NCBI GenBank assembly: GCA_945869475.1
Contig: CAMBOV010000015.1
Coordinates: forward strand, 1-64,000
Origin: Singulisphaera sp. GP187
Lineage (GTDB): Bacteria; Planctomycetota; Phycisphaerae; Phycisphaerales; SM1A02
DNA length: 64,000 nucleotides
Direction of reading: 5' to 3'
A program made the position numbers and the translations under genes. Below the pieces are notes generated by a model. That model worked only from the letters and a program-made list of their open reading frames with translations. It had not been told where the DNA came from and did not search any database. Below, in pieces: positions 1-64,000 of the stretch; position 1 is the first letter of the stretch, and each line of letters starts with the position of its first letter.

Positions 1-1293
1 AGGAAACCTTAGGTTTTCGGCGAGGGAGATTCTCACTCCCTTTATCGTTACTCAAGCTGGCATATTCACTTGCTGTCGCTCCACCAACCCTCACGGGAAA
101 GCTTCAACGCTGACAGCGACGCTCCTCTACCACCGTCAAAGACGGTCCACGGTTTCGGTATTAGTCTTATTCCCGATAATTATCGGCGCCAAATTCCTCG
201 ACCAGTAAGCTGTTACGCATTTTTTAAATGGTGGCTGCTTCTAAGCCAACATCCTGGCTGTCATAGCAATTCGACTACCTTAAGAACTTAGACTAATTTG
301 GGGACCTTAACCGATGGTCTGGGTTGTTTCCCTTTTGACCGCGGACATTATCGCCCGCAGACTTACTCCCGATCCTTGGCGTACGGCATTCGGAGTTTGA
401 TTGGACCGAGTAGCCGGGTAGGCCCTCAAAATCCATTCAGTAGCTCTACCTCCGTACGTTGCTAATCGAGGCTAGTCCCAAAACTATTTCGAGGAGAACG
501 AGATATCTCCGGTTATGATTGCACTGTAAGCCCTCCCCACAGGTCATGCCAGAACTTTTCAACGTTCACGACTTCGGTCCTCCAGAGGGTATTACCCCTC
601 CTTCAACCTGCCCATGGGTAGATCAACCGGTTTCGCGCCTACCCCATACGACTTGACGCCCTTGTCAGACTCGGTTTCCCTTCGGCTACGCGGCGGTACC
701 GCTTAGCCTTGCCGTATAGAGTAACTCGCCAGCTCATTATGCAAAAGGCACGCCACAACCCGATCCCTTTCGGAATGGGGCCGTGACCGCTGTGTAAGCA
801 CACGGTTTCAGGTGCTTTTAACTCCCCTTATCGGGGATCTTTTCACCGTTCAGTCGCCTTACTGGTTCACTATCGGTCGTCGAGGAGTACTCAGGCTTGG
901 AGGGTGGTCCCCCCATGTTCAGGCGAGATTTCACGAGTCTCACCTTACTCTAGGCCATTCACAGTTATGGGATTACAGGACTATCACCTTCTTTGGTTTG
1001 CCTTTCCAGACATTTCACCACACTTCTGTTTAGATCCGCGTTCGCTCGGCGCTACTTGCGGAGTCGCAATTGCTTTCCTTTCCTACAGCTACTGAGATGT
1101 TTCAGTTCACTGCGTTCGCTCCTGACACCCTATACATTCAGGTGCAGGTAACCCTTGCGGGTTGGGTTGTCCCATTCGGAGATCCTAGGATCGAAGCTTG
1201 GTTACCAGCTCCCCTAGGCTTATCGCAGGTTCCTACGTCCTTCATCGCCTCTCGACGCCAAGGCATCCACCGTGTGCCCTTCTGAGCTTGGCC
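1..1293 (-). rRNA. rrl: 23S ribosomal RNA, 5' part (runs off the window start)
   Basis: This is the reverse complement of the first roughly 1.3 kb of a bacterial 23S rRNA. The conserved 5' region is readable on the minus strand as ACACGGTGGATGCC near 1262-1275, and the rest follows 23S domains I and II down to position 1. The 5' end at about 1293 was placed by matching the 18 nt that precede that conserved block in the E. coli gene; it is an estimate to within a few bases. The long open frames in this stretch are meaningless. No 16S or 5S gene is visible in the window, and the next gene upstream is protein-coding. Confidence 0.97.
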
Positions 1294-1475
1294 ACGCCTA
1301 TCGGATTCCGGCTTTCACCGAAACAAGAAGACGCAACCAGCCCTCAGGCTGCTCGTTTCAAACAAAGTTGAAACACAAACATAAAAAACACTCGAGATGA
1401 TTCTTGACTCAATTCACTTGCTTGCTGAAAACACTGGAAATCCAGCCTTTTCAGCATGCGACATCTGATCCTCAC

Positions 1476-1487
1476 TTGTCAAAGAAC
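1476..1487 (-). promoter_or_regulatory. boxA-like rRNA antitermination element
   Basis: The minus strand reads GTTCTTTGACAA, close to the bacterial boxA consensus (TGCTCTTTAACA) bound by NusB/S10. It lies about 40 nt downstream of the predicted transcription start, where rRNA boxA elements normally sit. Position and sequence agree; activity is inferred. Confidence 0.65.
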
Positions 1488-1530
1488 GGGTCGAAACCCG
1501 CCACACAGTCAACGACTGCGTAGATCCGCA

Positions 1531-1558
1531 AGAATAGGGGAATCGGCGAATCTGTCAA
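1531..1558 (-). promoter_or_regulatory. Sigma-70-type promoter of the 23S gene
   Basis: On the minus strand a perfect -35 TTGACA (1553-1558) is followed by a 16-nt spacer and a -10 TATTCT (1531-1536). Transcription would start near 1524, about 230 nt before the mature 23S 5' end. This is the best -35/-10 pair I see in the window and it supports independent transcription of the 23S gene. Confidence 0.75.
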
Positions 1559-1714
1559 GCCCTTGGCGCGCATTGTGGGTAACCCTGTGGTCATTGCGTG
1601 GTCGCGAGGTTCCGCAGTGCAGAATCCTGCGGCTAATCCGCTGTTTCAGCTCGTGTTAGGCCGCTCAAGGTGCGGCGAACGTGCCACTCGCTCGGCGCGG
1701 TCGGCGCCGCCGGA

Positions 1715-3790
1715 TCAGGAACCCCGACCGGGAGGACCGCCGGGAGGACCGCCGGGAGGACCGCCAGCGCCCTTTGGAGGATCCCCACGGCCACCGCCAG
1801 CCACACCACCTGGCACGTCGGGGGCGCCCGATCCGCGCGGCGATCCACTCTGAAATTCTGACTCAAATTTCTGGCGTTCTTTTGATGAGTTGTCGCTTTC
1901 GACCATGCGCACTTCTCGGATCGCAACGCCATTGTTATCGAATCGCTGCAAAATGACGGAGATATTCTTGCGCAACGACGCTCCGCGCGCCTTCTCGGTT
2001 GCGTCTGGAAGATCTTCAAAGATATCGACGACAAACCAGGGAGTCGTAAAGTTCACGGCGCCATCTTTCGCGGTGTCGATGCGCCCAACTTGATCGCCCC
2101 GACCGAATGAATCGGATTGCCTGCGAAGATCACCGTCGATATAGCGGTACAGTTCAATCGTCGCTCGCCGTGAGGCCTTTTCGCTCTCGCCGCCCGCGGC
2201 TCGGAGTACGAAGAAGCGGACTTCGAGTGGGATCTCGACGTCGTTTCCCCACTGGGAGGTCGTTGAGGAGACGCAGAACTCGTCCGCCAGTTTTTGCTGC
2301 CCCTCGACCAACCCTGATTTGTGAGAGAAGAACGGATTGAAGATCTTCGCTGTGCTGCGGTATCGGTAGGTCGCCCCAGGCTGAACTTCGAGGTCATGTG
2401 TCCACGTGACGACCGTCTCGAGCTGCGCAAACTCAACGACGGCGATGACCTCCTTGGCCTTCGGCTCGCCCGCCGGAGCTGGATACTTTTTCGCAAAGGT
2501 TCCCTCGTCGGTCGCGAGGTCTTTCTCAGCACGCTTCATGTTCTTGGTCAGGCGAATCCGCAGGTTTCGACTCGCTTCGTCGTCTGCAGCCGCAGATCCA
2601 TTGTTGCGACCCTTCATGCCACCGCCGCCACCGAGTCCGCCACCGCCGCCACCGAGTCCGCCGCCACCGCCACTATCGCCGCCACCGCCGCTATCGCCGC
2701 CACCTCCGCCGCCACCAGGGGGGCCTCCAAAGCCGCCGCCGCCAGCCGCGCCGCCCGGACCCTTGGGATCGAGCGGACCGCCAGCCTTTTCGAGTTGCGC
2801 GCTGAGCCGTTCAAGCGCGCGGCGTTTGGAATCGAGAGAGCGCTGCGCAGTTGCCTTCTCTTGGTCGACTCCGACGGGTTGCGAGGCGCCACTGTCGGAT
2901 GGACCGCCCAGAAGAGGCGCAACGAAGTGGCTTGCCTTTGTTGGCAAGAAGTCGGGTTGCAGAATCGCAAGTTGGACCGACGAGTCTTTCAGATTTGCAA
3001 AGAGTGTGTCTCGCACGCTCGAGTTCGCGTTCGCTGGAAGCATGTCGTTTCGCCACGACTCTTGACCTGGCACTGGCGCAACGACGACCGCTTCGCCCCA
3101 GGAACCGTCACTTCGCTTCTGTTGCCGTTCGAAACTGACGTCGACGATGAAGAGCGACCCTTGAAACCATGGGGACGGAATCGCCGAACGTGGAGGATTT
3201 GCAGTGAGATCTTTCTTGAGTAACTCCTCGCGCATTTTCGCGAGGTCGATCGTCGCCCACGGTGTTGCCCAGGTCACATCGAGTGGGGATCCCTTTGGAA
3301 AGCGCACTGCCAACTCTGGATGGGACTTCAATTCGTCTTCACCGATTGCGTCGGCGGTCAGTGAATCTGTCGTCACGACGACGCCGGACATTTCGAGCGA
3401 CGCATACGCCGGTTCGTAGAACCACTCATCGCCTTGAACCTCACCACGAGTGAGGCGACCCCCAAACGCAGGCTGATTCGCGGGGAGCGTCGCCGTCGGC
3501 GCAACGGTTGCGTTGAGCTGCTTGGTAAAAATTGCGAGTGCGCTCTCGGTCTTCGGTGCAGGGAGCTCAATATCGATCGACGTCGAATCGAGGGCTAATT
3601 TGAGTTTCTCCCGCTGACGCTCGAGTTCGGTCTGACAGTCTTCGATCGGCTGAGTCTTCGATCCAACCGAGACCATTGTGCCGGAGAACACCAACTGCCA
3701 CACGAGCACACCTGCGAACGCGGCACCCGCGAAAGCGACGAGGATTTTCTCGCAATTCTGCTCGATCGAAGAGAGATTCTTGTGTGCCAT
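1715..3790 (-). CDS. Hypothetical single-pass membrane protein with Gly-rich linker, third gene of PilM-like cluster
   Basis: A 691-residue protein I cannot assign to a named family. One transmembrane helix sits at about residues 16-36, so most of the chain probably lies outside the cytoplasm. A charged coiled-coil stretch (about 309-336) leads into a Gly-rich low-complexity linker (about 337-397), then a Lys-rich helix and a beta-rich domain. The C terminus ends in tandem GGPP units encoded by three 12-bp repeats (1731-1766). It starts only 3 nt after the stop of the preceding gene and shares that gene's topology, so it is probably a partner of the PilM/PilN-like protein in a pilus or type II secretion inner-membrane platform. 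That role is inferred from context only. Confidence 0.8.
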   Translation of the reverse strand: MAHKNLSSIEQNCEKILVAFAGAAFAGVLVWQLVFSGTMVSVGSKTQPIEDCQTELERQREKLKLALDSTSIDIELPAPKTESALAIFTKQLNATVAPTATLPANQPAFGGRLTRGEVQGDEWFYEPAYASLEMSGVVVTTDSLTADAIGEDELKSHPELAVRFPKGSPLDVTWATPWATIDLAKMREELLKKDLTANPPRSAIPSPWFQGSLFIVDVSFERQQKRSDGSWGEAVVVAPVPGQESWRNDMLPANANSSVRDTLFANLKDSSVQLAILQPDFLPTKASHFVAPLLGGPSDSGASQPVGVDQEKATAQRSLDSKRRALERLSAQLEKAGGPLDPKGPGGAAGGGGFGGPPGGGGGGGDSGGGGDSGGGGGLGGGGGGLGGGGGMKGRNNGSAAADDEASRNLRIRLTKNMKRAEKDLATDEGTFAKKYPAPAGEPKAKEVIAVVEFAQLETVVTWTHDLEVQPGATYRYRSTAKIFNPFFSHKSGLVEGQQKLADEFCVSSTTSQWGNDVEIPLEVRFFVLRAAGGESEKASRRATIELYRYIDGDLRRQSDSFGRGDQVGRIDTAKDGAVNFTTPWFVVDIFEDLPDATEKARGASLRKNISVILQRFDNNGVAIREVRMVESDNSSKERQKFESEFQSGSPRGSGAPDVPGGVAGGGRGDPPKGAGGPPGGPPGGPPGRGS

Positions 3791-3793
3791 GAA

Positions 3794-5206
3794 TTAGTTT
3801 TCCTTCGTCGGCTCGGTCGCCGCGTCCTGCCCCATCCCAATGAGCGCCCCAGATGTATTCAGTGCCTTACGAACTTCATCGGGCATGAGCGGACCGGTCC
3901 ACGCGCGGAGCCACGCCGATTCGAGAGTCAATGTGATCTCTGAGACTGGAGCGTCGCCGTAAACAAATCCCTCGTTTGCTGCGACGAACGGATCGACCGG
4001 GCGGATCTTCACATCGGTGATGACGATAAAATTCTGTTTCGAAAACGCATTCGAAACGTCTGGAATCTTCGATGTTTCAACGACGAGCGAGACACGAGAA
4101 CTGAAGACGTCGTAGAGCTGATTTGTTGCCCAACCCTTCGAAGAAACTGCGAATTGAGCGATGTTGACAGGAGCGCTTGGATTGATTGGGGGCGCCGACG
4201 GGGGCGCGTCGATGGGATTGCCCTCTGCATCGACGGCTGGTGCGCTATCGCCTTCTGGCTCCGCTGGCGCGGGACCTTCCCGGGCGATCACGGGGCCGAG
4301 AAACTGAATGCGCGTGATTCGCTTGACCGGCGCCTCGAGAATCTTCGCATCGCCATTGACGGACTTGCATGCACGGACAATGTCCTGTGCGATCCAGAGG
4401 TACCACTGCAACGACCAGAGCCGCTGGAGATCGCCCTTGGCGGGTTGCTCGGCTGGCAGTCCGATGGATTCGACTTCACAGTAAATCCCGTGGTTTTGAG
4501 CCGCTTCTCGGTAGAGGCCGAGGCGATATGAGATGAGTTCGGGTTGCAGTTGACTGCGTTCTTCACTTGTGAGTGTGGCGTCTCCAGCCTTCTTGAGGCT
4601 TGATTGAACGAATCGCACTTGTCGCCGCTGCAACTTCACCGTGACGTCTTCGTCCGACGGAGGTGATCCGGCATCGATCTCGGTGAGTAACTCACCGAAG
4701 TGACGAGTGAGTGCCTTGAAGAAGTCGAGATGGATCTGCTGTCTGATCGGATCCTTCGCAGGTAGCCGCAGGTTGATCACCGGTTCGTGGGCGCCTCGAT
4801 TGTGCGCGATTGCGTCCCGTGAGATTTCGGTCGAGTCAGAGCCCCCACCTTTCATCCGCTCCTTCACTTTTTCGACGAGCAACTGCGTGACGACCGTTGT
4901 GGTCGTGATCGGGGCAGAGCCGGGGATGGTGATCGTGACTTCAGAGTTCTGAAGTCGAGTGAGTTCAGCAGCCTTTCCAGCATAGGACTGCGCCTCGGCT
5001 TCGTTGGCAGCTTGGAACTCCCCCTGATACCACCAGCCTGCGCCAAGAGCCGCAACGGACGCGGTCGCGAGGATGACGAGGAGACTGTTCGCCTTCACCC
5101 AAATGAGTGCTGACTCGACCTGAGGTGGGAGCGATCGTGCCGCAGCCGAATCACCGACGGGTGCCGATGATTTGCGTTTGAAGAGCGATTTCAGATCAAT
5201 TTTCAT
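3794..5206 (-). CDS. Hypothetical membrane-anchored protein, second gene of PilM-like cluster (PilO/GspM-like position)
   Basis: A 470-residue protein with a basic cytoplasmic N terminus, one membrane helix at about residues 40-60, and a long presumably periplasmic part. A Pro/Ala-rich linker at about 305-345 separates two folded regions; the second (Ser/Val-rich, ending around the SEITLTLESAWLR segment) looks beta-rich. It lies 18 nt downstream of the PilM-PilN-like gene and 3 nt upstream of another membrane protein. Order and topology match the PilN/PilO or GspL/GspM type of platform protein, but I see no diagnostic PilO motif, so the name is not assigned. Confidence 0.78.
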   Translation of the reverse strand: MKIDLKSLFKRKSSAPVGDSAAARSLPPQVESALIWVKANSLLVILATASVAALGAGWWYQGEFQAANEAEAQSYAGKAAELTRLQNSEVTITIPGSAPITTTTVVTQLLVEKVKERMKGGGSDSTEISRDAIAHNRGAHEPVINLRLPAKDPIRQQIHLDFFKALTRHFGELLTEIDAGSPPSDEDVTVKLQRRQVRFVQSSLKKAGDATLTSEERSQLQPELISYRLGLYREAAQNHGIYCEVESIGLPAEQPAKGDLQRLWSLQWYLWIAQDIVRACKSVNGDAKILEAPVKRITRIQFLGPVIAREGPAPAEPEGDSAPAVDAEGNPIDAPPSAPPINPSAPVNIAQFAVSSKGWATNQLYDVFSSRVSLVVETSKIPDVSNAFSKQNFIVITDVKIRPVDPFVAANEGFVYGDAPVSEITLTLESAWLRAWTGPLMPDEVRKALNTSGALIGMGQDAATEPTKEN

Positions 5207-5224
5207 AGTGTTTTTGAGAGCGAA

Positions 5225-7402
5225 TCACTGACCTTCTGCCGAACCATCGGTCGCCGGAGCCACCGATGCCGGAGCGCCCTTCACAGTCACCGTGAACTTG
5301 AGAATCCCCTCAAACCGCACATCCGTGGGAGAGAGGAGCAGAGGGGCGGCTGGAATCGGAGCGTCCTTGGCGAGGTCGATCTCTGGAAGCTTTTCATCGA
5401 CGCCGACAACTTCTGTGCGTTTGCGCTTTGTCTTGCTTGCGGTGGGATCGCTCGATCCGTCCGTGCCGGAACTACTGCCGTTGCTGCCGGAGTCGCCAGA
5501 CTCGCCGCCAGCTCCGCCGAGGGTGCCGCCGCCGCTCGGTCCACCCGCCTGAGGTCCCAAATGTTTCTTTCGTCCCTGCATTCCGCCGCCACCGAAGCTC
5601 GACTTGCCAGAATCGCTCGAGGGCGATCCAGAAAAACCACTTCCAGACTGATCACCGGGCGTCGTTCCACTCGAATCGGAGGTCGGAGCTTGGCGGGTGC
5701 CGCCGACGATTTTCGTCCAGTTTGGAACGACCAAAGACTCTTCAACAATCGTGTAGGGCGCCTCGGGGCGATCCTTGTTCTTCCTGAGCCAGTCGAGAAT
5801 TCCGTCCTTTTGATTGAGGAATTTCGTGGGCTCGGAGTCCTCTGCGGGAAGGTGGGTCAGCGTGATTCGAACGGAGACTTCGATCTGTCGGTTGTTGTTC
5901 GCGTCAACCTTGGGCGAACCTGAAAAGTCTTCGAGTTGAACGAGTCGTCGGTCTGGGGGTGAAATCGAAACGATTTTCGCAGGGTCGCTGCCGACTTCTT
6001 CGCTCGCAGGACGGGCGGCCGCGAGTGCGCTGTAGGTATCCGATACGAGGTAGGCCCAGACTTCGCGATCTTCTAGGAGCGCGGTGATGTTGGTCGTCGC
6101 CACATCATTGGCGGCCTCTTGCGCGTTCCGAAGCTTCTCGATGAGCGCTTGTGCCTGCTCGACGATGGTGTTGGCGGCGGCGGCGCTGTCCTTCAGCTTG
6201 TTCAGCTCGCGCGAGTCGATGATCACACGCGTAAACATCGCGCCGGCAGTGAGAATGAACAGTGCTGCAGCAGCAACAAACCACGGAGTCTTCGACTTCC
6301 AGATTCGCTGACGGACGCGCGAGATTGGCGAGAGATTGAGTTGCACCTTTGCAAGACCGAGCCCTTGGATGCCAAGCCCGAGCGCGGTGAGCAAATTGAT
6401 CGAATGTGCGGCGAAATCTGGTGCGTCTGGGCCTGCGAGTCGGACGCGCTTGAACTCTTCGAATCGCTTGAGGTTCAGCCGCAGATCGCCAGCGATCTTG
6501 GTGCGGAGTCCTGAGATTTTCAGGGTCGAGCCCACGCCGTAGGCGTCGTGAATCTCAGTGCCTTGATGCGCATCTTGATAGAACTCGCGTGAGCGTCCGA
6601 TCTCGTCGACGAGTTGACCAGTCACTCCGCGCATCGCCATCGTTCGAGCGCGTAGGACATTTTCAGTTGGCATCCGGTCGACCTTGATTCGCTCAGCTTT
6701 CCCGTAGTTCACCCCCTGCTTCTCGAGGGTTTGGACAATCGATTCTGTGAAGTTGGATCCACCGATCGGAAACGTTCGAAACCAACAACTGCTCTTGTCG
6801 ATGACAATCGCATCGGACGAGGTGGTGCCGATGTCGACGCACGCAACGACCGGCGAGGACTCATCGAGTTCGAGGTCGTACTGAAGGGCGTTTGCGACGG
6901 CCACGGGGCTCAGTGTCAGCACATCGGGCTCGATGCCGCACTCTGCGTAGAGAGAGAGCAACTCTTGAAGCCGTTCTTTTGTCACTGCGAAGATGCCGAT
7001 GGGGCATTGCCCAGATTCATCTTGGGCGAAGATGTGGCTATCCCATTCGACTTCGTCGATTGGAAAAGGAATCTGCTGCTTCGCTTCGTACTCGACCATG
7101 CTCGGAAGCATCTTGGCATCGACACTCGGAAGGCTCGAAAAACGGGCAAATCCGGCGTTTCCAGGGAGGCTCATCACGACAGGGACGCCCGCGAGTCGAT
7201 CGGCATTCTCGGTGACGAATGCAGCGAGCGTGACGCGAATCATTCCCGTCTGATCGGAGACTGCGGGATCGGCCAGAACGCGCTTGTGCGGGATCACCGT
7301 GAAGTCGGTGACGGTCACTTCGCCATCCACCAATTCAACACGAAGTGCTTTCAATGCAAACTGACCGACTTCGATCCCCCAGGCGGTCCTATTGGGTGGC
7401 AT
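5225..7402 (-). CDS. PilM-like actin-fold ATPase fused to a PilN-like membrane domain
   Basis: The first 345 or so of 725 residues resemble PilM (type IV pilus assembly, actin/FtsA fold): an N-terminal AWGIEVGQFALKALRV segment and a nucleotide-binding loop VDIGTTSSDAIVID at about 189-202. A membrane helix at about 373-393 and a coiled coil (about 396-432) follow, as in PilN; the rest includes a Gly/Ser-rich linker at about 580-660 and a short C-terminal domain. PilM and PilN are usually separate proteins that bind each other, so this looks like a natural fusion; GspL of type II secretion has a similar plan. It heads a three-gene minus-strand operon. No pilus ATPase, PilC or secretin gene is in the window. 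Confidence 0.85.
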   Translation of the reverse strand: MPPNRTAWGIEVGQFALKALRVELVDGEVTVTDFTVIPHKRVLADPAVSDQTGMIRVTLAAFVTENADRLAGVPVVMSLPGNAGFARFSSLPSVDAKMLPSMVEYEAKQQIPFPIDEVEWDSHIFAQDESGQCPIGIFAVTKERLQELLSLYAECGIEPDVLTLSPVAVANALQYDLELDESSPVVACVDIGTTSSDAIVIDKSSCWFRTFPIGGSNFTESIVQTLEKQGVNYGKAERIKVDRMPTENVLRARTMAMRGVTGQLVDEIGRSREFYQDAHQGTEIHDAYGVGSTLKISGLRTKIAGDLRLNLKRFEEFKRVRLAGPDAPDFAAHSINLLTALGLGIQGLGLAKVQLNLSPISRVRQRIWKSKTPWFVAAAALFILTAGAMFTRVIIDSRELNKLKDSAAAANTIVEQAQALIEKLRNAQEAANDVATTNITALLEDREVWAYLVSDTYSALAAARPASEEVGSDPAKIVSISPPDRRLVQLEDFSGSPKVDANNNRQIEVSVRITLTHLPAEDSEPTKFLNQKDGILDWLRKNKDRPEAPYTIVEESLVVPNWTKIVGGTRQAPTSDSSGTTPGDQSGSGFSGSPSSDSGKSSFGGGGMQGRKKHLGPQAGGPSGGGTLGGAGGESGDSGSNGSSSGTDGSSDPTASKTKRKRTEVVGVDEKLPEIDLAKDAPIPAAPLLLSPTDVRFEGILKFTVTVKGAPASVAPATDGSAEGQ

Positions 7403-7506
7403 GTCTCGCGTGTCTCCAGTGCATCAGTGAACAACGACGACCAACGGCGGTCGAGCAGAAAATTATACGCCTCCCGTGAAAGGAGGATGCGATACGCTAC
7501 ACCTTT
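7403..7506. promoter_or_regulatory. Divergent promoter region, pilM-like cluster / S1 gene
   Basis: 104 bp between divergent start codons. It contains a small inverted repeat CCTCC/GGAGG separated by 7 nt (7471-7487) and, for the plus-strand gene, GATACG (7491-7496) ending 10 nt before the ATG. No Shine-Dalgarno precedes the S1 gene. No other structure is evident. Confidence 0.4.
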
Positions 7507-8868
7507 ATGGAACCGGACGCCCCTCATACTGACAGCGACCCGACAGGGCACGCGACCACTTCGACCTCACGAGACATCAACGCGGCACTGAATGCCGAGA
7601 TTGAGTCGGCCCTCGGCGGGATGACGATGGAGGAGATCCTCAGCGCGACCAATACCCCGCGACCTGTCACCCGAGCTGCGGCACTCAATCCAATTCGCCG
7701 GACCTCGAGCGGGCGCCAGTTGCGCACCGGACGGGTCATGGAAGTGCGCGGCAAGGATGTGCTCGTCGAGTTCGGCCCCAAGAGCCAAGGGGTCTGCCCA
7801 CTGAGCCACTTTGAGACCCCGCCACCGAGCGGCGAGCAGATGGAATTCGTCGTCGAGCGGCTCGATCCCTTTGAAGGGGTGCTGATTCTTGCGCGCGAAG
7901 GAATGATCACCAAGGCGCAGTGGGGCGACTTAAAAGTCGGTCAAATTGTTGAAGCTCGCTGTGTGGGAATGAACCCAGGTGGATTGGACATGGAAGTTGC
8001 CCATCACCATGCGTTCATGCCAGCGGCACAGGTCGATCTACGTCACGTCGAAGACATCTCGGTCTATCTCGGACAGAAGATGGAGTGCGAAATCGTCGAA
8101 TTGCGCCGCAATCGAGAGCGAATGTTGCTGAGCCGGCGGCGCGTGCTCGAGAAGGAACGTCACGAGAAGCGCGGAGTGCTCTTGGCGTCAATCGAACTTG
8201 GATCGCACCGCACCGTGACGATCGTCTCGCTGCAACCCTTCGGCGCATTCGCAGATCTCGGTGGCGTCGACGGACTGATTCCCATGAGCGAACTCGCACA
8301 TGGAAATCTCAAGCAAGCCTCGGACGCCGTCGCTGTGGGCGATGTCGTTGAAGTCAAAGTGATCCGCGTCGATCTCAACTCGGTGCCTCCACGACTCACG
8401 TTGAGCCGACGTCAGGTGATGGCCGATCCTGTGGTGACTGCCTTGAACGAGATTCAAGTTGGCGCGACGGTCACTGGAACCGTGCGGAGCGTCATGGAAT
8501 TCGGCGCATTCATCGAGCTTTCTCCCGGAGTGGAGGGGCTCGTGCACATCTCAGAAATCTCACACGAGCGCGTCTTCAGCCCCTCGCAGGCGCTCAAGGT
8601 CGGCGAAGTGGTTCAAGCAAAGGTGCTCAACCTCGACCAAGCCCGTCGGCGCATCAGCCTCTCGATCAAAGCACTCAAGGATGCGCCTAGGGAAGCTCCG
8701 AAGGATGGTGCCGGTCGACCTGGTGGTGGTGGTGGTGGTGGACGAGATCGCGGTGGACGCGACGGCAAGTCGAGTGAAGTGGTGCCTCGTGAGTCGGATC
8801 CATCGATGCGCAAACTTCTCGCGAAGTTTGGCGGGATTGGAAAAGACCTCAAGGGCGGCTTGAGCTAA
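7507..8868 (+). CDS. Four-S1-domain RNA-binding protein (ribosomal protein bS1-like)
   Basis: A 453-residue protein with four consecutive S1 (OB-fold) repeats, about residues 75-140, 145-215, 230-305 and 315-390. The last two are the most canonical (FGAFADLGGVDGLIPMSELA and FGAFIELSPGVEGLVHISEI). An N-terminal leader and a Gly/Arg-rich tail (about 400-425) flank them. It probably binds mRNA on the ribosome like bS1, or acts as a related RNA chaperone. Proteobacterial S1 has six repeats, so this is a short form. Its stop codon overlaps the stop of the convergent gene by 4 nt. Confidence 0.88.
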   Translation: MEPDAPHTDSDPTGHATTSTSRDINAALNAEIESALGGMTMEEILSATNTPRPVTRAAALNPIRRTSSGRQLRTGRVMEVRGKDVLVEFGPKSQGVCPLSHFETPPPSGEQMEFVVERLDPFEGVLILAREGMITKAQWGDLKVGQIVEARCVGMNPGGLDMEVAHHHAFMPAAQVDLRHVEDISVYLGQKMECEIVELRRNRERMLLSRRRVLEKERHEKRGVLLASIELGSHRTVTIVSLQPFGAFADLGGVDGLIPMSELAHGNLKQASDAVAVGDVVEVKVIRVDLNSVPPRLTLSRRQVMADPVVTALNEIQVGATVTGTVRSVMEFGAFIELSPGVEGLVHISEISHERVFSPSQALKVGEVVQAKVLNLDQARRRISLSIKALKDAPREAPKDGAGRPGGGGGGGRDRGGRDGKSSEVVPRESDPSMRKLLAKFGGIGKDLKGGLS

Positions 8869-10268
8869 AGCTTCAATTCACTGTCAACCCAGAGATCACT
8901 CACCTCTTGGCTATCGCTGTGCATGCGAACCAGCAGATAGGCGCGCGTCGCGCAGGCGAGCGCAACGGAGAGCGTTGCCGAGCCCACGAGCAACGAGAGC
9001 ACGGTTCTCCACATCTCGAGCAAGGAGGCGGTGGCAGATTCGGTGAGTCCCATCGCGGGCGCAAAGCCTCTTTGAAAGGGTTCGAGAAAACGCATTGAAC
9101 CCTGCGCAGAAAGGGAGGAGGCGTGACTCGCTGAGTTGAACGCCCCCATTGCCCCGTTCCACGCCGATGCGACAACGTAGTCGGCGACAACCGCTCCCGC
9201 TGCGATCAAGAGGCACGAGAGCAGCGCGTAACCCGCGAGGTGAAGTGGTCGCTTGAAGATGTATGCGCCGACGCGCTGAACGCTCTCGACCGCATCGCAT
9301 CCGTCGCACGCGACTGCGGGTCCAATGAGTGGCAGCCCAAGACAGAGAACGGTGAGGAGCAATGCGACGAGCGCGCAGAGCACCAACGCGAAACCGAACA
9401 AGAGTCCGCCAATCATGTTGAGCAGTGGGATGTTGAGCAGCCGTCCAATGGTCCAGGCGGGGATCCACAAGAGCGCGGCGAAGCCCACGGCGAAGAGTGG
9501 AGCGCCGCAGAGTGACCAGAGGCGAGGACGGATGAACGCTCGGGCTTGGCGAAGAGTCCACTGACGGGACGAGAGGTCGCCCGCGTTGAGTCGACAGAGC
9601 ACGCCCCCGCAACCGAGGATCAAGATCACGCCACTCACCGCGAAGTACGCGGAAAACCAGGGTGCGCATTGCCATGAGGTGGATGGAATCTCGATGATGA
9701 GTTGCTCAAAGTGGGCGATTGCACTGCCACCGTCGAGGTGGGAGAGTGCCCGCAAGAACGCGAAGAATGAGGTGCGAACCGCCTCATCGAGCGCTTCGAA
9801 GGAGGAACGAGGGCGGGCCGCATCGATGGTTCCGACCAACTTCTCGTAGCGCGCCGCGTCGATGTGATCGGGCAGTGTCGAGACGGCGCTTTCGCGAAGC
9901 AACGCGGCGAGTTCGTCGAGCGATGCCGTTGCCGCCTGCGCCCGTTGATCAGCGCGCAGCGCGGGAATGACAAGCGACCGGGCCGAATCTTGTGCATCGA
10001 CGAGTTGACGCTCACGAGGCGCACCGGCGAGAAGACCCGCGGGTCCGTAGGTGGTTGGGGAGAGGCCATCCCAGAGACGGCCTGTTGCAACCAGCGCGAG
10101 CACCAAGACGAAGGCGAAGAAAATGCGCGACGGGCGAAAGCCTGCGTGGAGCGCGCCGAGCAATGCGACGGACGGAATGACACCCGCAAGATCGACCGAG
10201 TCGACCCGCGTGAGTTGACGGGTCGTTGATGCGTGTGGAGAGTTTGGCGTGGGCGTGGTGGATGTCAT
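8865..10268 (-). CDS. Multi-pass membrane protein of unknown function
   Basis: A 467-residue protein with about six hydrophobic segments: one near residues 48-65, then, after a soluble helical region of about 140 residues, five in the second half. I do not recognise a family. The start at 10268 is preferred over an in-frame upstream codon because the upstream residues are Arg/Ser-rich with no membrane character and would overlap the divergent dipeptidase gene. A CATGAT hexamer ends 9 nt before this ATG. The soluble insert between helices 1 and 2 may be extracytoplasmic. Confidence 0.75.
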   Translation of the reverse strand: MTSTTPTPNSPHASTTRQLTRVDSVDLAGVIPSVALLGALHAGFRPSRIFFAFVLVLALVATGRLWDGLSPTTYGPAGLLAGAPRERQLVDAQDSARSLVIPALRADQRAQAATASLDELAALLRESAVSTLPDHIDAARYEKLVGTIDAARPRSSFEALDEAVRTSFFAFLRALSHLDGGSAIAHFEQLIIEIPSTSWQCAPWFSAYFAVSGVILILGCGGVLCRLNAGDLSSRQWTLRQARAFIRPRLWSLCGAPLFAVGFAALLWIPAWTIGRLLNIPLLNMIGGLLFGFALVLCALVALLLTVLCLGLPLIGPAVACDGCDAVESVQRVGAYIFKRPLHLAGYALLSCLLIAAGAVVADYVVASAWNGAMGAFNSASHASSLSAQGSMRFLEPFQRGFAPAMGLTESATASLLEMWRTVLSLLVGSATLSVALACATRAYLLVRMHSDSQEVSDLWVDSELKL

Positions 10269-10309
10269 CGCCCGCGCATCATGCCAGAAACTGCACTGAC
10301 ATGCCTCAG

Positions 10310-10315
10310 TACCAT
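10310..10315 (+). promoter_or_regulatory. TACCAT, putative -10 of leaderless M20 dipeptidase mRNA
   Basis: TACCAT ends 8 nt before the ATG at 10324, and no Shine-Dalgarno lies in between. This matches the pattern at other transcription-unit starts in the window. No -35 is evident. Confidence 0.4.
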
Positions 10316-10323
10316 CAACCGAT

Positions 10324-11724
10324 ATGCATGATGATCTCAATGCCGTCTTGGTTCGACTCGAGGCGGATCGCGTGGGAGCCGTCGAACGACTCTGCGACTT
10401 TCTGCGGATTCCAAGCATCAGCGCTGATCCGGGCTACACGCACGAGGTCGCACGCTGCGCGCAGTGGGCCTGCGATCAACTGCGAAGTGCGGGGCTCAAC
10501 GCGAGCGTACGCAAGGCGAAGGGGCATCCAATGGTTGTCGCGACGCATGAGGGACCTCCGGGCTACGACGGGCCACGACTTCTCTACTACGGACACTACG
10601 ACGTGCAGCCGCCTGATCCAATTGAACTCTGGAAGAGCGGTCCCTTTGAGCCTGTGATTGTTGATGGACCACGCGGCAAGCGCATCGTCGCCCGCGGTGC
10701 CGTTGATGACAAGGGACAGGTAATGTCGTTCATCGAAGCCTTTCGCGCGTGGATCAAAGTGCACGGCACCCTGCCCTGCGCTGTCACGGTGTTGCTCGAA
10801 GGTGAAGAAGAGTGCGGGAGCGTCAGTCTCGAGCCATTTCTGCTCGAGAATCGCCACGAATTGAAGGCCGATGCGTGCATCGTCTCAGACACTGGCATGT
10901 GGGACGTCGAGACTCCAGCGATCACGACGGCGCTTCGCGGGTTGGTCTATGTCGAAGTCACGGTGCATGGTCCAGAGAGGGATTTGCACTCGGGACAATA
11001 TGGCGGAGCAGTGCCAAATCCGATCAACGTGCTCTGCTCGATCATCGCGCAACTGCACGACGGTGATCGACGGGTCATGCTCGATGGCTTCTATGAGCGC
11101 GTCGAAGAAGTTTCGCCGCGCGTGCGACAACAGTGGCGCGAGTTGGGATTGAGCGAGTCGGAGTTCATGGAATCGATCGGTCTCACCGAGTCGTTTGGCG
11201 AGAAGGGTTTTTCTGCGCTCGAGCGAACGTGGAGCCGTCCCACGTGCGATGTGAATGGAATTTTCGGTGGATACACAGGCACAGGAGCTAAGACTGTGAT
11301 CGCGTCGCATGCGACGGCGAAGATTTCGTTTCGGTTGGTTGCGTCGCAAGATCCCGCGAAGGTGCTCGAGTCGATTCAAGCATTCGTGACGGCGCGTTTG
11401 CCGGCAGGATGTCGGATGGAGATGACAGAATTCGGCGCAAATCCAGCGTTTTTGGTGGCTGACGGATCGGTCTTTCTCGGCGCGGCCGAGCGGGCACTCG
11501 CAGCGGTCTATCAGCGCGCGCCGGTGCTGATTGGTTCGGGTGGAAGCATTCCCGCGGTCGGCGCGATCAGCCGCATCCTTTCGACCCCGGCGTTGCTCGT
11601 CGGATTCGGACTCGACGATGACTGCGTGCATTCGCCCAACGAAAAAATGGAAATGGCTTGCTTTGAGGGGGCGCAGCGAAGTCACGCTGCGATCCTGCAC
11701 GAAATCGGACGCATGCGCGTCTAG
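10324..11724 (+). CDS. M20-family metallo-dipeptidase / deacylase
   Basis: A 466-residue ArgE/DapE-type peptidase expected to bind two zinc ions. Visible ligand motifs are GHYDVQPPDP (His and Asp, near residue 91), the GAVDDKGQ metal-bridging Asp, the EGEEECGS catalytic Glu pair, and the C-terminal HSPNEKM histidine. Between them lies the usual lid domain (PERDLHSGQYGG). The motif order matches the cytosolic non-specific dipeptidase subgroup, so it probably hydrolyses dipeptides in the cytoplasm; the exact substrate cannot be told. The next gene starts 12 nt downstream. Confidence 0.92.
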   Translation: MHDDLNAVLVRLEADRVGAVERLCDFLRIPSISADPGYTHEVARCAQWACDQLRSAGLNASVRKAKGHPMVVATHEGPPGYDGPRLLYYGHYDVQPPDPIELWKSGPFEPVIVDGPRGKRIVARGAVDDKGQVMSFIEAFRAWIKVHGTLPCAVTVLLEGEEECGSVSLEPFLLENRHELKADACIVSDTGMWDVETPAITTALRGLVYVEVTVHGPERDLHSGQYGGAVPNPINVLCSIIAQLHDGDRRVMLDGFYERVEEVSPRVRQQWRELGLSESEFMESIGLTESFGEKGFSALERTWSRPTCDVNGIFGGYTGTGAKTVIASHATAKISFRLVASQDPAKVLESIQAFVTARLPAGCRMEMTEFGANPAFLVADGSVFLGAAERALAAVYQRAPVLIGSGGSIPAVGAISRILSTPALLVGFGLDDDCVHSPNEKMEMACFEGAQRSHAAILHEIGRMRV

Positions 11725-11736
11725 GAGTTTGCATCC

Positions 11737-14259
11737 GTGGACTGGTCGCGCCCGTTCTCACATGTGATTATTGCTTTCACGCTGCTCGCGACTCTGTGCA
11801 CGAACAGTGCGCGCGGAGTCGACGAGGTCTCGATCGTGCTCGAACACTTCGGTGTTGGCGATCACTTTCGAACGGGCGACGTTGTCGGCGCGCGCTTCTC
11901 GCTCAAGGGTGAGCTCAAAGAACCGACGGCTGTCGAGCTCTCGTGGGAGTTGCCCGATGGCAATGGCGATATCGCCAATGTGACCCGAAGACTCGTGCTC
12001 GATCCAGGTCAGTCGGCGAGCGCGTGGCTCTACGCGCGAATTCCTCCGCAGCAAAACCCACAAGCGGCGATGAATGAGGTCTACACAATTCGAGTCTGGG
12101 AGGAGTCGGATGGACGGCGCATTCGCGAACTGGGCTCGACTCGGTTTTCACCGGCGACTGCGGCAACTCCATCGGTCGTGGTCGATCTCAACGATGATCT
12201 CTTTGGAGTCGTGGGCTCGGGACGCATGGGTTTGGATGCGTATGAAAATCCTCCCGCAAGTTCACCGTTCATCCCGACGATGAATGCGATCACACGAATC
12301 GCGCGACGCATCCGCCCGCAGGATCTGCCAGATCGATGGGAGGGACTCTCTGCTTTCTCGGCAGTGATCTGGTCGGATGAGAGTCCAAAGACTCTCTCAG
12401 GAGATGGCGCAACGGCGCTTCGTGAGTGGATTCGTCGGGGCGGTCTCTTCGTGGTGGTGCTTCCGGAATCTGCCGATCCGTGGGGGATCGCAAGCGGCGC
12501 ACAACATCCGCTGACCGCGCTCATGCCCGCCACGGGCGAGTGGACCATTGAGCGCGTCGATGCAGTCCCCATCCGCGCGCTGGTTGCAGTCTTGAGTCAA
12601 TCGACCGCGCTGCAGAATCCGACTGCGACGATGCCAGTGACATTCTTTGGAGAGCGCACGGCGCTTGGGGCGTTTGATCCATTACTGTTTCTTGCGGTGC
12701 CACGCGTGCGCAGCACGGGGTATGCCGCGCCACGTGCCGATTCGTTCGATGGGAAGGTCATCGCCGTGACGCGCGTCTTTGGTCACGGACGGGTGACGGT
12801 CATCGGTCTGGACGTTGATGCACTGCATCGACGGGCGCTGCAGGAGGGCGGTTTGCCGCGCGCGGATATGTTTTGGAATCGAGTGCTCGCACGACGCGCC
12901 GACACACTCTCGCCGACAAAGTCTGTCGAACTCACGCGAGACAAACGACTCTTCGTGGCCGCGCCAACCTTCGTTGACTTGGGGCGCGGCGAACTCGTCT
13001 CGGACATCATCGGCATGCGTGGACAAGCGGCGCTTGGGATTCTCGCTGCTTTCTTGGTCTTCGTCGCGTACTGGCTGATCGCTGGACCGGGTGGGTTTGC
13101 GCTCTTGAAGTTGAAGGAATGGCACCGACACGCGTGGGTTGCCTTCGTCGCAACGGCATTGATCTTTGGCGGAGGCGTCTGGGTGACTGGAGCTCTCATG
13201 AGCTCGAATCAGTCGCGCGTCCAGCATCTCACGGTGCTCGATTCAATCTCGTGGCCCGCGGCACTTGAGGCGAAGCAAGAACCGGGACTGCTTCGAGCAA
13301 CCTGCTGGTTCAGCGCGTTTCTGCCGGGCTATGGACAAACCACCGTGTCGATTGAAGGTCAAGACGCGACGCGAAACACGCTTGCTTCGTGGTCCGCCCC
13401 GCCTGGAGGAAACACCGGCACGTTTCAGAATCCAGCGCAGTCCGCCGTGCCGCTTGAGAATCCCTCAACGTTGCAAGTTGCGGCGCGGGCAACTTCGGCG
13501 AGCTTCGAGGCGCAGTGGATGGGTGGCCTTTCGCGCGAGTGGGGAACTCTGCCGGCGGTGATTGACTTGAAGCGCCCGCTGGTGCAAACGGTTGTGGCGG
13601 GCAATCCGCTGCGCGTCTCATTGAGTGGATTGCTTCAACACGGCCTGTCCGGAACGTTGCGCAACGTCGGATTCATCCACATCACCCCCGTGCGTTCGCC
13701 GCTGCCGAAGGTTGATTCGTCCAACAGCGGCACGAATGCTCCATCGGATGCACTTCCAAATGTCGGGCGATTTGGCATCCTCACTGAGTGGCCCGCGGGA
13801 CAACCGATCGAACTTGCCGAGGTGCTTTACCCAACCGGCGCGCAGAGTGGCGACGAAGCGGTGAGTGATTTGGCTCGCGCGATTCGTGCGCGGTACGAGA
13901 CGCCATTTGCAACGGACGTGCTGGGACTTCGTCTCGACTCGTTGCTCACAAGTGAGCGGCGGAAAACGTATCTCGACATGCTCACGATGTTCAGCATGCT
14001 TCAGCCTCCGGCGTATCTCGTCAATCCACCCGCCGAACTTGCTCCCGTGCGGGTGCAGCGGATGCTCGGACGGTCAATCGATCTTTCGCAGTGGTTTACG
14101 ACCCCCTGCCTGATTGTCTTTGGCTATCTCGAGAATGCCGCGTGCCCCGTGCCGATTCGCGTCGACGGTGAAGCGGTGCCGAGCGATGGACTCGTTCTCG
14201 TTCGTGCGATCTTTCCGCTGCCCGTCGATGAAAGGTTTGCCGCTCCAACGAGCGACTAA
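11737..14259 (+). CDS. Large secreted/membrane protein paired with an ABC ATPase
   Basis: An 840-residue protein with an N-terminal signal peptide (about 1-27, ending NSARG) and two adjacent membrane helices in the middle (about 428-447 and 462-482). I do not recognise the family. The N-terminal half starts with a beta-rich domain and continues into a glutamine-amidotransferase-like alpha/beta region; the C-terminal third is probably extracytoplasmic. The start is a GTG preceded by AGGAG at 9 nt spacing, one of the clearer Shine-Dalgarno sites here. The ABC ATPase gene begins 9 nt after its stop, so the pair may form an export or gliding-type (GldF/GldG-like) complex; this is inference. Confidence 0.8.
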   Translation: MDWSRPFSHVIIAFTLLATLCTNSARGVDEVSIVLEHFGVGDHFRTGDVVGARFSLKGELKEPTAVELSWELPDGNGDIANVTRRLVLDPGQSASAWLYARIPPQQNPQAAMNEVYTIRVWEESDGRRIRELGSTRFSPATAATPSVVVDLNDDLFGVVGSGRMGLDAYENPPASSPFIPTMNAITRIARRIRPQDLPDRWEGLSAFSAVIWSDESPKTLSGDGATALREWIRRGGLFVVVLPESADPWGIASGAQHPLTALMPATGEWTIERVDAVPIRALVAVLSQSTALQNPTATMPVTFFGERTALGAFDPLLFLAVPRVRSTGYAAPRADSFDGKVIAVTRVFGHGRVTVIGLDVDALHRRALQEGGLPRADMFWNRVLARRADTLSPTKSVELTRDKRLFVAAPTFVDLGRGELVSDIIGMRGQAALGILAAFLVFVAYWLIAGPGGFALLKLKEWHRHAWVAFVATALIFGGGVWVTGALMSSNQSRVQHLTVLDSISWPAALEAKQEPGLLRATCWFSAFLPGYGQTTVSIEGQDATRNTLASWSAPPGGNTGTFQNPAQSAVPLENPSTLQVAARATSASFEAQWMGGLSREWGTLPAVIDLKRPLVQTVVAGNPLRVSLSGLLQHGLSGTLRNVGFIHITPVRSPLPKVDSSNSGTNAPSDALPNVGRFGILTEWPAGQPIELAEVLYPTGAQSGDEAVSDLARAIRARYETPFATDVLGLRLDSLLTSERRKTYLDMLTMFSMLQPPAYLVNPPAELAPVRVQRMLGRSIDLSQWFTTPCLIVFGYLENAACPVPIRVDGEAVPSDGLVLVRAIFPLPVDERFAAPTSD

Positions 14260-14268
14260 CGTTGCACC

Positions 14269-15216
14269 ATGGCGATGATTGAAACGGTCAACCTCACGCG
14301 CAAGTATGGAGAGCTGACTGCGCTTGACAATCTGAACCTCGTAATCGAAGAGGGAACGTGCTTTGGTTTCATCGGTCCCAATGGTGCCGGCAAGACGACG
14401 ACGATCAAGATTCTCGCGACACTGCTCAAACCAACGTGGGGCGAAGCGCGCGTCGATGGGCACGTGGTGGGCTATCAGAATCATCTCATCCGTCCAATCA
14501 TTGGCTATGTGCCGGATTTCTTGGGGGCGTACGAGGACATGCTGGTCTGCGAATACCTCGAGTTTTTCGCTGCGTGCTATGGAATTCACGGCGAGCGACG
14601 CACGAAAGTCGTTGGCGAAGTGCTCGAACTCACCGACTTGATTTCAAAGCGCACCGCCGATGTGAATGGACTCTCTCGGGGGATGCAGCAGCGACTCTCG
14701 GTTGCACGCGTTCTTTTGCACGATCCAAAGGTTCTCTTGATGGACGAACCCTCGAGCGGGCTTGATCCACGCGCGCGTATCGAGATGCGCGAACTTCTCA
14801 AAGAGCTTCGACGGATGGGGAAGACCATCCTGATCTCGTCGCACATTTTGTTTGAACTCTCCGAACTCTGCACGGCGGTTGGGATCGTTGAGCAGGGCAA
14901 GTTGGTCTATTGCGGTGGGGTGAAGGAGATGATCGCAAAGGCCGGTGGCGGCAGCGTCGTGCATGTTGTTGTCGATGAGCGACACGAGGAAGCGGCGAAA
15001 CTGCTCAAGGGTGTTGGGGGTATTCTGAAAGTCACCATGGAACGTGAGGAGCGAACCGTTCGCATCGAAGTGACGATTGATCCCAAGAGCGGAATGTCGG
15101 TGAGTGACATTCCGAGCCGCTTGATTGCGCAAGGATTTCGAGTGGCGCGCTTTTCGCAAGAACCGGTGAATCTTGAGACGGCGTTCATGCGGCTGACCAA
15201 GGGAATCGTCTCGTGA
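14269..15216 (+). CDS. ABC transporter ATP-binding protein
   Basis: A 315-residue ABC ATPase. Walker A GPNGAGKTT is at residues 36-44, the signature is LSRGMQQ at 135-141 (a variant of LSGGQ), Walker B VLLMDEP at 155-161, the D-loop SSGLDP follows, and the H-loop is in ISSHI. The C-terminal extension resembles that of CcmA/NatA-type subunits of ABC-2 exporters. No separate permease gene follows, so the large membrane protein immediately upstream is the likely partner. NAD kinase follows after 7 nt. Confidence 0.93.
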   Translation: MAMIETVNLTRKYGELTALDNLNLVIEEGTCFGFIGPNGAGKTTTIKILATLLKPTWGEARVDGHVVGYQNHLIRPIIGYVPDFLGAYEDMLVCEYLEFFAACYGIHGERRTKVVGEVLELTDLISKRTADVNGLSRGMQQRLSVARVLLHDPKVLLMDEPSSGLDPRARIEMRELLKELRRMGKTILISSHILFELSELCTAVGIVEQGKLVYCGGVKEMIAKAGGGSVVHVVVDERHEEAAKLLKGVGGILKVTMEREERTVRIEVTIDPKSGMSVSDIPSRLIAQGFRVARFSQEPVNLETAFMRLTKGIVS

Positions 15217-15223
15217 GCGCCCG

Positions 15224-16075
15224 ATGAGAGCACTCCTCTGCGCATCTCCGGATCGTCCCGCGACGGCGCTGATTCTTGATGACGTTCGTCGCATCGTCGC
15301 TGAGCACGCTGAAATTGTTGCCGAACTCAACGCCGATAGCGCGGCACTCTCGTCGAATCTTCTCTTCGACCGCGTCGTTGCGGTCGGAGGCGACGGGACG
15401 CTCATCGCACAAGTGCGTCGAGTGCTCGACCGAGGCATTCCGCTCGTGGGAGTGAACTCGGGGCGTCTTGGATTTCTCGCGGAATTCGATCTGGCCTCAC
15501 TCGAGCGACAGGCGGCCTCAGTTTTTGGGACAAATCCGCTCATTCGTCAGCGACTCGTGATGGATGTGCTGGTGAAACGACGCGACGGAACCGTTCTCTT
15601 TCACGGGATCGCAATCAACGACGCGGTGGTGACTGCGGGACTCCCCTTTCGGATGATCGAATTGCAACTCGAATTCTCTGGTGAAGTTGGACCGGACGTC
15701 GCGGGTGATGGACTCATCATCGCGAGTCCACTGGGATCAACGGCGTACAACGTTTCGGCTGGAGGTCCCATTGTGCATCCCGATGTTGAGGCGTTGATTG
15801 TGACGCCAATTTGTCCGCACAGTCTCGCCTTTCGCCCGATCGTTGTGCCGAGCCACTTGGATATCTCAGTGCGCGTGCAACGCGCCAACGATGGCACGAC
15901 ACTCTCGCTCGATGGGCAAACCAACGTTCGACTCGCCGTTGGTGACACCGTGCAAGTGGGTCGCCATCAGTCGATGGCGCGGTTGGTGGGAAATCCCGAC
16001 GTGACGTACTGGCAGCAATTGCTCTCGAAGATGCGCTGGGCTGCGCCTCCGAGTTACCGCGACCGAGGGGTGTGA
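15224..16075 (+). CDS. nadK: NAD kinase
   Basis: A 283-residue NAD kinase making NADP+ from NAD+ and ATP in the cytoplasm. The diagnostic GGDGT motif appears in VAVGGDGTLIAQ at about residues 51-62. The second conserved block VGVNSGRLGFLAEF and the C-terminal substrate loop SPLGSTAYNVSAGGPIVHP are both intact. Length is typical. It begins 7 nt after the ABC ATPase gene and is probably cotranscribed with it. A 60-nt spacer made almost entirely of G and C separates it from serS. Confidence 0.95.
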   Translation: MRALLCASPDRPATALILDDVRRIVAEHAEIVAELNADSAALSSNLLFDRVVAVGGDGTLIAQVRRVLDRGIPLVGVNSGRLGFLAEFDLASLERQAASVFGTNPLIRQRLVMDVLVKRRDGTVLFHGIAINDAVVTAGLPFRMIELQLEFSGEVGPDVAGDGLIIASPLGSTAYNVSAGGPIVHPDVEALIVTPICPHSLAFRPIVVPSHLDISVRVQRANDGTTLSLDGQTNVRLAVGDTVQVGRHQSMARLVGNPDVTYWQQLLSKMRWAAPPSYRDRGV

Positions 16076-16123
16076 TCGCGCCCGCGCGCCACGCGCCGCG
16101 CGCCCGCGCGCCGCATTTGCCGA

Positions 16124-16129
16124 TACCTT
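16124..16129 (+). promoter_or_regulatory. TACCTT, putative -10 of leaderless serS mRNA
   Basis: TACCTT ends 6 nt before the serS ATG at 16136, in an otherwise G+C-only spacer with no Shine-Dalgarno. No -35 is recognisable. Confidence 0.45.
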
Positions 16130-16135
16130 TGGGCA

Positions 16136-17542
16136 ATGATCGACATCAAGGCCTTTCGAGAGGATCCCGAACGTTTCATTCGCGGCAGCGCTGCAAAGCG
16201 GATGAAAATTGACTTCGATCGGTTGCGCGCGCTCGACGATCAACGACGCTCGGTGCTGATGGATCTCGAACACAAGCGCTCCGAGCAGAATCGACTCAGC
16301 AAAGAAAGTGGACCGCGCATCGGGCAGTTGAAGGGGAAACTGAAGGCTGCACTCGACGCAGATCGCGCGGTGATTGAAGCAGAACTCGCGCAACTCGAAG
16401 CGCAGCCGATCAAACTCAAGAACGATGTTGCCGTGCTCGAACGAATCTTCGCAGAGGTTGACCCGGCGTGGCGCGAACTGCTTCTCACGGTGCCGCAGCC
16501 ACCTGCTGCGGACGTTCCAGTTGGAGCGGGAAGCGAAGACAACGTTGAAGTTCGCGCGTGGAGTCCTGCACACTTTGATGTGTCGAAGCCCTTCGCTTCG
16601 TCGCGCGGCTTTCAACCACGCGGCCACCAAGAACTCGTCAAGAGTCTCGGGCTCGTTGACTTTGAGCGCGGGGTGAAAATGTCGGGGACACGTCACTATG
16701 TTCTGGCTGGACTCGGCATGCGACTGCACCAAGCGATCTTGCGATATGCGCTCGATTTCATGGCCGATCGACGAGGATTTCAGCCCATGGGTGTGCCGGT
16801 GATCGTGCGCGAAGAGTGCATGGTTGGAACGGGGTTCTTTCCGGCGGGGCGAGAGCAGGCCTACCACCTTGAAGAATCAAAGCGCGGAAGCAATCACGAC
16901 CTCTATCTCACCGGTACCGGTGAAGTTGGATTGATGGGACTACACGCGGATGAAATTCTCGCGAGCGAATCTCTGCCGCGAAAGTATGTCACCCTCTCAA
17001 CGTGTTTTCGGCGCGAGGCGGGCGCTGCCGGAAAGGACACCGCCGGGCTCTACCGCATCCACCAGTTCGATAAGGTTGAGCAGGTGGTTGTCTGCCGCGC
17101 CGATGAAGCGGAGAGCCGAGCGTGGCACGCGACGATGCTCGAATCGGTCGAGATGCTCTTGCAATCGCTCGACCTGCCCTATCGCTTGCTGCAATGTTGC
17201 ACGGGTGACCTCGGCGTGAAGAACGAGGACATGATCGACGTTGAATGTTGGATGCCCGGTCGCGGCGACGCTGACGCGAGTGGAGTCCCGACTGGTGCGT
17301 ATGGTGAGACGCACTCAGCGAGTCGACTCGGCGACTATCAATGTCGACGGCTCAACCTTCGCTACAAGGGTGAGGATGGCAAGACGGTCTTCGCGTATGC
17401 GCTCAACAACACGGTTGTGGCGAGTCCGCGGATCCTCATCCCGCTGCTTGAAATGCATCAAAATGCCGACGGATCGGTGACCATTCCCGCGCCGCTGCGG
17501 GTGCACATGGGTGGACGTGAGCGAATCGAACCGGTTGCCTAA
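16136..17542 (+). CDS. serS: Seryl-tRNA synthetase
   Basis: A 468-residue class II synthetase charging tRNA-Ser. The N-terminal tRNA-binding arm is a long antiparallel coiled coil (about 1-115). Motif 2 is STCFRREAGAAGKDTAGLYR and the TGTGE serine-binding region lies before it. Motif 3 reads NNTVVASPRILIPLLE, keeping the invariant Arg although the preceding Gly of many SerS proteins is Pro here; I recall similar variants in other phyla. Length is slightly above the usual 425-430. It ends 9 nt before the stop of a convergent lipoprotein gene. Confidence 0.95.
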   Translation: MIDIKAFREDPERFIRGSAAKRMKIDFDRLRALDDQRRSVLMDLEHKRSEQNRLSKESGPRIGQLKGKLKAALDADRAVIEAELAQLEAQPIKLKNDVAVLERIFAEVDPAWRELLLTVPQPPAADVPVGAGSEDNVEVRAWSPAHFDVSKPFASSRGFQPRGHQELVKSLGLVDFERGVKMSGTRHYVLAGLGMRLHQAILRYALDFMADRRGFQPMGVPVIVREECMVGTGFFPAGREQAYHLEESKRGSNHDLYLTGTGEVGLMGLHADEILASESLPRKYVTLSTCFRREAGAAGKDTAGLYRIHQFDKVEQVVVCRADEAESRAWHATMLESVEMLLQSLDLPYRLLQCCTGDLGVKNEDMIDVECWMPGRGDADASGVPTGAYGETHSASRLGDYQCRRLNLRYKGEDGKTVFAYALNNTVVASPRILIPLLEMHQNADGSVTIPAPLRVHMGGRERIEPVA

Positions 17543-17551
17543 ACCACTCGC

Positions 17552-18070
17552 TTACGGTCGGCCGCCCGTGTTGACGATCGGATACGGGCTCAGCGACGAA
17601 GGCTTATTCATCAGCCAGAAGCGCGCCCAGTCATCCTGTGCCTGTCGGAGATTGACATCGCCCACAACCGTTGAATTCATGTACGCCTCGTTGACCGAGA
17701 GTGCAGTTCCAGCGAATTCGGGTGAGAGATCTTCGCCAATCACAACGGCATTTGCGCAGTAAGACTCATTGCACATTTCGTTCATCTGACGAATGCGCTC
17801 GTAGGTCGCTTCGGAGTAGCCGCCAGCTGATTCATAGGCGGGCGTGGCACGCTCGGCGGTGAGCGTCTTGCGCATCGCGAGAAGCGATTGACGAGTCGGG
17901 CTGTCGAGGTATGGCATGCGCCAATCGTCAGGCTTGAGTGAGATCCAATCGTTTGGAAGATCTTTCTGCACCTTCGCAAGCGGCACCGAGTTCACCTGGT
18001 TTGGTGTCTGGCAGGCGGTGAGAACGATCGCCGAAACGACGATGCACGAAAGTGTGGAGAAGAGTCTCAT
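17552..18070 (-). CDS. Putative lipoprotein of unknown function
   Basis: A 172-residue protein with a lipoprotein signal: a hydrophobic stretch ending in the lipobox LTAC with Cys at residue 20. The mature part has no recognised domain; it contains two Cys (NEMCNESYC) about residues 139-144 that could form a disulfide. It is convergent with serS and lies downstream of the MauE-like gene, 60 nt away. Confidence 0.72.
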   Translation of the reverse strand: MRLFSTLSCIVVSAIVLTACQTPNQVNSVPLAKVQKDLPNDWISLKPDDWRMPYLDSPTRQSLLAMRKTLTAERATPAYESAGGYSEATYERIRQMNEMCNESYCANAVVIGEDLSPEFAGTALSVNEAYMNSTVVGDVNLRQAQDDWARFWLMNKPSSLSPYPIVNTGGRP

Positions 18071-18130
18071 GGGAGGGTTCCTACTCTACCGTCCATCCAT
18101 CCCCTGTGCCCAGTGTGAATTGAGCGGCTC

Positions 18131-19156
18131 TCACTTTTTCGCCGGCTCGCGGGAGACAGATTGCGCGCGCACAACCCTGCCCCCGCTGACGAAAACGTCC
18201 CACGGGGGTGTGATGACCCACGCTTTGACCTGACTTGGAAGTTCGACATGAATGCCCGTGGGCACCTCGTGCACGAACAATCGCCCCGTGTACCCGGCGG
18301 GAGTCGGTAGTTGCACGAGCACATAGGCCGGCGAATTGGATGGATTCGCCGCCTGCTGCGCTGCAAGTTCTTTCAAGTGCGCGGCGCAGTGGCTGCAGCT
18401 GAGGTAGTAGATGAGCAGCGTGCATTCGGGAGGAAAGGTGGAAGTGTCGGTCCATCGACCGAGTTCGGTGGCGTCGAGCGGTTTGCCGATCCACTGGAGG
18501 GGTCGAAGGAGCACCTGCGGCGGAAACTCGCGAGGCATCTTCCAGGGAGCCGGTGGCGGACTCGGCATCGTAAAGTCGCTGGTGCGTGCTTTCGCGGTCT
18601 GTGCGTTCACAGCCTCGCCTTTCACCGCCTCGCCTTTCACAGCCTCGCGGGGTTGCAAGGTGTTCAGTCGCGTGTGTGCGGTCATGGCGAGCGCGATCGA
18701 GATGAGTGCGAAGGCGCAGCAGGCAAGCGAGGCGCGGCGCGCAGGGGGAGATTTTTGTGTCGCACGGAATCTCTCGACGACTGCTGCGATCACGATCACG
18801 AGGAGTGACCCATCGACTGCGAGCATGACCCACGCTGGAATCGGCAGCGCGCCGCCGAAGCATCCACAGTTTTCGGAGCCACCCGAGAGATGAAGTGCGA
18901 GAATCGTTTCGAAGAGTGCCAAGAGGATTGCGAGTGGAATCGCTGCGAGTCGTGGCGAGAAGAGCGCGAGCAGCGCAACGAACGATTCGACTGCAACGGC
19001 CACGACGATCACGAGCAGTGGATCGATATCGAGTTGAAGGATCGGCGATGGAAGGTCGCCAGGGAGTCCTGTGAAAGTCTTGGTGAGAGCACCCGCGAGC
19101 AGCCAGACAGCGGCGAGTCGAACACCGACGCTGAGCCAAGGAATGCTCGCTCTCAT
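18131..19156 (-). CDS. MauE/DoxX-like membrane protein fused to a thioredoxin-like domain
   Basis: A 341-residue protein. The N-terminal half (about 1-145) has four membrane helices and the GGSENCGCFGG cysteine motif typical of MauE-type proteins, which handle disulfide or quinone redox chemistry. A linker with 15-bp tandem repeats (18611-18650, encoding VKGEA units) leads to a periplasmic part with YLSCSHCAAHL, a CxxC in a thioredoxin-like setting. The fusion suggests an electron relay from the membrane to extracytoplasmic disulfides. The start at 19156 was chosen because it overlaps the upstream stop as ATGA; the in-frame extension further upstream is Arg-rich and implausible. Confidence 0.82.
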   Translation of the reverse strand: MRASIPWLSVGVRLAAVWLLAGALTKTFTGLPGDLPSPILQLDIDPLLVIVVAVAVESFVALLALFSPRLAAIPLAILLALFETILALHLSGGSENCGCFGGALPIPAWVMLAVDGSLLVIVIAAVVERFRATQKSPPARRASLACCAFALISIALAMTAHTRLNTLQPREAVKGEAVKGEAVNAQTAKARTSDFTMPSPPPAPWKMPREFPPQVLLRPLQWIGKPLDATELGRWTDTSTFPPECTLLIYYLSCSHCAAHLKELAAQQAANPSNSPAYVLVQLPTPAGYTGRLFVHEVPTGIHVELPSQVKAWVITPPWDVFVSGGRVVRAQSVSREPAKK

Positions 19157-20430
19157 CCGCGCGCAGTGCCGATCGAGCGCATGACTCTTCGCGCGAGCGC
19201 GTCGAGCGCGACGACGGAGAGTTCGATGTGTTCTGGAGTGGTGTCTTCGAGTTTGTTGTGACTTATGCCAAGCAAACTCTGCACGAAGAGCATCACCGTG
19301 GGGATGCCAGCGCGCGAGACTTCGGCGGCATCGTGCAGAGGCCCAGATGGAAGGTGGCACACGGGCTGACCCGTGGAGAGGATCGCCTCATCAGCGAGCG
19401 CGATGAGCGCTGGATTGAAGAGAATTGGCTCGATCTGCCAAAGTCGCTCCCAACGAACTTCGACGTCTCCCTCGTGTGCAAAGAGCGACGCGGCATCGTG
19501 TGCTGCCGCGAGCATCCCCGCGAGAACGTGTGGGTCGAGGTGGCGCTGATCGAGTGTGATGCGACACTCTTCGACCACGCTCGTGACGATTCCCGGCGAG
19601 GTGATGCACGATCCAATGGTGCAGACTCCTCCGTGTTTCTGCGCGATTTTGTAGATCTCAGGACTCATCCGCGCAGCCGCGAGAAACGCGTCGCGACGAC
19701 TGTGCATCGGCGTGCTGCCCGAGTGCGCTGCCTGACCCGTGAAGGTGATCGCGTGCCGTTCAACTCCAAAGGTTCCAAGCACCGTGCCCAGCGCGAGACC
19801 CTTGTCGAGCAGCACGGGGCCCTGTTCGATGTGCAGTTCGAGGTAGGCCGCGGCGTTCTTGAGCTCAACGTGTGAATCTTTGACTCGATCGAAGGTGATG
19901 CCGACAGCCGCGAGTGCATCGGGAAGGGAGATGCCATCTTTGTCAGTGAGCAGGCGCGCTTCATCCATGTTGAGCGATCCGGCGCACGCAGAAGATCCGA
20001 AGAGACTCTTGCCGAAGCGCGCCCCCTCTTCATCCGCCCAATCGACGAGGCGCACCGTCACGGGCGGCTTGCCATTGAATTCGCTGTGAATGCGGCGCAA
20101 GACCTCGACAGCAGCCACGAGATTGAGGCAGCCGTCAAGCCATCCACCATTGGGAACGGAATCGATGTGCCCGCCAATGAGCAATTGCGTGGGCGAGTCG
20201 CCTCGCAATGTTGCCCAGAAATTGCCCGCACTGTCGCGGTGTGTTTCGAGGGGAATCTCTTCGCATTTGCGCTGCAGCCAGGTGCGGGCGGTGGTCCACG
20301 TCGGTGTGAACGCGACGCGCTGCGCGCCGTGCACATCGCCCGTGAGTGCTCGAAGTTCTTTGAGGTCTGCGATGACACGCGCCGGCGCGAGCGCACTCGG
20401 CATGTTACTCGTGTCGTTTATGTCGCCCAT
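19153..20430 (-). CDS. M20-family N-carbamoyl-beta-alanine amidohydrolase (beta-ureidopropionase-like)
   Basis: A 425-residue zinc amidohydrolase of the HyuC/allantoate amidohydrolase type. Motifs: IGGHIDSVPNGGWLDGCLN (metal His and bridging Asp), DWADEEGARFGKSLFG (catalytic Glu), HIEQGPVL, the dimer/lid signature GQAAHSGSTPMHSRRDA, and the C-terminal metal His in LPSGPLHDAAE. Family members release NH3 and CO2 from N-carbamoyl amino acids. Lying back to back with preT/preA and near dihydropyrimidinase, it most likely does the third step of uracil breakdown. ATG 20430 was chosen over an in-frame GTG at 20448, which would put coding sequence over the palindrome at 20437-20449. Confidence 0.88.
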   Translation of the reverse strand: MGDINDTSNMPSALAPARVIADLKELRALTGDVHGAQRVAFTPTWTTARTWLQRKCEEIPLETHRDSAGNFWATLRGDSPTQLLIGGHIDSVPNGGWLDGCLNLVAAVEVLRRIHSEFNGKPPVTVRLVDWADEEGARFGKSLFGSSACAGSLNMDEARLLTDKDGISLPDALAAVGITFDRVKDSHVELKNAAAYLELHIEQGPVLLDKGLALGTVLGTFGVERHAITFTGQAAHSGSTPMHSRRDAFLAAARMSPEIYKIAQKHGGVCTIGSCITSPGIVTSVVEECRITLDQRHLDPHVLAGMLAAAHDAASLFAHEGDVEVRWERLWQIEPILFNPALIALADEAILSTGQPVCHLPSGPLHDAAEVSRAGIPTVMLFVQSLLGISHNKLEDTTPEHIELSVVALDALARRVMRSIGTARG

Positions 20431-20436
20431 GCCAAC

Positions 20437-20449
20437 AGTGTGACACACT
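20437..20449. promoter_or_regulatory. 13-bp perfect palindrome, candidate operator of the pyrimidine cluster
   Basis: AGTGTGACACACT is a perfect inverted repeat centred on 20443, in the 82-bp gap between the divergent amidohydrolase and preT starts. A CACACT hexamer inside it ends 6 nt before the minus-strand ATG, so it also coincides with a putative -10. A regulator bound here could control both directions. No regulator gene is adjacent. Confidence 0.4.
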
Positions 20450-20512
20450 TTTCGAATCTGTCGATAGGATTTCTGCGGGTGTGTTTTTCACTCCCCTCGA
20501 GGCACTGACGCG

Positions 20513-21982
20513 ATGACTTTGAAACCGATCCTCACCGCCGAAGAAGCACACGCGGGAATGATCGACATCCAACTGCCGATGAGCCCGATGGTGGCGCGAG
20601 TTGAGGCCAATCGCTGCCTCTTCTGCTTCGACGCACCCTGTATCAAGGCGTGTCCAACCGGAATCGACGTGCCTGCGTTCATCGGAAAAATTGCGAGTGG
20701 CAATGAAACGGGCGCTGCTCGGTTGATTCTCGAAGCAAACATCTTGGGAGCCTCGTGTGCGCGAATCTGCCCAACGGCGGTGCTGTGTGAGGGGGCGTGC
20801 GTCTTGAAAGACCGCGATGAAAAGCCAATTGAGATTGGACGGCTTCAACGCTTTGCGACCGATTATGTGAGCGATCTAGGGATTTCGGTGTTGCATCCAC
20901 CCAAAACGCGCAATGGCATGCGAGTCGCAGTGGTTGGATCGGGTCCCGCTGGACTCGGGTGCGCCGCCCAACTTGCGCAGCTCGGATACACCGTCACGAT
21001 CTTCGAACGGGCGCACTTGCCTGGTGGACTCAACACCCATGGAGTGGCGGTCTACAAATTGAAGCCAGAATTTAGCGTGAACGAGGCGCGACTCGTCGAG
21101 AGTCTCGGTGTGACGATTCGATGCGGAGTTGAAGTCGGCACGGATGTCACAGCAGCAGAGTTGCAGCGTGACTTTTCGGCGGTCTTTCTTGGCGTCGGAC
21201 TCGGCGGCGGCAATCGACTGCACATTGATGGTGAAGAATTGCCAGAGGTCTTGGACGCGCTGTCCTTCATCGAACAGATTCATCTTTCGAAGTTGCACGA
21301 TGTTGCTGTTGGACACCGCGTGATCGTGATTGGCGGCGGAAACACAGCGATTGATGCGGCAACTCAAGCGGTTCGCTTGGGGGCGAAGCGAGTCACGATG
21401 GTTTATCGGCGAGGTGCGTCTCAGATGTCGGCCTATGACTTCGAACACGCGCTGGCCAAGAGTGATGGCGTGCACTTTTCGTACAACGCAGTGGCGCGAG
21501 CGGTGATCGGAGTCGACGGACATGTTGTTGGGCTTCGCCTCGTTCAGACGCGCGAGGGTCGCGGGGGCGAGATCGAGACGATTGCGGGGAGTGAGTTCAC
21601 TGAACCCTGCGACATGATCCTGAAGGCCGTGGGACAAGAGAAGCGCGGCGCCGCTCTGCTGAAAATCTTCCCGGGGCTCACGGTCGATGGGCGTGGAGTC
21701 ATTGAACGCGACGAACGCACCGGCGCAACGAACATCGCGCACATCTTTGCTGGAGGCGATTGCGCGAACGGCGGACGCGAAGTCGTCAACGCAGTCGGCG
21801 AGGGCAAGCGAGCGGCGTTTGGGATCCACAGCTTTCTCAGTGGAGTTGACGCGGTGCCTCCGATGCAACCATCGCGCATCGGAGTCGCGGGATGCACGCA
21901 TGGGTCGGGGTTGCACGATCCAATTCGTGCGCATGAACTCGAGAGAGCACTCGAAGAAGCACTCACGAAAGGGTCGAACTAG
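20513..21982 (+). CDS. preT: Dihydropyrimidine dehydrogenase, NAD(P)H-oxidising subunit
   Basis: A 489-residue GltD-type flavoprotein. Cysteine clusters for two 4Fe-4S centres lie near the N terminus (CLFCFDAPCIKACPTG and CARICPTAVLCEGAC). The FAD loop is VGSGPAGLGCAAQL and the NAD(P)H loop is VIGGGNTAIDAATQAVRLG. It passes electrons from NAD(P)H to PreA, which reduces uracil or thymine. The gene is 2 nt upstream of preA, as in E. coli. A hypothetical role in pyrimidine synthesis is unlikely given the catabolic neighbours. Confidence 0.93.
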   Translation: MTLKPILTAEEAHAGMIDIQLPMSPMVARVEANRCLFCFDAPCIKACPTGIDVPAFIGKIASGNETGAARLILEANILGASCARICPTAVLCEGACVLKDRDEKPIEIGRLQRFATDYVSDLGISVLHPPKTRNGMRVAVVGSGPAGLGCAAQLAQLGYTVTIFERAHLPGGLNTHGVAVYKLKPEFSVNEARLVESLGVTIRCGVEVGTDVTAAELQRDFSAVFLGVGLGGGNRLHIDGEELPEVLDALSFIEQIHLSKLHDVAVGHRVIVIGGGNTAIDAATQAVRLGAKRVTMVYRRGASQMSAYDFEHALAKSDGVHFSYNAVARAVIGVDGHVVGLRLVQTREGRGGEIETIAGSEFTEPCDMILKAVGQEKRGAALLKIFPGLTVDGRGVIERDERTGATNIAHIFAGGDCANGGREVVNAVGEGKRAAFGIHSFLSGVDAVPPMQPSRIGVAGCTHGSGLHDPIRAHELERALEEALTKGSN

Positions 21983-21984
21983 AG

Positions 21985-23301
21985 ATGGCTGACCTCACGA
22001 GCAACTTCGCAGGCATTCGATCTCCAAATCCTTTTTGGATCGCCTCGGGTCCCCCTGCGAACTCGGCATATCAATCGCATCGAGCCTTCGATGCGGGCTG
22101 GGGTGGCCTGGTGTGGAAGACCATCGGAGCGCCGATTGTCAACACCGCGTCGCGCTATTCGGCGCTGAATTCTGGCACGACGCGGATGATCGGGTTCAAC
22201 AACATCGAACTCATTAGCGACCGATCACCCGAGACAAATTTTTTAGAGATTGCCGAAGTCAAGAAGCGGTGGCCGAGTCATGCGGTGATCGCGTCGCTGA
22301 TGGTCGAGAGTCGCGAGGAGTGGCATGAGTATGTGAAGCGTGCTGTCGATGCTGGAGCAGACGGCATCGAGTTGAACTACGGCTGTCCGCATGGAATGTG
22401 CGAGCGGGGAATGGGCTCTGCCGTTGGACAGCAACCGCTCGTGGCGGAGCGCATCACGAGTTGGGTGATGGAAGTCGCGACGATTCCAGTGATCGTGAAG
22501 CTGACGCCCAACATCACCGACGTCACGGCCGCGGCACGCGCGGCGAAGCGTGCGGGAGCGAACGCGATTTCGCTCATCAACACGATCAACTCAATTACAA
22601 ACGTGAATCTCGATACGTATGTCGCTGAGCCAACGGTGCGCGGGATGAGTTCGCATGGGGGGTATTGCGGTCCTGCTGTGAAGCCGATCGCGCTCAACAT
22701 GGTGCAGTGCTGCGCTGCCGATCGCGAGGTTGGATTGCCGATTTCTGGGATCGGCGGAATTGCCGGATGGCGCGACGCGGCTGAATTCATGGCACTTGGA
22801 GCGTCGACCGTGCAGGTGTGCACAGCGGTGATGCACCACGGATTTCGAATCGTCGAAGATATGACCGACGGACTCAACACCTATCTCGACAGCAAGGGGA
22901 TGCGCTCAGTGAGCGAATTGGTCGGACGAGGCGTCGCGAAGATTGACTCGTGGCAGAATCTCGATCTGAACTTTCGCCGCGTCGCACGGATCAACTACGA
23001 CTCGTGCATCGGTTGCAATCTCTGTTACATCGCATGCGAGGATGGCGCCCACCAGTGCATCGACTTGCTCGCTCCGAAAGTCGTCGGAGTTGGGATCGGT
23101 CCTGGGCGCGTGCCGCACAAACCGATCCCAAAGGTTCGCGAAGATGATTGCGTGGGGTGCAATCTCTGTTCGTTGGTCTGTCCCGTCGATTCGTGCATCA
23201 CGATGGTCGAGGTAGAGAGTGGCGCAGATCCGATGTCGTGGAGTGACTATCAGCGCAAACTGGCAGCGGGCGAGATCGCGGCGATACCGCCGCATGTCTG
23301 A
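21985..23301 (+). CDS. preA: Dihydropyrimidine dehydrogenase, pyrimidine-reducing subunit
   Basis: A 438-residue protein: an FMN-binding dihydroorotate-dehydrogenase-like barrel (about 1-320, with NPFWIASGPP near the start and PISGIGGI late in the barrel) followed by a ferredoxin domain with two 4Fe-4S motifs, CIGCNLCYIAC and CVGCNLCSLVCP. It reduces uracil to 5,6-dihydrouracil, the first step of reductive pyrimidine degradation. It is coupled to preT. The convergent aldo/keto reductase gene ends 31 nt downstream. Confidence 0.94.
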   Translation: MADLTSNFAGIRSPNPFWIASGPPANSAYQSHRAFDAGWGGLVWKTIGAPIVNTASRYSALNSGTTRMIGFNNIELISDRSPETNFLEIAEVKKRWPSHAVIASLMVESREEWHEYVKRAVDAGADGIELNYGCPHGMCERGMGSAVGQQPLVAERITSWVMEVATIPVIVKLTPNITDVTAAARAAKRAGANAISLINTINSITNVNLDTYVAEPTVRGMSSHGGYCGPAVKPIALNMVQCCAADREVGLPISGIGGIAGWRDAAEFMALGASTVQVCTAVMHHGFRIVEDMTDGLNTYLDSKGMRSVSELVGRGVAKIDSWQNLDLNFRRVARINYDSCIGCNLCYIACEDGAHQCIDLLAPKVVGVGIGPGRVPHKPIPKVREDDCVGCNLCSLVCPVDSCITMVEVESGADPMSWSDYQRKLAAGEIAAIPPHV

Positions 23302-23332
23302 CCTGCATGCACGCGTGACATCCAGGTGGTGG

Positions 23333-24145
23333 TCAGGGGGTTGCGCAACCACGAACGATCGCGGTGTTCGCGCGCAGGCGATCAAGTGAAAGACCACCGA
23401 TGACGATGGCTGTGACGTGCGGATGGGCGAGAATCCTTGGCAGCGCCACGGCAGGATCGAGCCGGCCGCTTCGCAGAGGTTTCTTCACGAAGACAGCCTT
23501 GCCACGCGCGTAAGCCTTCGCGAGAAGTGCGACGTTTTCGTGTATTTCTTCGTGCAATTCGATCATGATCGCATCAACCTCGTCGCGCTCGAGTGCGGCG
23601 TGGGCTCCATCGATTGATTTGGGCGAGAAGCCGATCGCGCCGATTATTCCCGACCGCTTGAGCAGCGCGAGCGCCTCAACGGCTTCGCCTGTGCCGATGA
23701 TCTCGAGATCGGTTCCGTCGGAGTGAATCCATGCGAGATCGATTCGTTCACATCGCAGGCGAGTGAGACTTTGCGAGATGCTCTGCGTGATTGCCTTTGC
23801 AGTGAAGTCGTAGTGCGAGTGACCATCAGCAAACTGCTCCCCTGCTTTGGTTGAGAGAAAAATCTCGCTTCGCACTGCGGGCGCGAGTTGCGCGAGGGCG
23901 AGGCCAACGCGCGCTTCGCTCAGCCCATACGCAGGAGCCGTGTCGATGAGACGAATTCCAAGTTCGATGACAGCGTGCACCAGTGCGATCGCTTGCTCTT
24001 CGCTCGGAAGCGCGTAGGGAGTTGGATACTTGATCGCTTCGTTGCGCCCAATCTTGAACGCACCCCATCCGAGCGCAGTGACTGGACGGGCGAGACGAGG
24101 AGCGGTGCGCGTTGGAAGCGGTGAGTTCGTCGGATGCGAGTTCAT
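23333..24145 (-). CDS. Aldo/keto reductase
   Basis: A 270-residue AKR-fold oxidoreductase. Catalytic residues can be read: Asp and Tyr in LIDTAPAYGLSE, Lys in FLSTKAGE, and His in LAWIHSDG. The substrate is not predictable. The start at 24145 overlaps the stop of the FAD oxidoreductase gene as ATGA, so the two are translated together; an in-frame start 72 nt upstream would extend into that gene. The pair lies on the opposite strand inside the pyrimidine cluster, and a link to aldehyde intermediates such as malonate semialdehyde is possible but unsupported. Confidence 0.88.
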   Translation of the reverse strand: MNSHPTNSPLPTRTAPRLARPVTALGWGAFKIGRNEAIKYPTPYALPSEEQAIALVHAVIELGIRLIDTAPAYGLSEARVGLALAQLAPAVRSEIFLSTKAGEQFADGHSHYDFTAKAITQSISQSLTRLRCERIDLAWIHSDGTDLEIIGTGEAVEALALLKRSGIIGAIGFSPKSIDGAHAALERDEVDAIMIELHEEIHENVALLAKAYARGKAVFVKKPLRSGRLDPAVALPRILAHPHVTAIVIGGLSLDRLRANTAIVRGCATP

Positions 24146-25317
24146 GAGAGGAGGCTCCACTGTGCACTTTGCCACGGTCGGTCGGCAAGTGCAAGACGTT
24201 CGATGGTGGATGGCCACGCGATGGGGGCCGTGCCTTCGCCTGCGACTCTGCCTGCAACTTTCTCTGCGATTTCATCGGCAATTCCAGGGGCGAGTACGAG
24301 TTTGACCGGCCAGAGCGTTGTCACGCCGTGTGCAGAGTGTGCGAACGCCCGCGGTGGACGACGACCGCTTTGAGTCTGTGGTTCTGCGCGATCAACTAGG
24401 TGACTCGCGAATTCGAAGCCGCTCAGTGAGAGTCCACGAACCGCACCCTCAATCTCGCTGCGAGCGTGTTGCGCAAACTCGTGGGCATCCATCGAAGCAC
24501 CGCGCTCGGCGAGCTCTCCACCGACATTCCAGACGACCTCGCCACCGTTGAGTTGCTCGCTCGTCACGGTGATTCGCGTCTTGGCGCCGTCGATGCAGTG
24601 ACCAAAGACCATCGGTAGTGCGCCGCGAACGAACGCTTGTCGAAGTGGTCGACGCTGCATCGAGAGGGGCTCTCCTGCAAGGCGCGAGAGTTGCTCGTTA
24701 CCCGATCCAGCTGCCAAGATGAGTTCACGACAACGAACAGTCATTGGTACGCGTGCCTCAATCTCAATCTGCAAGAGTTCACCAACACGCATGACGTGGG
24801 CAACACGACCCCGTGCAAGTTGCCCGATGTGGCGGCGTGCGAGCACATCAAGCAGCGATCTCGGATCGATCACCGTCTCAGGAAGTTTCATCACATCGCC
24901 TGCGACCTCGTCGAGCCAGCGAGGACGGTCGCTCGCGGCAACGGGCAGCGGACGACTCTCGAGCGCGTACGCGGCAGCGGCCATTCCCACCATGCCGCGC
25001 ACGCCGGCAGTTCGCCAGAGAAAGCACGAATTCGCGAGCTTCTTGACGGACGCGAGGTCGCCGGCGGGTTCGCAGAGGCGCTCCTTCCAGAGTGCGGCGG
25101 CGCGAGAGACTTCGCCAGCGTCATCCCCCACCGCTCCTGCGAGCGCGTACTTGACCCCTGCGTGAAGGATGCCTTGGCTCGCGGTGGTTTGCCCAGATCC
25201 GAGCGCGGTCAATTCGATCAGCAGTGCTGAGAGCCCACGCGCGCGAAGTGCGTCGAGCGCGAAGAGTCCAGCGACTCCGCCGCCGACAATGAGTGCATCA
25301 CAAGTGATCGCGGTCAT
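24142..25317 (-). CDS. FAD-dependent oxidoreductase (DAO family)
   Basis: A 391-residue flavoprotein with the FAD-binding Rossmann loop VGGGVAGLFALDALRARG at about residues 11-28 and the GSGQTTASQGILHAGVKYA block that follows in D-amino-acid-oxidase/glycerol-3-phosphate-dehydrogenase-like enzymes. A second conserved glycine segment occurs as LAAGSGN. The substrate is unknown; amines, amino acids or 2-hydroxyglutarate-like acids are all possible. It is translationally coupled to an aldo/keto reductase and divergent from the semialdehyde dehydrogenase gene. Confidence 0.88.
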   Translation of the reverse strand: MTAITCDALIVGGGVAGLFALDALRARGLSALLIELTALGSGQTTASQGILHAGVKYALAGAVGDDAGEVSRAAALWKERLCEPAGDLASVKKLANSCFLWRTAGVRGMVGMAAAAYALESRPLPVAASDRPRWLDEVAGDVMKLPETVIDPRSLLDVLARRHIGQLARGRVAHVMRVGELLQIEIEARVPMTVRCRELILAAGSGNEQLSRLAGEPLSMQRRPLRQAFVRGALPMVFGHCIDGAKTRITVTSEQLNGGEVVWNVGGELAERGASMDAHEFAQHARSEIEGAVRGLSLSGFEFASHLVDRAEPQTQSGRRPPRAFAHSAHGVTTLWPVKLVLAPGIADEIAEKVAGRVAGEGTAPIAWPSTIERLALADRPWQSAQWSLLS

Positions 25318-25360
25318 CGCTGCGCGCGATGGTAGCGATCGCGATCGCGGTGTTCGCGCT

Positions 25361-25388
25361 ACGAACCCCGCGATTCACGGGGGTTCGT
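25361..25388. promoter_or_regulatory. Inverted repeat (9-bp arms) in divergent promoter region
   Basis: ACGAACCCC (25361-25369) and GGGGTTCGT (25380-25388) are perfect complements with a 10-nt spacer. The repeat lies between the divergent FAD oxidoreductase (start 25317) and dehydrogenase (start 25419) genes. TACTAT directly follows (25389-25394) and may be a -10. The arrangement suggests an operator, though a leader hairpin is also possible. Confidence 0.4.
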
Positions 25389-25418
25389 TACTATTGCCCC
25401 GCGCTCTCTGGATCAATC

Positions 25419-26933
25419 ATGACGACGACTTCCTCATCGCTCTCACCCTGTCCAAACCTCATCAACGGCGAGTGGATCGATCCCAAACTCGCGACGAGTG
25501 AGGTCTTCAATCCCTCGACGGGTGAGGTGATTGCGCATGCGCCCGTCAGTGGCGCGGCAGAGGTCGCCTCAGCGGTCGATGCAGCGTCGCGCGCCTTTCC
25601 GGCGTGGCGCGACACCCCTGCTGTCGAGCGCGCGCGTGTCTTCTTTCGATTTCGCCACCTCGTCGAGCAGCACTTCGACCGGTTGTGTCATTGCGTGAGC
25701 CGCGAGCACGGCAAAACGCTTGTCGAGGCCCGCGGAAGTCTCTTTCGCGGACTCGAAAACATCGAGTATGCCTGCGGAATACCAAGTTTGCTGATGGGCG
25801 ACACGCTTGAGATCGCACGGGGAGTCGATTGCGAGACGATCCATCAGCCGCTGGGAGTCTGCGCTGGAATCACACCCTTCAATTTTCCAGTGATGGTGCC
25901 GCTGTGGATGTTTCCGGTGGCGATCGCATGTGGGAACACCTTCATTCTGAAGCCGAGTGAAAAAGTTCCCCTCGCAGCGAACATGCTCGGCGAACTCTTG
26001 ATGGAAGCTGGCCTTCCCACAGGCGTCTTCAACATCGTGCATGGTGGTCGAGCGAGCGTCGATGCAATCTTGACCCATCCCAAGGTGCGGGCGATTTCAT
26101 TCGTTGGATCGAGCCCCGTTGCGAAGTACATCTATGAGACGGGCACTCGACACGGCAAGCGCGTGCAGGCAAATGGTGGCGCGAAGAATTACATTGTCGT
26201 GATGCCCGATGCAAACGTTTCAAAGAGCGTCGAGGCTCTCTCGACCGCTGCGTTCGGTTGCGCGGGAGAACGATGCATGGCAGGATCGACGGCGCTAACG
26301 GTCGGCGCGGCTGCTGAGCGGTTGCTCCCAGACCTCATCACCGCTGCGCGCGCGATTCGCGTTGGGCGCACTGACCGTCCAGAGCAGAAGAACCAACCTG
26401 ACATGGGGCCGGTGATCACAGCATCGCACCGCGACCGAGTGATCGAGCTCGTCTCGCAGGGAGAGCGCGAGGGTGCGAAGATCGTGTGTGATGGACGGGG
26501 TGCGCGAGTGAGTGATGGTCCCAAGGGCTTTTATGTCGGCGCAACGATCGTCGATGAAGTTGCGCAATCGATGACGATTGCGCGCGAAGAAGTTTTTGGT
26601 CCCGTGCTCAATGTGATGCGCATGGATGATCTCGACAGCGCCATCGAGCTCGCCAACGCCTCGAACTACGGCAACGGTGCCGCGATCTTCACGAATTCTG
26701 GCAGCGCCGCGCGTGAATTCAAACAGCGCATCAAGGCCGGCATGGTCGGAATCAACGTGGGAGTTCCAGCGACGATGGCGATGTTTCCCTTCACTGGCTG
26801 GGACGACTCGTTTTACGGTGACCTGCACATTCAAGGACGCGAGGGCGTGCAATTCTTCACGCAGCAGAAGGTCATCTCGACTCGGTGGCTCGGCGACACA
26901 GGGCCCGCTGCTGCCGACGTCTGGCGCAAATGA
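25419..26933 (+). CDS. mmsA: CoA-acylating (methyl)malonate-semialdehyde dehydrogenase
   Basis: A 504-residue aldehyde dehydrogenase of the MmsA subgroup. Its signature features are the N-terminal NGEWIDP, GVCAGITPFNFPVMVPLWM, the SFVGSSPVAKYIYETG cofactor loop, and the catalytic Cys in CAGERCMAGST. MmsA enzymes convert malonate or methylmalonate semialdehyde with NAD+ and CoA to acetyl- or propionyl-CoA plus CO2. Next to dihydropyrimidinase and an aminotransferase it fits the last step of uracil/thymine breakdown. ATG 25419 was chosen because the in-frame extension upstream runs over the inverted repeat. Confidence 0.93.
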   Translation: MTTTSSSLSPCPNLINGEWIDPKLATSEVFNPSTGEVIAHAPVSGAAEVASAVDAASRAFPAWRDTPAVERARVFFRFRHLVEQHFDRLCHCVSREHGKTLVEARGSLFRGLENIEYACGIPSLLMGDTLEIARGVDCETIHQPLGVCAGITPFNFPVMVPLWMFPVAIACGNTFILKPSEKVPLAANMLGELLMEAGLPTGVFNIVHGGRASVDAILTHPKVRAISFVGSSPVAKYIYETGTRHGKRVQANGGAKNYIVVMPDANVSKSVEALSTAAFGCAGERCMAGSTALTVGAAAERLLPDLITAARAIRVGRTDRPEQKNQPDMGPVITASHRDRVIELVSQGEREGAKIVCDGRGARVSDGPKGFYVGATIVDEVAQSMTIAREEVFGPVLNVMRMDDLDSAIELANASNYGNGAAIFTNSGSAAREFKQRIKAGMVGINVGVPATMAMFPFTGWDDSFYGDLHIQGREGVQFFTQQKVISTRWLGDTGPAAADVWRK

Positions 26934-28315
26934 TGGCGATCCTGATCCGAGGCGGCGAGATCGTGACAGACACGCAGCGGTACCACGCTGACGTCTTGTG
27001 CGAGGGAGAGACGATTTCGCGCATCGGTCGCGATCTTGCTGCGCCTGCTGGCGCGACCGTTCTCGACGCGCGCGGCAAGTTCGTCTTTCCTGGGTTCATC
27101 GATCCACATGTTCATATCTATCTGCCGTTCATGGGCACCTATGCGAAGGACACCTACGAGAGCGCGAGTCGCGCGGCGCTTGTTGGCGGAACGACAACGC
27201 TGATCGAGATGTGCTGCCCAGCGCGAAGCGATGACGCGACACGTGCGTTTGAATTGTGGATGTCGAAAGCCGTCGGAAAGTCAGTGTGCGACTTCTCGTT
27301 TCACATGGGGGTGACGAAGTTTGACGAATCGAGCGAGTCGGCGCTCACGGCGATTGTGAAGCGCGGAATCTCTTCATTCAAAGTGTTTCTTGCCTACAAG
27401 GGGGCGTTCGGGATCGACGACATCGAGCTGTACGCAACGTTGAAACTTGCCAAGAAGCTCGGCGTGATTGTGACGGCGCACTGCGAGAACGAGACGCTGG
27501 TCGACGAGCGCTCGCGCGAATTGCTGGCGATTGGCAAGCGTGGCACGGCACAGCATCATGAGAGTCGCCCTGAGTACGTTGAGGCCGAAGGAGTCAATCA
27601 CCTGATGACCTTCGCGCAGTCGACAGGCGCAGCGACGTACATCGTGCATCTGAGTTGCGTCGACGCACTCGAGCGCGCCCTCGCGGCGCGCGCGAGTGGC
27701 GTACGCGTGAACATCGAAACGCTCATCCAGTATCTCGTGCTCGACAAGAGTGATGCAGAACGCGGCGACTTCGAAGGGGCGAAGTTTGTGATGTCTCCGC
27801 CGCTGCGAGACAAGCGCAATCAAGAGGCGCTGTGGAGTGCGTTGCACGCAGGCGAGATTGACACCGTTGCGACTGATCACGCTCCGTTTGATTTCGCCGA
27901 TCAGAAGCGGATGGGGGCGAATGACTTCACGAAGATTCCAAACGGCATCCCATCACTTGAAGATCGCATCACGCTTCTGTACACACGAGGAGTTCTCGAG
28001 GGCAAGCTCACACTCAACGACTTGGTGCGGGTCGCGAGTACGAACGCCGCGAAGTGCTTTGACCTCTATCCCCGCAAGGGTGCGATCGCAGTGGGGAGTG
28101 ACGCAGACATCGTGGTCTTCGACCCTGCAGACCGCGGGACAATCTCGGCGAAAACACACTCGATGGCGGTTGATTACAGCGCCTTCGAAGGATGGGAGCG
28201 CCACGGACGCGCGACCGACGTGACCGTTCGCGGCACACTCGTCGTGCGGGATGGCGCCTTCATCGGACGCGCCGGACACGGGCAGTTCTTGGCTCGCACG
28301 CCGAGCCATTTCTAG
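26930..28315 (+). CDS. hydA: Dihydropyrimidinase (hydantoinase)
   Basis: A 461-residue cyclic amidohydrolase of the dihydropyrimidinase/dihydroorotase superfamily. Metal-site motifs: GFIDPHVHIYLPFMG (two His), the carboxylated-Lys region SSFKVFLAYKG, His in TAHCEN and YIVHLSC, and the catalytic Asp in VATDHAPF. It hydrolyses 5,6-dihydrouracil to N-carbamoyl-beta-alanine. Its ATG overlaps the mmsA stop (ATGA at 26930-26933); a second ATG follows immediately. The permease gene starts 17 nt after its stop. Confidence 0.92.
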   Translation: MMAILIRGGEIVTDTQRYHADVLCEGETISRIGRDLAAPAGATVLDARGKFVFPGFIDPHVHIYLPFMGTYAKDTYESASRAALVGGTTTLIEMCCPARSDDATRAFELWMSKAVGKSVCDFSFHMGVTKFDESSESALTAIVKRGISSFKVFLAYKGAFGIDDIELYATLKLAKKLGVIVTAHCENETLVDERSRELLAIGKRGTAQHHESRPEYVEAEGVNHLMTFAQSTGAATYIVHLSCVDALERALAARASGVRVNIETLIQYLVLDKSDAERGDFEGAKFVMSPPLRDKRNQEALWSALHAGEIDTVATDHAPFDFADQKRMGANDFTKIPNGIPSLEDRITLLYTRGVLEGKLTLNDLVRVASTNAAKCFDLYPRKGAIAVGSDADIVVFDPADRGTISAKTHSMAVDYSAFEGWERHGRATDVTVRGTLVVRDGAFIGRAGHGQFLARTPSHF

Positions 28316-28332
28316 AAAGAGAGTTTCAAGCG

Positions 28333-29820
28333 ATGTCATCCGCACAATTGCAACCCGACGCGAATCTCACGAATCACGACTTGGCGCCAGTTGGCATCGA
28401 CCAACGAACGTGGAGCACCTGGAGCATCGCGGCACTGTGGATCTCGATGGCAGCGTGCGTGCCGACGTACATGCTCGCCTCGTCGCTCATCGAAGTGGGA
28501 ATGAATTGGTGGCAGGCGATCCTGACGGTCTTTCTGGGCAATGCAATCGTCGTCGTACCGATGATCATGAACGCGCACGCTGGAACCAAGTATGGCATCC
28601 CCTTTCCGGTCTTCTGTCGCGCATCGTTTGGAGTGCTCGGGGCAAACATTCCTGCGCTGATGCGCGCGGTCGTCGCGTGCGGGTGGTTCGGCATTCAGAC
28701 GTGGATCGGCGGCGATGCAATCTTTCGAATCTGTGGAGTCTTCTTTCCGACGCTGCTCGATCCTGCAGCTGCCACCATGCTGGGCATCTCCGCTGCGCAG
28801 TTCTCTTGCTTCATGTTGTTCTGGGCGATCCACATCGTGATCATCTGCAAGGGGATCGATTCGATTCGCTTGCTCTTGCAGTTCAAAGCGCCGCTGCTCA
28901 TCGCACTTGGATTGTTGCTACTCGCGTGGGCCTATCGGGCAGCAGGCGGCTTTGGACCGATGCTCTCAGCACCGAGCGCATTCGACACAGGCGGCTCGAA
29001 ATCAGGGCAATTCTGGGCATTTTTCGTGCCTGCGCTGACCGGGATGGTGGGATTCTGGGCGACGCTCTCGCTCAACATTCCTGACTTCTCACGCTACGCA
29101 AAGAGCCAACGCGCGCAGATGTTCGGGCAAGCGATCGGACTTCCTCTCACGATGGCGCTCTATTCGTTCATCGGCGTCGCGGTGACCTCTGCAACGGCTG
29201 TGATCTACGGTCACGCGATGTGGGATCCCGTCACGGTCTTGACTCAGTTCACGAATCCGGCACTGCTGATCATTGCAATGTTTGCGCTCTGCCTCGCGAC
29301 ACTCGCGACAAACCTCGCGGCGAATGTCGTGAGCCCCGCGAATGACTTTTCGAATCTCGCTCCGAAATTGATTTCGTTTCGCACGGGCGGCGTGCTGACG
29401 GGCATCATTGGCATTCTCATGATGCCGTGGAAGTTGATCGCCGATCCCACGGGATACATCTTCGTCTGGCTTGTGGGTTACAGCGCGCTGCTCGGTCCAA
29501 TCGGTGGCATTCTAATTTGCGATTACTTCGTCATTCGGCGCCGAGTGCTCGACCTGCCAGACCTCTACCGGATGCATGGGCGCTATCGCTACCACAGCGG
29601 ATTCAGCTATGCCGCGATCGCAGCACTTCTCATCGGCATCGCCCCCAATGTGCCTGGCTTTCTCGTTGCAATCAAGGTTGTTTCGACTGAGAGCGTGGGA
29701 CCCTTCTGGAGCGAGCTCTACCACTACGCTTGGTTCGTCGGCTTCGCGCTCTCATTCGCCGCGTACTTTTTACTGCGCTCGATCGCTGCTACTCACCCTC
29801 AACCACGGACTTCACCATGA
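28333..29820 (+). CDS. NCS1-family nucleobase permease
   Basis: A 495-residue membrane protein with about 12 hydrophobic helices and the NCS1 hallmarks, including the early WISMAACVPTYMLASSLIE region and YGIPFPVFCRASFG, corresponding to the conserved substrate-site loop before helix 3. NCS1 members import uracil, allantoin, cytosine or hydantoins with Na+ or H+. In this cluster it most likely imports uracil or a related pyrimidine. The start at 28333 sits 17 nt after the dihydropyrimidinase gene, and its end overlaps the aminotransferase start (ATGA). Confidence 0.92.
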   Translation: MSSAQLQPDANLTNHDLAPVGIDQRTWSTWSIAALWISMAACVPTYMLASSLIEVGMNWWQAILTVFLGNAIVVVPMIMNAHAGTKYGIPFPVFCRASFGVLGANIPALMRAVVACGWFGIQTWIGGDAIFRICGVFFPTLLDPAAATMLGISAAQFSCFMLFWAIHIVIICKGIDSIRLLLQFKAPLLIALGLLLLAWAYRAAGGFGPMLSAPSAFDTGGSKSGQFWAFFVPALTGMVGFWATLSLNIPDFSRYAKSQRAQMFGQAIGLPLTMALYSFIGVAVTSATAVIYGHAMWDPVTVLTQFTNPALLIIAMFALCLATLATNLAANVVSPANDFSNLAPKLISFRTGGVLTGIIGILMMPWKLIADPTGYIFVWLVGYSALLGPIGGILICDYFVIRRRVLDLPDLYRMHGRYRYHSGFSYAAIAALLIGIAPNVPGFLVAIKVVSTESVGPFWSELYHYAWFVGFALSFAAYFLLRSIAATHPQPRTSP

Positions 29821-31160
29821 GCAACATTCCTCAGCTGCCTGCGTGCGCGTTCACACCAAAGCCATACGCAGGTCCATCGCCGCAGGAGGTGCTCGCGCTT
29901 CGCAAAGAGCATCTCTCTCCAGCGATCTTTCACTACTACAAGACTCCGATCATGATCGTGCAGGGGCACGGGCAGTACCTGTTTGATGAAACGGGACGGC
30001 GCTACCTCGATGGCATCGGCGGCATCGTGACCGTGAGCGTCGGGCATTGCCATCCTGAAGTGACACGCGCTGCGAATGAACAGAACGAAACGATCGTGCA
30101 CACGACGACGCTCTATCTGAACCCACACGTCGCACTCTTCGCGAAAGAACTCGCTGCGAAGATGCCGGGGGAACTGAAAGTCTGTTACTTCGTGAACTCG
30201 GGTTCAGAAGCGAACGATCTCGCGATCATGATGGCGCGGGCGGCAACGAGTAATTACGACGTGCTTGCGCTGCGCAACGGCTATCACGGAGGAAGTCCAG
30301 GCGCGATGGCGCTCACCTCGCACCACACCTGGAAGTTCAACGTTCCACACAGTTTCGGCGTGCAGCACGCGGTGCTTCCAGATCTGTACCGAGGACAGTT
30401 CGCGGCTGGCGACGCCGACGCGGGCCGCAAGTATGCGCTCGATATCAAGAACCTCATTCAGTTTGGAACTTCGGGACAGATCGCCGCATTCATCGCAGAG
30501 ACGATTCAAGGAGTCGGCGGCGCCGTCGTGATGCCTGACAATTACTTGCGCGAGGCGTACGCGCACGTGCGCGCTGCTGGCGGACTCTGCATTGCCGATG
30601 AGGTGCAATCTGGTTTCGGTCGCACGGGCACGCACTACTGGGGATTCGAAACTCAGGGTGTGATTCCGGACATCGTCACGATGGCAAAGGGCATTGGCAA
30701 TGGATGCCCTCTCGCCGCGGTCGTGACGACTCGAGCGATTGCCACGGCGATCGCGAATCGAATTCATTTCAACACCTTTGGCGGCAACCCCGTCTCGTGC
30801 GCGCAAGGTCGCGCGGTGTTACGGGTGATCGACCACGAAGGGTTGCAAGCAAATTCGCTCGCGCGTGGCGCGCAACTGAAGGCTGGCTTCGCTGAACTTG
30901 CGAAGAAGCACTCGTTGATTGGTGACATTCGCGGACTCGGCTTGATGCTCGGCGTCGAACTCGTGAAGGATCGCACGACGAAAGAACCTGCGAGTGCAGA
31001 GTGCGCCGCGGTCTTTGAAAAATGTAGAGAGCTCGGTCTGCTCATCGGCAAGGGCGGTCTCTGGGGCAACACACTTCGAATCAAGCCACCGATGTGCATC
31101 ACAGCAGCGGACGGCGACTTCTTGATCGGTGTGCTTGACCAGGCGCTGAGCAGCGTCTGA
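29817..31160 (+). CDS. Class III aminotransferase, AGXT2-like (beta-alanine:pyruvate/glyoxylate)
   Basis: A 447-residue PLP enzyme. Visible signatures: FVNSGSEANDLAIMMAR, the NGYHGGSPGAM loop, the LCIADEVQSGFGRTG Asp region, and the PLP Lys in TMAKGIGNGCPLAAV. The PQEVLALRKEHLSPAIFHYY N terminus is typical of the AGXT2/alanine-glyoxylate group, whose members accept beta-alanine and 3-aminoisobutyrate. It would convert beta-alanine to malonate semialdehyde, feeding MmsA. ATGA overlap with the permease gene indicates coupling. CutC follows after 22 nt. Confidence 0.9.
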   Translation: MSNIPQLPACAFTPKPYAGPSPQEVLALRKEHLSPAIFHYYKTPIMIVQGHGQYLFDETGRRYLDGIGGIVTVSVGHCHPEVTRAANEQNETIVHTTTLYLNPHVALFAKELAAKMPGELKVCYFVNSGSEANDLAIMMARAATSNYDVLALRNGYHGGSPGAMALTSHHTWKFNVPHSFGVQHAVLPDLYRGQFAAGDADAGRKYALDIKNLIQFGTSGQIAAFIAETIQGVGGAVVMPDNYLREAYAHVRAAGGLCIADEVQSGFGRTGTHYWGFETQGVIPDIVTMAKGIGNGCPLAAVVTTRAIATAIANRIHFNTFGGNPVSCAQGRAVLRVIDHEGLQANSLARGAQLKAGFAELAKKHSLIGDIRGLGLMLGVELVKDRTTKEPASAECAAVFEKCRELGLLIGKGGLWGNTLRIKPPMCITAADGDFLIGVLDQALSSV

Positions 31161-31182
31161 CTGCGCAACCCAAGAGCACAGC

Positions 31183-31947
31183 ATGAGCAACGCAATCTCG
31201 ACGCTCGAAGTTCCACTCGATTCACTTCACGCGGCACAACTCGCCGCGCCATTCGCCTCGCGACTTGAACTCTGCGACGATCTTGCGAGTGAAGGGTGGA
31301 CGCCAACGGGCGAATTCGTCAAAGCCGTTCGCGCATTCACCGACGTCTCACTCGTGGTCATGATCCGACCACGGTTTGCAGATTCGCCGCGCGCGCTCAC
31401 CGTCGGTGCTTTTTTTGCGACCGAGCGGGTGATGACCGCGTCGAAGAAGGAGATCGAGATGGCGGCGAGAGCTGGAGCGAATTCGGTTGCCATTGGATTA
31501 CTCACCGCGGACGGCGACGTCGACATGATTGCCTGCGCTGAACTCGCGAAGTTCGCGCGCGGAGCGGCGCTCGACGTTGCATTCCTGCGCACGTTCGACT
31601 TGATCGCCGATCGTGAACGCGCGATGCGTGACATCACCGATCTCGCAATGCTGCGCGTGGTGACCGCTGGAGTCTTGGGTTGGAATTCAGCTGTCGACTC
31701 GATTTCGCGCAGGCTCGATGTGCTCGCGCAAGATGTACGTAACGCGCACGCGTGTGCACCGCCGGGCCGTGCCGCCGTTGAAGTGGTTGCGTGCGGCGGA
31801 GTTCGCACCGAGAATGCCTGTGAATTCTTAGGTGTTTCTCCGCACCTTCATGCATCTTGTCGACGGCTTGGAGAATTCAGTGGCGAAGAGGTTGAGAGTC
31901 TCTATGAGCGAATGGTCATGACACGAAACGCTCGTAGCGCGCGGTGA
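31183..31947 (+). CDS. cutC: CutC-family protein
   Basis: A 254-residue TIM-barrel protein matching the CutC pattern: an early RLELCDDLASEGWTPT, then VVMIRPR, an EIEMAARAGANSVAIGLL block, DVAFLRTFD and a late VVACGGVRTENACEF. CutC was linked to copper tolerance, but its activity is not established. It may be the last gene of the pyrimidine operon by spacing, though no functional link is apparent. It is convergent with the anti-sigma gene. Confidence 0.82.
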   Translation: MSNAISTLEVPLDSLHAAQLAAPFASRLELCDDLASEGWTPTGEFVKAVRAFTDVSLVVMIRPRFADSPRALTVGAFFATERVMTASKKEIEMAARAGANSVAIGLLTADGDVDMIACAELAKFARGAALDVAFLRTFDLIADRERAMRDITDLAMLRVVTAGVLGWNSAVDSISRRLDVLAQDVRNAHACAPPGRAAVEVVACGGVRTENACEFLGVSPHLHASCRRLGEFSGEEVESLYERMVMTRNARSAR

Positions 31948-31975
31948 GTGGTCATGGTCGAGGCGAGGCGAGGCG

Positions 31976-32674
31976 CTACTTGTCCCACGTCGTCATGCAG
32001 TAGTCGACGCTGCTTGGAAGGCACTGCACCGTTGCGGCGAGTTCGGTGGGCGAAAGCGCAACTCCAGATTGCTTCTTCAACAAACAGAGCGACATTTCAA
32101 GTGCCTCGGCATCGTTCTTGGGCATCGCAGTTGCGGGACCCGTGAGCCCGACAATCACGACGCGCTGCGGGTTGATCACGCATGAGTTGCGAAGGGTCGC
32201 TTGCAGAAGTTCATCCTCATGCAGGTCGCTGACGTTGCGCCCATCGCCTCCGTTGGCGGCCAACTGCGCGACACACCAACATTCGGGACAGCGCCCATTG
32301 GGGTCGACATCATCCCGGTAGAGGGCGACGAATCGGTGCACGATCGAGGTCTCAGTAATGAGGACTGGCGCTCTGGCGGGCGCGGGAGCTGGCACGTCGC
32401 GAGCAAGTTGTTGCAGACTCTCGCGCGGGCGCAGGGCGATCCAGAGTGTTACAGCGAGAAGAAGAGACGCCGCAGTCGCGAGGGCGATGCGCGCGATGCG
32501 CCAAGATGTCGGAGCCTGCACTCGCGCGCCCCGATGGACCCTGAAGTCATCCTCGAAGTCGTCGAGGTCGCCAGACATGTGCAAGAGTTGCTCAGCGTGC
32601 GCTTGGGCCAGTTGTTCAGACCGCTGCGCAGCCTGGGGCTCGAGTTCATCGTCGTTGTTCGCACTGCGTGTCAT
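31976..32674 (-). CDS. Single-pass membrane protein, probable anti-sigma factor
   Basis: A 232-residue protein with a cytoplasmic acidic N-terminal region of about 60 residues, one membrane helix (about 63-82) and an extracytoplasmic domain containing a cysteine cluster (CPECWC). It starts on an ATGA overlap with the sigma-factor gene, the classic layout of an ECF sigma factor and its membrane anti-sigma. No zinc-binding anti-sigma motif is seen in the N-terminal part, so the role rests on position and topology. Confidence 0.7.
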   Translation of the reverse strand: MTRSANNDDELEPQAAQRSEQLAQAHAEQLLHMSGDLDDFEDDFRVHRGARVQAPTSWRIARIALATAASLLLAVTLWIALRPRESLQQLARDVPAPAPARAPVLITETSIVHRFVALYRDDVDPNGRCPECWCVAQLAANGGDGRNVSDLHEDELLQATLRNSCVINPQRVVIVGLTGPATAMPKNDAEALEMSLCLLKKQSGVALSPTELAATVQCLPSSVDYCMTTWDK

Positions 32675-33333
32675 GTGGCCTCTCGTTCTTCGCTCGATGG
32701 GGGATGGGCTGCTCGGGATTTCTGCGAAATGAATCCCCGGCCGGCCAGAAACTCACTGAACCGTCTTAAAACCGAACGTTTTCGCTCGTGCGCCGTGCTC
32801 GGGGAGAGCGAAAGAGAGTCGGCGATTTCGCGTTCAGAGTGACCGTTGACGATGCAGCGCAACATCTGCAGGTCGTCGCGCGAAAATGGCGCGTGTGGTT
32901 CGTCGCCATCGACGACCCGCCGGATGAGTTCAAGCGATTCGGCGAGGTGCAGAGGCACTGCAGCCATTTGCGCTTCGACCTCGGCGAGTCGATCGCTCGA
33001 GTTGGCGAGAACGCGGCCCCGCTCGCGTCCCTGTTCGCGCCGGTAGCGCAGCCAGATGTTCGCTGAGATTGCGTACAAGAATGTCGAAGGACGAGCCTTC
33101 GACGGGTCATACTTTCCGCCCTGAAGCGCCTTCCAGAATTCGATCCAGGTGCGGTGCGCGAGTTCGTCTGCGACATCATGGTTCTCGAGGCGTCCGCCAC
33201 CGAGTCGCCGCAGAAAGTGCACGACGAGTCCGCCGCTGAGGTGTCTATGCAACTCTGAGATGGCGGCGTGATCCCCTGCCATCATCCGCTTCTGGCACGC
33301 TGCGATTCGCTCGTTGAGATCGCCCGCTGGCAT
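32671..33333 (-). CDS. ECF-type RNA polymerase sigma factor
   Basis: A 220-residue sigma factor with only regions 2 and 4. Region 2 includes ADELAHRTWIEFWKALQGGK and the RPSTFLYAISANIWLRYRRE promoter-melting helix; region 4 (about 165-205) has a helix-turn-helix, NGHSEREIADSLSLSPSTAH. It probably directs transcription of a stress or envelope regulon, held by the membrane protein encoded just downstream. TACCCT ends 8 nt before its ATG. It is divergent from the split Rad50-like operon, with 87 bp between the starts. Confidence 0.87.
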   Translation of the reverse strand: MPAGDLNERIAACQKRMMAGDHAAISELHRHLSGGLVVHFLRRLGGGRLENHDVADELAHRTWIEFWKALQGGKYDPSKARPSTFLYAISANIWLRYRREQGRERGRVLANSSDRLAEVEAQMAAVPLHLAESLELIRRVVDGDEPHAPFSRDDLQMLRCIVNGHSEREIADSLSLSPSTAHERKRSVLRRFSEFLAGRGFISQKSRAAHPPSSEEREAT

Positions 33334-33341
33334 GTGATCGA

Positions 33342-33347
33342 AGGGTA
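33342..33347 (-). promoter_or_regulatory. TACCCT, putative -10 of leaderless sigma-factor mRNA
   Basis: On the minus strand TACCCT ends 8 nt before the ATG at 33333, with no Shine-Dalgarno between. Confidence 0.4.
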
Positions 33348-33358
33348 CCGAGTGGCGT

Positions 33359-33364
33359 TACGAT
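33359..33364 (+). promoter_or_regulatory. TACGAT, putative -10 of the split Rad50-like operon
   Basis: TACGAT ends 8 nt before a GTG at 33373 that is in frame with the N-half ATPase gene. It suggests a leaderless mRNA beginning at that GTG, which would add 16 residues to the ATG 33421 form. Confidence 0.35.
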
Positions 33365-33420
33365 CACCTCGCGTGGCGCAACCTCGAAAGGTCGCGCGAA
33401 AGGTCTCGGGGCTTCACGAA

Positions 33421-34656
33421 ATGATCCGCCGCATCGAACTCGTCAACTTCATGTCGCACGCGCGCACGGTGATTGAACCGGCTGCGGGATTGACTGTTCT
33501 TGTGGGACCCAACAACTGCGGAAAGAGCGCTGTCGTTGCCGCGCTTCAGATTCTCTGCCACAACGAGAACTCAACGTACGTGCTGCGTCACAACGAAAAG
33601 GCGTGCAGTGTCACCGTCGAAACGGATGACGGCCACACGATTACGTGGGGACGGACCAAGACATCGCCGCATTACGTGATCGATGGGCAGCGCTTTGATC
33701 GACTCGAACGCACAAGTGTTCCCGATGCGCTTCATGCCGCGTTGCGACTTCCACGGGTGGCGGCAGGGACCGAAGAGCTGGACGTTCACTTCGGCGAACA
33801 GAAGAAACCGATCTTCTTGCTCGAAGAATCGCCCTCGTGCGCGGCGCAATTCTTCGCCTCGTCGTCTGATGCTGCGACGCTCATCGAGATGCAGAAGCTG
33901 CACCAGCAGTCAACAGCGGATGCCAAGCGCCAGAGCAAGCAACTCACTGAAGAGGTCGTTCAGCTCGCACGGGAACTCGCTGCGCTCGCTCCGATCGACG
34001 AGATCGACGCGGGGCTTGTGGGTCTTGAGAGCGCCTATCGCACGGTCGAAAGCGTGGACGCGAAGATCGCGCATTTGGCTGGTTCCCTCGCGGAATTGCG
34101 CTCGGCCGATCGATCGCTCCAGTTGATTCGTGCGCGCGCGCGAGCGATGGCTGCGCTTGCACCGGTGCCGGTCATGGGTGATGTTGCGGCGCTCACGCGT
34201 TGCGCGAGGTCGATCGCAGCGATGGCTCTCGAGGTCGAGCGCACGCAGCACGTTGCGGGCGCGCTGGGGAGAATGCAACCACAACCGACCTTCGGTGACG
34301 AGGTCGCAGTCCGCCACGCCATTGCTGCACTCAACAGGCAGCACGCACAACTCACGCGATTGCAACGAACGCACGAATGTCTTCAAGGAGTGCGCGCGAT
34401 CGAGTCACCGCGCGAGGTGAAACCGATCGAACAGATGATCGCCGCACTCGAGCGTGAATTGCAAATCCTGCGTGAGTGCAACGATCGAGCGCAGAAGGAA
34501 CGTGATGCGTTCGCGCAGCTCGAGCGCGAGATCGCCGCGTTCGTTCGAGAGCAGCCCAACTGCACAGCGTGTGGCGCAGTGCTTGATCCATCGAAACTCA
34601 CTTCGCATTTTCACAGTGCATCGCACGGGGATTCACACGGGGCTTCTCATGAGTGA
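33421..34656 (+). CDS. N-terminal half of a split Rad50/SbcC-like ATPase with CxxC hook
   Basis: A 411-residue protein that opens like Rad50/SbcC (MIRRIELVNFMSH) with Walker A GPNNCGKS at residues 29-36. After a lobe of about 110 residues comes an ascending coiled coil (about 150-375), and the chain ends with PNCTACGAVLD, a CxxC like the zinc hook at the tip of Rad50 coils, plus a His-rich tail. No Walker B or signature motif is present: the second ATPase half is missing and is encoded three genes downstream. The 3' end overlaps the nuclease gene by 8 nt. ATG 33421 gives the canonical N terminus; GTG 33373 is an alternative. Confidence 0.82.
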   Translation: MIRRIELVNFMSHARTVIEPAAGLTVLVGPNNCGKSAVVAALQILCHNENSTYVLRHNEKACSVTVETDDGHTITWGRTKTSPHYVIDGQRFDRLERTSVPDALHAALRLPRVAAGTEELDVHFGEQKKPIFLLEESPSCAAQFFASSSDAATLIEMQKLHQQSTADAKRQSKQLTEEVVQLARELAALAPIDEIDAGLVGLESAYRTVESVDAKIAHLAGSLAELRSADRSLQLIRARARAMAALAPVPVMGDVAALTRCARSIAAMALEVERTQHVAGALGRMQPQPTFGDEVAVRHAIAALNRQHAQLTRLQRTHECLQGVRAIESPREVKPIEQMIAALERELQILRECNDRAQKERDAFAQLEREIAAFVREQPNCTACGAVLDPSKLTSHFHSASHGDSHGASHE

Positions 34657-35641
34657 TCGCCACGTGCAACGGTCGGACTACGTTGGGGTGCTGATGATCG
34701 GCGACCCACACCTCGAGGGGCGCGCTCCGGGGTTTCGCAAGGATGATTATCCGCGCGTGATCCTCGAGAAGTTTCGCTGGTGTGTGTCGTATGCGCAGTC
34801 GAATCGACTCTTACCCGTTGTGCTTGGCGATCTCTTCGACAAGCCGCGAGACAATCCCACCTGGATGATCGGTGAACTCATCGAAGTGCTTGCGGGTGTC
34901 GGCTGCATCGGCATCTACGGCAATCACGATTGCGCTGATCCAGAACTCTCAGATCACGATTCGCTCTCGCTCTTGGTGAAGGCGCGGTCGATTCGGCTGC
35001 TCGACGATGCGCCGTGGATCGGCACGATGAATGGACGCGCGGTGGTGATTGGTGGCTCGTCGTATCGCTTGGCGATTCCCGATCAGTTTGTGGTTCCAAC
35101 GGACGGCAGCGCGGCGGCTGACGGCAGCGAACGACCGATCGTCTTCTGGATCACCCACCACGACATTCTTGTGCCTGGCTATGAAGAGCACGGACGGCTG
35201 AAGCCCCGCGCAATTGATCGCATCGACGTGGTGATCAACGGTCACATCCACCGCCGACTCGACGATGTGCAGTGTGGTGAAACGCTGTGGATCACACCGG
35301 GCAATATCAGCCGTCGTTCGCGAAGTGATGCGGCGACGGCGCACTCCCCCGCGGCGTTGCGCATCGACATCACCAGCGGCGGCTACACGCGCACGATGAT
35401 TGAAGTGCCCCACGCGAAGCATGAGGATGTCTTTCATGCAGCGGTGATCGATGAGTCGATCGAGCACGATCCGTCGCTCTCGCGGTTCATCGCAGGCCTC
35501 GCCGAACTTCAGAAGCGCCGCACTGAAAGTGGCTCTGGACTCGTCGCGTTCCTCGAGAAGAATGTCAGTCAGTTTGAACAGCCCGTTGCAGATGAAATCA
35601 TGAGACTTGCCAAGGAGGTCACGACCAATGCCACAGAATGA
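34649..35641 (+). CDS. Mre11/SbcD-like metallophosphoesterase
   Basis: A 330-residue calcineurin-like phosphoesterase. The metal-site motifs appear in order: MIGDPHLEG (Asp19, His21), VLGDLFDKP (about 59-67), YGNHDCAD (about 90-97), WITHHDIL, and INGHIHRRL. Mre11 and SbcD are nucleases acting with Rad50/SbcC on DNA ends, and the flanking genes encode the two ATPase halves, so this is most likely the nuclease subunit of the same complex. The C-terminal 80 residues are helical and may bind the ATPase coils. It overlaps both neighbours (8 and 14 nt). Confidence 0.88.
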   Translation: MSDRHVQRSDYVGVLMIGDPHLEGRAPGFRKDDYPRVILEKFRWCVSYAQSNRLLPVVLGDLFDKPRDNPTWMIGELIEVLAGVGCIGIYGNHDCADPELSDHDSLSLLVKARSIRLLDDAPWIGTMNGRAVVIGGSSYRLAIPDQFVVPTDGSAAADGSERPIVFWITHHDILVPGYEEHGRLKPRAIDRIDVVINGHIHRRLDDVQCGETLWITPGNISRRSRSDAATAHSPAALRIDITSGGYTRTMIEVPHAKHEDVFHAAVIDESIEHDPSLSRFIAGLAELQKRRTESGSGLVAFLEKNVSQFEQPVADEIMRLAKEVTTNATE

Positions 35642-35972
35642 ATCTACCGGATCGCCACAATCTCGCACGCAATCGATCGAAGAATTGCAGAAGCGATTCA
35701 AGAAACTCGACGAGGCGCGCATTGCGGCGGATGCAAATCAGAAGACCGCCCAAGCCCGCATGAATGAACTCAACGCCGGTGCGAGGGACACGTATGGCAC
35801 CGACGACATCGACGCACTGAAAAAGCAGCGCACCGAGATGATCACAGAGAACGAGCGTGCACGAAGCGCCTATCAAGCCGCGCTTGACGCGGTCGAGGGC
35901 GAACTCGCAGAAGTTGAGCGGGCGTTTGCGGATGCGGCGGCGAAAGCTGCAGAGGATGAGTCGCGCGCATGA
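35628..35972 (+). CDS. Small coiled-coil protein of the split Rad50-Mre11 operon
   Basis: A 114-residue, almost wholly helical charged protein with heptad-like segments at about 16-50 and 65-110. No family is recognised. A perfect Shine-Dalgarno AAGGAGGT (35612-35619) lies 8 nt before its ATG, inside the nuclease gene, and its stop overlaps the next start (ATGA). Its place between the N half and the C half suggests it supplies part of the descending coiled-coil arm that a full-length Rad50 would carry, or that it bridges the subunits. This is inference from gene order. Confidence 0.72.
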   Translation: MPQNESTGSPQSRTQSIEELQKRFKKLDEARIAADANQKTAQARMNELNAGARDTYGTDDIDALKKQRTEMITENERARSAYQAALDAVEGELAEVERAFADAAAKAAEDESRA

Positions 35973-36706
35973 CGATCGAAGCGCGAGATGAGCAGAGCGC
36001 GTCGGCGGGCGAACCGCCGGCCGTGCAGTTGCCACTGCGGTTGCCACTGCGGTCGCCACTACGGTCACCAGCTGCTGCGCGCAGGCGAATCGAATTGCTT
36101 GCGATTCGACGCGATGATCGTGCGAAGTCGACGAGTTCCGCGAAGGGGCGAATCGTGCAGTTCGACGCGCAGCTCGAGCTTGCGCCCAAGGTGACCGATG
36201 CGCTCGAGACTCTCAGCGAACGGTTGTTCAAAGAAGTGTTGCGAGTCGTCGAGGCGCAGGCGACCAACGCGTTGCAGGAGGTGCTTGATCAGGAAATCAA
36301 ACTCAAGACTGAGGCGACGTTCAAGCGCGGCGCCGCGGCGGTTGAATTCTCGATTGATAACAACGGAAACAAAGAAGATGTCCTGCGCGGTCAAGGCGGA
36401 TCGGTCGCGAACATTCTTAGCGTCAGTTTGCGCATGCTCGCGCTCGCGACGCTCGGCGAAGACAAACATCGAAGGGTGCTCGTGCTCGATGAGCAAGATT
36501 GTTGGCTTCGACCCGACCTCGTTCCAAAGTTTGTGAGGATCGTGCAGCACGCTGGGCGCAAACTCGGATTTCAGGTGATCATGATCAGCCACCACGATCA
36601 AAGCGTTTTCGAGCGATTCGCCGACAAAATCTACCGATTCGCTCCGCTCATGGGCGTTGTCGAAGTACGCGAAGTCGCAAAGTCACCAACGGTTGTGGAT
36701 GGGTGA
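35969..36706 (+). CDS. C-terminal half of a split Rad50/SbcC-like ATPase
   Basis: A 245-residue protein with the second set of Rad50/SMC-type ATPase motifs: a signature-like segment GQGGSVANILSVSLRMLAL at about 141-159, Walker B RVLVLDEQD at 169-177, and the H-loop MISHHDQ at about 205-211. It has no Walker A. The N-terminal 40 residues are a Pro/Leu/Arg stretch from 12-bp tandem repeats (36028-36063), followed by a short helical arm (about 60-110). With the upstream N half it would complete one ATPase head. The canonical LSGGQ is altered, as I recall for other small SbcC-like ATPases. Confidence 0.82.
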   Translation: MTIEARDEQSASAGEPPAVQLPLRLPLRSPLRSPAAARRRIELLAIRRDDRAKSTSSAKGRIVQFDAQLELAPKVTDALETLSERLFKEVLRVVEAQATNALQEVLDQEIKLKTEATFKRGAAAVEFSIDNNGNKEDVLRGQGGSVANILSVSLRMLALATLGEDKHRRVLVLDEQDCWLRPDLVPKFVRIVQHAGRKLGFQVIMISHHDQSVFERFADKIYRFAPLMGVVEVREVAKSPTVVDG

Positions 36707-36862
36707 GGGGGAGAGGCGCGGACGCTGAACGCGTCAACGGGGCCGCGGGTATAAAACCGAGGAGAGAGTTTGTACCGTACAAACTCACCAAAGAAAGGCA
36801 TGCTTTAATGGAGCCGCGCAGTTCGAGCCCCAGCAACCCGCCTTTCGAAATACCCTCTCGCG
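36707..36862 (+). promoter_or_regulatory. Intergenic region with 21-bp perfect palindrome
   Basis: 156 bp between the C-half ATPase gene and the AIM24-like gene. GAGTTTGTAC-C-GTACAAACTC at 36766-36786 is a perfect palindrome with 10-bp arms and a single central base, the typical shape of a dimeric repressor site (for example TetR-type). TATAAA at 36750-36755 is a possible -10 just upstream of it. TACCCT (36851-36856) ends 6 nt before the next ATG and is a second, leaderless-type -10. Confidence 0.5.
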
Positions 36863-37576
36863 ATGCCAACCTACACAGTCACTGGAACAACGGACCCATT
36901 CATTCAAGCGAAACTCTTGCAGGGCGAGACGATCATCGCCGAGCGCGACGCGATGGCCGCGATGACCGGCACCGTCGACATCGTCGCGAAGGCGCGCGGA
37001 GGATTCCTGAGCTCACTCGTGCGAAGCGCAACGACGGGCGAGTCGTTCTACCTGCAAGAGATCACCGCCAATCGTGGCGCGGGCACCGTCATGCTCGCGC
37101 CGCGCTATCCCGGTGAAGTTCGAGTGGTCTCGCTTACCAATGAATCGTGGATGCTCTCGGATGGCACGTTTCTCGCCGCAGACCCCTCGCTGACACTCGA
37201 GACAAGCCGCAACTCGAGTTGGGGAGCAGCGCTTGTCGGCAACACCGGCGGCTTCTTCATGCTGAAGATCTCTGGCACTGGTGCCATGATCATTTCAAGT
37301 GTTGGCGCGATTCATGAACTCATCATTCGCCCAAGCGAAGAGTTGATCGTCGACAGTGGACACGCCATCGCGTGGCCAGCCCATCTTGAAATGCGCGCGT
37401 CACTTTCGACGAATCAGAACGCTGGATTTCTTGGCAAAGTGGTCGGCGCTGCCAAGAGCGGCGAAGGAGTCGTGCTGCGCTTCTCAGGGGGATCAACGGG
37501 CGGACGCATTCTCGTCTCGAGCCGAAGTCGCAAGAGCCTCATCGACTGGATTGGATCGTTCTTGCCCGGCAAGTAG
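36863..37576 (+). CDS. AIM24 / TIGR00266-family protein
   Basis: A 237-residue beta-rich protein with the pattern of the TIGR00266/AIM24 family: an early LQGETIIAERDAMAAMTG, GGFLSSLVRSATTGESFYL, a central PGEVRVVSL, and a C-terminal GGRILVSSRSR. The molecular function of this family is not known; the eukaryotic relative AIM24 is a mitochondrial inner-membrane protein. No signal peptide or membrane helix is present. The upstream region carries a strong palindrome, so expression may be regulated. It is convergent with the molybdenum cofactor genes. Confidence 0.87.
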   Translation: MPTYTVTGTTDPFIQAKLLQGETIIAERDAMAAMTGTVDIVAKARGGFLSSLVRSATTGESFYLQEITANRGAGTVMLAPRYPGEVRVVSLTNESWMLSDGTFLAADPSLTLETSRNSSWGAALVGNTGGFFMLKISGTGAMIISSVGAIHELIIRPSEELIVDSGHAIAWPAHLEMRASLSTNQNAGFLGKVVGAAKSGEGVVLRFSGGSTGGRILVSSRSRKSLIDWIGSFLPGK

Positions 37577-37644
37577 CCCTTCTCGCACCAACACACGCGA
37601 CCTTCGCGCTTTACACGTGCGCTCTCGCAACGGATTGAGGGCCC

Positions 37645-38238
37645 TCAACAGGTGGCGTCGACATCGTGCACTTCGTTGATATTCGCAAGTGAACTCGCGT
37701 CGCACGTGACCTCGACGATGGTCTCTCGCACCAGCGCGCTCGAGAGTTGGTAGTGACCCGCTGCGATTCGCGCCGCGAGGGTTGGAAGTGCTGCCTGCGT
37801 GTAGAGCCCAGCACAGGGATGGGTTCGATCGGTCGCGGCGAACACGGCGAAGGCCTGTGGATTCGCCTGCGCCGCTGCGAGTATCCGCAGTGCTGAATCA
37901 GCGCTGAACGAGGGCATGTCGCCCGCGAGAACGAAGATCGATCCACGCCAACACTGCAGTGCGCTGGTGATGCCGCCGAGGGGTCCGATGGCTGGGTGCG
38001 CATCGATGATGATGCCATCGGCGAGCAACGGCACATCGGGATGGCACTCCCCCACCACCTTCACGCGCCGTCCAAAGATGCTGCGCAAGATTTCGATCGA
38101 GTGAAGCACGAGCGGTGATCCACTCGCGCCGATCGGTTCTCGAAGTTTATCGCGACCAAAGCGGCGACTTCTTCCGCCGACGAGCACGATGGGCTGTATC
38201 GACTCGAGAAACGCCGCGTTCAACGCGTCACTGCTCAT
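37645..38238 (-). CDS. mobA: Molybdenum cofactor guanylyltransferase
   Basis: A 197-residue nucleotidyltransferase. The N-terminal PIVLVGGRSRRFGRDK is the MobA loop (usually LAGGxSxRMGxDK) and IFVLAGDMPSF is the metal-binding Asp segment. MobA adds GMP to molybdopterin to make the bis-MGD cofactor. The start at 38238 overlaps the mogA/moaB stop by 11 nt and removes an implausible Arg/Cys-rich extension. It is the last gene of a four-gene cofactor operon. A 14-bp palindrome overlaps its stop codon. Confidence 0.87.
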   Translation of the reverse strand: MSSDALNAAFLESIQPIVLVGGRSRRFGRDKLREPIGASGSPLVLHSIEILRSIFGRRVKVVGECHPDVPLLADGIIIDAHPAIGPLGGITSALQCWRGSIFVLAGDMPSFSADSALRILAAAQANPQAFAVFAATDRTHPCAGLYTQAALPTLAARIAAGHYQLSSALVRETIVEVTCDASSLANINEVHDVDATC

Positions 38239-38788
38239 GTGCGATGACCTTGCCAGTGACGGGCGTCGCATCGGGGCGTCCGTCGTCTTGCACCTCGCCG
38301 CGCAAGGTCTCGATCGCGTGCGGCAAGATGTCGAGGATCGCTTCAAGGTTTTCACTTGATCCGCGCGGCGACCCAGGAAGCGTGAGGATCAGTGTGCGAC
38401 CGATCGTGCCTGAGACTCCACGCGACAGAAATGCGCGCGGCGTCTTGCTCATGCATCGCAGTCGCGCGAGATCCATCAGCGCAGGATGCTCGCGCTCGAA
38501 GACACCCCGCGCAGCTTCTGGAGTGACATCGCGAGGCGCGAGCCCAGTCCCACCCGTGCTCACGATCAAATCGATCTCGGCTGACGGGAGCGACCACGCG
38601 ACAAAACACGCGGCGATGTGCTGCTTTTCGTCAGGAACACAGCGCATTTCGACAATTGTCGCGCCCATGCGCGCGCGCAAGATCTCTGCGAGACCTGGTC
38701 CAGAGGTGTCGACGGTCTCGCCTGTGCTGCACCGATCGCTCACAGTGAGAACCGCTGCTCGAATCGATCGCGGTGCGGCGTGCGTCAT
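38228..38788 (-). CDS. mog: Molybdopterin adenylyltransferase (MogA/MoaB type)
   Basis: A 186-residue MogA/MoaB-fold protein. The signature motifs are AVLTVSDRCSTGE at the N terminus, VSTGGTGLAPRDVTPEA in the centre, and the LPGSPRGSSEN loop. It adenylates molybdopterin before molybdate insertion by MoeA. Which of the two paralogous names applies cannot be settled from sequence alone. It overlaps moaC by ATGA at its start (38785-38788) and mobA at its end. Confidence 0.9.
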   Translation of the reverse strand: MTHAAPRSIRAAVLTVSDRCSTGETVDTSGPGLAEILRARMGATIVEMRCVPDEKQHIAACFVAWSLPSAEIDLIVSTGGTGLAPRDVTPEAARGVFEREHPALMDLARLRCMSKTPRAFLSRGVSGTIGRTLILTLPGSPRGSSENLEAILDILPHAIETLRGEVQDDGRPDATPVTGKVIAHEQ

Positions 38789-39288
38789 TCGAGACTCGCC
38801 GGTGCGATGTATGAGCCGTGGCGTCCACCATGTTTTTCGGTGACGCGGATCGACTCAATCACCATCGACTTGTCGACGGACTTGCCCATGTCGATCACTG
38901 TGAGGCACGCAACGGCGACCGCTGTGAGCGCTTCCATCTCGACACCGGTTCGCGACTCGGTGCGCACAGTCGCACAGACTCGAATGCCTCCTGACGTGAG
39001 CTCGAGCGTGATGTCGACTGCGTCGAGCGGCAACGTGTGGCACAGTGGGATCAACTCATCAGTGCGCTTCGCCGCAAGAATGCCTGCGAGACGTGCAACA
39101 TCGAGAAGCGATCCCTTGGCGAGTGAGTTCTCTCGGATGCGTTGCTCGAGTTCAGCCGAAATGCGAACGAACCCCTCGGCCGCTGCCATGCGCTTCGTGA
39201 TTGGCTTTGCGCCAACATCGACCATGCGCGCGCCACCACCCTCATCGATGTGCGAAAGTTTCGTCGTCTCGTCGCGCAAGTTGCTCAT
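38785..39288 (-). CDS. moaC: Cyclic pyranopterin monophosphate synthase
   Basis: A 167-residue MoaC, which acts after MoaA to form cyclic pyranopterin monophosphate. Conserved features: ARMVDVGAKPITKR near the start, TDELIPLCHTLPLDAVDI in the centre with the LCH active-site histidine, and TGVEMEALTAVAVACLTVIDM with DMGKSVDK following. Length is typical. ATG 39288 overlaps the moeA stop (ATGA at 39285-39288). No moaA is present in the window. Confidence 0.95.
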   Translation of the reverse strand: MSNLRDETTKLSHIDEGGGARMVDVGAKPITKRMAAAEGFVRISAELEQRIRENSLAKGSLLDVARLAGILAAKRTDELIPLCHTLPLDAVDITLELTSGGIRVCATVRTESRTGVEMEALTAVAVACLTVIDMGKSVDKSMVIESIRVTEKHGGRHGSYIAPASLE

Positions 39289-40574
39289 GTCGACCAAGGA
39301 TAGAAGGGGGAACTCGCGGATGCGCCTGCTCCCGGGGGAACCTCAATGAATCCATCCGTGATTCCTGCGGAAATCATGTCGCCAGACCCCCGTCCATCGG
39401 CGAGGTGCGCCTCGCCAGTGCTGGTAATGCGCACGAGTCGATGCCACCAGAGGTCGATCGACTTGTGATCTGGGTTCGCGACCGCGACGCGAGCGACTGA
39501 AACTTGGTGAGCGAGGCCAGCCATCGCGTCGAGCACTGGCAGAACGATTCGAGTGCATGTCACGAGCGTCGAGACAGGATTGCCCGGCAGCGCGAAGATG
39601 GCGACTCCGCCTGCGACGGCTGCGAGCATTGGCTTGCCCGGGCGTTGGGGCAAGCCGTGAAAGAGCACATCAGCGCCAACCGATTCAATTGCCGTGCGAA
39701 CTCCGTCGCGGTGTCCCATCGAAATGCCGCCCGTGAAAATGATCGCGTCGCAGCAGGTGAGCGCGGTGCGAAGTTCGCTCGCGAGCGCGTCATCTTCATC
39801 GCGCACATGCGTGACGCGTGTGACCTCGATCGATGGGTGCGCCGCGAGCACCGCTTCGAGTGCAGGACCGTTGCTGTTTCGAATCTGAAATGGCGCAGGA
39901 GTTTCACCGGGCGCGACGACTTCGTCTCCAGTGGTGATGATCGCAACATGCACCCGCGCGAAGAGCAGAGGCAGTGCGCACCCGACTGCGGCAAGCGCAC
40001 CGATCGAGGCGGCGGTGAGACGTCTGCCACTGGCGAGAAGTTCGTCGCCAGCGCGAGTGTTCTCGCCGCGCGCGCGGATGTTTGCACCAGCGCGCAGAGC
40101 CCCTCGTTTCTGCTGTGAAATCGTGATTGTGTGAGTCGCGGCGCCGTCTTGGTGGTCTGTGACATGTTCGGCGAGATGCTCGACCAGATCTTCGACCAGA
40201 TCCTCGCGCTTGATGACCGCATCGCAGCCTGGCGGGATCGCCGCGCCCGTGACAATGCGCACGGCCTGACCTGCGAGCATCGGGGACGGCGCCTCGCCGA
40301 TGCGAACTTCTCCCGCGACGGTGAGCGTGAGATCGCGCGCGCGGTCGAGCGCGAGGTCTGCGGTGCGGATCGCGAACCCATCCATTGCTGAAGTATCGAA
40401 AGGTGGACTGTCTCGATCGGCGCGAATCGACTCGGCGAGAACGCGTCCTCGCGCACTCTTCAACGGCACGCGCTCGACGGAAGGCTCGCGAGCGCGAGCC
40501 TGCATTCGCGCGATCATCAGGTCGACGGCGGCCTGCGGCGAATCACACGCGAATGGTTGGTTTCGAAATCCCAT
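39285..40574 (-). CDS. moeA: Molybdopterin molybdenumtransferase
   Basis: A 429-residue MoeA, inserting molybdate into adenylated molybdopterin. The N-terminal domains contain LKSARGRVLAESIRADRDSP and FDTSAMDGFAIR, followed by IVTGAAIPPGCDAVIKRED. The MoCF domain has IITTGDEVVAPGE and FTGGISMGHRDGVR, with PGNPVSTLVT near the C-terminal domain. It heads the minus-strand cofactor operon and is divergent from moaD, with 31 bp between the starts. Confidence 0.95.
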   Translation of the reverse strand: MGFRNQPFACDSPQAAVDLMIARMQARAREPSVERVPLKSARGRVLAESIRADRDSPPFDTSAMDGFAIRTADLALDRARDLTLTVAGEVRIGEAPSPMLAGQAVRIVTGAAIPPGCDAVIKREDLVEDLVEHLAEHVTDHQDGAATHTITISQQKRGALRAGANIRARGENTRAGDELLASGRRLTAASIGALAAVGCALPLLFARVHVAIITTGDEVVAPGETPAPFQIRNSNGPALEAVLAAHPSIEVTRVTHVRDEDDALASELRTALTCCDAIIFTGGISMGHRDGVRTAIESVGADVLFHGLPQRPGKPMLAAVAGGVAIFALPGNPVSTLVTCTRIVLPVLDAMAGLAHQVSVARVAVANPDHKSIDLWWHRLVRITSTGEAHLADGRGSGDMISAGITDGFIEVPPGAGASASSPFYPWST

Positions 40575-40593
40575 GGGAGAGTGGTTCGCACAT

Positions 40594-40599
40594 TACACT
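40594..40599 (+). promoter_or_regulatory. TACACT, putative -10 of leaderless moaD-moaE mRNA
   Basis: TACACT ends 6 nt before the moaD ATG, in a 31-bp gap between divergent start codons that leaves no room for a Shine-Dalgarno. No -35 is clear. Confidence 0.45.
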
Positions 40600-40605
40600 C
40601 ATGCG

Positions 40606-40869
40606 ATGCATCTTGAAGTGCTCGTCTTTGGACAAGTGGCAACGATCGCAGAGTGTGATCGCGTGCGAATTCACCTTGCGCGTGCAGCACACGAGTGCGA
40701 AACCGCGACCGTGCGCGAGGTGCTCACCGCGTTGGGCGAACAGCATCCCGACGTGCGATTCGCGCTCGCATCGGCACGCATCGCGGTCAACCACTCGTTT
40801 GCAGGCGGCGACGCGACGGTCACAATCACCGACGAATTGGCGTTGATTTCGCTGGTGGGAGGCGGATGA
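40606..40869 (+). CDS. moaD: Molybdopterin synthase small subunit
   Basis: An 87-residue ubiquitin-fold protein ending in the required Gly-Gly (LISLVGGG), whose C terminus becomes a thiocarboxylate and donates sulfur to molybdopterin. It starts MHLEVLVFGQVATI, typical of MoaD, and has the VNHSFA segment before the last strands. The stop overlaps the moaE start as ATGA. The short gap to the divergent moeA gene suggests a shared promoter region. Confidence 0.9.
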   Translation: MHLEVLVFGQVATIAECDRVRIHLARAAHECETATVREVLTALGEQHPDVRFALASARIAVNHSFAGGDATVTITDELALISLVGGG

Positions 40870-41327
40870 TCGTCTGTGCAACGATTGTCGATGGGGCGAT
40901 CACGCGCGAAGCAGAAGGGCGCGCGATCGGCACGGTTCTGGAGAGTCTCGAACAACTGGTCGCGACTGGATTGAACGGCGCAACGGTTCGGTTCGAAGGA
41001 GTTGTTCGCGCGATCGAGACCTCTCCCGACGGTAGTGCGCGCGATCTCGCCGCGCTCGATTACACCACCTACGACCCGATGGCGCACCGCGAACTCGAAG
41101 CGCTCGCGCGTGATGTCGCGCAGACGCACGCACTTGGCGCACTCGTCACGGTGCACAGTCGCGGACACGTCGCCGTTGGCGCGATCTCATTCGTGTTGAT
41201 CATCGTCTCTGCGCACCGAGCCCAGTCGCTTCGCGCGATGAGCGAGTTCATCGATCGACTCAAACAAGATGTGCCGATTTGGAAGCAGCCGGTGTGGAAG
41301 TCGTCAGCGTCGGCGCCGCTGGTGTAG
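40866..41327 (+). CDS. moaE: Molybdopterin synthase catalytic subunit
   Basis: A 153-residue MoaE that uses MoaD thiocarboxylate to convert cyclic pyranopterin monophosphate to molybdopterin. Conserved parts: GATVRFEGVVRAIE, LDYTTYDPMAHRELE, the VTVHSRGHVAVGAISFVLIIV block, and the catalytic KQDVPIWKQ near the C terminus. The start at 40866 overlaps moaD (ATGA). It is convergent with the dockerin-bearing gene 13 nt downstream. Confidence 0.93.
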   Translation: MIVCATIVDGAITREAEGRAIGTVLESLEQLVATGLNGATVRFEGVVRAIETSPDGSARDLAALDYTTYDPMAHRELEALARDVAQTHALGALVTVHSRGHVAVGAISFVLIIVSAHRAQSLRAMSEFIDRLKQDVPIWKQPVWKSSASAPLV

Positions 41328-41340
41328 AACGATCGCCGCC

Positions 41341-43191
41341 TCAACCCACTGGAGGAACGGTGGCCACCACGATGAGCGTTCCATCGGGCAGCACAGCGAC
41401 TCCCGGATCAGCACCCGGCACACCGCTTGGTGTCGCATCGAGCGTCCACGATGCTCCATCTGTGGTGCGTGCACTCCAGACTCCGGCGTTGGATGTTCCG
41501 TAGAAGCGCAGACCCTTTGGAATCTGCACAAGAGCGCCGAGCCAGCGATTCGTCGTCGCGCCAGAAAGATTCGGCTGCCTCACGAAGTTCAGCCCGTCGG
41601 TGCTCGTCGCTCGATAGGCGCTGCCATCGGCTCCTTGGATCGGCGCGATCAACTGCCATGTGCCGTTGAGTTGCGCGGCTGCGCAGTCGATCACCATCTG
41701 ACCAGTCACTGCGAATCGATCACCAGGTTCGAGTGCAAATTGCACGCCATCAGAGGAGATTGCGCTGCCGATGCGAGCGATCGCCCCCGGTGTGTTCTTG
41801 TTCATCGTGAAGTACATACGAACGCGTCCATCGGCGAGCACGACGAGCGTGGGATCAAATGGCGCACGCTCATCGCCGTTGATGCCCGTGAGTGCAGCAG
41901 TCATTGGTGTTGACCACGTCAGTCCGCCGTCGACTGAACGGCTCAGTGCGATGCGATCGAACGCGGCAGGATTGCTTTCGGGAAACCACTGAAAGGCTGC
42001 GATCAATTCGCCAGACTCGGCGCGTGCGACCGACGCGACCCCCGCTCGCGCAAACGTATGAACGCGCACCGCGCTTGAACCTGGCGCAATTCGGTAGACC
42101 CCGATGTCGTTGTTCCACGGACCCGTTCCAGTCCCTTGGGGACTCCATCCAGTGAGAAGGATCGCGAGGTCGACTCCATTCACCATATCGTCGTCGTTGA
42201 GATCTGCGTCGGCATTCGAACCCCCCCACGCCGAAAGCAGCGCGGCGAGATCGGCGCCATCAACCTGGCCACTCTCGTTGACATCAGCGATCGCCGCGCG
42301 GGGTGGTCGTCCGACCATTTCTTGCATGATTGTGCGCAGAAATGGCTCGATCTGAACCGACTCAGGAAGCGTCGACGCGAGCATCGTGCCAGTGAAACTT
42401 TGGTTCGCGGCGTTTGATCCGCTGCCGGTCGATCCATTGACACGAGCGAATCGCGAGCGCCCCGTTCCTCCGCTCGACTGCATGACCGCACGATTGTTGA
42501 GTTTGATCGTGTGCAGATGATCAGGCTGCACGTGATCAGCGAGTGACTGCACGGCAATGAAGTCGCCGCGATACTGGAAGAGGAAGTTGATCGGTTCATG
42601 CTCGAACCACCACGCATTGTCAGCGACATCGTGCCCTGTCATTGAAGCGGTGTCCGAGCGATCGGCCGGACCCTCCCACTCAACGAGCGACTTCACCTGC
42701 GGCGTGTGCGGATATCGCGCGAGCGCTCCTGCAGCCATCGTGATGCCGAACGAACGCGACTGCACATGCAGATTGTTTGCGGCAACATCGGAGCGTGATG
42801 CGACAGACTTGAGTACAGCGTGCAAGCCATCTTGCTGGATGAACCCGCCGAAATCTTCAACCGTGTACACGCCACCATTGGTGCTCTGACCACGACCATC
42901 TGGATCGAACTTCACGGTGACGAATCCCAGGTCGGCCTGCGCCTGCATGTTCGCATCGGAAAAAGTCGTGGTTGTGCCAACTCCACCAGGCACATACACA
43001 ATTGCTGGATAGCGCACCCCCGCTTGCGCGTTAGAGGGGCGAAAGGTGAGTGTGAAAAGTTGCACGCCACTCGTGGGATTCGTCACCCAGGTGACGACTG
43101 GAGTGCCTTGAGCACTCGCCGGCGGAACCATCGAGAGTGCGATCACGCACGCGAAGAGGAGGCGGATGAGGGCTGCGAGGTGATTTTTCAT
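41341..43191 (-). CDS. Secreted alpha/beta-hydrolase-like protein with dockerin-like EF-hands and sialidase-like C terminus
   Basis: A 616-residue secreted protein. A signal peptide (1-28, ending PASAQ) precedes an alpha/beta-hydrolase-like region (about 30-290) with the nucleophile elbow SRSFGITMA. At 302-350 lies a dockerin-like pair of calcium loops (DVNESGQVDGADLAALLSAW, then DLNDDDMVNGVDLAILLTGW), a signature of Phycisphaerae surface proteins. The C-terminal 260 residues contain sialidase-like repeats such as SRSVDGGLTWS and a second near DGASWT. It probably acts on polymers at the cell surface; the substrate is unknown. A GGAG lies 8 nt before the ATG at 43191, and the start overlaps the hutD stop. 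Confidence 0.83.
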   Translation of the reverse strand: MKNHLAALIRLLFACVIALSMVPPASAQGTPVVTWVTNPTSGVQLFTLTFRPSNAQAGVRYPAIVYVPGGVGTTTTFSDANMQAQADLGFVTVKFDPDGRGQSTNGGVYTVEDFGGFIQQDGLHAVLKSVASRSDVAANNLHVQSRSFGITMAAGALARYPHTPQVKSLVEWEGPADRSDTASMTGHDVADNAWWFEHEPINFLFQYRGDFIAVQSLADHVQPDHLHTIKLNNRAVMQSSGGTGRSRFARVNGSTGSGSNAANQSFTGTMLASTLPESVQIEPFLRTIMQEMVGRPPRAAIADVNESGQVDGADLAALLSAWGGSNADADLNDDDMVNGVDLAILLTGWSPQGTGTGPWNNDIGVYRIAPGSSAVRVHTFARAGVASVARAESGELIAAFQWFPESNPAAFDRIALSRSVDGGLTWSTPMTAALTGINGDERAPFDPTLVVLADGRVRMYFTMNKNTPGAIARIGSAISSDGVQFALEPGDRFAVTGQMVIDCAAAQLNGTWQLIAPIQGADGSAYRATSTDGLNFVRQPNLSGATTNRWLGALVQIPKGLRFYGTSNAGVWSARTTDGASWTLDATPSGVPGADPGVAVLPDGTLIVVATVPPVG

Positions 43192-44033
43192 ATGGGGCTC
43201 CAGAAACAACGTACTCTGAAAAAGTGCCCATTCAAGTCAAAGTTGGGACATAAAATCGAAATCGGACGTGCCCATCGTGGTCGAACTGCGATCGCAACGA
43301 CGGCAGCCTTGAGACCAGAGAGCATCCCCTGCACGGCGACGACTCCACCCATTGTGCGCTGAAGCAGCCAGCCGATGTAGCCAAAGGCGCGCACAACATC
43401 GCGCAGCGTGGGCGGGTTGGACGCGGATTGTTCGGTCGCTCGAGGATGTGCCGTGCAGACGATCGCACAACATCCCTCAGCGACGCGCAGATGCACGCGG
43501 TCGCGCGTTACAAGTGTTTCTCCACAGGCGAGTTGCGCGCCAATTGCTTCATCGCACGAGAGAATCTCAACGCCTCCCACGCCGGCGTGCACAACGACGA
43601 GTGGTGCATCGACCTGCGTCTCTCGAGCGCGAATGAGTTGCATTTCGCCCCGCCAACGGTCGCGGCGAACCATCCAGTTGACGTCGCGAACGTCGGTGCC
43701 AATGGGGTCGCCCACGACGAACTCTTCGCCGGCGAAGACGAGCGCGATTCCCTCGCGCGTAACCGCAGTGCGCACGCCGGCGCGCTCAAGGGTGAGCGCG
43801 TCGCCGTGAAGGATCGCGATGCTTCTCTCAACGCCAGGAAAAGTCGAAAACTCACTTCGCGATGGGACATCCGCGATCGACAACCGCCACGACCAATCGT
43901 CGCCCGCTGCGCTCGCATCGCCCGCTGCGCTCGCATCGCCCGCTGCGCTCGCGTCGCTTGCGACGACGAGTGTGCTTGCGAGTCCGTTCTTCCATTGAAC
44001 GCGCACTGAACTCGACGCTGGCAGCAGTGGCAT
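43188..44033 (-). CDS. hutD: HutD/Ves-family protein with repeat insert and C-terminal extension
   Basis: A 281-residue protein whose first 195 residues follow the HutD pattern: RVQWKNGLASTLVVA, then DDWSWRLSIADVPSRSEFSTFPGVERSI split by the usual spacing, and SAILHGDALTL-like strands. HutD is a cupin-fold protein associated with histidine utilisation, of uncertain role. An ASAAGD tandem insert is encoded by three 18-bp repeats (43901-43954). The last 80 residues look unlike HutD and may be a tail. TAGGGT ends 6 nt before its ATG. hutH and hutU are 15 kb away. Confidence 0.8.
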   Translation of the reverse strand: MPLLPASSSVRVQWKNGLASTLVVASDASAAGDASAAGDASAAGDDWSWRLSIADVPSRSEFSTFPGVERSIAILHGDALTLERAGVRTAVTREGIALVFAGEEFVVGDPIGTDVRDVNWMVRRDRWRGEMQLIRARETQVDAPLVVVHAGVGGVEILSCDEAIGAQLACGETLVTRDRVHLRVAEGCCAIVCTAHPRATEQSASNPPTLRDVVRAFGYIGWLLQRTMGGVVAVQGMLSGLKAAVVAIAVRPRWARPISILCPNFDLNGHFFRVRCFWSPI

Positions 44034-44039
44034 CCCATC

Positions 44040-44045
44040 ACCCTA
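44040..44045 (-). promoter_or_regulatory. TAGGGT, putative -10 of leaderless hutD mRNA
   Basis: On the minus strand TAGGGT ends 6 nt before the hutD ATG at 44033. The divergent MFS gene has GACACT at 44102-44107, likewise 6 nt before its proposed GTG start. Confidence 0.35.
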
Positions 44046-44113
44046 CCGCATCGGCGCAGCAACCTCACGCGAGCGCGATTGACGCAATCGCGCGAGACAA
44101 CGACACTACGAGG

Positions 44114-45367
44114 GTGACGCTCATCGACCCTGCAATCCACCGCACTTCACACACGCGCGCACTGCTCGCCATGGTGGCGGCGACCTCGTTCGTGCTGGTG
44201 CACATCATCATCGAACACTCGTATGGAGCGCTGCAGAGTTCGATCGCGCGCGACCTTCACATGGCTCTGGGCGAATCGGCGATTTTCGCCGGGTTCTACC
44301 TCGCGGGATATGGACTCTGTCAGATTCCAGCAGGGTTGCTGCTCGATCGGTACGGCGCGCGACACATTCTCTGGATCGCGGCACTTTTCGCGGCAGTGTC
44401 GATGTTGCTTCTCTCGTGGGTCGAGAGTCCACTCGGTGTGGGAGCGACGCGCTTCACGGCAGGCGTCACAACATCGTTCGCATTCTCGGGCGCCGCGCTT
44501 GTCGCTCGGCGGCGACTTCCTCCGCACTGGTTCACGCCGGCGATGGGAATTCTCGAAGCATCCGTGGGTCTTGGCGGCGCAGTGGGACTCGCTTTGGTCG
44601 ACACACTCCTGCCAGTGATCGGATGGCGCGAGACAGTGCAAGTCATTGCGGGACTCACCGCGCTCACATCACTCGCGTGCCTCGTGTGCATTCGAACGCG
44701 ACGAGCGCCGTTGGTGGTCGCAGAGGCCTCAGAGAAACCACTTCCATTTCGCGAAGCACTCGTGGTCGTCTGGTCGAACGCGCAAGTGCGTCGCTGCGCG
44801 CTCATCTATGGAATCATGATGGGCAATGTCTTTGGCTTCGCCGGATTCTGGAACATCCAACTGATGGAGGCATGGGGCGCGAGCTTCGATGAGAGCCTGA
44901 GTGACAACGTTGCGATCATGATCGGGCTCGCGGTCAGCGCGCTGCTCGTTGGCGGTCTCACGCGCACCTTTCGAGCGATGCGCATCGTGTTGATCGTCTC
45001 GAACATTGGCGCAGCGGTGATGCTTACGTTTGATCTCTTCGTGCCGTGGCCGACGACTCAGTCTGCGATCTTCGTTGAAATGTTCTGCTTGGGATTTTTT
45101 CTGGGATCGTCCATTCTGACCTTCGCGCTCGCATGCGCGCCTATGCCACTGCGCGTCGTCGCAACGGCGGTTGCAGTGGTGAATTGTGCGGGACTCGTCG
45201 GCGCCGTCTTTGTTGAGGCGATCCCAGGAGTGATCTTGCAGGTGCTCGGCAGCTCAACGCTCAACGACATGCAGATCGCGCTCGTGATGGTCGTGCCGAT
45301 GGCGCTCATCGCAGCGTGGGCAGCGCGCGGACTGAAGACGGACTATCCGCCCGTTGCGCATGCGTGA
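44114..45367 (+). CDS. MFS transporter
   Basis: A 417-residue protein with about 12 hydrophobic helices. The loop between helices 2 and 3 reads GLLLDRYGARHILW, the MFS motif A. A cytoplasmic central loop (about 200-225) splits the two six-helix bundles. The substrate is unknown; the CynX/NarK-like or nitrate/organic-anion groups are possible. GTG 44114 was chosen because a GACACT hexamer ends 6 nt before it and because the longer in-frame N terminus is Arg-rich and overlaps the hutD gene in antisense. ATG at the start of helix 1 is an alternative. Confidence 0.85.
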   Translation: MTLIDPAIHRTSHTRALLAMVAATSFVLVHIIIEHSYGALQSSIARDLHMALGESAIFAGFYLAGYGLCQIPAGLLLDRYGARHILWIAALFAAVSMLLLSWVESPLGVGATRFTAGVTTSFAFSGAALVARRRLPPHWFTPAMGILEASVGLGGAVGLALVDTLLPVIGWRETVQVIAGLTALTSLACLVCIRTRRAPLVVAEASEKPLPFREALVVVWSNAQVRRCALIYGIMMGNVFGFAGFWNIQLMEAWGASFDESLSDNVAIMIGLAVSALLVGGLTRTFRAMRIVLIVSNIGAAVMLTFDLFVPWPTTQSAIFVEMFCLGFFLGSSILTFALACAPMPLRVVATAVAVVNCAGLVGAVFVEAIPGVILQVLGSSTLNDMQIALVMVVPMALIAAWAARGLKTDYPPVAHA

Positions 45368-45433
45368 TTACGATTGACCCTCGTGGACGGTGAGAAAGTG
45401 CCCGCGCGCCGCGCCGCCGCGATCCGCCCACAA

Positions 45434-45505
45434 CTCCCCCGACTGGACTCGAACCAGTAACCTGGCGGTTAACAGCCGCCCGCTCTACCATTGAGCTACG
45501 AGGGA
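45434..45505 (-). tRNA. tRNA-Asn (anticodon GTT)
   Basis: A 72-nt cloverleaf on the minus strand. The acceptor arms TCCCTCG and CGGGGGA pair with one G-U, the D arm is GCTC...GAGC, the anticodon stem GGCGG/CCGCC encloses the loop CTGTTAA with anticodon GTT, and the T arm is ACTGG-TTCGAGT-CCAGT. The discriminator base is G, as expected for Asn. The 3' CCA is not encoded, so it must be added after transcription. The gene stands alone between the MFS and bL31 genes. Confidence 0.96.
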
Positions 45506-45644
45506 ATGAGGGCTGAAAGATAGCAGTGCGTGGGGATCCGTCAACTTTCGTCGCGCGATGCGCCGTCCACTGATGGATGATGATGCCGCCCCTTGCGCCC
45601 AAACGGTTTCTCGTTACACTTCGCGACTCGATCTGGAGCCCACT

Positions 45645-45887
45645 ATGAAGCCTGATATCCATCCAAAGTACTTTCCCGAATGCAAAGTCAACTTCCGCGG
45701 ACAAGTCGTCATGACTGTCGGCGCCACCGTTCCTGAGTTGAACGTCGAAGTCTGGTCTGGATCGCACCCCTTCTACACCGGTCAGAAGACTTTCGTGGAT
45801 ACCGCGGGTCGCGTTGAGCGCTTCCAGCGCAAGTTCGCAGGCGGATACTTCGCCAAGGGCAAAGACGCCCCAGCTGCCAAGAAGTAG
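45645..45887 (+). CDS. rpmE: 50S ribosomal protein bL31
   Basis: An 80-residue bL31: MKPDIHPKYFPECKV at the start, and SGSHPFYTGQKTFVDTAGRVERF in two conserved parts, which is the bL31 signature. Only one Cys remains where zinc-binding forms have four, so this is the zinc-free type. The start has a GGAG 8 nt upstream, and TACACT at 45616-45621 is a possible -10. A strong terminator follows 25 nt after the stop. Confidence 0.95.
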   Translation: MKPDIHPKYFPECKVNFRGQVVMTVGATVPELNVEVWSGSHPFYTGQKTFVDTAGRVERFQRKFAGGYFAKGKDAPAAKK

Positions 45888-45911
45888 CGCGCACCATCTT
45901 GAATCACTTCG

Positions 45912-45940
45912 ACACCGTGCTTTTTCAGGCACGGTGTTTT
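45912..45940 (+). terminator. Rho-independent terminator of rpmE
   Basis: ACACCGTGC (45912-45920) and GCACGGTGT (45929-45937) form a perfect 9-bp stem with an 8-nt loop, followed by TTT. It ends the bL31 transcript before prfA. Confidence 0.85.
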
Positions 45941-45966
45941 CTGTGTCAGTCACGGTATTTTCTCGG

Positions 45967-45972
45967 TATGGT
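45967..45972 (+). promoter_or_regulatory. TATGGT, putative -10 of leaderless prfA mRNA
   Basis: TATGGT ends 8 nt before the prfA ATG at 45981, just after the rpmE terminator. There is no Shine-Dalgarno. Confidence 0.45.
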
Positions 45973-45980
45973 CGCCCGCG

Positions 45981-47060
45981 ATGTCGTCCCCTCCAGACAA
46001 CCTCATTCGCAAACTCGTTGAAATCGACAACGAGTTCGAGTCGCTCACGGCCGCGATGCAGGATGACGCTGTGCTGGCCGACCATCGCCGGTTGCGAACG
46101 ATCGTGATTCGCCGCGCCTCGCTCGAAGAAATGGTGACGCGGTGGAGACGATGGAACACTGCGGGTCGTGAACTCGCATCCACAATCGAACTCGCAGAGG
46201 ATCGCGACTCGTCGATCGCGGCGATGGCACGCGAAGAACGCGCGCAACTCGAAACCGAACGGGCAGCGATCATCGAGTCGCTCATCCGTGATCTTGTGAC
46301 GGCCGATGATCGCGCCGTTGGCGAGATCATCCTCGAAGTGCGCAGTGGAGTTGGCGGCGACGAAGCGAGTCTCTGGGCGGGCGATCTCGTCTCGATGTAC
46401 CAGCGTTACTGCGCAAGCCGTGGATGGACCTGGGATGAACTCGAACTCAAATCGGGCGACGCGGGAGGCATCAGCCACGGAGTCTTCGAGATCACCGGCG
46501 TTGGAGTCTGGAGCTCGCTCGGCTACGAAGGCGGAACGCATCAAGTGAAGCGTGTGCCCGCAACCGAAGCTCAAGGACGCGTGCACACCTCAACGGCAAC
46601 CGTCGCTGTTCTTGCAGAACCTGAAGAGGTCGCTGATGCGGTCGATCCCGCCGAGGTGAAAGAGATCATGACGACGGCGCAGGGTCCGGGCGGACAGAAC
46701 GTGAACAAGGTTGCGACGGCGGTGCAACTGATTCATCTTCCCACCGGTATTGAAGTGCGCATGCAAGAGACGCGCAGTCAGTTGCAAAACCGCGAGAAGG
46801 CGTGGCGACTCTTGCGCGCGCGCGTCTATGAATTGCGGCGCGCCGAGGCTGCTGCGCGCCGTGCCGATGAGCGAAGTGCGATGATTGGCTCGGGCAGTCG
46901 CGCCGAGAAAATTCGCACCTATCGGTCGAAAGAAAATGTCGGTGTTGATCACCGCATCGACGAGAGTTTTAATCTCACTGAACTGCTCGCAGGTCGAATG
47001 CAGCCCCTGCTCGACGCGCTTGCGCTGAAAGACATCGCAGACCGAATTCAACGGTTGTGA
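45981..47060 (+). CDS. prfA: Peptide chain release factor 1
   Basis: A 359-residue class I release factor reading UAA and UAG. The codon-recognition motif is PAT (in KRVPATEAQG), which marks RF1 rather than RF2 (SPF), and the peptidyl-hydrolysis motif is GGQ in GPGGQNVNKVATAVQL. The N-terminal helical domain and the IRTYRSKENVGVDHRI-type C-terminal region are intact. Its 3' end overlaps the convergent gene by 13 nt. Confidence 0.96.
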   Translation: MSSPPDNLIRKLVEIDNEFESLTAAMQDDAVLADHRRLRTIVIRRASLEEMVTRWRRWNTAGRELASTIELAEDRDSSIAAMAREERAQLETERAAIIESLIRDLVTADDRAVGEIILEVRSGVGGDEASLWAGDLVSMYQRYCASRGWTWDELELKSGDAGGISHGVFEITGVGVWSSLGYEGGTHQVKRVPATEAQGRVHTSTATVAVLAEPEEVADAVDPAEVKEIMTTAQGPGGQNVNKVATAVQLIHLPTGIEVRMQETRSQLQNREKAWRLLRARVYELRRAEAAARRADERSAMIGSGSRAEKIRTYRSKENVGVDHRIDESFNLTELLAGRMQPLLDALALKDIADRIQRL

Positions 47061-47590
47061 GTGGGCGACACCGCGACGCGAGTCGACTCGAGCCACTGCG
47101 CGAGAAACTTTTCGATGAAGACTCGCACGGCACGCTCCGTTGATGGTGCATCGACTCCGCGCAGACAGACACGCGGATCGCTCGCGAGTTGATCGAGTTG
47201 AATCTCGAACTCGCCATCGACGACGAGAGTTTGTGGCAATCGGGACGCGAGATGGGCAACGGCCGCATTGGTGTTGACCGTCCCCAGCACGATCGCCGGC
47301 GCCGCAACGAGCGTTGGGTCATTGAGGTACCAGAGATCTGTCACGATCTGCACCTGTGGAAACCCCTCGCCTGGTGAACCACCCGCTGCGACTGCTGCCT
47401 CGAGTCGCTTCTGAAATCGGTAGGCCAGCGGGCGGTCATCCCGTTCTGCATCGGGGTGGGATCCCACAACGATCGTGATGACCTCGCTCGCGCGACGCGC
47501 CGAACTCGAGGCGTGTACGTCCTTCACCGATTTCGTTGGTTTCAGTTCTTTGATCTTCTTCACGTCGTTCGCGTCTTTCATGTTTGTCAT
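47048..47590 (-). CDS. Hypothetical protein downstream of the DUF1573 gene
   Basis: A 180-residue soluble protein with a Lys-rich N terminus (about 1-35) and a Rossmann-like alternating pattern (VITIVVGSHPDAERDD, then VQIVTDLWYL and PAIVLGTVNTNAAV). I do not recognise the family. Its ATG overlaps the stop of the DUF1573 gene (ATGA at 47587-47590), so the two are coupled. The stop lies inside the end of prfA on the other strand. Confidence 0.7.
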   Translation of the reverse strand: MTNMKDANDVKKIKELKPTKSVKDVHASSSARRASEVITIVVGSHPDAERDDRPLAYRFQKRLEAAVAAGGSPGEGFPQVQIVTDLWYLNDPTLVAAPAIVLGTVNTNAAVAHLASRLPQTLVVDGEFEIQLDQLASDPRVCLRGVDAPSTERAVRVFIEKFLAQWLESTRVAVSPTHNR

Positions 47591-48720
47591 GGTCGCACGC
47601 TCGCGATCACCTCGAGCTCTGCCCGGTGTGTCGCCGTCTTGAGCACGATGGGAAGTACGAGGATTCCTGCGAATTCTGCTGCGGGCGTCACCGTGATGAA
47701 GACGTTTCGCGCGCCGTCATTACCCGGTTCTGTGCGCGCGAGTGCAATCGTCGCCTCGCTGCTCGTCGTCGTCACTGATTCGACCACGAGCGTGCCGTTG
47801 GCGATCGTGAAGAGCGCCTCTTTCGAACTCTTCGCGGGGATCAATCCAAGATTGCAGCGCACATCGGAGAATTGAATCGCGGGTTTCTTCGGTGCCCGTT
47901 CACTGCGCACGCGCACATCGACGACTCCCGCTCCAACCGCGTCGGTCTCAAAGAGCAGATGCGATGGCAGGTCTTTCGCAGAAGCGCTGAGGTCGTACGA
48001 GACCACGTACGAACTTCGAGGTGCCTCGGTCGCGCCGTCGAATCCTTGGATCGAAAATCCGCCTCCACCCTTCTCACTCAAGATTCGAAAGGGTTTTCGA
48101 TCGAGCGATTCGATGATGAGCCGTCCGGTGAGATTCTTCTGCTCGATCGCGTTGATGTATGGCGGCACCACGCGCACGGGAAGTGAGACCTCTCCCTTCA
48201 CTGCGATGTCGAGCGCGCGGGCGAAGCCATCCACGGTGACTTTGACTGATGAGCGACGAACTCCCATTGCGGGTGCACCATCAAGTTTGATCGTGATCGT
48301 CTCTGAGCCGCTCGGCGCGATTATCTTTCCGACGAGGTCGTTGATCGTGGTGCATTTGCACGATGCAACGACTGCATTAATCGTCACTGGCAGCGTCCCG
48401 GTGTTCTTGATCGTGACCGTGCCTTCGCCCGGAGTGTTGGGAGCGAGAAATCCCAAGTCGAGCGCCACAGGGTCAGCGACGAGCGGCGGAGCTTCAGCGA
48501 CTGACTTCGAAAGCGGTCTCTGCGCAGGCGGAACTCTTGGCGCCGGCTTCGATTGGGGCGTGTCCTGTGTCGGCGCGGGCTGAGTTTGGGGCTTGTCTTG
48601 GGGGCGCGCGCCGCAGGGCATCACAGTCAACAAAACCACTGCAAACACGGCGAGAAATCCCACGTTTCCGCAGGCGAATGCTCGACTTTTCTGCTTCCGA
48701 TAACTCGTTTTTTGGCTCAT
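47587..48720 (-). CDS. Secreted DUF1573-domain protein
   Basis: A 377-residue protein with an N-terminal hydrophobic signal/anchor (about 20-38), a Pro/Gln-rich linker (about 39-75), and then an Ig-like DUF1573 domain: LDLGFLAPNTPGEGTVTIKN followed by the conserved ASCKCTT cysteine motif. The remaining 220 residues are beta-rich and look like further Ig-like repeats. DUF1573 proteins are common at planctomycete and Bacteroidetes cell surfaces; the function is unknown. It is divergent from the small RNA gene upstream of efp. Confidence 0.85.
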   Translation of the reverse strand: MSQKTSYRKQKSRAFACGNVGFLAVFAVVLLTVMPCGARPQDKPQTQPAPTQDTPQSKPAPRVPPAQRPLSKSVAEAPPLVADPVALDLGFLAPNTPGEGTVTIKNTGTLPVTINAVVASCKCTTINDLVGKIIAPSGSETITIKLDGAPAMGVRRSSVKVTVDGFARALDIAVKGEVSLPVRVVPPYINAIEQKNLTGRLIIESLDRKPFRILSEKGGGGFSIQGFDGATEAPRSSYVVSYDLSASAKDLPSHLLFETDAVGAGVVDVRVRSERAPKKPAIQFSDVRCNLGLIPAKSSKEALFTIANGTLVVESVTTTSSEATIALARTEPGNDGARNVFITVTPAAEFAGILVLPIVLKTATHRAELEVIASVRP

Positions 48721-48824
48721 GGGTCGCTCGTCCTCGAATCAACGTCAGTTGACGCCACATTGACATTCGGCGCAACACCCGCGAGAGGCTGACAAAAATA
48801 AATCTGATTTCTTTGCAACCTGAT

Positions 48825-48852
48825 TTTACAAATCTCAATTCGGGGCTATTGT
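48825..48852 (+). promoter_or_regulatory. Promoter of the small RNA upstream of efp
   Basis: TTTACA (48825-48830), a 16-nt spacer and TATTGT (48847-48852) form a sigma-70-like promoter pointing at the structured region. Transcription would start near 48858-48860. Confidence 0.55.
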
Positions 48853-48858
48853 GAGAGT

Positions 48859-48983
48859 GCGGATGAAAGTCCGCGTCAGCCAGCCTGAAGATCGGAGAAA
48901 GACCCCGATCAGTTCAGTTGACTGACCAACCATGCCCTTTTCCCTCCCTCCGCCCCCGAGCCTTGTGCTCGGGGGTTTTTTTA
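48859..48983 (+). ncRNA. Candidate structured small RNA (about 125 nt) upstream of efp
   Basis: The predicted transcript has a hairpin at 48859-48874 (GCGGA/TCCGC), a long interrupted stem at 48875-48926 (GTCAG/CTGAC, CTGAA/TTCAG and GATCGG/CCGATC around a 9-nt loop), a C/U-rich single-stranded stretch at 48927-48952 containing CCCTCCCTCC, and a terminator hairpin with seven T. It has its own promoter and terminator and no open frame, so it fits a free small RNA. The unpaired CCUCC repeats match the anti-Shine-Dalgarno sequence and could pair with ribosome-binding sites. A terminated efp leader (attenuator) is the alternative. I recognise no known RNA family. Confidence 0.6.
48953..48982 (+). 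terminator. Strong Rho-independent terminator upstream of efp
   Basis: CCCCCGAGC (48953-48961) pairs with GCTCGGGGG (48967-48975) around a 5-nt loop, followed by seven T (48976-48982). It ends the small RNA 61 nt before the efp start codon. Confidence 0.92.
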
Positions 48984-49011
48984 TGGGCTGCGCGGCATTT
49001 TTATCGCGGGC

Positions 49012-49017
49012 TATGAT
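49012..49017 (+). promoter_or_regulatory. TATGAT, putative -10 of efp
   Basis: TATGAT lies 26 nt before the efp ATG, between the terminator and the gene, and AAGGA (49032-49036) gives efp a Shine-Dalgarno at 7 nt spacing. efp therefore seems to have its own promoter, though no good -35 is seen. Confidence 0.45.
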
Positions 49018-49043
49018 CGCCCCCCCACCCCCAAGGACCCACA

Positions 49044-49598
49044 ATGGACTCAAACGATTTACGACCAGGCGTTGCGATCAAACTCGATGGACGCTTTTAC
49101 GTTGTCACCCAATTCACGCACGTCACCCCAGGCAATCTGCGCGCGTTCATCCAGATCAAGATCAAAGATATCGACAAGGGAACCCTGCTCGAGAAGCGCC
49201 TTCGCTCGGGCGAAAACGTCGAACAGGTCGAATTGGACCGCCGTCCGATGGAGTACCTCTACCTCGATGGCAAGAAGTACATCTTCATGGACACGGTCAG
49301 TTACGAGCAGGTCGAACTCGACGAGGTCGTCGTGGGCGACATGCCGCTTTATGCGAAGCCGAACACTGAACTCGTTGTGCTCTGGTGCGATGGCAAGCCG
49401 ATTTCGATCGAGTTGCCAAACGTCGTCGAATTGAAAATCACCGACACGGCTCCGGGGATCAAGGGTGCGACTGCAACGAATCAACTGAAGGAAGCAGTCT
49501 GCGAGACTGGTCTCAAGACGCGCGTTCCTCCCTTCATCGTGATTGGCGAAATGATTCGCATCAATACGTCCGACGGGTCGTACGCCAGCCGCGCCTGA
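49044..49598 (+). CDS. efp: Elongation factor P with non-canonical tip loop
   Basis: A 184-residue, three-OB-domain EF-P that relieves ribosome stalling at polyproline. The later domains are typical: LPNVVELKITDTAPGIKGAT, the EF-P signature region, and the C-terminal IGEMIRINTSDGSYASR. The domain I tip loop reads TPGNLRAF where E. coli has KPGKGQAF, so the Lys34 that is beta-lysylated or hydroxylated is Asn here (residue 31), with Arg33 nearby. No EpmA, EpmB, EarP or YmfI-type modifying gene is in the window. It may be an unmodified EF-P subfamily. Confidence 0.94.
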   Translation: MDSNDLRPGVAIKLDGRFYVVTQFTHVTPGNLRAFIQIKIKDIDKGTLLEKRLRSGENVEQVELDRRPMEYLYLDGKKYIFMDTVSYEQVELDEVVVGDMPLYAKPNTELVVLWCDGKPISIELPNVVELKITDTAPGIKGATATNQLKEAVCETGLKTRVPPFIVIGEMIRINTSDGSYASRA

Positions 49599-50592
49599 TT
49601 GACCCTCCTTCGACGCGTGCTGCTTCGCCTGCGAGCTCAAGCCGCGGCTCGGGGGTTGTCCATCGCTGCCAGAGATTGACAAACGCGGGACCCCGACCGC
49701 GTGCAATTGGAATCGTGATGAATCCTTGAGGACCAAGCAGGATCGCGTGGTAGTTGGAGTTCTTGGCTGGAGTGAGCGCTCGAATGATGAGCACCGAATC
49801 TTCGACCGTCCAGCGACGACCCTGTCGATCGTCGACCCAACCTGGTCCAGCGCGCACGATGCCACGCGTCGTCTTCAGCGAGATGAATCGTTCGCCCAGC
49901 ACCGATGTAAACCATGCAATTGCGAAGAGCGCACAGATGCAGAATGAGATGACTATAAGGATTCCAACGATTCCAATGGGATCGTTGCGCAGCACGTACC
50001 CCGCCGCACTGTTGCCGGTCCAGAGGAGCGGCAGGAGCACCATCAACGCTTGTTGTTTGCTGAAGGAGTGACCGATCTCTTCAGGCTCGAGCAGCCCCAC
50101 AGGTGCCGCGTGCAACTCGAGCAGCGGCGCAATCGATAGCGGAGCGAGTGCAATGCGACTCGCGCACCCCGCTCGAAGTGCGGTCGCCGCCGCAGCCGCA
50201 CTCGCGGTTTGCTCTCGCCCGAAACTTCCCAGTGACCACCGTGCGCGCAAGAGAAAAAACTTCTCGATCGGCTCGGCGAACGCCGCGTTCTCTGGCCTCT
50301 CACTGAATGCGGTCCACTGATTGCGACGGGCGATGCGCTGATTGCGCCACATCCAGAAAAGGCCGAAACCAACCGTCAGAAACGGTCCCCCAATCATGAG
50401 CAGGATTGAAGGAACCACGGATCCTGAAGTGGGTCGGGGATTCTGCGCTGCAGCTGACGCAAGCGATGTGGTCATCCACACCACCCCCACTGGCAGCAGC
50501 ATGAACGAGATGAACAGCGGCCAGACCGCGCGCCACCAGCCGAGCGCACTCACTGGTGGGATGTCGACGATTTCAATCCGGTTCTCGTGCAT
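49561..50592 (-). CDS. Hypothetical membrane protein
   Basis: A 343-residue protein with hydrophobic helices near residues 20-42, 60-82, 190-205 and 215-245 and a basic C-terminal tail. No family is recognised; the final domain (VLGERFISLKTTRGIVRAG and on) resembles a small PH-like or beta domain. The start at 50592 lies 22 nt after the glyA stop, so it is probably cotranscribed with glyA. Its 3' end overlaps the convergent efp by 38 nt, so the exact stop region is read on both strands. Confidence 0.7.
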   Translation of the reverse strand: MHENRIEIVDIPPVSALGWWRAVWPLFISFMLLPVGVVWMTTSLASAAAQNPRPTSGSVVPSILLMIGGPFLTVGFGLFWMWRNQRIARRNQWTAFSERPENAAFAEPIEKFFLLRARWSLGSFGREQTASAAAAATALRAGCASRIALAPLSIAPLLELHAAPVGLLEPEEIGHSFSKQQALMVLLPLLWTGNSAAGYVLRNDPIGIVGILIVISFCICALFAIAWFTSVLGERFISLKTTRGIVRAGPGWVDDRQGRRWTVEDSVLIIRALTPAKNSNYHAILLGPQGFITIPIARGRGPAFVNLWQRWTTPEPRLELAGEAARVEGGSIRRGWRTTRRTY

Positions 50593-50614
50593 CGTGAATG
50601 CCCTGCGGTCACTG

Positions 50615-51925
50615 TCAGTGCGGCAGCGGATACTCGCTGCAGAATGCGCGAATATCGTGGCGAACTTTCGCACACATCGCAGCGTCGCCCTTCGATCCCA
50701 TGACCTGGTCGAGCCAGACTCCGACCTGCTTCATCTGCGGTTCTTTGAGTCCGCGCGTTGTGAGCGCGGGAGTGCCGAGTCGAAGTCCACTGGTCACCAC
50801 TGGCGACCGCGGATCGTTAGGGATGCCATTCTTGTTACAGATGATGCCCGCACTCTCGAGCCATTTTTCAGCATCGGCGCCGGTGAGATCTGCATCGCGC
50901 GTGCGAAGGTCGACGAGCATGAGATGATTGTCGGTGCCGCCCGAGCAGAGGCGATATCCGCGATTCTGCAACTCGGCCGCGAGCGCTTGTGCATTCTTCA
51001 CGACTTGCTGGCAGTAACTCTTGAAGGATGGCTGCAACGCCTCGCCAAATGCGAGCGCCTTCGCAGCGATGATGTGCATGAGTGGACCGCCCTGCACACC
51101 AGGAAAGACCTTGCGATCAATCTTGGAGGCGAGTTGCTCATCGTTGGTCATGATCATGCCACCGCGCGGTCCTCGAAGAGTCTTGTGCGTTGTCGTCGTG
51201 ACAAGTTGCGCATGTGGAAAGGGACTCGGATGAACTCCTGTTGCGCAGAGTCCTGCGATGTGCGCGATGTCGGCCATGAGAAGCGCGCCAACCTTGTCTG
51301 CGATCGCACGAAAACGCGCGAAATCGATGACGCGCGAGTAGGCCGAATAGCCACAGATGATGAGCTTTGGATTGTGCTCGATCGCGAGTCGCTCGATCTC
51401 GTCGTAGTCGAGGGTTTCGGTGGTCGCGTCCAATCCGTAGTCAACGATCTTGTAAAAGGTGCCGCTGAAATTCACCTTGAGCCCGTGGCTGAGGTGGCCA
51501 CCCGCCTTGATCGGCAGGCTCAACACCGTGTCGCCCGGATTCAAGACCGCCATGAACGCGGCGATGTTTGCATTCGCTCCACAGTGGGGCTGCACGTTGG
51601 CGAAGTTGCATCCAAAGAGTTGCTTCGCGCGAGAACGGGCGAGCTCTTCTGCTTGATCGTGAAACTCGCATCCACCGTAGTAGCGTTTGCCGGGATAGCC
51701 CTCGGCGTATTTGTTGGTCATCCACGATCCAGCGGCGTGCATGACGGCAGCGCTCACATGGTTTTCACTCGCGATAAGTTCAAGGGTGCTCTCTTGGCGG
51801 ACGCGCTCGCCGTGCAAGATCGCTGCAAGCGCTGGATCGACCCGCCCCACCATCGCGACCAAATCGTCGGACATCGTCGTTGAAGTTGCGGGCGAACTTG
51901 GCGATTGGGCGGCAGCGGTCGTCAT
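50615..51925 (-). CDS. glyA: Serine hydroxymethyltransferase
   Basis: A 436-residue PLP enzyme interconverting serine and glycine with tetrahydrofolate. Motifs: [37 protein letters not shown], the PLP-Lys segment [17 protein letters not shown] and [15 protein letters not shown]. The first codon of the open frame is TTG at 51928; the ATG three bases on is preferred. TACCAT (51933-51938 in plus coordinates, read on the minus strand) ends 7 nt before it. It is divergent from the O6-alkylguanine methyltransferase gene, 44 bp away. Confidence 0.96.
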
Positions 51926-51932
51926 CAAATCG

Positions 51933-51963
51933 ATGGTACCGCTCGACCTCGCAGGGGTATCGT
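51933..51963. promoter_or_regulatory. Divergent leaderless-type -10 elements of glyA and the DNA methyltransferase
   Basis: The minus strand has TACCAT (51933-51938) ending 7 nt before the glyA ATG. The plus strand has TATCGT (51958-51963) ending 6 nt before the ATG at 51970. The whole intergenic gap is 44 bp, too short for two separate full promoters with leaders. Confidence 0.45.
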
Positions 51964-51969
51964 TTGGCG

Positions 51970-52464
51970 ATGCGCAGCCACAGCATGACCCTTGCCGGTG
52001 CGACGGTCGTCATCGAATGCAAAGATGGATTTTCAAAGACTCACTATCGAAAGGGACAGGCGGGTGCCTCGCGTGGCCAGCCACCACGAGAGCTCGCCGC
52101 GGCCGTCTCGTTGATCGAAGAGTTCATCGCGGGACGCCGTGTCGCGCCCGCTGCGATCGTGAGATTGCTGCCGGTTTCGCCCCCCTTTCACGCTGCGTGC
52201 TGGCGCGCCTCGCTGAAGATTCCCCACGGCGAGACGCGCACCTATCAGTGGCTCGCTGCGGCGGCGGGACGACCCAAAGCGCACCGAGGGGCGGCCGCGG
52301 CGATGGCGAAAAATCCGCTCGCACCACTCGTCCCCTGCCACCGCGTCGTCAGCGTCAATGGACTCGGCGGATTTTGTGGAGCGATGGCGAAACCATCGGA
52401 TCAATCGCCGACCCACTGGGCTCTCGCGATGAAGGTGCGGATGATCGAGGCCGAACGAAAATAG
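51970..52464 (+). CDS. ogt: O6-alkylguanine-DNA alkyltransferase
   Basis: A 164-residue suicide DNA-repair protein. The active-site Cys is in LVPCHRVV, the DNA-binding helix region is [20 protein letters not shown] with the Arg finger, and GLGGFCGA follows as the substrate loop (usually GGY/F). The N-terminal domain is short, as in bacterial Ogt. ATG 51985 is an alternative start. The gene is followed 22 nt later by UDP-glucose dehydrogenase. Confidence 0.93.
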
Positions 52465-52486
52465 TTTTCGTACACTTCGAACCCTC

Positions 52487-53824
52487 ATGAACATCACCAT
52501 GGTTGGTACTGGGTACGTCGGACTCGTGACAGGCGCATGCTTCGCAGAGATGGGGAACAATGTGACCTGCCTCGATGTCGATGCGGGCAAAATCGCGACG
52601 CTCTGCAAGGGAGAGAGTCCAATCTACGAGCCTGGACTCACCGAGATGATTCAACGCAATGCGCATGCGAAGCGTTTGCATTTCACCACGGACAAGCCAC
52701 TCGCCTACAAAGACGCGCAGATCATTTTCATCTGCGTTGGAACTCCAAGCCGCGACGATGGAAGCGCCGATCTGAAATATGTGTTGAGCGTCGCGGACGA
52801 CATTGCCGTCGCACTTGAACGCCTCGGCTCGAGTGCTGCGATCAAGACGATCGTCGTCAAGAGCACCGTGCCCGTCGGCACGAGTCACCGGGTGAAAGAT
52901 GCCATCATCGCCCGCACGAAGGTGCCCTTCAACATCGCCGACAATCCTGAGTTTCTCAAAGAGGGTGATGCGATCCAGGATTTCATGAAGCCCGACCGAG
53001 TCGTCTGCGGGGTCGACAATCCAGAAACCGCTGAAATCATGCGGGCGCTCTACGACCCTTTCGTGCGGCAGGGAAACCCGATCTTTATTCTCGATGTTCG
53101 CAGCGCGGAGATGGTCAAGTACGCCAGCAACGCGATGTTGGCCTGCAAGATCTCGTTCGTCAACGAAATGGCGAATCTCTGCGAACGGTATGGCGCCGAC
53201 ATCGGCAGCGTGCGCGAAGGGATGTGCGCTGACAAGCGCATCGGCAACCAGTTTCTCTATCCGGGGCTGGGATATGGCGGATCCTGTTTTCCAAAGGACA
53301 CCCAGGCGGTCGTCTCGATGGGTCGCGAGGTCGGGTTCGACTGCAAACTCAACGCCGCAGTGCACGAGGTCAACCAAGATCAGCGCGGGCACTTTTGGAA
53401 GAAGATCACTAACGAACTTGGGGGCGATTTTCGCGGTAAATCATTGACTTTTTGGGGGGTTGCGTTCAAGCCAAAGACCGATGACATTCGCGAGGCGCCA
53501 AGTCTCTCGCTGATGCAACTCGCCCTCGCGGCTGGAGCAAAGGTGCGCGCGTACGACCCGGTTGCGCTCGATCACCTCGCGCATGAGATGCCCACGGTCG
53601 AGCGTTTCACCGATCAATATGAGGCGCTCGATGGATCAGAAGCGCTCATCATCTGCACGGAATGGGCTGAATTTCGCTCTCCAGACTTCGCGCAGGTACT
53701 CAAAAGGCTTCGCCGTCCGGTGGTTTTCGATGGCCGAAATCTCTACCGCGCCGCCCAGATGAGCGAGTTTGGATTCACCTACGCCTCGATTGGACGGGCA
53801 ACCGTGCGACCGAGCAAGGGATGA
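52487..53824 (+). CDS. ugd: UDP-glucose 6-dehydrogenase
   Basis: A 445-residue enzyme oxidising UDP-glucose to UDP-glucuronate with 2 NAD+. The N-terminal Rossmann loop is MVGTGYVGLVTGACFAEMG and the catalytic Cys267 is in LGYGGSCFPKDTQA. IYEPGL, KSTVPVGT and the C-terminal WGVAFKPKTDDIREAPS nucleotide-binding domain are all present. Length is typical. TACACT (52471-52476) ends 10 nt before the ATG. It probably supplies surface polysaccharide precursors. Confidence 0.96.
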   Translation: MNITMVGTGYVGLVTGACFAEMGNNVTCLDVDAGKIATLCKGESPIYEPGLTEMIQRNAHAKRLHFTTDKPLAYKDAQIIFICVGTPSRDDGSADLKYVLSVADDIAVALERLGSSAAIKTIVVKSTVPVGTSHRVKDAIIARTKVPFNIADNPEFLKEGDAIQDFMKPDRVVCGVDNPETAEIMRALYDPFVRQGNPIFILDVRSAEMVKYASNAMLACKISFVNEMANLCERYGADIGSVREGMCADKRIGNQFLYPGLGYGGSCFPKDTQAVVSMGREVGFDCKLNAAVHEVNQDQRGHFWKKITNELGGDFRGKSLTFWGVAFKPKTDDIREAPSLSLMQLALAAGAKVRAYDPVALDHLAHEMPTVERFTDQYEALDGSEALIICTEWAEFRSPDFAQVLKRLRRPVVFDGRNLYRAAQMSEFGFTYASIGRATVRPSKG

Positions 53825-53867
53825 CCCCGAGAAAAAAGTGCATAAAAGAGCAGGGTTTTGGTGCATT

Positions 53868-53901
53868 TCACTTGCAAGTGAGTTGTGAACTGCGCTACAT
53901 T
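53868..53901 (+). promoter_or_regulatory. Promoter of the HU gene with a palindrome over the -35
   Basis: TTGCAA (53872-53877), an 18-nt spacer and TACATT (53896-53901) form a promoter. The 14-bp perfect palindrome TCACTTGCAAGTGA (53868-53881) covers the -35 entirely, which suggests repression by a dimeric DNA-binding protein, possibly HU itself or another regulator. Confidence 0.55.
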
Positions 53902-53981
53902 CGTCGCGCCACACATGATGTGTGGATGGGAGCGAGACCACTTTCTCGAAGATGAAATGTCACTTGAAAGGACATCACAGT

Positions 53982-54410
53982 ATGGCAACAATGACCAAGA
54001 AACCAGCCAAGAAGGCGACCAAGTCAGCAAAGGCACCAAAGGCAGCAGCCAAGAAGGCACCAGCCGCAAAGGCAACTGCAAAGGCGTTCAAACCAACGAC
54101 ATCGTCGAAGGTTCGCACACGCAGCCAAGTCATCGCAGAACTCGCGACAGCATCTGATGTGAAGAAGACTGTTGTCAAGGAAATGTTTGACAACCTCGCG
54201 ACGATCATCGGTGCTGATCTCAGCAGCCGCGGTCCAGGCGTGTTCAGCTTCTTCGGCCTCATGAAGCTGAAGACTGTCAAGAAGCCAGCGACCAAGGAGC
54301 GAACCGGAGTCAACCCATTCACTGGCGAGACCCAAGTGTTCAAGGCGAAGCCAGCGAGCAAGAAGGTTCGCGTTCGTCCAACGAAGGCACTCAACGCTCT
54401 CGTCAGCTGA
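53982..54410 (+). CDS. HU-family DNA-binding protein with histone-like Lys/Ala N-terminal tail
   Basis: A 142-residue protein. Residues 1-44 form a Lys/Ala/Pro-rich tail like histone H1 or the tails of some actinobacterial HupB proteins. Residues 45-142 form the HU/IHF fold, with the DNA-binding arm KKPATKERTGVNPFTGETQ. It is probably a nucleoid-structuring protein. AAAGGA about 10 nt before the ATG is a clear Shine-Dalgarno, unlike many neighbours. It has its own promoter and terminator, so it is monocistronic and likely highly expressed. Confidence 0.93.
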   Translation: MATMTKKPAKKATKSAKAPKAAAKKAPAAKATAKAFKPTTSSKVRTRSQVIAELATASDVKKTVVKEMFDNLATIIGADLSSRGPGVFSFFGLMKLKTVKKPATKERTGVNPFTGETQVFKAKPASKKVRVRPTKALNALVS

Positions 54411-54420
54411 TTCGAATTCA

Positions 54421-54473
54421 AAACATTTCAGAATGTTTCATGCGGCTCCGCTTCGGCGGGGCCGCATTTTTTT
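54421..54473 (+). terminator. Rho-independent terminator of the HU gene
   Basis: TGCGGCTCCGC and GCGGGGCCGCA form a long GC-rich stem around TTCG (54441-54466), followed by seven T to 54473. A smaller AT-rich hairpin (AAACATT/AATGTTT, 54421-54438) precedes it. Confidence 0.9.
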
Positions 54474-54480
54474 GCGTGAA

Positions 54481-55392
54481 TCACGCGAGCGCTGCGCGCA
54501 AATTGCCGTCGACGGTGTGCAAGTGCGCGTGGGCACCCGTGCAGTCGAGCCCGCGCGCGCGCATCACAATCGCAATTTTCACGCGCCCCCCCGCTGCGTC
54601 GAGCAGGCGCGCAGCATCGGCGCGGCTCAGTGACTCATCGAACAGACGCAGCGTGCGAATCGCGCGGTCGACGAGCTTGTCATTCGTCGCCGCGAGATCA
54701 ACCATGAGATTGCCGTGCACCTTTCCAAGTTGCGTAAAGAGCACGGTCGTGATGCAGTTGAGCGCGAGCTTTGTCGCTGTGCCAGCCTTGAGGCGGGTCG
54801 ATCCGGTGAGAATTTCTGCCCCCGTCTGCAAGACGATGAGGTGATCGCAGTCGGCTGGTTTCTCGCGCGGCGAACAGGTGAGCAACGCCGTCAACGCGCC
54901 GCGTGATTTTGCAAGCGTGACTGCACCGAGCGCGTAGGGAGTCGTTCCCCCCGCGGCGATTCCCACAACTGCGTCGCGCGCGCAGAGTGCGTGGGCGACG
55001 AATTCACTTTCGACTCCACGAAAGTCATCTTCGCGACGTTCGCTGCTTGTGCGCAGCGCACCATCGCCGCCCGCGATGAGTCCAACGACTGTTGAAGGAT
55101 CGCTGCAGAATGTCGGAGGGCACTCGCTCGCGTCGAGTACTCCGAGCCGTCCTGAAGTTCCAGCGCCACAGTAGAAGAGCCGTCCTCCGCCGCGCACCCG
55201 CTCGACGAGTGCTTCGATAAACGCGGCGAGTTCGTTCGCTGCACGATCGACGGCCGCGTGCACGACTGCGTGATCACGTGCGATCGCATGCACCTGTTGC
55301 ACAACAGTCAGAAGGTCAAAGTTGGTTGAATCGCCGTGGCGCTGCTCGGTCGCGACGTGACTTCGATCAGGCGGCAGCGGCGAATCACTCAT
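54481..55392 (-). CDS. murQ: N-acetylmuramic acid 6-phosphate etherase
   Basis: A 303-residue SIS-domain enzyme that cleaves the lactyl ether of MurNAc-6-phosphate to GlcNAc-6-phosphate in peptidoglycan recycling. The SIS motif FYCGAGTSGRLGVLDASECP is diagnostic of MurQ, and LTGSTRLKAGTATKLALN is the second conserved block. ATG 55392 overlaps the peptidase gene stop (ATGA at 55389-55392). No MurNAc kinase (AnmK) or PTS gene is adjacent; the sugar kinase two genes upstream is of the PfkB type. Confidence 0.94.
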   Translation of the reverse strand: MSDSPLPPDRSHVATEQRHGDSTNFDLLTVVQQVHAIARDHAVVHAAVDRAANELAAFIEALVERVRGGGRLFYCGAGTSGRLGVLDASECPPTFCSDPSTVVGLIAGGDGALRTSSERREDDFRGVESEFVAHALCARDAVVGIAAGGTTPYALGAVTLAKSRGALTALLTCSPREKPADCDHLIVLQTGAEILTGSTRLKAGTATKLALNCITTVLFTQLGKVHGNLMVDLAATNDKLVDRAIRTLRLFDESLSRADAARLLDAAGGRVKIAIVMRARGLDCTGAHAHLHTVDGNLRAALA

Positions 55393-57512
55393 CGGTCCGA
55401 CCCACTTGGCGTCGCCTTCAGTTCGCGTGTGAAGAAGGTCCACATTGCGTCTTCTTCGGTTTGGCCAAATCCTCCGTGACCTGCCTTTGGAAAGAAGAGC
55501 ATGTCGAATGAAAACCCGCGGTCATAGAGTTTCTGCGCGATCGCCCATCCATTGGATGGATGCACGTTGTCGTCTTGCATGCCGTGAATCAACATGAACT
55601 TTCCCTTCATGCGATCGGCATGAACGAGCACGCTTCCGTCGTCATATCCCGCTTGGTTTTCGGCAGGTGTGCGCATGATTCGCTCGGTGTAAATCGTGTC
55701 GTACTGCCGCCAATCCATCGGACCCGCCCGCGAGACGGCCACTGAAAAGACATCCGGATGTCGCACGAGCGCAAGCGCCGCGAGGTAGCCGCCGTAACTC
55801 ATCCCGGTGATTCCCACGCGCGATCCATCGATGCCTGGTCGCGTGCAGAGTTGCCGAACCGCCGCGGCTTGATCGTCGAGATCTGGACCCCCAAGCTTGA
55901 GATACGTCGCATCTTCGAAGGCCTTGCCTCGACCCGGGGTTCCGCGATTGTCGATCTGCAAGATGACGAAGCCGAGTTCACACTCTGCGCGCGGCGCTGA
56001 GAATCGATTGAAGACGCTCGCGAAGTATGGACCGCCATAGACATCGACCACCATCGGCCACGACTTCTTCGCGTCGAAGTTGCTTGGAAAGTGCAGGCTG
56101 CCGTAGAGGTCGGTCACGCCATCGGCGGCCTTCACGGTCACGAGTTCTGGCGGCGGCAGATTGCGCGACGACCAGAGATCAGTCTGTCCTTCGCTCAAGG
56201 TTGCCACGAGTGTGCCGTCGGCGCGGTAGAGACGAGTGGATGGCGGCTGCGAAATCGTCTCATCGCTCGCGATGAAAAACGTGCCATCGGGTGCGATGCG
56301 AAAGCGACCGTAACAACGATCATCCGGGGTGAGCCGCCGCTGCTCGGTCCCGTCGAGGCGCACGGACATCAACTGCATATTGATCGCAGTCTTCGCTGGA
56401 AACGCCGAGTAAAAGAGCACTCCAGCAGATTCGATCACTTCGACAATCTTGTTCGCCGGAAACTCGCCACTCGTGAGCGGCACGACGAGATCACTGTCGA
56501 GCGAGCGAAGTTCGTACTGCTTGAATCCCGTCTTCTCAGTCGCCCAGATGAATCGGCGGCCATCCGCGAGGAAGGCCATCCCAAGAAGGTGGTGATTCCA
56601 GTGCGGTTGTTCTTCACGCACGACCACACGCACCACTCCGGTGGCAGGATCGACCGCGCACAGTTCAAGCACGTTGTGCAAGCGATTGAGTCGGCGAAAG
56701 AGCAGGGTGTCGCCGCGCGGCGAAAACTCGACTCCGTAAATGTATTGATCGGCCGTGCCGACGTCGATGGTGGTGAGCATCGTGCGTGGTTCGGGGGCAG
56801 CGCCGGGAGCAGCGCCGACCGCAGCGTCCGCGCAAAACCCTTCAACGTCGAGCAGCATGAGTCCTGCAGTTGGATTGGTCTCACCCGGCTTTGGATAGCG
56901 CTCAGACTCGACCTCAGGACGAAGTTTCGTCAATCCAGAAAGCAGCGTGTACTGCGGCACTTTTTCATCATCGAAGCGGTAGAAGGCGAGCCACGTGCCA
57001 TCGGCGCTCCACCACATCGCCGACGATTGGTCAAGCTCTTCACCGTACACCCAGCTCGCCGTGCCGTAGCGCATCGAGGCAGTTCCATCGGTGGTGACCG
57101 CACGTTCACTCGTGCTGTTGCACTTGAGAAAGAGATTGCCATCGCGTGAGAGTGCGATCATCGCGCCACTGGGTGATGGTTCACTCGCTCGTTGTCGACC
57201 TCGCCCAGGAGCAGGCAACTCGCGCCGATTCGGCGCCGCCACCGCAACGGGTGGAGTTCCATCCTGAGGAGCTGGCGTGATCTCACCCGTCGTCAAGTTG
57301 ACGATCTGCCACGCGCCCGACTTGCGAATCCACGCGCATTTCGTCGCGCAATCCCACCGCACGTCACGCACTGTTCCTGCCGCAGTGGCGCGAAAGTCAC
57401 TCGCGATCGATTGCCCACGCGCACCGCCAGGAAGTTCTGCGAATGAAATCCAATCGCCATGCGCCACTGCGCTCACGAACAACGATGCGGCCATGGAGTA
57501 AAACATTCGCAT
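55389..57512 (-). CDS. Secreted dipeptidyl-peptidase IV-type S9 peptidase
   Basis: A 707-residue serine peptidase with a signal peptide (MRMFYSMAASLFVSAVAHG). The N-terminal region (about 30-470) has the DPP-IV beta-propeller pattern, including WSADGTWLAFYRFDDEKVP. The C-terminal alpha/beta-hydrolase domain holds Ser572 in GMSYGGY, Asp about 647 in HGMQDDNVH and His about 679 in KAGHGGFG. It should remove Xaa-Pro or Xaa-Ala dipeptides from peptides outside the cytoplasm. It sits between a PfkB kinase gene (3 nt upstream) and murQ (ATGA overlap), in one operon. Confidence 0.93.
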   Translation of the reverse strand: MRMFYSMAASLFVSAVAHGDWISFAELPGGARGQSIASDFRATAAGTVRDVRWDCATKCAWIRKSGAWQIVNLTTGEITPAPQDGTPPVAVAAPNRRELPAPGRGRQRASEPSPSGAMIALSRDGNLFLKCNSTSERAVTTDGTASMRYGTASWVYGEELDQSSAMWWSADGTWLAFYRFDDEKVPQYTLLSGLTKLRPEVESERYPKPGETNPTAGLMLLDVEGFCADAAVGAAPGAAPEPRTMLTTIDVGTADQYIYGVEFSPRGDTLLFRRLNRLHNVLELCAVDPATGVVRVVVREEQPHWNHHLLGMAFLADGRRFIWATEKTGFKQYELRSLDSDLVVPLTSGEFPANKIVEVIESAGVLFYSAFPAKTAINMQLMSVRLDGTEQRRLTPDDRCYGRFRIAPDGTFFIASDETISQPPSTRLYRADGTLVATLSEGQTDLWSSRNLPPPELVTVKAADGVTDLYGSLHFPSNFDAKKSWPMVVDVYGGPYFASVFNRFSAPRAECELGFVILQIDNRGTPGRGKAFEDATYLKLGGPDLDDQAAAVRQLCTRPGIDGSRVGITGMSYGGYLAALALVRHPDVFSVAVSRAGPMDWRQYDTIYTERIMRTPAENQAGYDDGSVLVHADRMKGKFMLIHGMQDDNVHPSNGWAIAQKLYDRGFSFDMLFFPKAGHGGFGQTEEDAMWTFFTRELKATPSGSDR

Positions 57513-57515
57513 GGC

Positions 57516-58430
57516 TTATCCAACTCGCGCGAGTTGCTGAAAGTCACTGAGTCGCTGCTGAAACTCTGCAGCCCTCAGGATGCGCATGCGATCGAGCCCA
57601 AAGGACTCGAGCGCGAAGCTCGCCATGACGGTTCCGTATGCCATCGCCGACTGAAGTGCCGCAGCATCGGTGCGTTCCTCGCGCGCGAGATATCCCATGA
57701 ATCCGCCGGCGAAACTATCCCCTGCTCCTGTTGGATCGACGACTTGATGCTCTTCGACTGGAAAGGCTGGAACAAGTGCCATGCCACCGCGGTGCATCAA
57801 GACCGCCCCATGCTCGCCCTTCTTCACAACGACGAACGAGGGTCCCATGTCAAGAATCTTCTTGCCCGCGCTGATTGCGTTGCGGAATCCAGTGAGTTCT
57901 CCCGCTTCGCTGTCATTGACAATGAGCCCATCGACGCGCTTCAAGAGTGCGGTCAACTCACTGTGCGCGGTGCGAATCCAGAGATCCATCGTGTCTGCAA
58001 CCACCAACTTTCGTGCGGGAAACTGATCGATGAATCCGAGCTGCACCGCAGGATGGGTGTTGCCCAGAAAGACGAACTCGCTATCGCGATACGCCGCGGG
58101 CACGGGCGGCGGCGCCTCTTGCAGCACGCCGACCTCAGTGAAGAGAGTCTCGCGTCGATTCACATCTTCGAAGTATCGACCGCCCCACGCGAAGGTGCGC
58201 GAAAGTGGTCGCGCATCGAGTCCGGCGATGCACACGCCCGGAAACGACGAGAGCGTTTCGCGGTGGTCGCTGGGCCAATCGCCTCCGACCGCTGCGACGA
58301 GTCGCACTGGATTCAACTGGCTCGCAGCCGCGGCGAAATACGCCGCACTTCCGCCTAAAACACCCTCACGCTTGTCGCGTGGGGTGTAGACGGTGTCAAT
58401 TCCGATAGTTCCTGTTACGACGAGTTTCAC
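57516..58430 (-). CDS. PfkB-family carbohydrate kinase
   Basis: A 304-residue ribokinase-type kinase. The N-terminal GTIGIDTVYTP and GGSAAYFAAAASQL blocks and the catalytic signature VVDPTGAGDSFAGGFMGY are intact. The substrate could be a sugar or a nucleoside such as adenosine, and cannot be told from motifs. The start is a GTG at 58430 that overlaps the stop of the upstream membrane protein as GTGA; this gives the usual short N-terminal strand MKLVVTGTIG. Confidence 0.9.
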   Translation of the reverse strand: MKLVVTGTIGIDTVYTPRDKREGVLGGSAAYFAAAASQLNPVRLVAAVGGDWPSDHRETLSSFPGVCIAGLDARPLSRTFAWGGRYFEDVNRRETLFTEVGVLQEAPPPVPAAYRDSEFVFLGNTHPAVQLGFIDQFPARKLVVADTMDLWIRTAHSELTALLKRVDGLIVNDSEAGELTGFRNAISAGKKILDMGPSFVVVKKGEHGAVLMHRGGMALVPAFPVEEHQVVDPTGAGDSFAGGFMGYLAREERTDAAALQSAMAYGTVMASFALESFGLDRMRILRAAEFQQRLSDFQQLARVG

Positions 58431-59335
58431 GTCGTGATCGTATCGCTGCGGCGAAAACTGCGCGCCCATCCGAGGCCGATCGCGACGCCAGTGAGTGATC
58501 CTGCGACCGAGTCAGCCGGCATCACGCGCAACTCTGGCGCGAGCGCTCCAGCGGCGAAGAGCATGCTGAGATCTGCGGTGACGCGACTCGCGACAAACAT
58601 CTGATAGAGACCCATCAAGATGAGCGGCGCGACGAACGCGAAGAGCGGCGTGATCTGAGGGGCGATGAGTCTGTAGGCGATTCCAACTGTGATGCCACCA
58701 AGGCACGCCCCGCCGAATGCCTGTCCCTTGAGCATGTTTCGCACGACGAGCCATGCGACGATCGGCAGCAACGCGCCGACGAGACCGGCGCGAATCGCGT
58801 CGAGGTCGAAGTACTCCTTCCACCACGGTTCGCTGGTGAAGCGCGGTGCGATATCAGGGAGTGATCCAGAAAAGCGAAAGATCGCAACGAGCGTGATCGT
58901 CACTGGCACGGCCCACATGAGAGTTTCGGCGCCAAGCGCGGTCATCGAAGCTTGATCGAAGATCGCACCATCGACGCCGCTGCTGCGAAGCGCGAGCGCC
59001 GCACATCCCGCCCCAACCACGAACGTGCCGACGACGGCGTTGACGAGCCGTCCGACGCCCATCCCAAGAAGCGTCAGCAGCGTCCAGACGATGGCCAGAG
59101 TCACGACCGCATCTGTTTTTGAGGTCGCGAGCGTCACGCATCCCGCGGGGACTGCCCGCGGATCGACGAAGTGGCTCGATGCCGCGAGACCGACCCACAC
59201 TGCGATCGCGAGTGCACAGGTCAGCACGAGTCCGCGAATCCAATTGCGTTCGAGCGGTGCAACCGAGGCGTTCATTGCGTGGCCGTGCATCGAGTGGCTG
59301 TGCGCAGAGTCGGGGTGCGCAGAGTGCGTGTTCAT
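58427..59335 (-). CDS. Multi-pass membrane protein with His-rich N terminus
   Basis: A 302-residue protein with about eight hydrophobic segments after a His-rich leader (HSAHPDSAHSHSMHGHAMN) that could bind metal. No family is recognised. ATG 59335 is preferred because the longer frame upstream is Arg-rich; TACACC on the minus strand ends 7 nt before it. It is the first gene of a four-gene operon (membrane protein, PfkB kinase, DPP-IV-type peptidase, murQ) and is divergent from hutH. Confidence 0.75.
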   Translation of the reverse strand: MNTHSAHPDSAHSHSMHGHAMNASVAPLERNWIRGLVLTCALAIAVWVGLAASSHFVDPRAVPAGCVTLATSKTDAVVTLAIVWTLLTLLGMGVGRLVNAVVGTFVVGAGCAALALRSSGVDGAIFDQASMTALGAETLMWAVPVTITLVAIFRFSGSLPDIAPRFTSEPWWKEYFDLDAIRAGLVGALLPIVAWLVVRNMLKGQAFGGACLGGITVGIAYRLIAPQITPLFAFVAPLILMGLYQMFVASRVTADLSMLFAAGALAPELRVMPADSVAGSLTGVAIGLGWARSFRRSDTITT

Positions 59336-59388
59336 CGTGTGTGGTGTATCCGCAGGATCGCCCCGGCGCAATGACGGCAACGGCGCCC

Positions 59389-59394
59389 TATCCT
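59389..59394 (+). promoter_or_regulatory. TATCCT, putative -10 of hutH
   Basis: TATCCT ends 6 nt before a GTG at 59401 that is in frame with hutH two codons upstream of ATG 59407. A leaderless hutH mRNA would then start at the GTG. Confidence 0.4.
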
Positions 59395-59406
59395 CGCACT
59401 GTGCCG

Positions 59407-60972
59407 ATGACTCACTCGCTGGTCGTTCTCGACGGAACTGCGCTTTCGATCGACTCACTCTGCGCTGTCGCGCGCCGTGGTGCGAGTGTGGCACTCGGCT
59501 CCGACGCGCGCCAACGCGTCACGGCCGCGCGCGCGGGAATGCTCGCACGTGCCGCGAGTGGCGAACCGCTCTACGGAATCAACACTGGATTTGGCAGCTT
59601 TTCGCACGTGCGTCTTCCCGCGGCGCAACTTGCGCACTTGCAGACGAACATCATTCGATCGCACGCGTGCGGGGTGGGCGACGCGCTCGATGTCGCTTCA
59701 GTGCGCGCGATGATGGTTGTGCTCGCGGCGAGTCTCGCGCGGGCGCACTCGGGAGTTCGCGCGGAGGTTCTCGATTCGCTCATCGCACATCTCAATGGCG
59801 GTCTCACCCCCGTCGTGCCATCGCGCGGATCGGTCGGAGCATCTGGAGATCTCGCTCCTCTCGCACACATCGCGCAGGGTCTGATGGGCGAGGGAATGAT
59901 GCACGTCAATAAAGCAGGCCTCGCCGGGGCAATGGTCGAGGCCGCCGTTGCACAGAGGTCGGTCGCAATCGCCCCGCTCGTCCTCGCCGAAAAAGAGGGG
60001 CTCGCGCTCATCAACGGTACGCACATGATGACCGCGCTGGGCGCACTCGCGGTGCACGATGTCAACAACCTCGTGCACGCCGCACTCGCCGCGACGGCGA
60101 TGGCACTCGATGGATGCCGCGCCGCGACCAGCGTGCTCGACCCGCGCATTCACGCTGCGCGGATGCAACCCGGACAAGAACGGGTCGCCGCGATTCTCGC
60201 CACGCTGCTTGCGGATTCGCAAATCGGTCCTGCACATGCGGTGAATGACCCCCGCGTGCAAGACCCCTATGCACTGCGCGCCTCACCACAAGTCCTCGGC
60301 GCCGTTCTCGATGCCGTCGCTTTTGCGCGACACACGATCGTGCGCGAACTCGGCGCGGTCACAGACAATCCGCTGGTCTTTCGGGCAGGCCGCGGCGCCG
60401 AAGACCGCTTCGATGTGCTCTCGGGAGCGAACTTTCACGGCATGCCCCTTGCGATCGCGCTCGACGTGCTCAAGATCGCCCTCTGTCACCTTGCTGGCAT
60501 CTCCGAACGCCGCACCTACTGGGCGCTCTCAGGTCACGACCGCGAGAACCTGCTTCCGCCACATCTTTCTGCACAGCCCGGCATCAACAGTGGACTCATG
60601 ATCGTGCAGTATGCCGCCGCAGCATGTTGCAACGAGTTGCGCACACTTGCCTATCCGTCGAGCGTCGGCAACATTTCGACCTGCGCGGGCATCGAGGATT
60701 ACAACAGCATGGGAGCGACGAGTGCGCTTCACGCGCGCGATGCGATTCGTCTCGCGCGCGATGTCGTCGCCTGCGAGCTGCTCGTGATGGCGCAAGCGAT
60801 CGATCATCAACGACCGCTGCGAAGCGGCGTAGGTGTCGAGCATGCCCACCACGGTGTGCGATCGGTTGTCAAGACGCTCACCGACGACCGCTCTCTCGCA
60901 CCTGATATCGCAGCGATTTCAGAGCTGATCGGCAGCGGAGCGCTCGTGATTCCAGGCGTCGAGCTTGCCTAG
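59407..60972 (+). CDS. hutH: Histidine ammonia-lyase
   Basis: A 521-residue lyase converting L-histidine to urocanate and NH3. The MIO cofactor triad Ala-Ser-Gly is in GSVGASGDLAPLAH, the N-terminal YGINTGFGSFSHV loop carries the catalytic Tyr, and the QPGINSGLMIVQYAAAA helix is present. HAL also includes SSVGNISTCAGIEDYNSMG; the usual family sequence has SVD rather than CAG there, but phenylalanine or tyrosine lyases do not fit the hutU neighbour. GTG 59401 is an alternative start. hutU follows after 9 nt. Confidence 0.92.
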   Translation: MTHSLVVLDGTALSIDSLCAVARRGASVALGSDARQRVTAARAGMLARAASGEPLYGINTGFGSFSHVRLPAAQLAHLQTNIIRSHACGVGDALDVASVRAMMVVLAASLARAHSGVRAEVLDSLIAHLNGGLTPVVPSRGSVGASGDLAPLAHIAQGLMGEGMMHVNKAGLAGAMVEAAVAQRSVAIAPLVLAEKEGLALINGTHMMTALGALAVHDVNNLVHAALAATAMALDGCRAATSVLDPRIHAARMQPGQERVAAILATLLADSQIGPAHAVNDPRVQDPYALRASPQVLGAVLDAVAFARHTIVRELGAVTDNPLVFRAGRGAEDRFDVLSGANFHGMPLAIALDVLKIALCHLAGISERRTYWALSGHDRENLLPPHLSAQPGINSGLMIVQYAAAACCNELRTLAYPSSVGNISTCAGIEDYNSMGATSALHARDAIRLARDVVACELLVMAQAIDHQRPLRSGVGVEHAHHGVRSVVKTLTDDRSLAPDIAAISELIGSGALVIPGVELA

Positions 60973-60975
60973 ACT
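60970..60975 (+). promoter_or_regulatory. TAGACT, putative -10 before hutU
   Basis: TAGACT begins with the hutH stop codon and ends 6 nt before the hutU ATG. It could allow separate leaderless transcription of hutU, or be a chance match inside the operon. Confidence 0.3.
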
Positions 60976-60981
60976 GCAGCG

Positions 60982-62658
60982 ATGACACAGACTCCAACGC
61001 AAACTTCTGCGCGCGTCGTTCGTGCTCCACGCGGCACGCAGATGGTGTGCAAGACGTGGGCAGCCGAAGCGGCGATGCGCATGTTGATGAACAATCTTGA
61101 TCCTGAAGTCGCCGAACGACCCGACGATCTCGTTGTCTATGGCGGACGCGGACAGGCCGCTCGTTCGTGGGAGGCCTACGACGCGATCATCGCAAGTCTG
61201 AAATCGCTCGGCACCGATGAGACTCTGCTCGTTCAAAGCGGCAAGCCCGTTGGCATCGTGCGCACCCACGCTGACGCTCCGCGCGTACTCATCGCAAATT
61301 CGAATCTCGTTCCACACTGGGCAACGCAGTCGCACTTCGACGACCTCGCCGCGCGCGGACTCATCATGTATGGACAGATGACCGCCGGCAGTTGGATCTA
61401 CATCGGCACGCAGGGGATCCTGCAAGGCACCTTCGAAACGTACGCCGAGTGTGCGCGGCAATACTTCAATGGATCGCTGCGCGCGACGCTCAACGTGACG
61501 GCGGGATGCGGCGGAATGGGTGGAGCGCAACCTCTTGCGATCACGATGAACGACGGAACCTGTTTGATTGCGGACGCCTGTCGCGAGCGACTCAAGAAGC
61601 GTGTGCACGATCGGTATCTCGATGAGTTTCACGATGATCTCGACGTCGCGATCACCCGCGCGGTCGACTGCACTCGCCGCGGCGAGGCGCTGAGTATCGG
61701 CGTCTTGGCGACTGCCGTCGAACTTCTCACGCGACTTCGCGCGCGTGGAATTCGCCCCGACACACTCACCGATCAGACGAGCGCGCACGACGTGCTCAAC
61801 GGTTACTACCCCTGCGGACTCTCGCGCGAGGCGGCCGACGAGCTGCGCGCGAGCGATCCCGTGAGATACACGAAGCTCGCGAGTGCGTCGATCGAACGAC
61901 ACGTGCGATTGATGGTTGAATTCATGCGCGACGGAACAAAGGTCTTCGATTACGGCAACAACATTCGTCAGCGCGCGCTCGATCACGGCTTCGCTGAAGC
62001 CTTTGCCTTTCCAGGATTCGTCCCCGCATTCATTCGTCCGCAATTCTGCGTCGGACGCGGTCCATTTCGATGGGCAGCACTCTCGGGCGACCCGCAGGAC
62101 ATTCGCGCGACCGATGAGGCGATTCTCGAACTCTTTCCTGAGGATGCCTCACTGCACAAGTGGATTCGCACCGCACAGAAGCGCGTCGCATTTCAAGGAC
62201 TCCCAGCGCGCATCTGTTGGCTTGGACTCGGTCAACGCGACCGCGCGGGCGTGCGGTTCAATGAGATGGTTGCGCGCGGCGAGGTGAAGGCGCCCATCGT
62301 GATTGGTCGTGATCATCTCGACTGCGGATCGGTCGCGAGCCCCAATCGAGAAACGGAAGGCATGCTCGATGGCACCGACGCAATCAGCGACTGGGCTCTG
62401 TTGAATTTCGCGGTGAATATTGCAAGCGGCGCCTCGTGGGTCAGTTTTCATCATGGCGGCGGAGTCGGCATCGGATTCAGCCAACACGCTGGACAAGTCA
62501 TCGTCGCCGACGGCACACCTGAAGCAGCCGCGCGGCTCACACGGGTGCTCACGAATGATCCGATGATGGGCGTCATTCGCCACGCCGACGCGGGATACCC
62601 GCAAGCTCAGGCATGCGCCGATGCACTCGCGGTACCGATCCCAATGCGAACGTGGTGA
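60982..62658 (+). CDS. hutU: Urocanate hydratase
   Basis: A 558-residue enzyme that uses tightly bound NAD+ to hydrate urocanate to imidazolonepropionate, step two of histidine degradation. Motifs: [60 protein letters not shown] and the C-terminal [19 protein letters not shown]. Length is typical. It is probably cotranscribed with hutH. hutI and hutG or hutF are not in the window, so the rest of the pathway must lie elsewhere. Confidence 0.96.
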
Positions 62659-62685
62659 TCGCCAGCTCGCGCACGAACACACAAC

Positions 62686-63651
62686 TCACGCGCTCGTCGC
62701 GCGGCGAAGGCGATCGATGATCGCACTCCACACGCCCGTGCGCTGAGAAGGCAATTCAATCACGATGCGCTCGCATCCCGCTGCGTCTGCCCGGCGAAGC
62801 GTCTCGTAGAGGTGCGCTGCATAGCCATCGGCGTCGCTTGGCATCTCGAGTCGAATGTGCCCTTCACCAACCTGCGTGCCCGCGAGACAGACAACCGCGG
62901 CTGGTGAGCCCGTTGCGAGCACCGACGCGAGTTGCTCGCGCGACACAAGAATCGAAGGCACACTCGGCGCATAGTGGCGAACGGCACTGCCCGGACTCGC
63001 CGTTTGCTCGCTTGGCATATCGACTTCAATCGGTCCAAGAAGCGCAGAGAGTTGTTCGATCGTCACGACTCCGAGTCGGCGTACGACTGGTTTCGATTCG
63101 GTGAGATCGACCACAGTCGATTCGATTCCGAGCATGCACGGACCGCCATCGAGCACCATCAAATCCGTGTGCTCGCGGTAATCGCTCGCGACATGTTGCG
63201 CGGTGGTAGGCGAGACTCCGCCACTTCGATTTGCACTCGGCGCGCTGATCGGTCCTCCAAATGCATAGAGCAGACTGCGCGCGAGTGGATGACCTGGACT
63301 TCGCACTGCGATCGTCTCGCGACCACCCGCCGCAGTTCGTGGAACAGCTGGATTTCTTGGCAGAATCAAGGTGAGCGGTCCAGGCCAACAGGCGCTGACA
63401 AGCTTCATCGAGCGGCGGGACCATCCCGTTGAAACGCGCTTCGCGGTGGGCAGATCGATCACATGAGCGATGAGCGGATTGGTCGACGGTCGCTGCTTCA
63501 ACTCGTAAATCTTGGCGATCGCTGACTCGTTGAAGGTGTCGGCACCGAGTCCGTAGACCGTCTCAGTCGCGAATGCGACGACCGTGCCGCGCAAGAGTGC
63601 TGCCGCAGCGAGGTCGATGTTGTCATCTGTATATGGAAGAACTGCCGCCAC
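62686..63651 (-). CDS. L-threonylcarbamoyladenylate synthase (Sua5 type)
   Basis: A 321-residue YrdC/Sua5 protein that makes threonylcarbamoyl-AMP for the t6A37 tRNA modification. The YrdC domain (about 1-205) has GTVVAFATETVYGLGADTF, KIYELKQRPSTNPL, WPGPLTLILP and SAPSANRSGGVSPT. The C-terminal Sua5 domain (about 225-321) follows a linker with SPGSAVRHYAP. The start is a GTG 2 nt after the stop of the TolC-family gene, so it is cotranscribed with it. Confidence 0.93.
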   Translation of the reverse strand: MAAVLPYTDDNIDLAAAALLRGTVVAFATETVYGLGADTFNESAIAKIYELKQRPSTNPLIAHVIDLPTAKRVSTGWSRRSMKLVSACWPGPLTLILPRNPAVPRTAAGGRETIAVRSPGHPLARSLLYAFGGPISAPSANRSGGVSPTTAQHVASDYREHTDLMVLDGGPCMLGIESTVVDLTESKPVVRRLGVVTIEQLSALLGPIEVDMPSEQTASPGSAVRHYAPSVPSILVSREQLASVLATGSPAAVVCLAGTQVGEGHIRLEMPSDADGYAAHLYETLRRADAAGCERIVIELPSQRTGVWSAIIDRLRRATSA

Positions 63652-63653
63652 GA

Positions 63654-64000
63654 TCAGGGAGTTCCTTCGACGACCTCGAGATCGATGTGGTTCATCGTCA
63701 ATCCCGTGCCCATCGCGGTGTAGAGGCGAGCCATCGAGGTGTTGTAGTTGACCATCGCCTCGACGTGCGAGAGATAGGCGACCGCGAGGCGATCCTGTGC
63801 CTGAAACTTTGTCTGGAGAAACTCAGGCGTGAGCGCCGCGAGCGTCTGCTCGAGCACGGTCAACGAACGCAAACTCTCGGCCGCTGCGAGCCGACTCGCG
63901 CGCGACTGCTCGATCAACTGATAGTTCGTCGTCACGGCTCGCAGCGAACTCTTCACCGCAAAGACGGCGTTCTCGATCGCACTCTGATAGCCGATCACTG
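63654..64000 (-). CDS. TolC-family outer-membrane protein, C-terminal part (runs off the window)
   Basis: The last 115 or so residues of a coding region that continues beyond 64000. The helical pattern fits the C-terminal repeat of TolC/OEP proteins: YQSAIENAVFAVKSSLRAVT, a long helix rich in Ala and Leu, and AVAYLSHVEAMVNYNTSMAR just before the end. Such proteins form the outer-membrane duct of efflux or type I secretion systems. The gene's start and partners lie outside the window. Confidence 0.8.
   Translation of the reverse strand, partial: VIGYQSAIENAVFAVKSSLRAVTTNYQLIEQSRASRLAAAESLRSLTVLEQTLAALTPEFLQTKFQAQDRLAVAYLSHVEAMVNYNTSMARLYTAMGTGLTMNHIDLEVVEGTP

Follow-up and report, generated by a model that had tools for sequence, protein, structure and literature searches.

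Putative division of a Rad50-like ATPase head between two genes of a conserved operon encoding an Mre11-like nuclease

Introduction

The closest described systems to the locus studied here are the Mre11-Rad50 and SbcCD complexes. Rad50 carries both lobes of an ABC-type ATPase head (Walker A, signature, Walker B and H-loop) in one polypeptide, where they are joined by a long antiparallel coiled coil of two length-matched arms and a zinc hook, and its partner is an Mre11-type phosphoesterase. The canonical Rad50 signature is of the LSGG type. Fused Mre11/Rad50 proteins occur on plasmids and in viruses, and two members were reported without one SbcC NTPase segment (PMC3175470). SMC arm lengths are periodic, at about 91–99 residues, and whether arm length matters was left open for Rad50 (PMC5344682).

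Here we describe a four-gene operon from a window of 64,000 nt (positions 1 to 64,000 of contig CAMBOV010000015.1, Singulisphaera sp. GP187) in which a head of this kind appears to be divided over two genes. We found no earlier description of the arrangement in the open-access literature searched. A first-pass annotation of this DNA had left its novelty unproven and had named such a description as a possible refutation.

Results

Operon layout

The four genes and the ribosome-binding site of the third are as follows.

33421..34656, + strand: gene 1, 411 aa; predicted Walker A half of an ATPase head, helical-repeat arm, C-terminal CxxC
34649..35641, + strand: gene 2, 330 aa; Mre11/SbcD-like metallophosphoesterase
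35612..35619, + strand: Shine-Dalgarno of gene 3, AAGGAGGT
35628..35972, + strand: gene 3, 114 aa; probable helical hairpin
35969..36706, + strand: gene 4, 245 aa; 72-residue helix, then predicted Walker B/signature half of an ATPase head

Re-measurement returned the overlaps of 8, 14 and 4 nt given in the first-pass annotation. All four genes are intact, and the Shine-Dalgarno claimed for gene 3 is present. We placed the start of gene 1 at the conserved ATG at 33421; the first-pass annotation had used 33373, which is an in-frame GTG further upstream.

Gene 1 had been credited with a Walker A motif, a coiled coil and a terminal CxxC. Both motifs are there, but the coiled coil held only in part, much of the arm being tandem helical repeats of ~39 residues.

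33505..33528, + strand: Walker A GPNNCGKS, residues 29-36; G, N, N and GKS invariant in 38 homologues
34141..34251, + strand: arm repeat unit 1, residues 241-277; repeat HMM 20.6 bits
34261..34371, + strand: arm repeat unit 2, residues 281-317; repeat HMM 11.6 bits
34417..34473, + strand: partial arm repeat unit, residues 333-351; repeat HMM 3.6 bits
34561..34572, + strand: CxxC (CTAC; C381, C384), presumed half of a zinc hook

The CxxC lies close to the gene 1 C-terminus in 52/54 homologues. With the gene 1 profile, Rad50 was matched both at its ATPase (E 1.7e-8) and at its hook (chain 1l8d, E 1.8e-4). Because gene 1 (AAA_15/AAA_23) and gene 2 (Metallophos) both passed curated Pfam cut-offs, we do not attribute their family assignments to chance. 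The AlphaFold model of gene 1 (pLDDT 82) matched SMC and Rad50 heads, including the N-half chains 9a9j_A, 1f2u_A/C and 1ii8_A, while its pTM of 0.38 leaves the arm geometry unfixed.

The motifs of the other half of the head are in gene 4. As previously claimed, it has a signature-like segment, a Walker B and an H-loop, with no P-loop.

36389..36403, + strand: signature-like GQGGS, residues 141-145; in 36/38 homologues
36479..36496, + strand: Walker B LVLDEQ, residues 171-176; Walker B in 38/38 homologues
36587..36595, + strand: H-loop SHH, residues 207-209; in 38/38 homologues

The division is complementary: alignments placed Walker A in 38/38 gene 1 homologues versus 0/38 gene 4 homologues, and signature, Walker B and H-loop occur in gene 4 only. 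Taken together, the two proteins carry the ABC head motifs of SbcCD, with GQGGS as the signature. The top matches of the predicted gene 4 model (pLDDT 86) include 9a9j_B, 1ii8_B, 1f2u_D/B and 1f2t_B, the C-half chains of Rad50 heads; SMC and RecF heads are also among the matches. By sequence the gene 4 profile found no Rad50, its best E (0.008) being to other ABC/SMC chains. We base a probable assignment to the Rad50 C-lobe on the predicted fold, the motifs and the fusions described below.

Gene 2 carries the metal motifs that the first reading reported (GDPH, GDLF, GNHD, THHD and GHIH). It matched Pfam Metallophos at 2.8e-7, and its profile matched Mre11/SbcD chains at E 1e-4 to 3e-4. Our surveys used simple rules of our own to set start codons and to define motifs; by these, GDxH and GNHD were found in all 37 gene 2 homologues, GHxH in 36, GDxF in 35 and a THHD-like motif in 31. 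On these matches and motifs, the partner is a phosphoesterase of the Mre11 type. The gene 3 product is probably a helical hairpin with a conserved (Y/F)GTDD turn, and Pfam, PHROG and defence-family searches gave it no convincing family match.

The gene 1 arm

Arm length among gene 1 homologues runs from 200 to 515 residues and follows ~200 + 39n, a pattern tested on 22 distinct lengths that are phylogenetically non-independent and are the same data from which the hypothesis was drawn. We measured the arm twice with different anchor definitions and obtained the ~39-residue step both times; the first measurement left out gene 1 of loci L110, L133 and L147, where the anchor or the CxxC pattern was not found. 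The lengths of genes 3 and 4 stay constant across this range (Spearman -0.12 and -0.13, not significant). Since stepwise growth of the arm has no counterpart in gene 3 or gene 4, it is probably not paired as in Rad50, and by this indirect measure two length-matched arms forming a long antiparallel coiled coil are not apparent here. The repeat HMM did not detect the ~39-residue unit in six canonical SbcC fragments or in one SMC.

Conservation and co-occurrence

The same gene order had been suggested as something to look for in other genomes. Among 80 related bacterial loci, sixty have the order 1-2-3-4, five are cut by contig ends and fifteen have gene 4 alone; in the sixty, the two head lobes are encoded by two genes and not by one. 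Gene 1 was found elsewhere in 10/12 genomes with gene 4 alone, usually accompanied by genes 2 and 3. We also sampled 392 genomes of the phylum: each of the sixteen that encode a strong gene 4 also encodes gene 1, and a weaker gene 1 is present in one further genome. At the thresholds used, gene 1 was not found in two genomes with gene 4 (G440 and G441), nor was gene 4 found in one with relatives of genes 1 and 2 (G396).

All four genes have dN/dS of 0.02-0.17, indicating purifying selection. The Singulisphaera genome itself gave no canonical SbcC Walker-B match and no PF13558 match; it also gave no TIGR00618 match over the cut-off, though just 1/14 controls passed that cut-off. Because the same division is under selection in dozens of bacteria, we regard it as an old working variant and not as a broken gene. 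The proposal that this is a working system and not decay is thus borne out by the conserved operons, selection, unlinked co-occurrence, complementary folds and the lack of a canonical SbcC Walker-B match in its own genome.

Permuted fusions and phage relatives

Five relatives have gene 4 fused to gene 1 in a single chain that ends in CxxC. Gene 3 was detected upstream in 4/5 of these and gene 2 downstream in 4/5; the fusion of 4 and 1 does not take in gene 3, which remains a separate gene. The plasmid fusions have the reverse of the Rad50 lobe order, a circular permutation. Scans of IMG/VR found one relative, already permuted. In 4/5 of the permuted plasmid and viral relatives, the protein at the gene 2 position has kept few or none of the metal motifs; nuclease activity is therefore unlikely to have been kept in every branch.

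Phage proteins also resemble the two halves. Gene 1 matched PHROG 16465 ('exonuclease', 3.5e-20) and gene 4 matched PHROG 15167 ('ATPase', 1.8e-10). These families are annotated as unrelated proteins, and gene order varies in the phages; they are probably phage versions of the two halves.

Discussion

Motifs, folds and conserved operons support the central claim of the first-pass annotation, that a Rad50-type ATPase is spread across two genes flanking that of an Mre11-like nuclease. Our preferred reading, to which we give a probability of about 0.78, is a split Mre11-Rad50-like complex with one ABC-type head assembled in trans. Gene 1 would provide the N-lobe and gene 4 the C-lobe, and two such composite heads would trap ATP where the Walker A of one head meets the GQGGS signature of its partner. 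Through ATP-driven cycles in which the heads open and close, DNA ends would then be fed to the gene 2 nuclease. By analogy with the Rad50 hook, zinc binding at the CxxC that ends the repeat arm may join two complexes. The putative gene 3 hairpin may pack against either the arm or the helix of gene 4.

The first-pass annotation derived the operon from a canonical sbcC gene snapped at the zinc hook, with genes 1, 3 and 4 as the ascending arm, a cut descending arm and the C-lobe, reassembling into an ordinary Rad50. Gene 1 does end in CxxC, a helix precedes the C-lobe in gene 4, the nuclease sits between the halves and both lobes match Rad50. This origin is nonetheless unlikely. Arms of 200 to 515 residues gain ~39 residues per step with no change in gene 3 or gene 4, the canonical SbcC and SMC sequences searched are without the repeat, split relatives exist in phages, and fusions join 4 to 1. 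Nor does a second cut of the descending arm fit a gene 3 that stays separate in those fusions and whose length is uncoupled from the arm. A reading in which gene 4 works apart from a complex of genes 1 and 2, for instance as a regulator, and the halves share no head is very unlikely: although gene 4 is unlinked to genes 1-3 in some genomes and each half is somewhat similar to other ABC ATPases, each is without what the other has, the halves are fused in relatives, and unlinked copies still co-occur.

An anti-phage defence system with an SMC/ABC sensor and a nuclease seems rather improbable. Plasmid and phage relatives exist, and in one genome (G012) the operon has a CRISPR array on one side and a Cas4g/Cas1g fusion with Cas2 on the other. 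However, no Cas1 or Cas2 was seen beside any other locus examined, and the CRISPR link was dropped. No defence family is specific to the gene set, and clustering of the flanks, with representatives inspected by reading, gave no conserved defence neighbourhood. Among the matches listed for Gabija/PARIS/Lamassu/Septu-type systems, gene 1 was covered at its N-terminal ATPase region alone and gene 2 had no match. The window does come from a 32-contig assembly, and the annotation had named a frameshift or assembly error as a possible refutation. Such an error is excluded because many independent genomes carry the split, including single-contig ones; with dN/dS as low as measured, we consider the chance of an artefact or a decaying pseudogene negligible.

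Whether the split Mre11-Rad50-like complex represents a distinct old lineage is a more evenly balanced question. Such a lineage would combine a two-protein head, permuted fusions produced when the gene set rotated from 1-2-3-4 to 3-4-1-2, and, in place of the paired coiled coil, a repeat arm that is self-contained, quantised in length and hooked at the free end. Our gene 4 tree, built without an outgroup, shows long branches.

If the two-protein head is real, the lobes need not be linked covalently via coiled coil and hook, as they are in Rad50, and control through the supply of either half would be permitted. The quantised arm offers a series of natural lengths, spanning about 200 to 515 residues and both odd and even unit numbers, for testing the importance of arm length. 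Two phage families annotated merely as 'exonuclease' and 'ATPase' would also gain meaning.

Compared with Mre11-Rad50/SbcCD, the operon shares the ATPase lobes, with gene 1 and gene 4 models that match the two Rad50 head halves, as well as the metallophosphoesterase partner and the CxxC. It differs in its two-gene head, the C-terminal position of the CxxC, the variable-length repeat arm, the extra hairpin peptide and the GQGGS signature. Rad50 heads with the N-half and C-half as separate chains are in the PDB (1f2t, 1f2u, 1ii8, 9a9j), each matched by the corresponding half from the window; we take these to be laboratory constructs derived from a protein that is naturally one chain, whereas the split here is natural. 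In the fused Mre11/Rad50 proteins (PMC3175470) the nuclease is joined to the ATPase, while in this operon and its relatives it is the ATPase that is split or permuted. SMC proteins also have an ABC head fold and periodic arm lengths, but their arms are continuous coiled coil and carry a hinge, in contrast to the ~39-residue helix-plus-proline-turn units and nuclease partner of this operon.

Organization of the split operon

The first-pass annotation described four overlapping genes with the Rad50/SbcC ATPase motifs divided between the first and the last. The window sequence bears out the four gene places, the overlaps between consecutive genes (8, 14, and 4 nt), and the Shine-Dalgarno ahead of gene 3. 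Gene 1 itself stands, with its proposed GTG start at 33373 replaced by a conserved ATG at 33421. The operon and its neighbors are as follows.

31976-33333, minus strand: divergent sigma factor (Sigma70_r2), then an ORF with a membrane-like segment
33421-34656, plus strand: gene 1, Walker A and C-terminal CxxC
34649-35641, plus strand: gene 2, metallophosphoesterase motifs
35628-35972, plus strand: gene 3, strong Shine-Dalgarno ahead
35969-36706, plus strand: gene 4, signature-like GQGGS, Walker B, and H-loop
36863-37576, plus strand: AIM24-family protein (PF01987), downstream of the operon
37645-40574, minus strand: ORFs resembling a molybdenum-cofactor gene cluster (MobA/MoaB/MoaC/MoeA-like by eye)

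The sigma factor and the ORF with the membrane-like segment also lie upstream of the operon in another genome, G006. In a congener (L017, G012:C14; 24-623, 4075-5877, 5829-6173), the operon has on one side a CRISPR array (36-nt repeat, eight copies and a further degenerate one) and on the other a Cas4g/Cas1g fusion with Cas2; cas4-1 begins 3 nt beyond the end of gene 4. No other locus examined had such a CRISPR/Cas neighborhood. In a bacterial MAG (L154, 1-12267), what appears to be a NADH-quinone oxidoreductase operon surrounds the split operon, and a CRISPR-like repeat array lies close to the end of the contig.

The proposed division of motifs, with Walker A in gene 1 and the signature-like segment, Walker B, and H-loop in gene 4, was recovered. 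In 38-row alignments, Walker A is present in all 38 gene 1 proteins and in none of the 38 gene 4 proteins, while Walker B and SHH occur in 38/38 gene 4 proteins; four gene 1 proteins have a loose Walker-B-like pattern. Gene 2, previously called Mre11-like, does carry the metal motifs, and its profile matches Mre11 and SbcD (E 1e-4 to 3e-4). The gene 1 profile matches Rad50 ATPase chains (E 1.7e-8) and a zinc-hook fragment (E 1.8e-4). The gene 4 profile search by sequence found no Rad50.

An AlphaFold2 model of gene 1 (38 homologues; pLDDT 82.3, pTM 0.38) matches SMC and Rad50 heads, with the N-half chains 9a9j_A, 1f2u_C/A, and 1ii8_A among the top hits. The gene 4 model (pLDDT 86.1, pTM 0.65) is a 72-residue helix followed by a C-lobe, and its top matches are 9a9j_B, 1ii8_B, and 1f2u_D/B, with 1f2t_B slightly lower; each is the C-half chain of a head that was deposited in two chains. 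TM-scores are moderate (0.56-0.71 by target length for gene 4 against Rad50 C-half chains), and SMC heads score nearly as well. Chain by chain, each protein thus corresponds to one chain of a two-chain head. Those deposited heads reassemble from their two pieces in the laboratory.

Distribution and relatives

Gene order is shared with other planctomycetes, a point the annotation had left to be checked: the operon is present in two congeners, and the order 1-2-3-4 is found throughout 15 further genomes in a 392-genome phylum sample. A GTDB contig scan identified 189 relatives, and the locus counts refer to the best 80 among them. Sixty of these have 1-2-3-4, five are cut by a contig end, and fifteen have gene 4 alone; this set shares some genomes with the congener and phylum results. 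Most belong to Planctomycetota or to bacteria of Desulfobacterales type; Poribacteria, Sumerlaeia, Chlamydiota, Bacillota, and other groups are each represented by one labelled member, though metagenome-bin labels may be wrong. Across related planctomycete operon pairs with measurable dS, dN/dS is 0.02-0.17 for all four genes. The split operon is no local accident.

Gene 1 lies on another stretch in 10 of the 12 gene 4-alone genomes, mostly adjoined by genes 2 and 3, and is present in 16/16 genomes with a strong gene 4 in the 392-genome sample; these counts are not independent because the genomes are related. One more genome, G396, has a weaker gene 1 of phage-like character. There (L216, G396:C21, 150-3583), in a planctomycete bin, a RecA-like gene precedes gene 1 and gene 2 relatives resembling the phage version, and no gene 4 was found nearby.

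The halves are also found fused, gene 4 before gene 1 and with the CxxC end, on plasmids of Bosea, Pseudomonas, Alteromonas, and Aeromonas and on one IMG/VR contig. Gene 3 lies ahead of the fusion in four of these five permuted relatives and gene 2 behind it in four (one only at E 0.01). Cyclic gene order is unchanged (1-2-3-4 vs 3-4/1-2), the outcome that trimming of a tandem copy would give, and the permuted order may have arisen in this way. In four of the five (L047, L048, L049, L157), the protein encoded downstream of the fusion, where the nuclease would be, has few or none of the metal-binding motifs, which suggests a non-catalytic partner. Unlinked co-occurrence, the 392-genome sample, and the fused relatives together show that the two halves belong together.

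Among phages, Microcystis phage Mvi-JY20 matches every gene of the operon in 1-2-3-4 order, some weakly. The halves are apart or reordered in Bacillus phage vB_BboS-125, an uncultured 485-kb phage, and Microbacterium phage Magritte; phage halves belong to PHROGs 16465 and 15167. A tree of gene 4 gathers the bacterial split operons into a single supported group and leaves the permuted and phage forms beyond it, on very long branches. It was built without an outgroup and gives no order of origin for the forms.

The intact sbcC/rad50 search proposed earlier found nothing matching PF13558 in the genome of the window. PF13476 matches over the cut-off were gene 1, an SMC, and two shorter ORFs, taken by length for RecF and RecN. 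PF13558 matched in six of the 17 other operon-bearing genomes searched, in five of them within an ORF about 1100-1180 aa long; the split system can therefore occur alongside a canonical one and does not simply replace it.

The gene 1 arm

The annotation had envisaged an ordinary Rad50 arm broken at the hook. This is not supported: arm length is uncoupled from genes 3 and 4, and the arm is built of units of about 39 residues. Between ATPase lobe and CxxC, gene 1 homologues carry repeats (consensus roughly AL..L.PPP.L.D...L..LI..L) spaced mostly 38-40 residues apart, in both odd and even numbers. Arm lengths cluster at about 200, 239, 278, 317, 356, 395, and 511-515, with a few off by about 8 residues (325, 364). 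At period 39.0 the resultant length is 0.91 for 67 proteins, some of them shared between the 60-locus set and the earlier operons. For the 22 distinct lengths it is 0.86, the 99% null value under uniform lengths being 0.61. Genes 3 and 4 are steady in length (medians 101 and 225) and not significantly correlated with arm length (Spearman -0.12 and -0.13). Applied to six SbcC fragments and an SMC as controls, a repeat HMM matched nothing, and it found little in permuted and phage forms; since it was built from the family later counted, the negative controls alone carry information. The gene 1 model shows the arm helices and not their packing. The lengths do not fit a Rad50-type arm, which needs two strands of equal length, and do fit a self-folded or linear repeat arm.

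Proposed mechanism and precedents

A composite head of genes 1 and 4 is well supported. Most likely, the two proteins assemble in trans into Rad50-type heads, and ATP would pair these heads to gate a dimer of the Mre11-like nuclease at DNA ends; DNA-end processing would follow from knowledge of the family. The hook ending the gene 1 arm may join two complexes. We infer zinc bridging by this hook and, likewise, a role for gene 3. The annotation left novelty unproven; in the open-access literature searched, which includes few subscription papers or preprints, no account of a Rad50/SbcC split in nature came up. The nearest precedent is a set of fused Mre11/Rad50 proteins, two members of which are said to be without one SbcC NTPase segment (PMC3175470).
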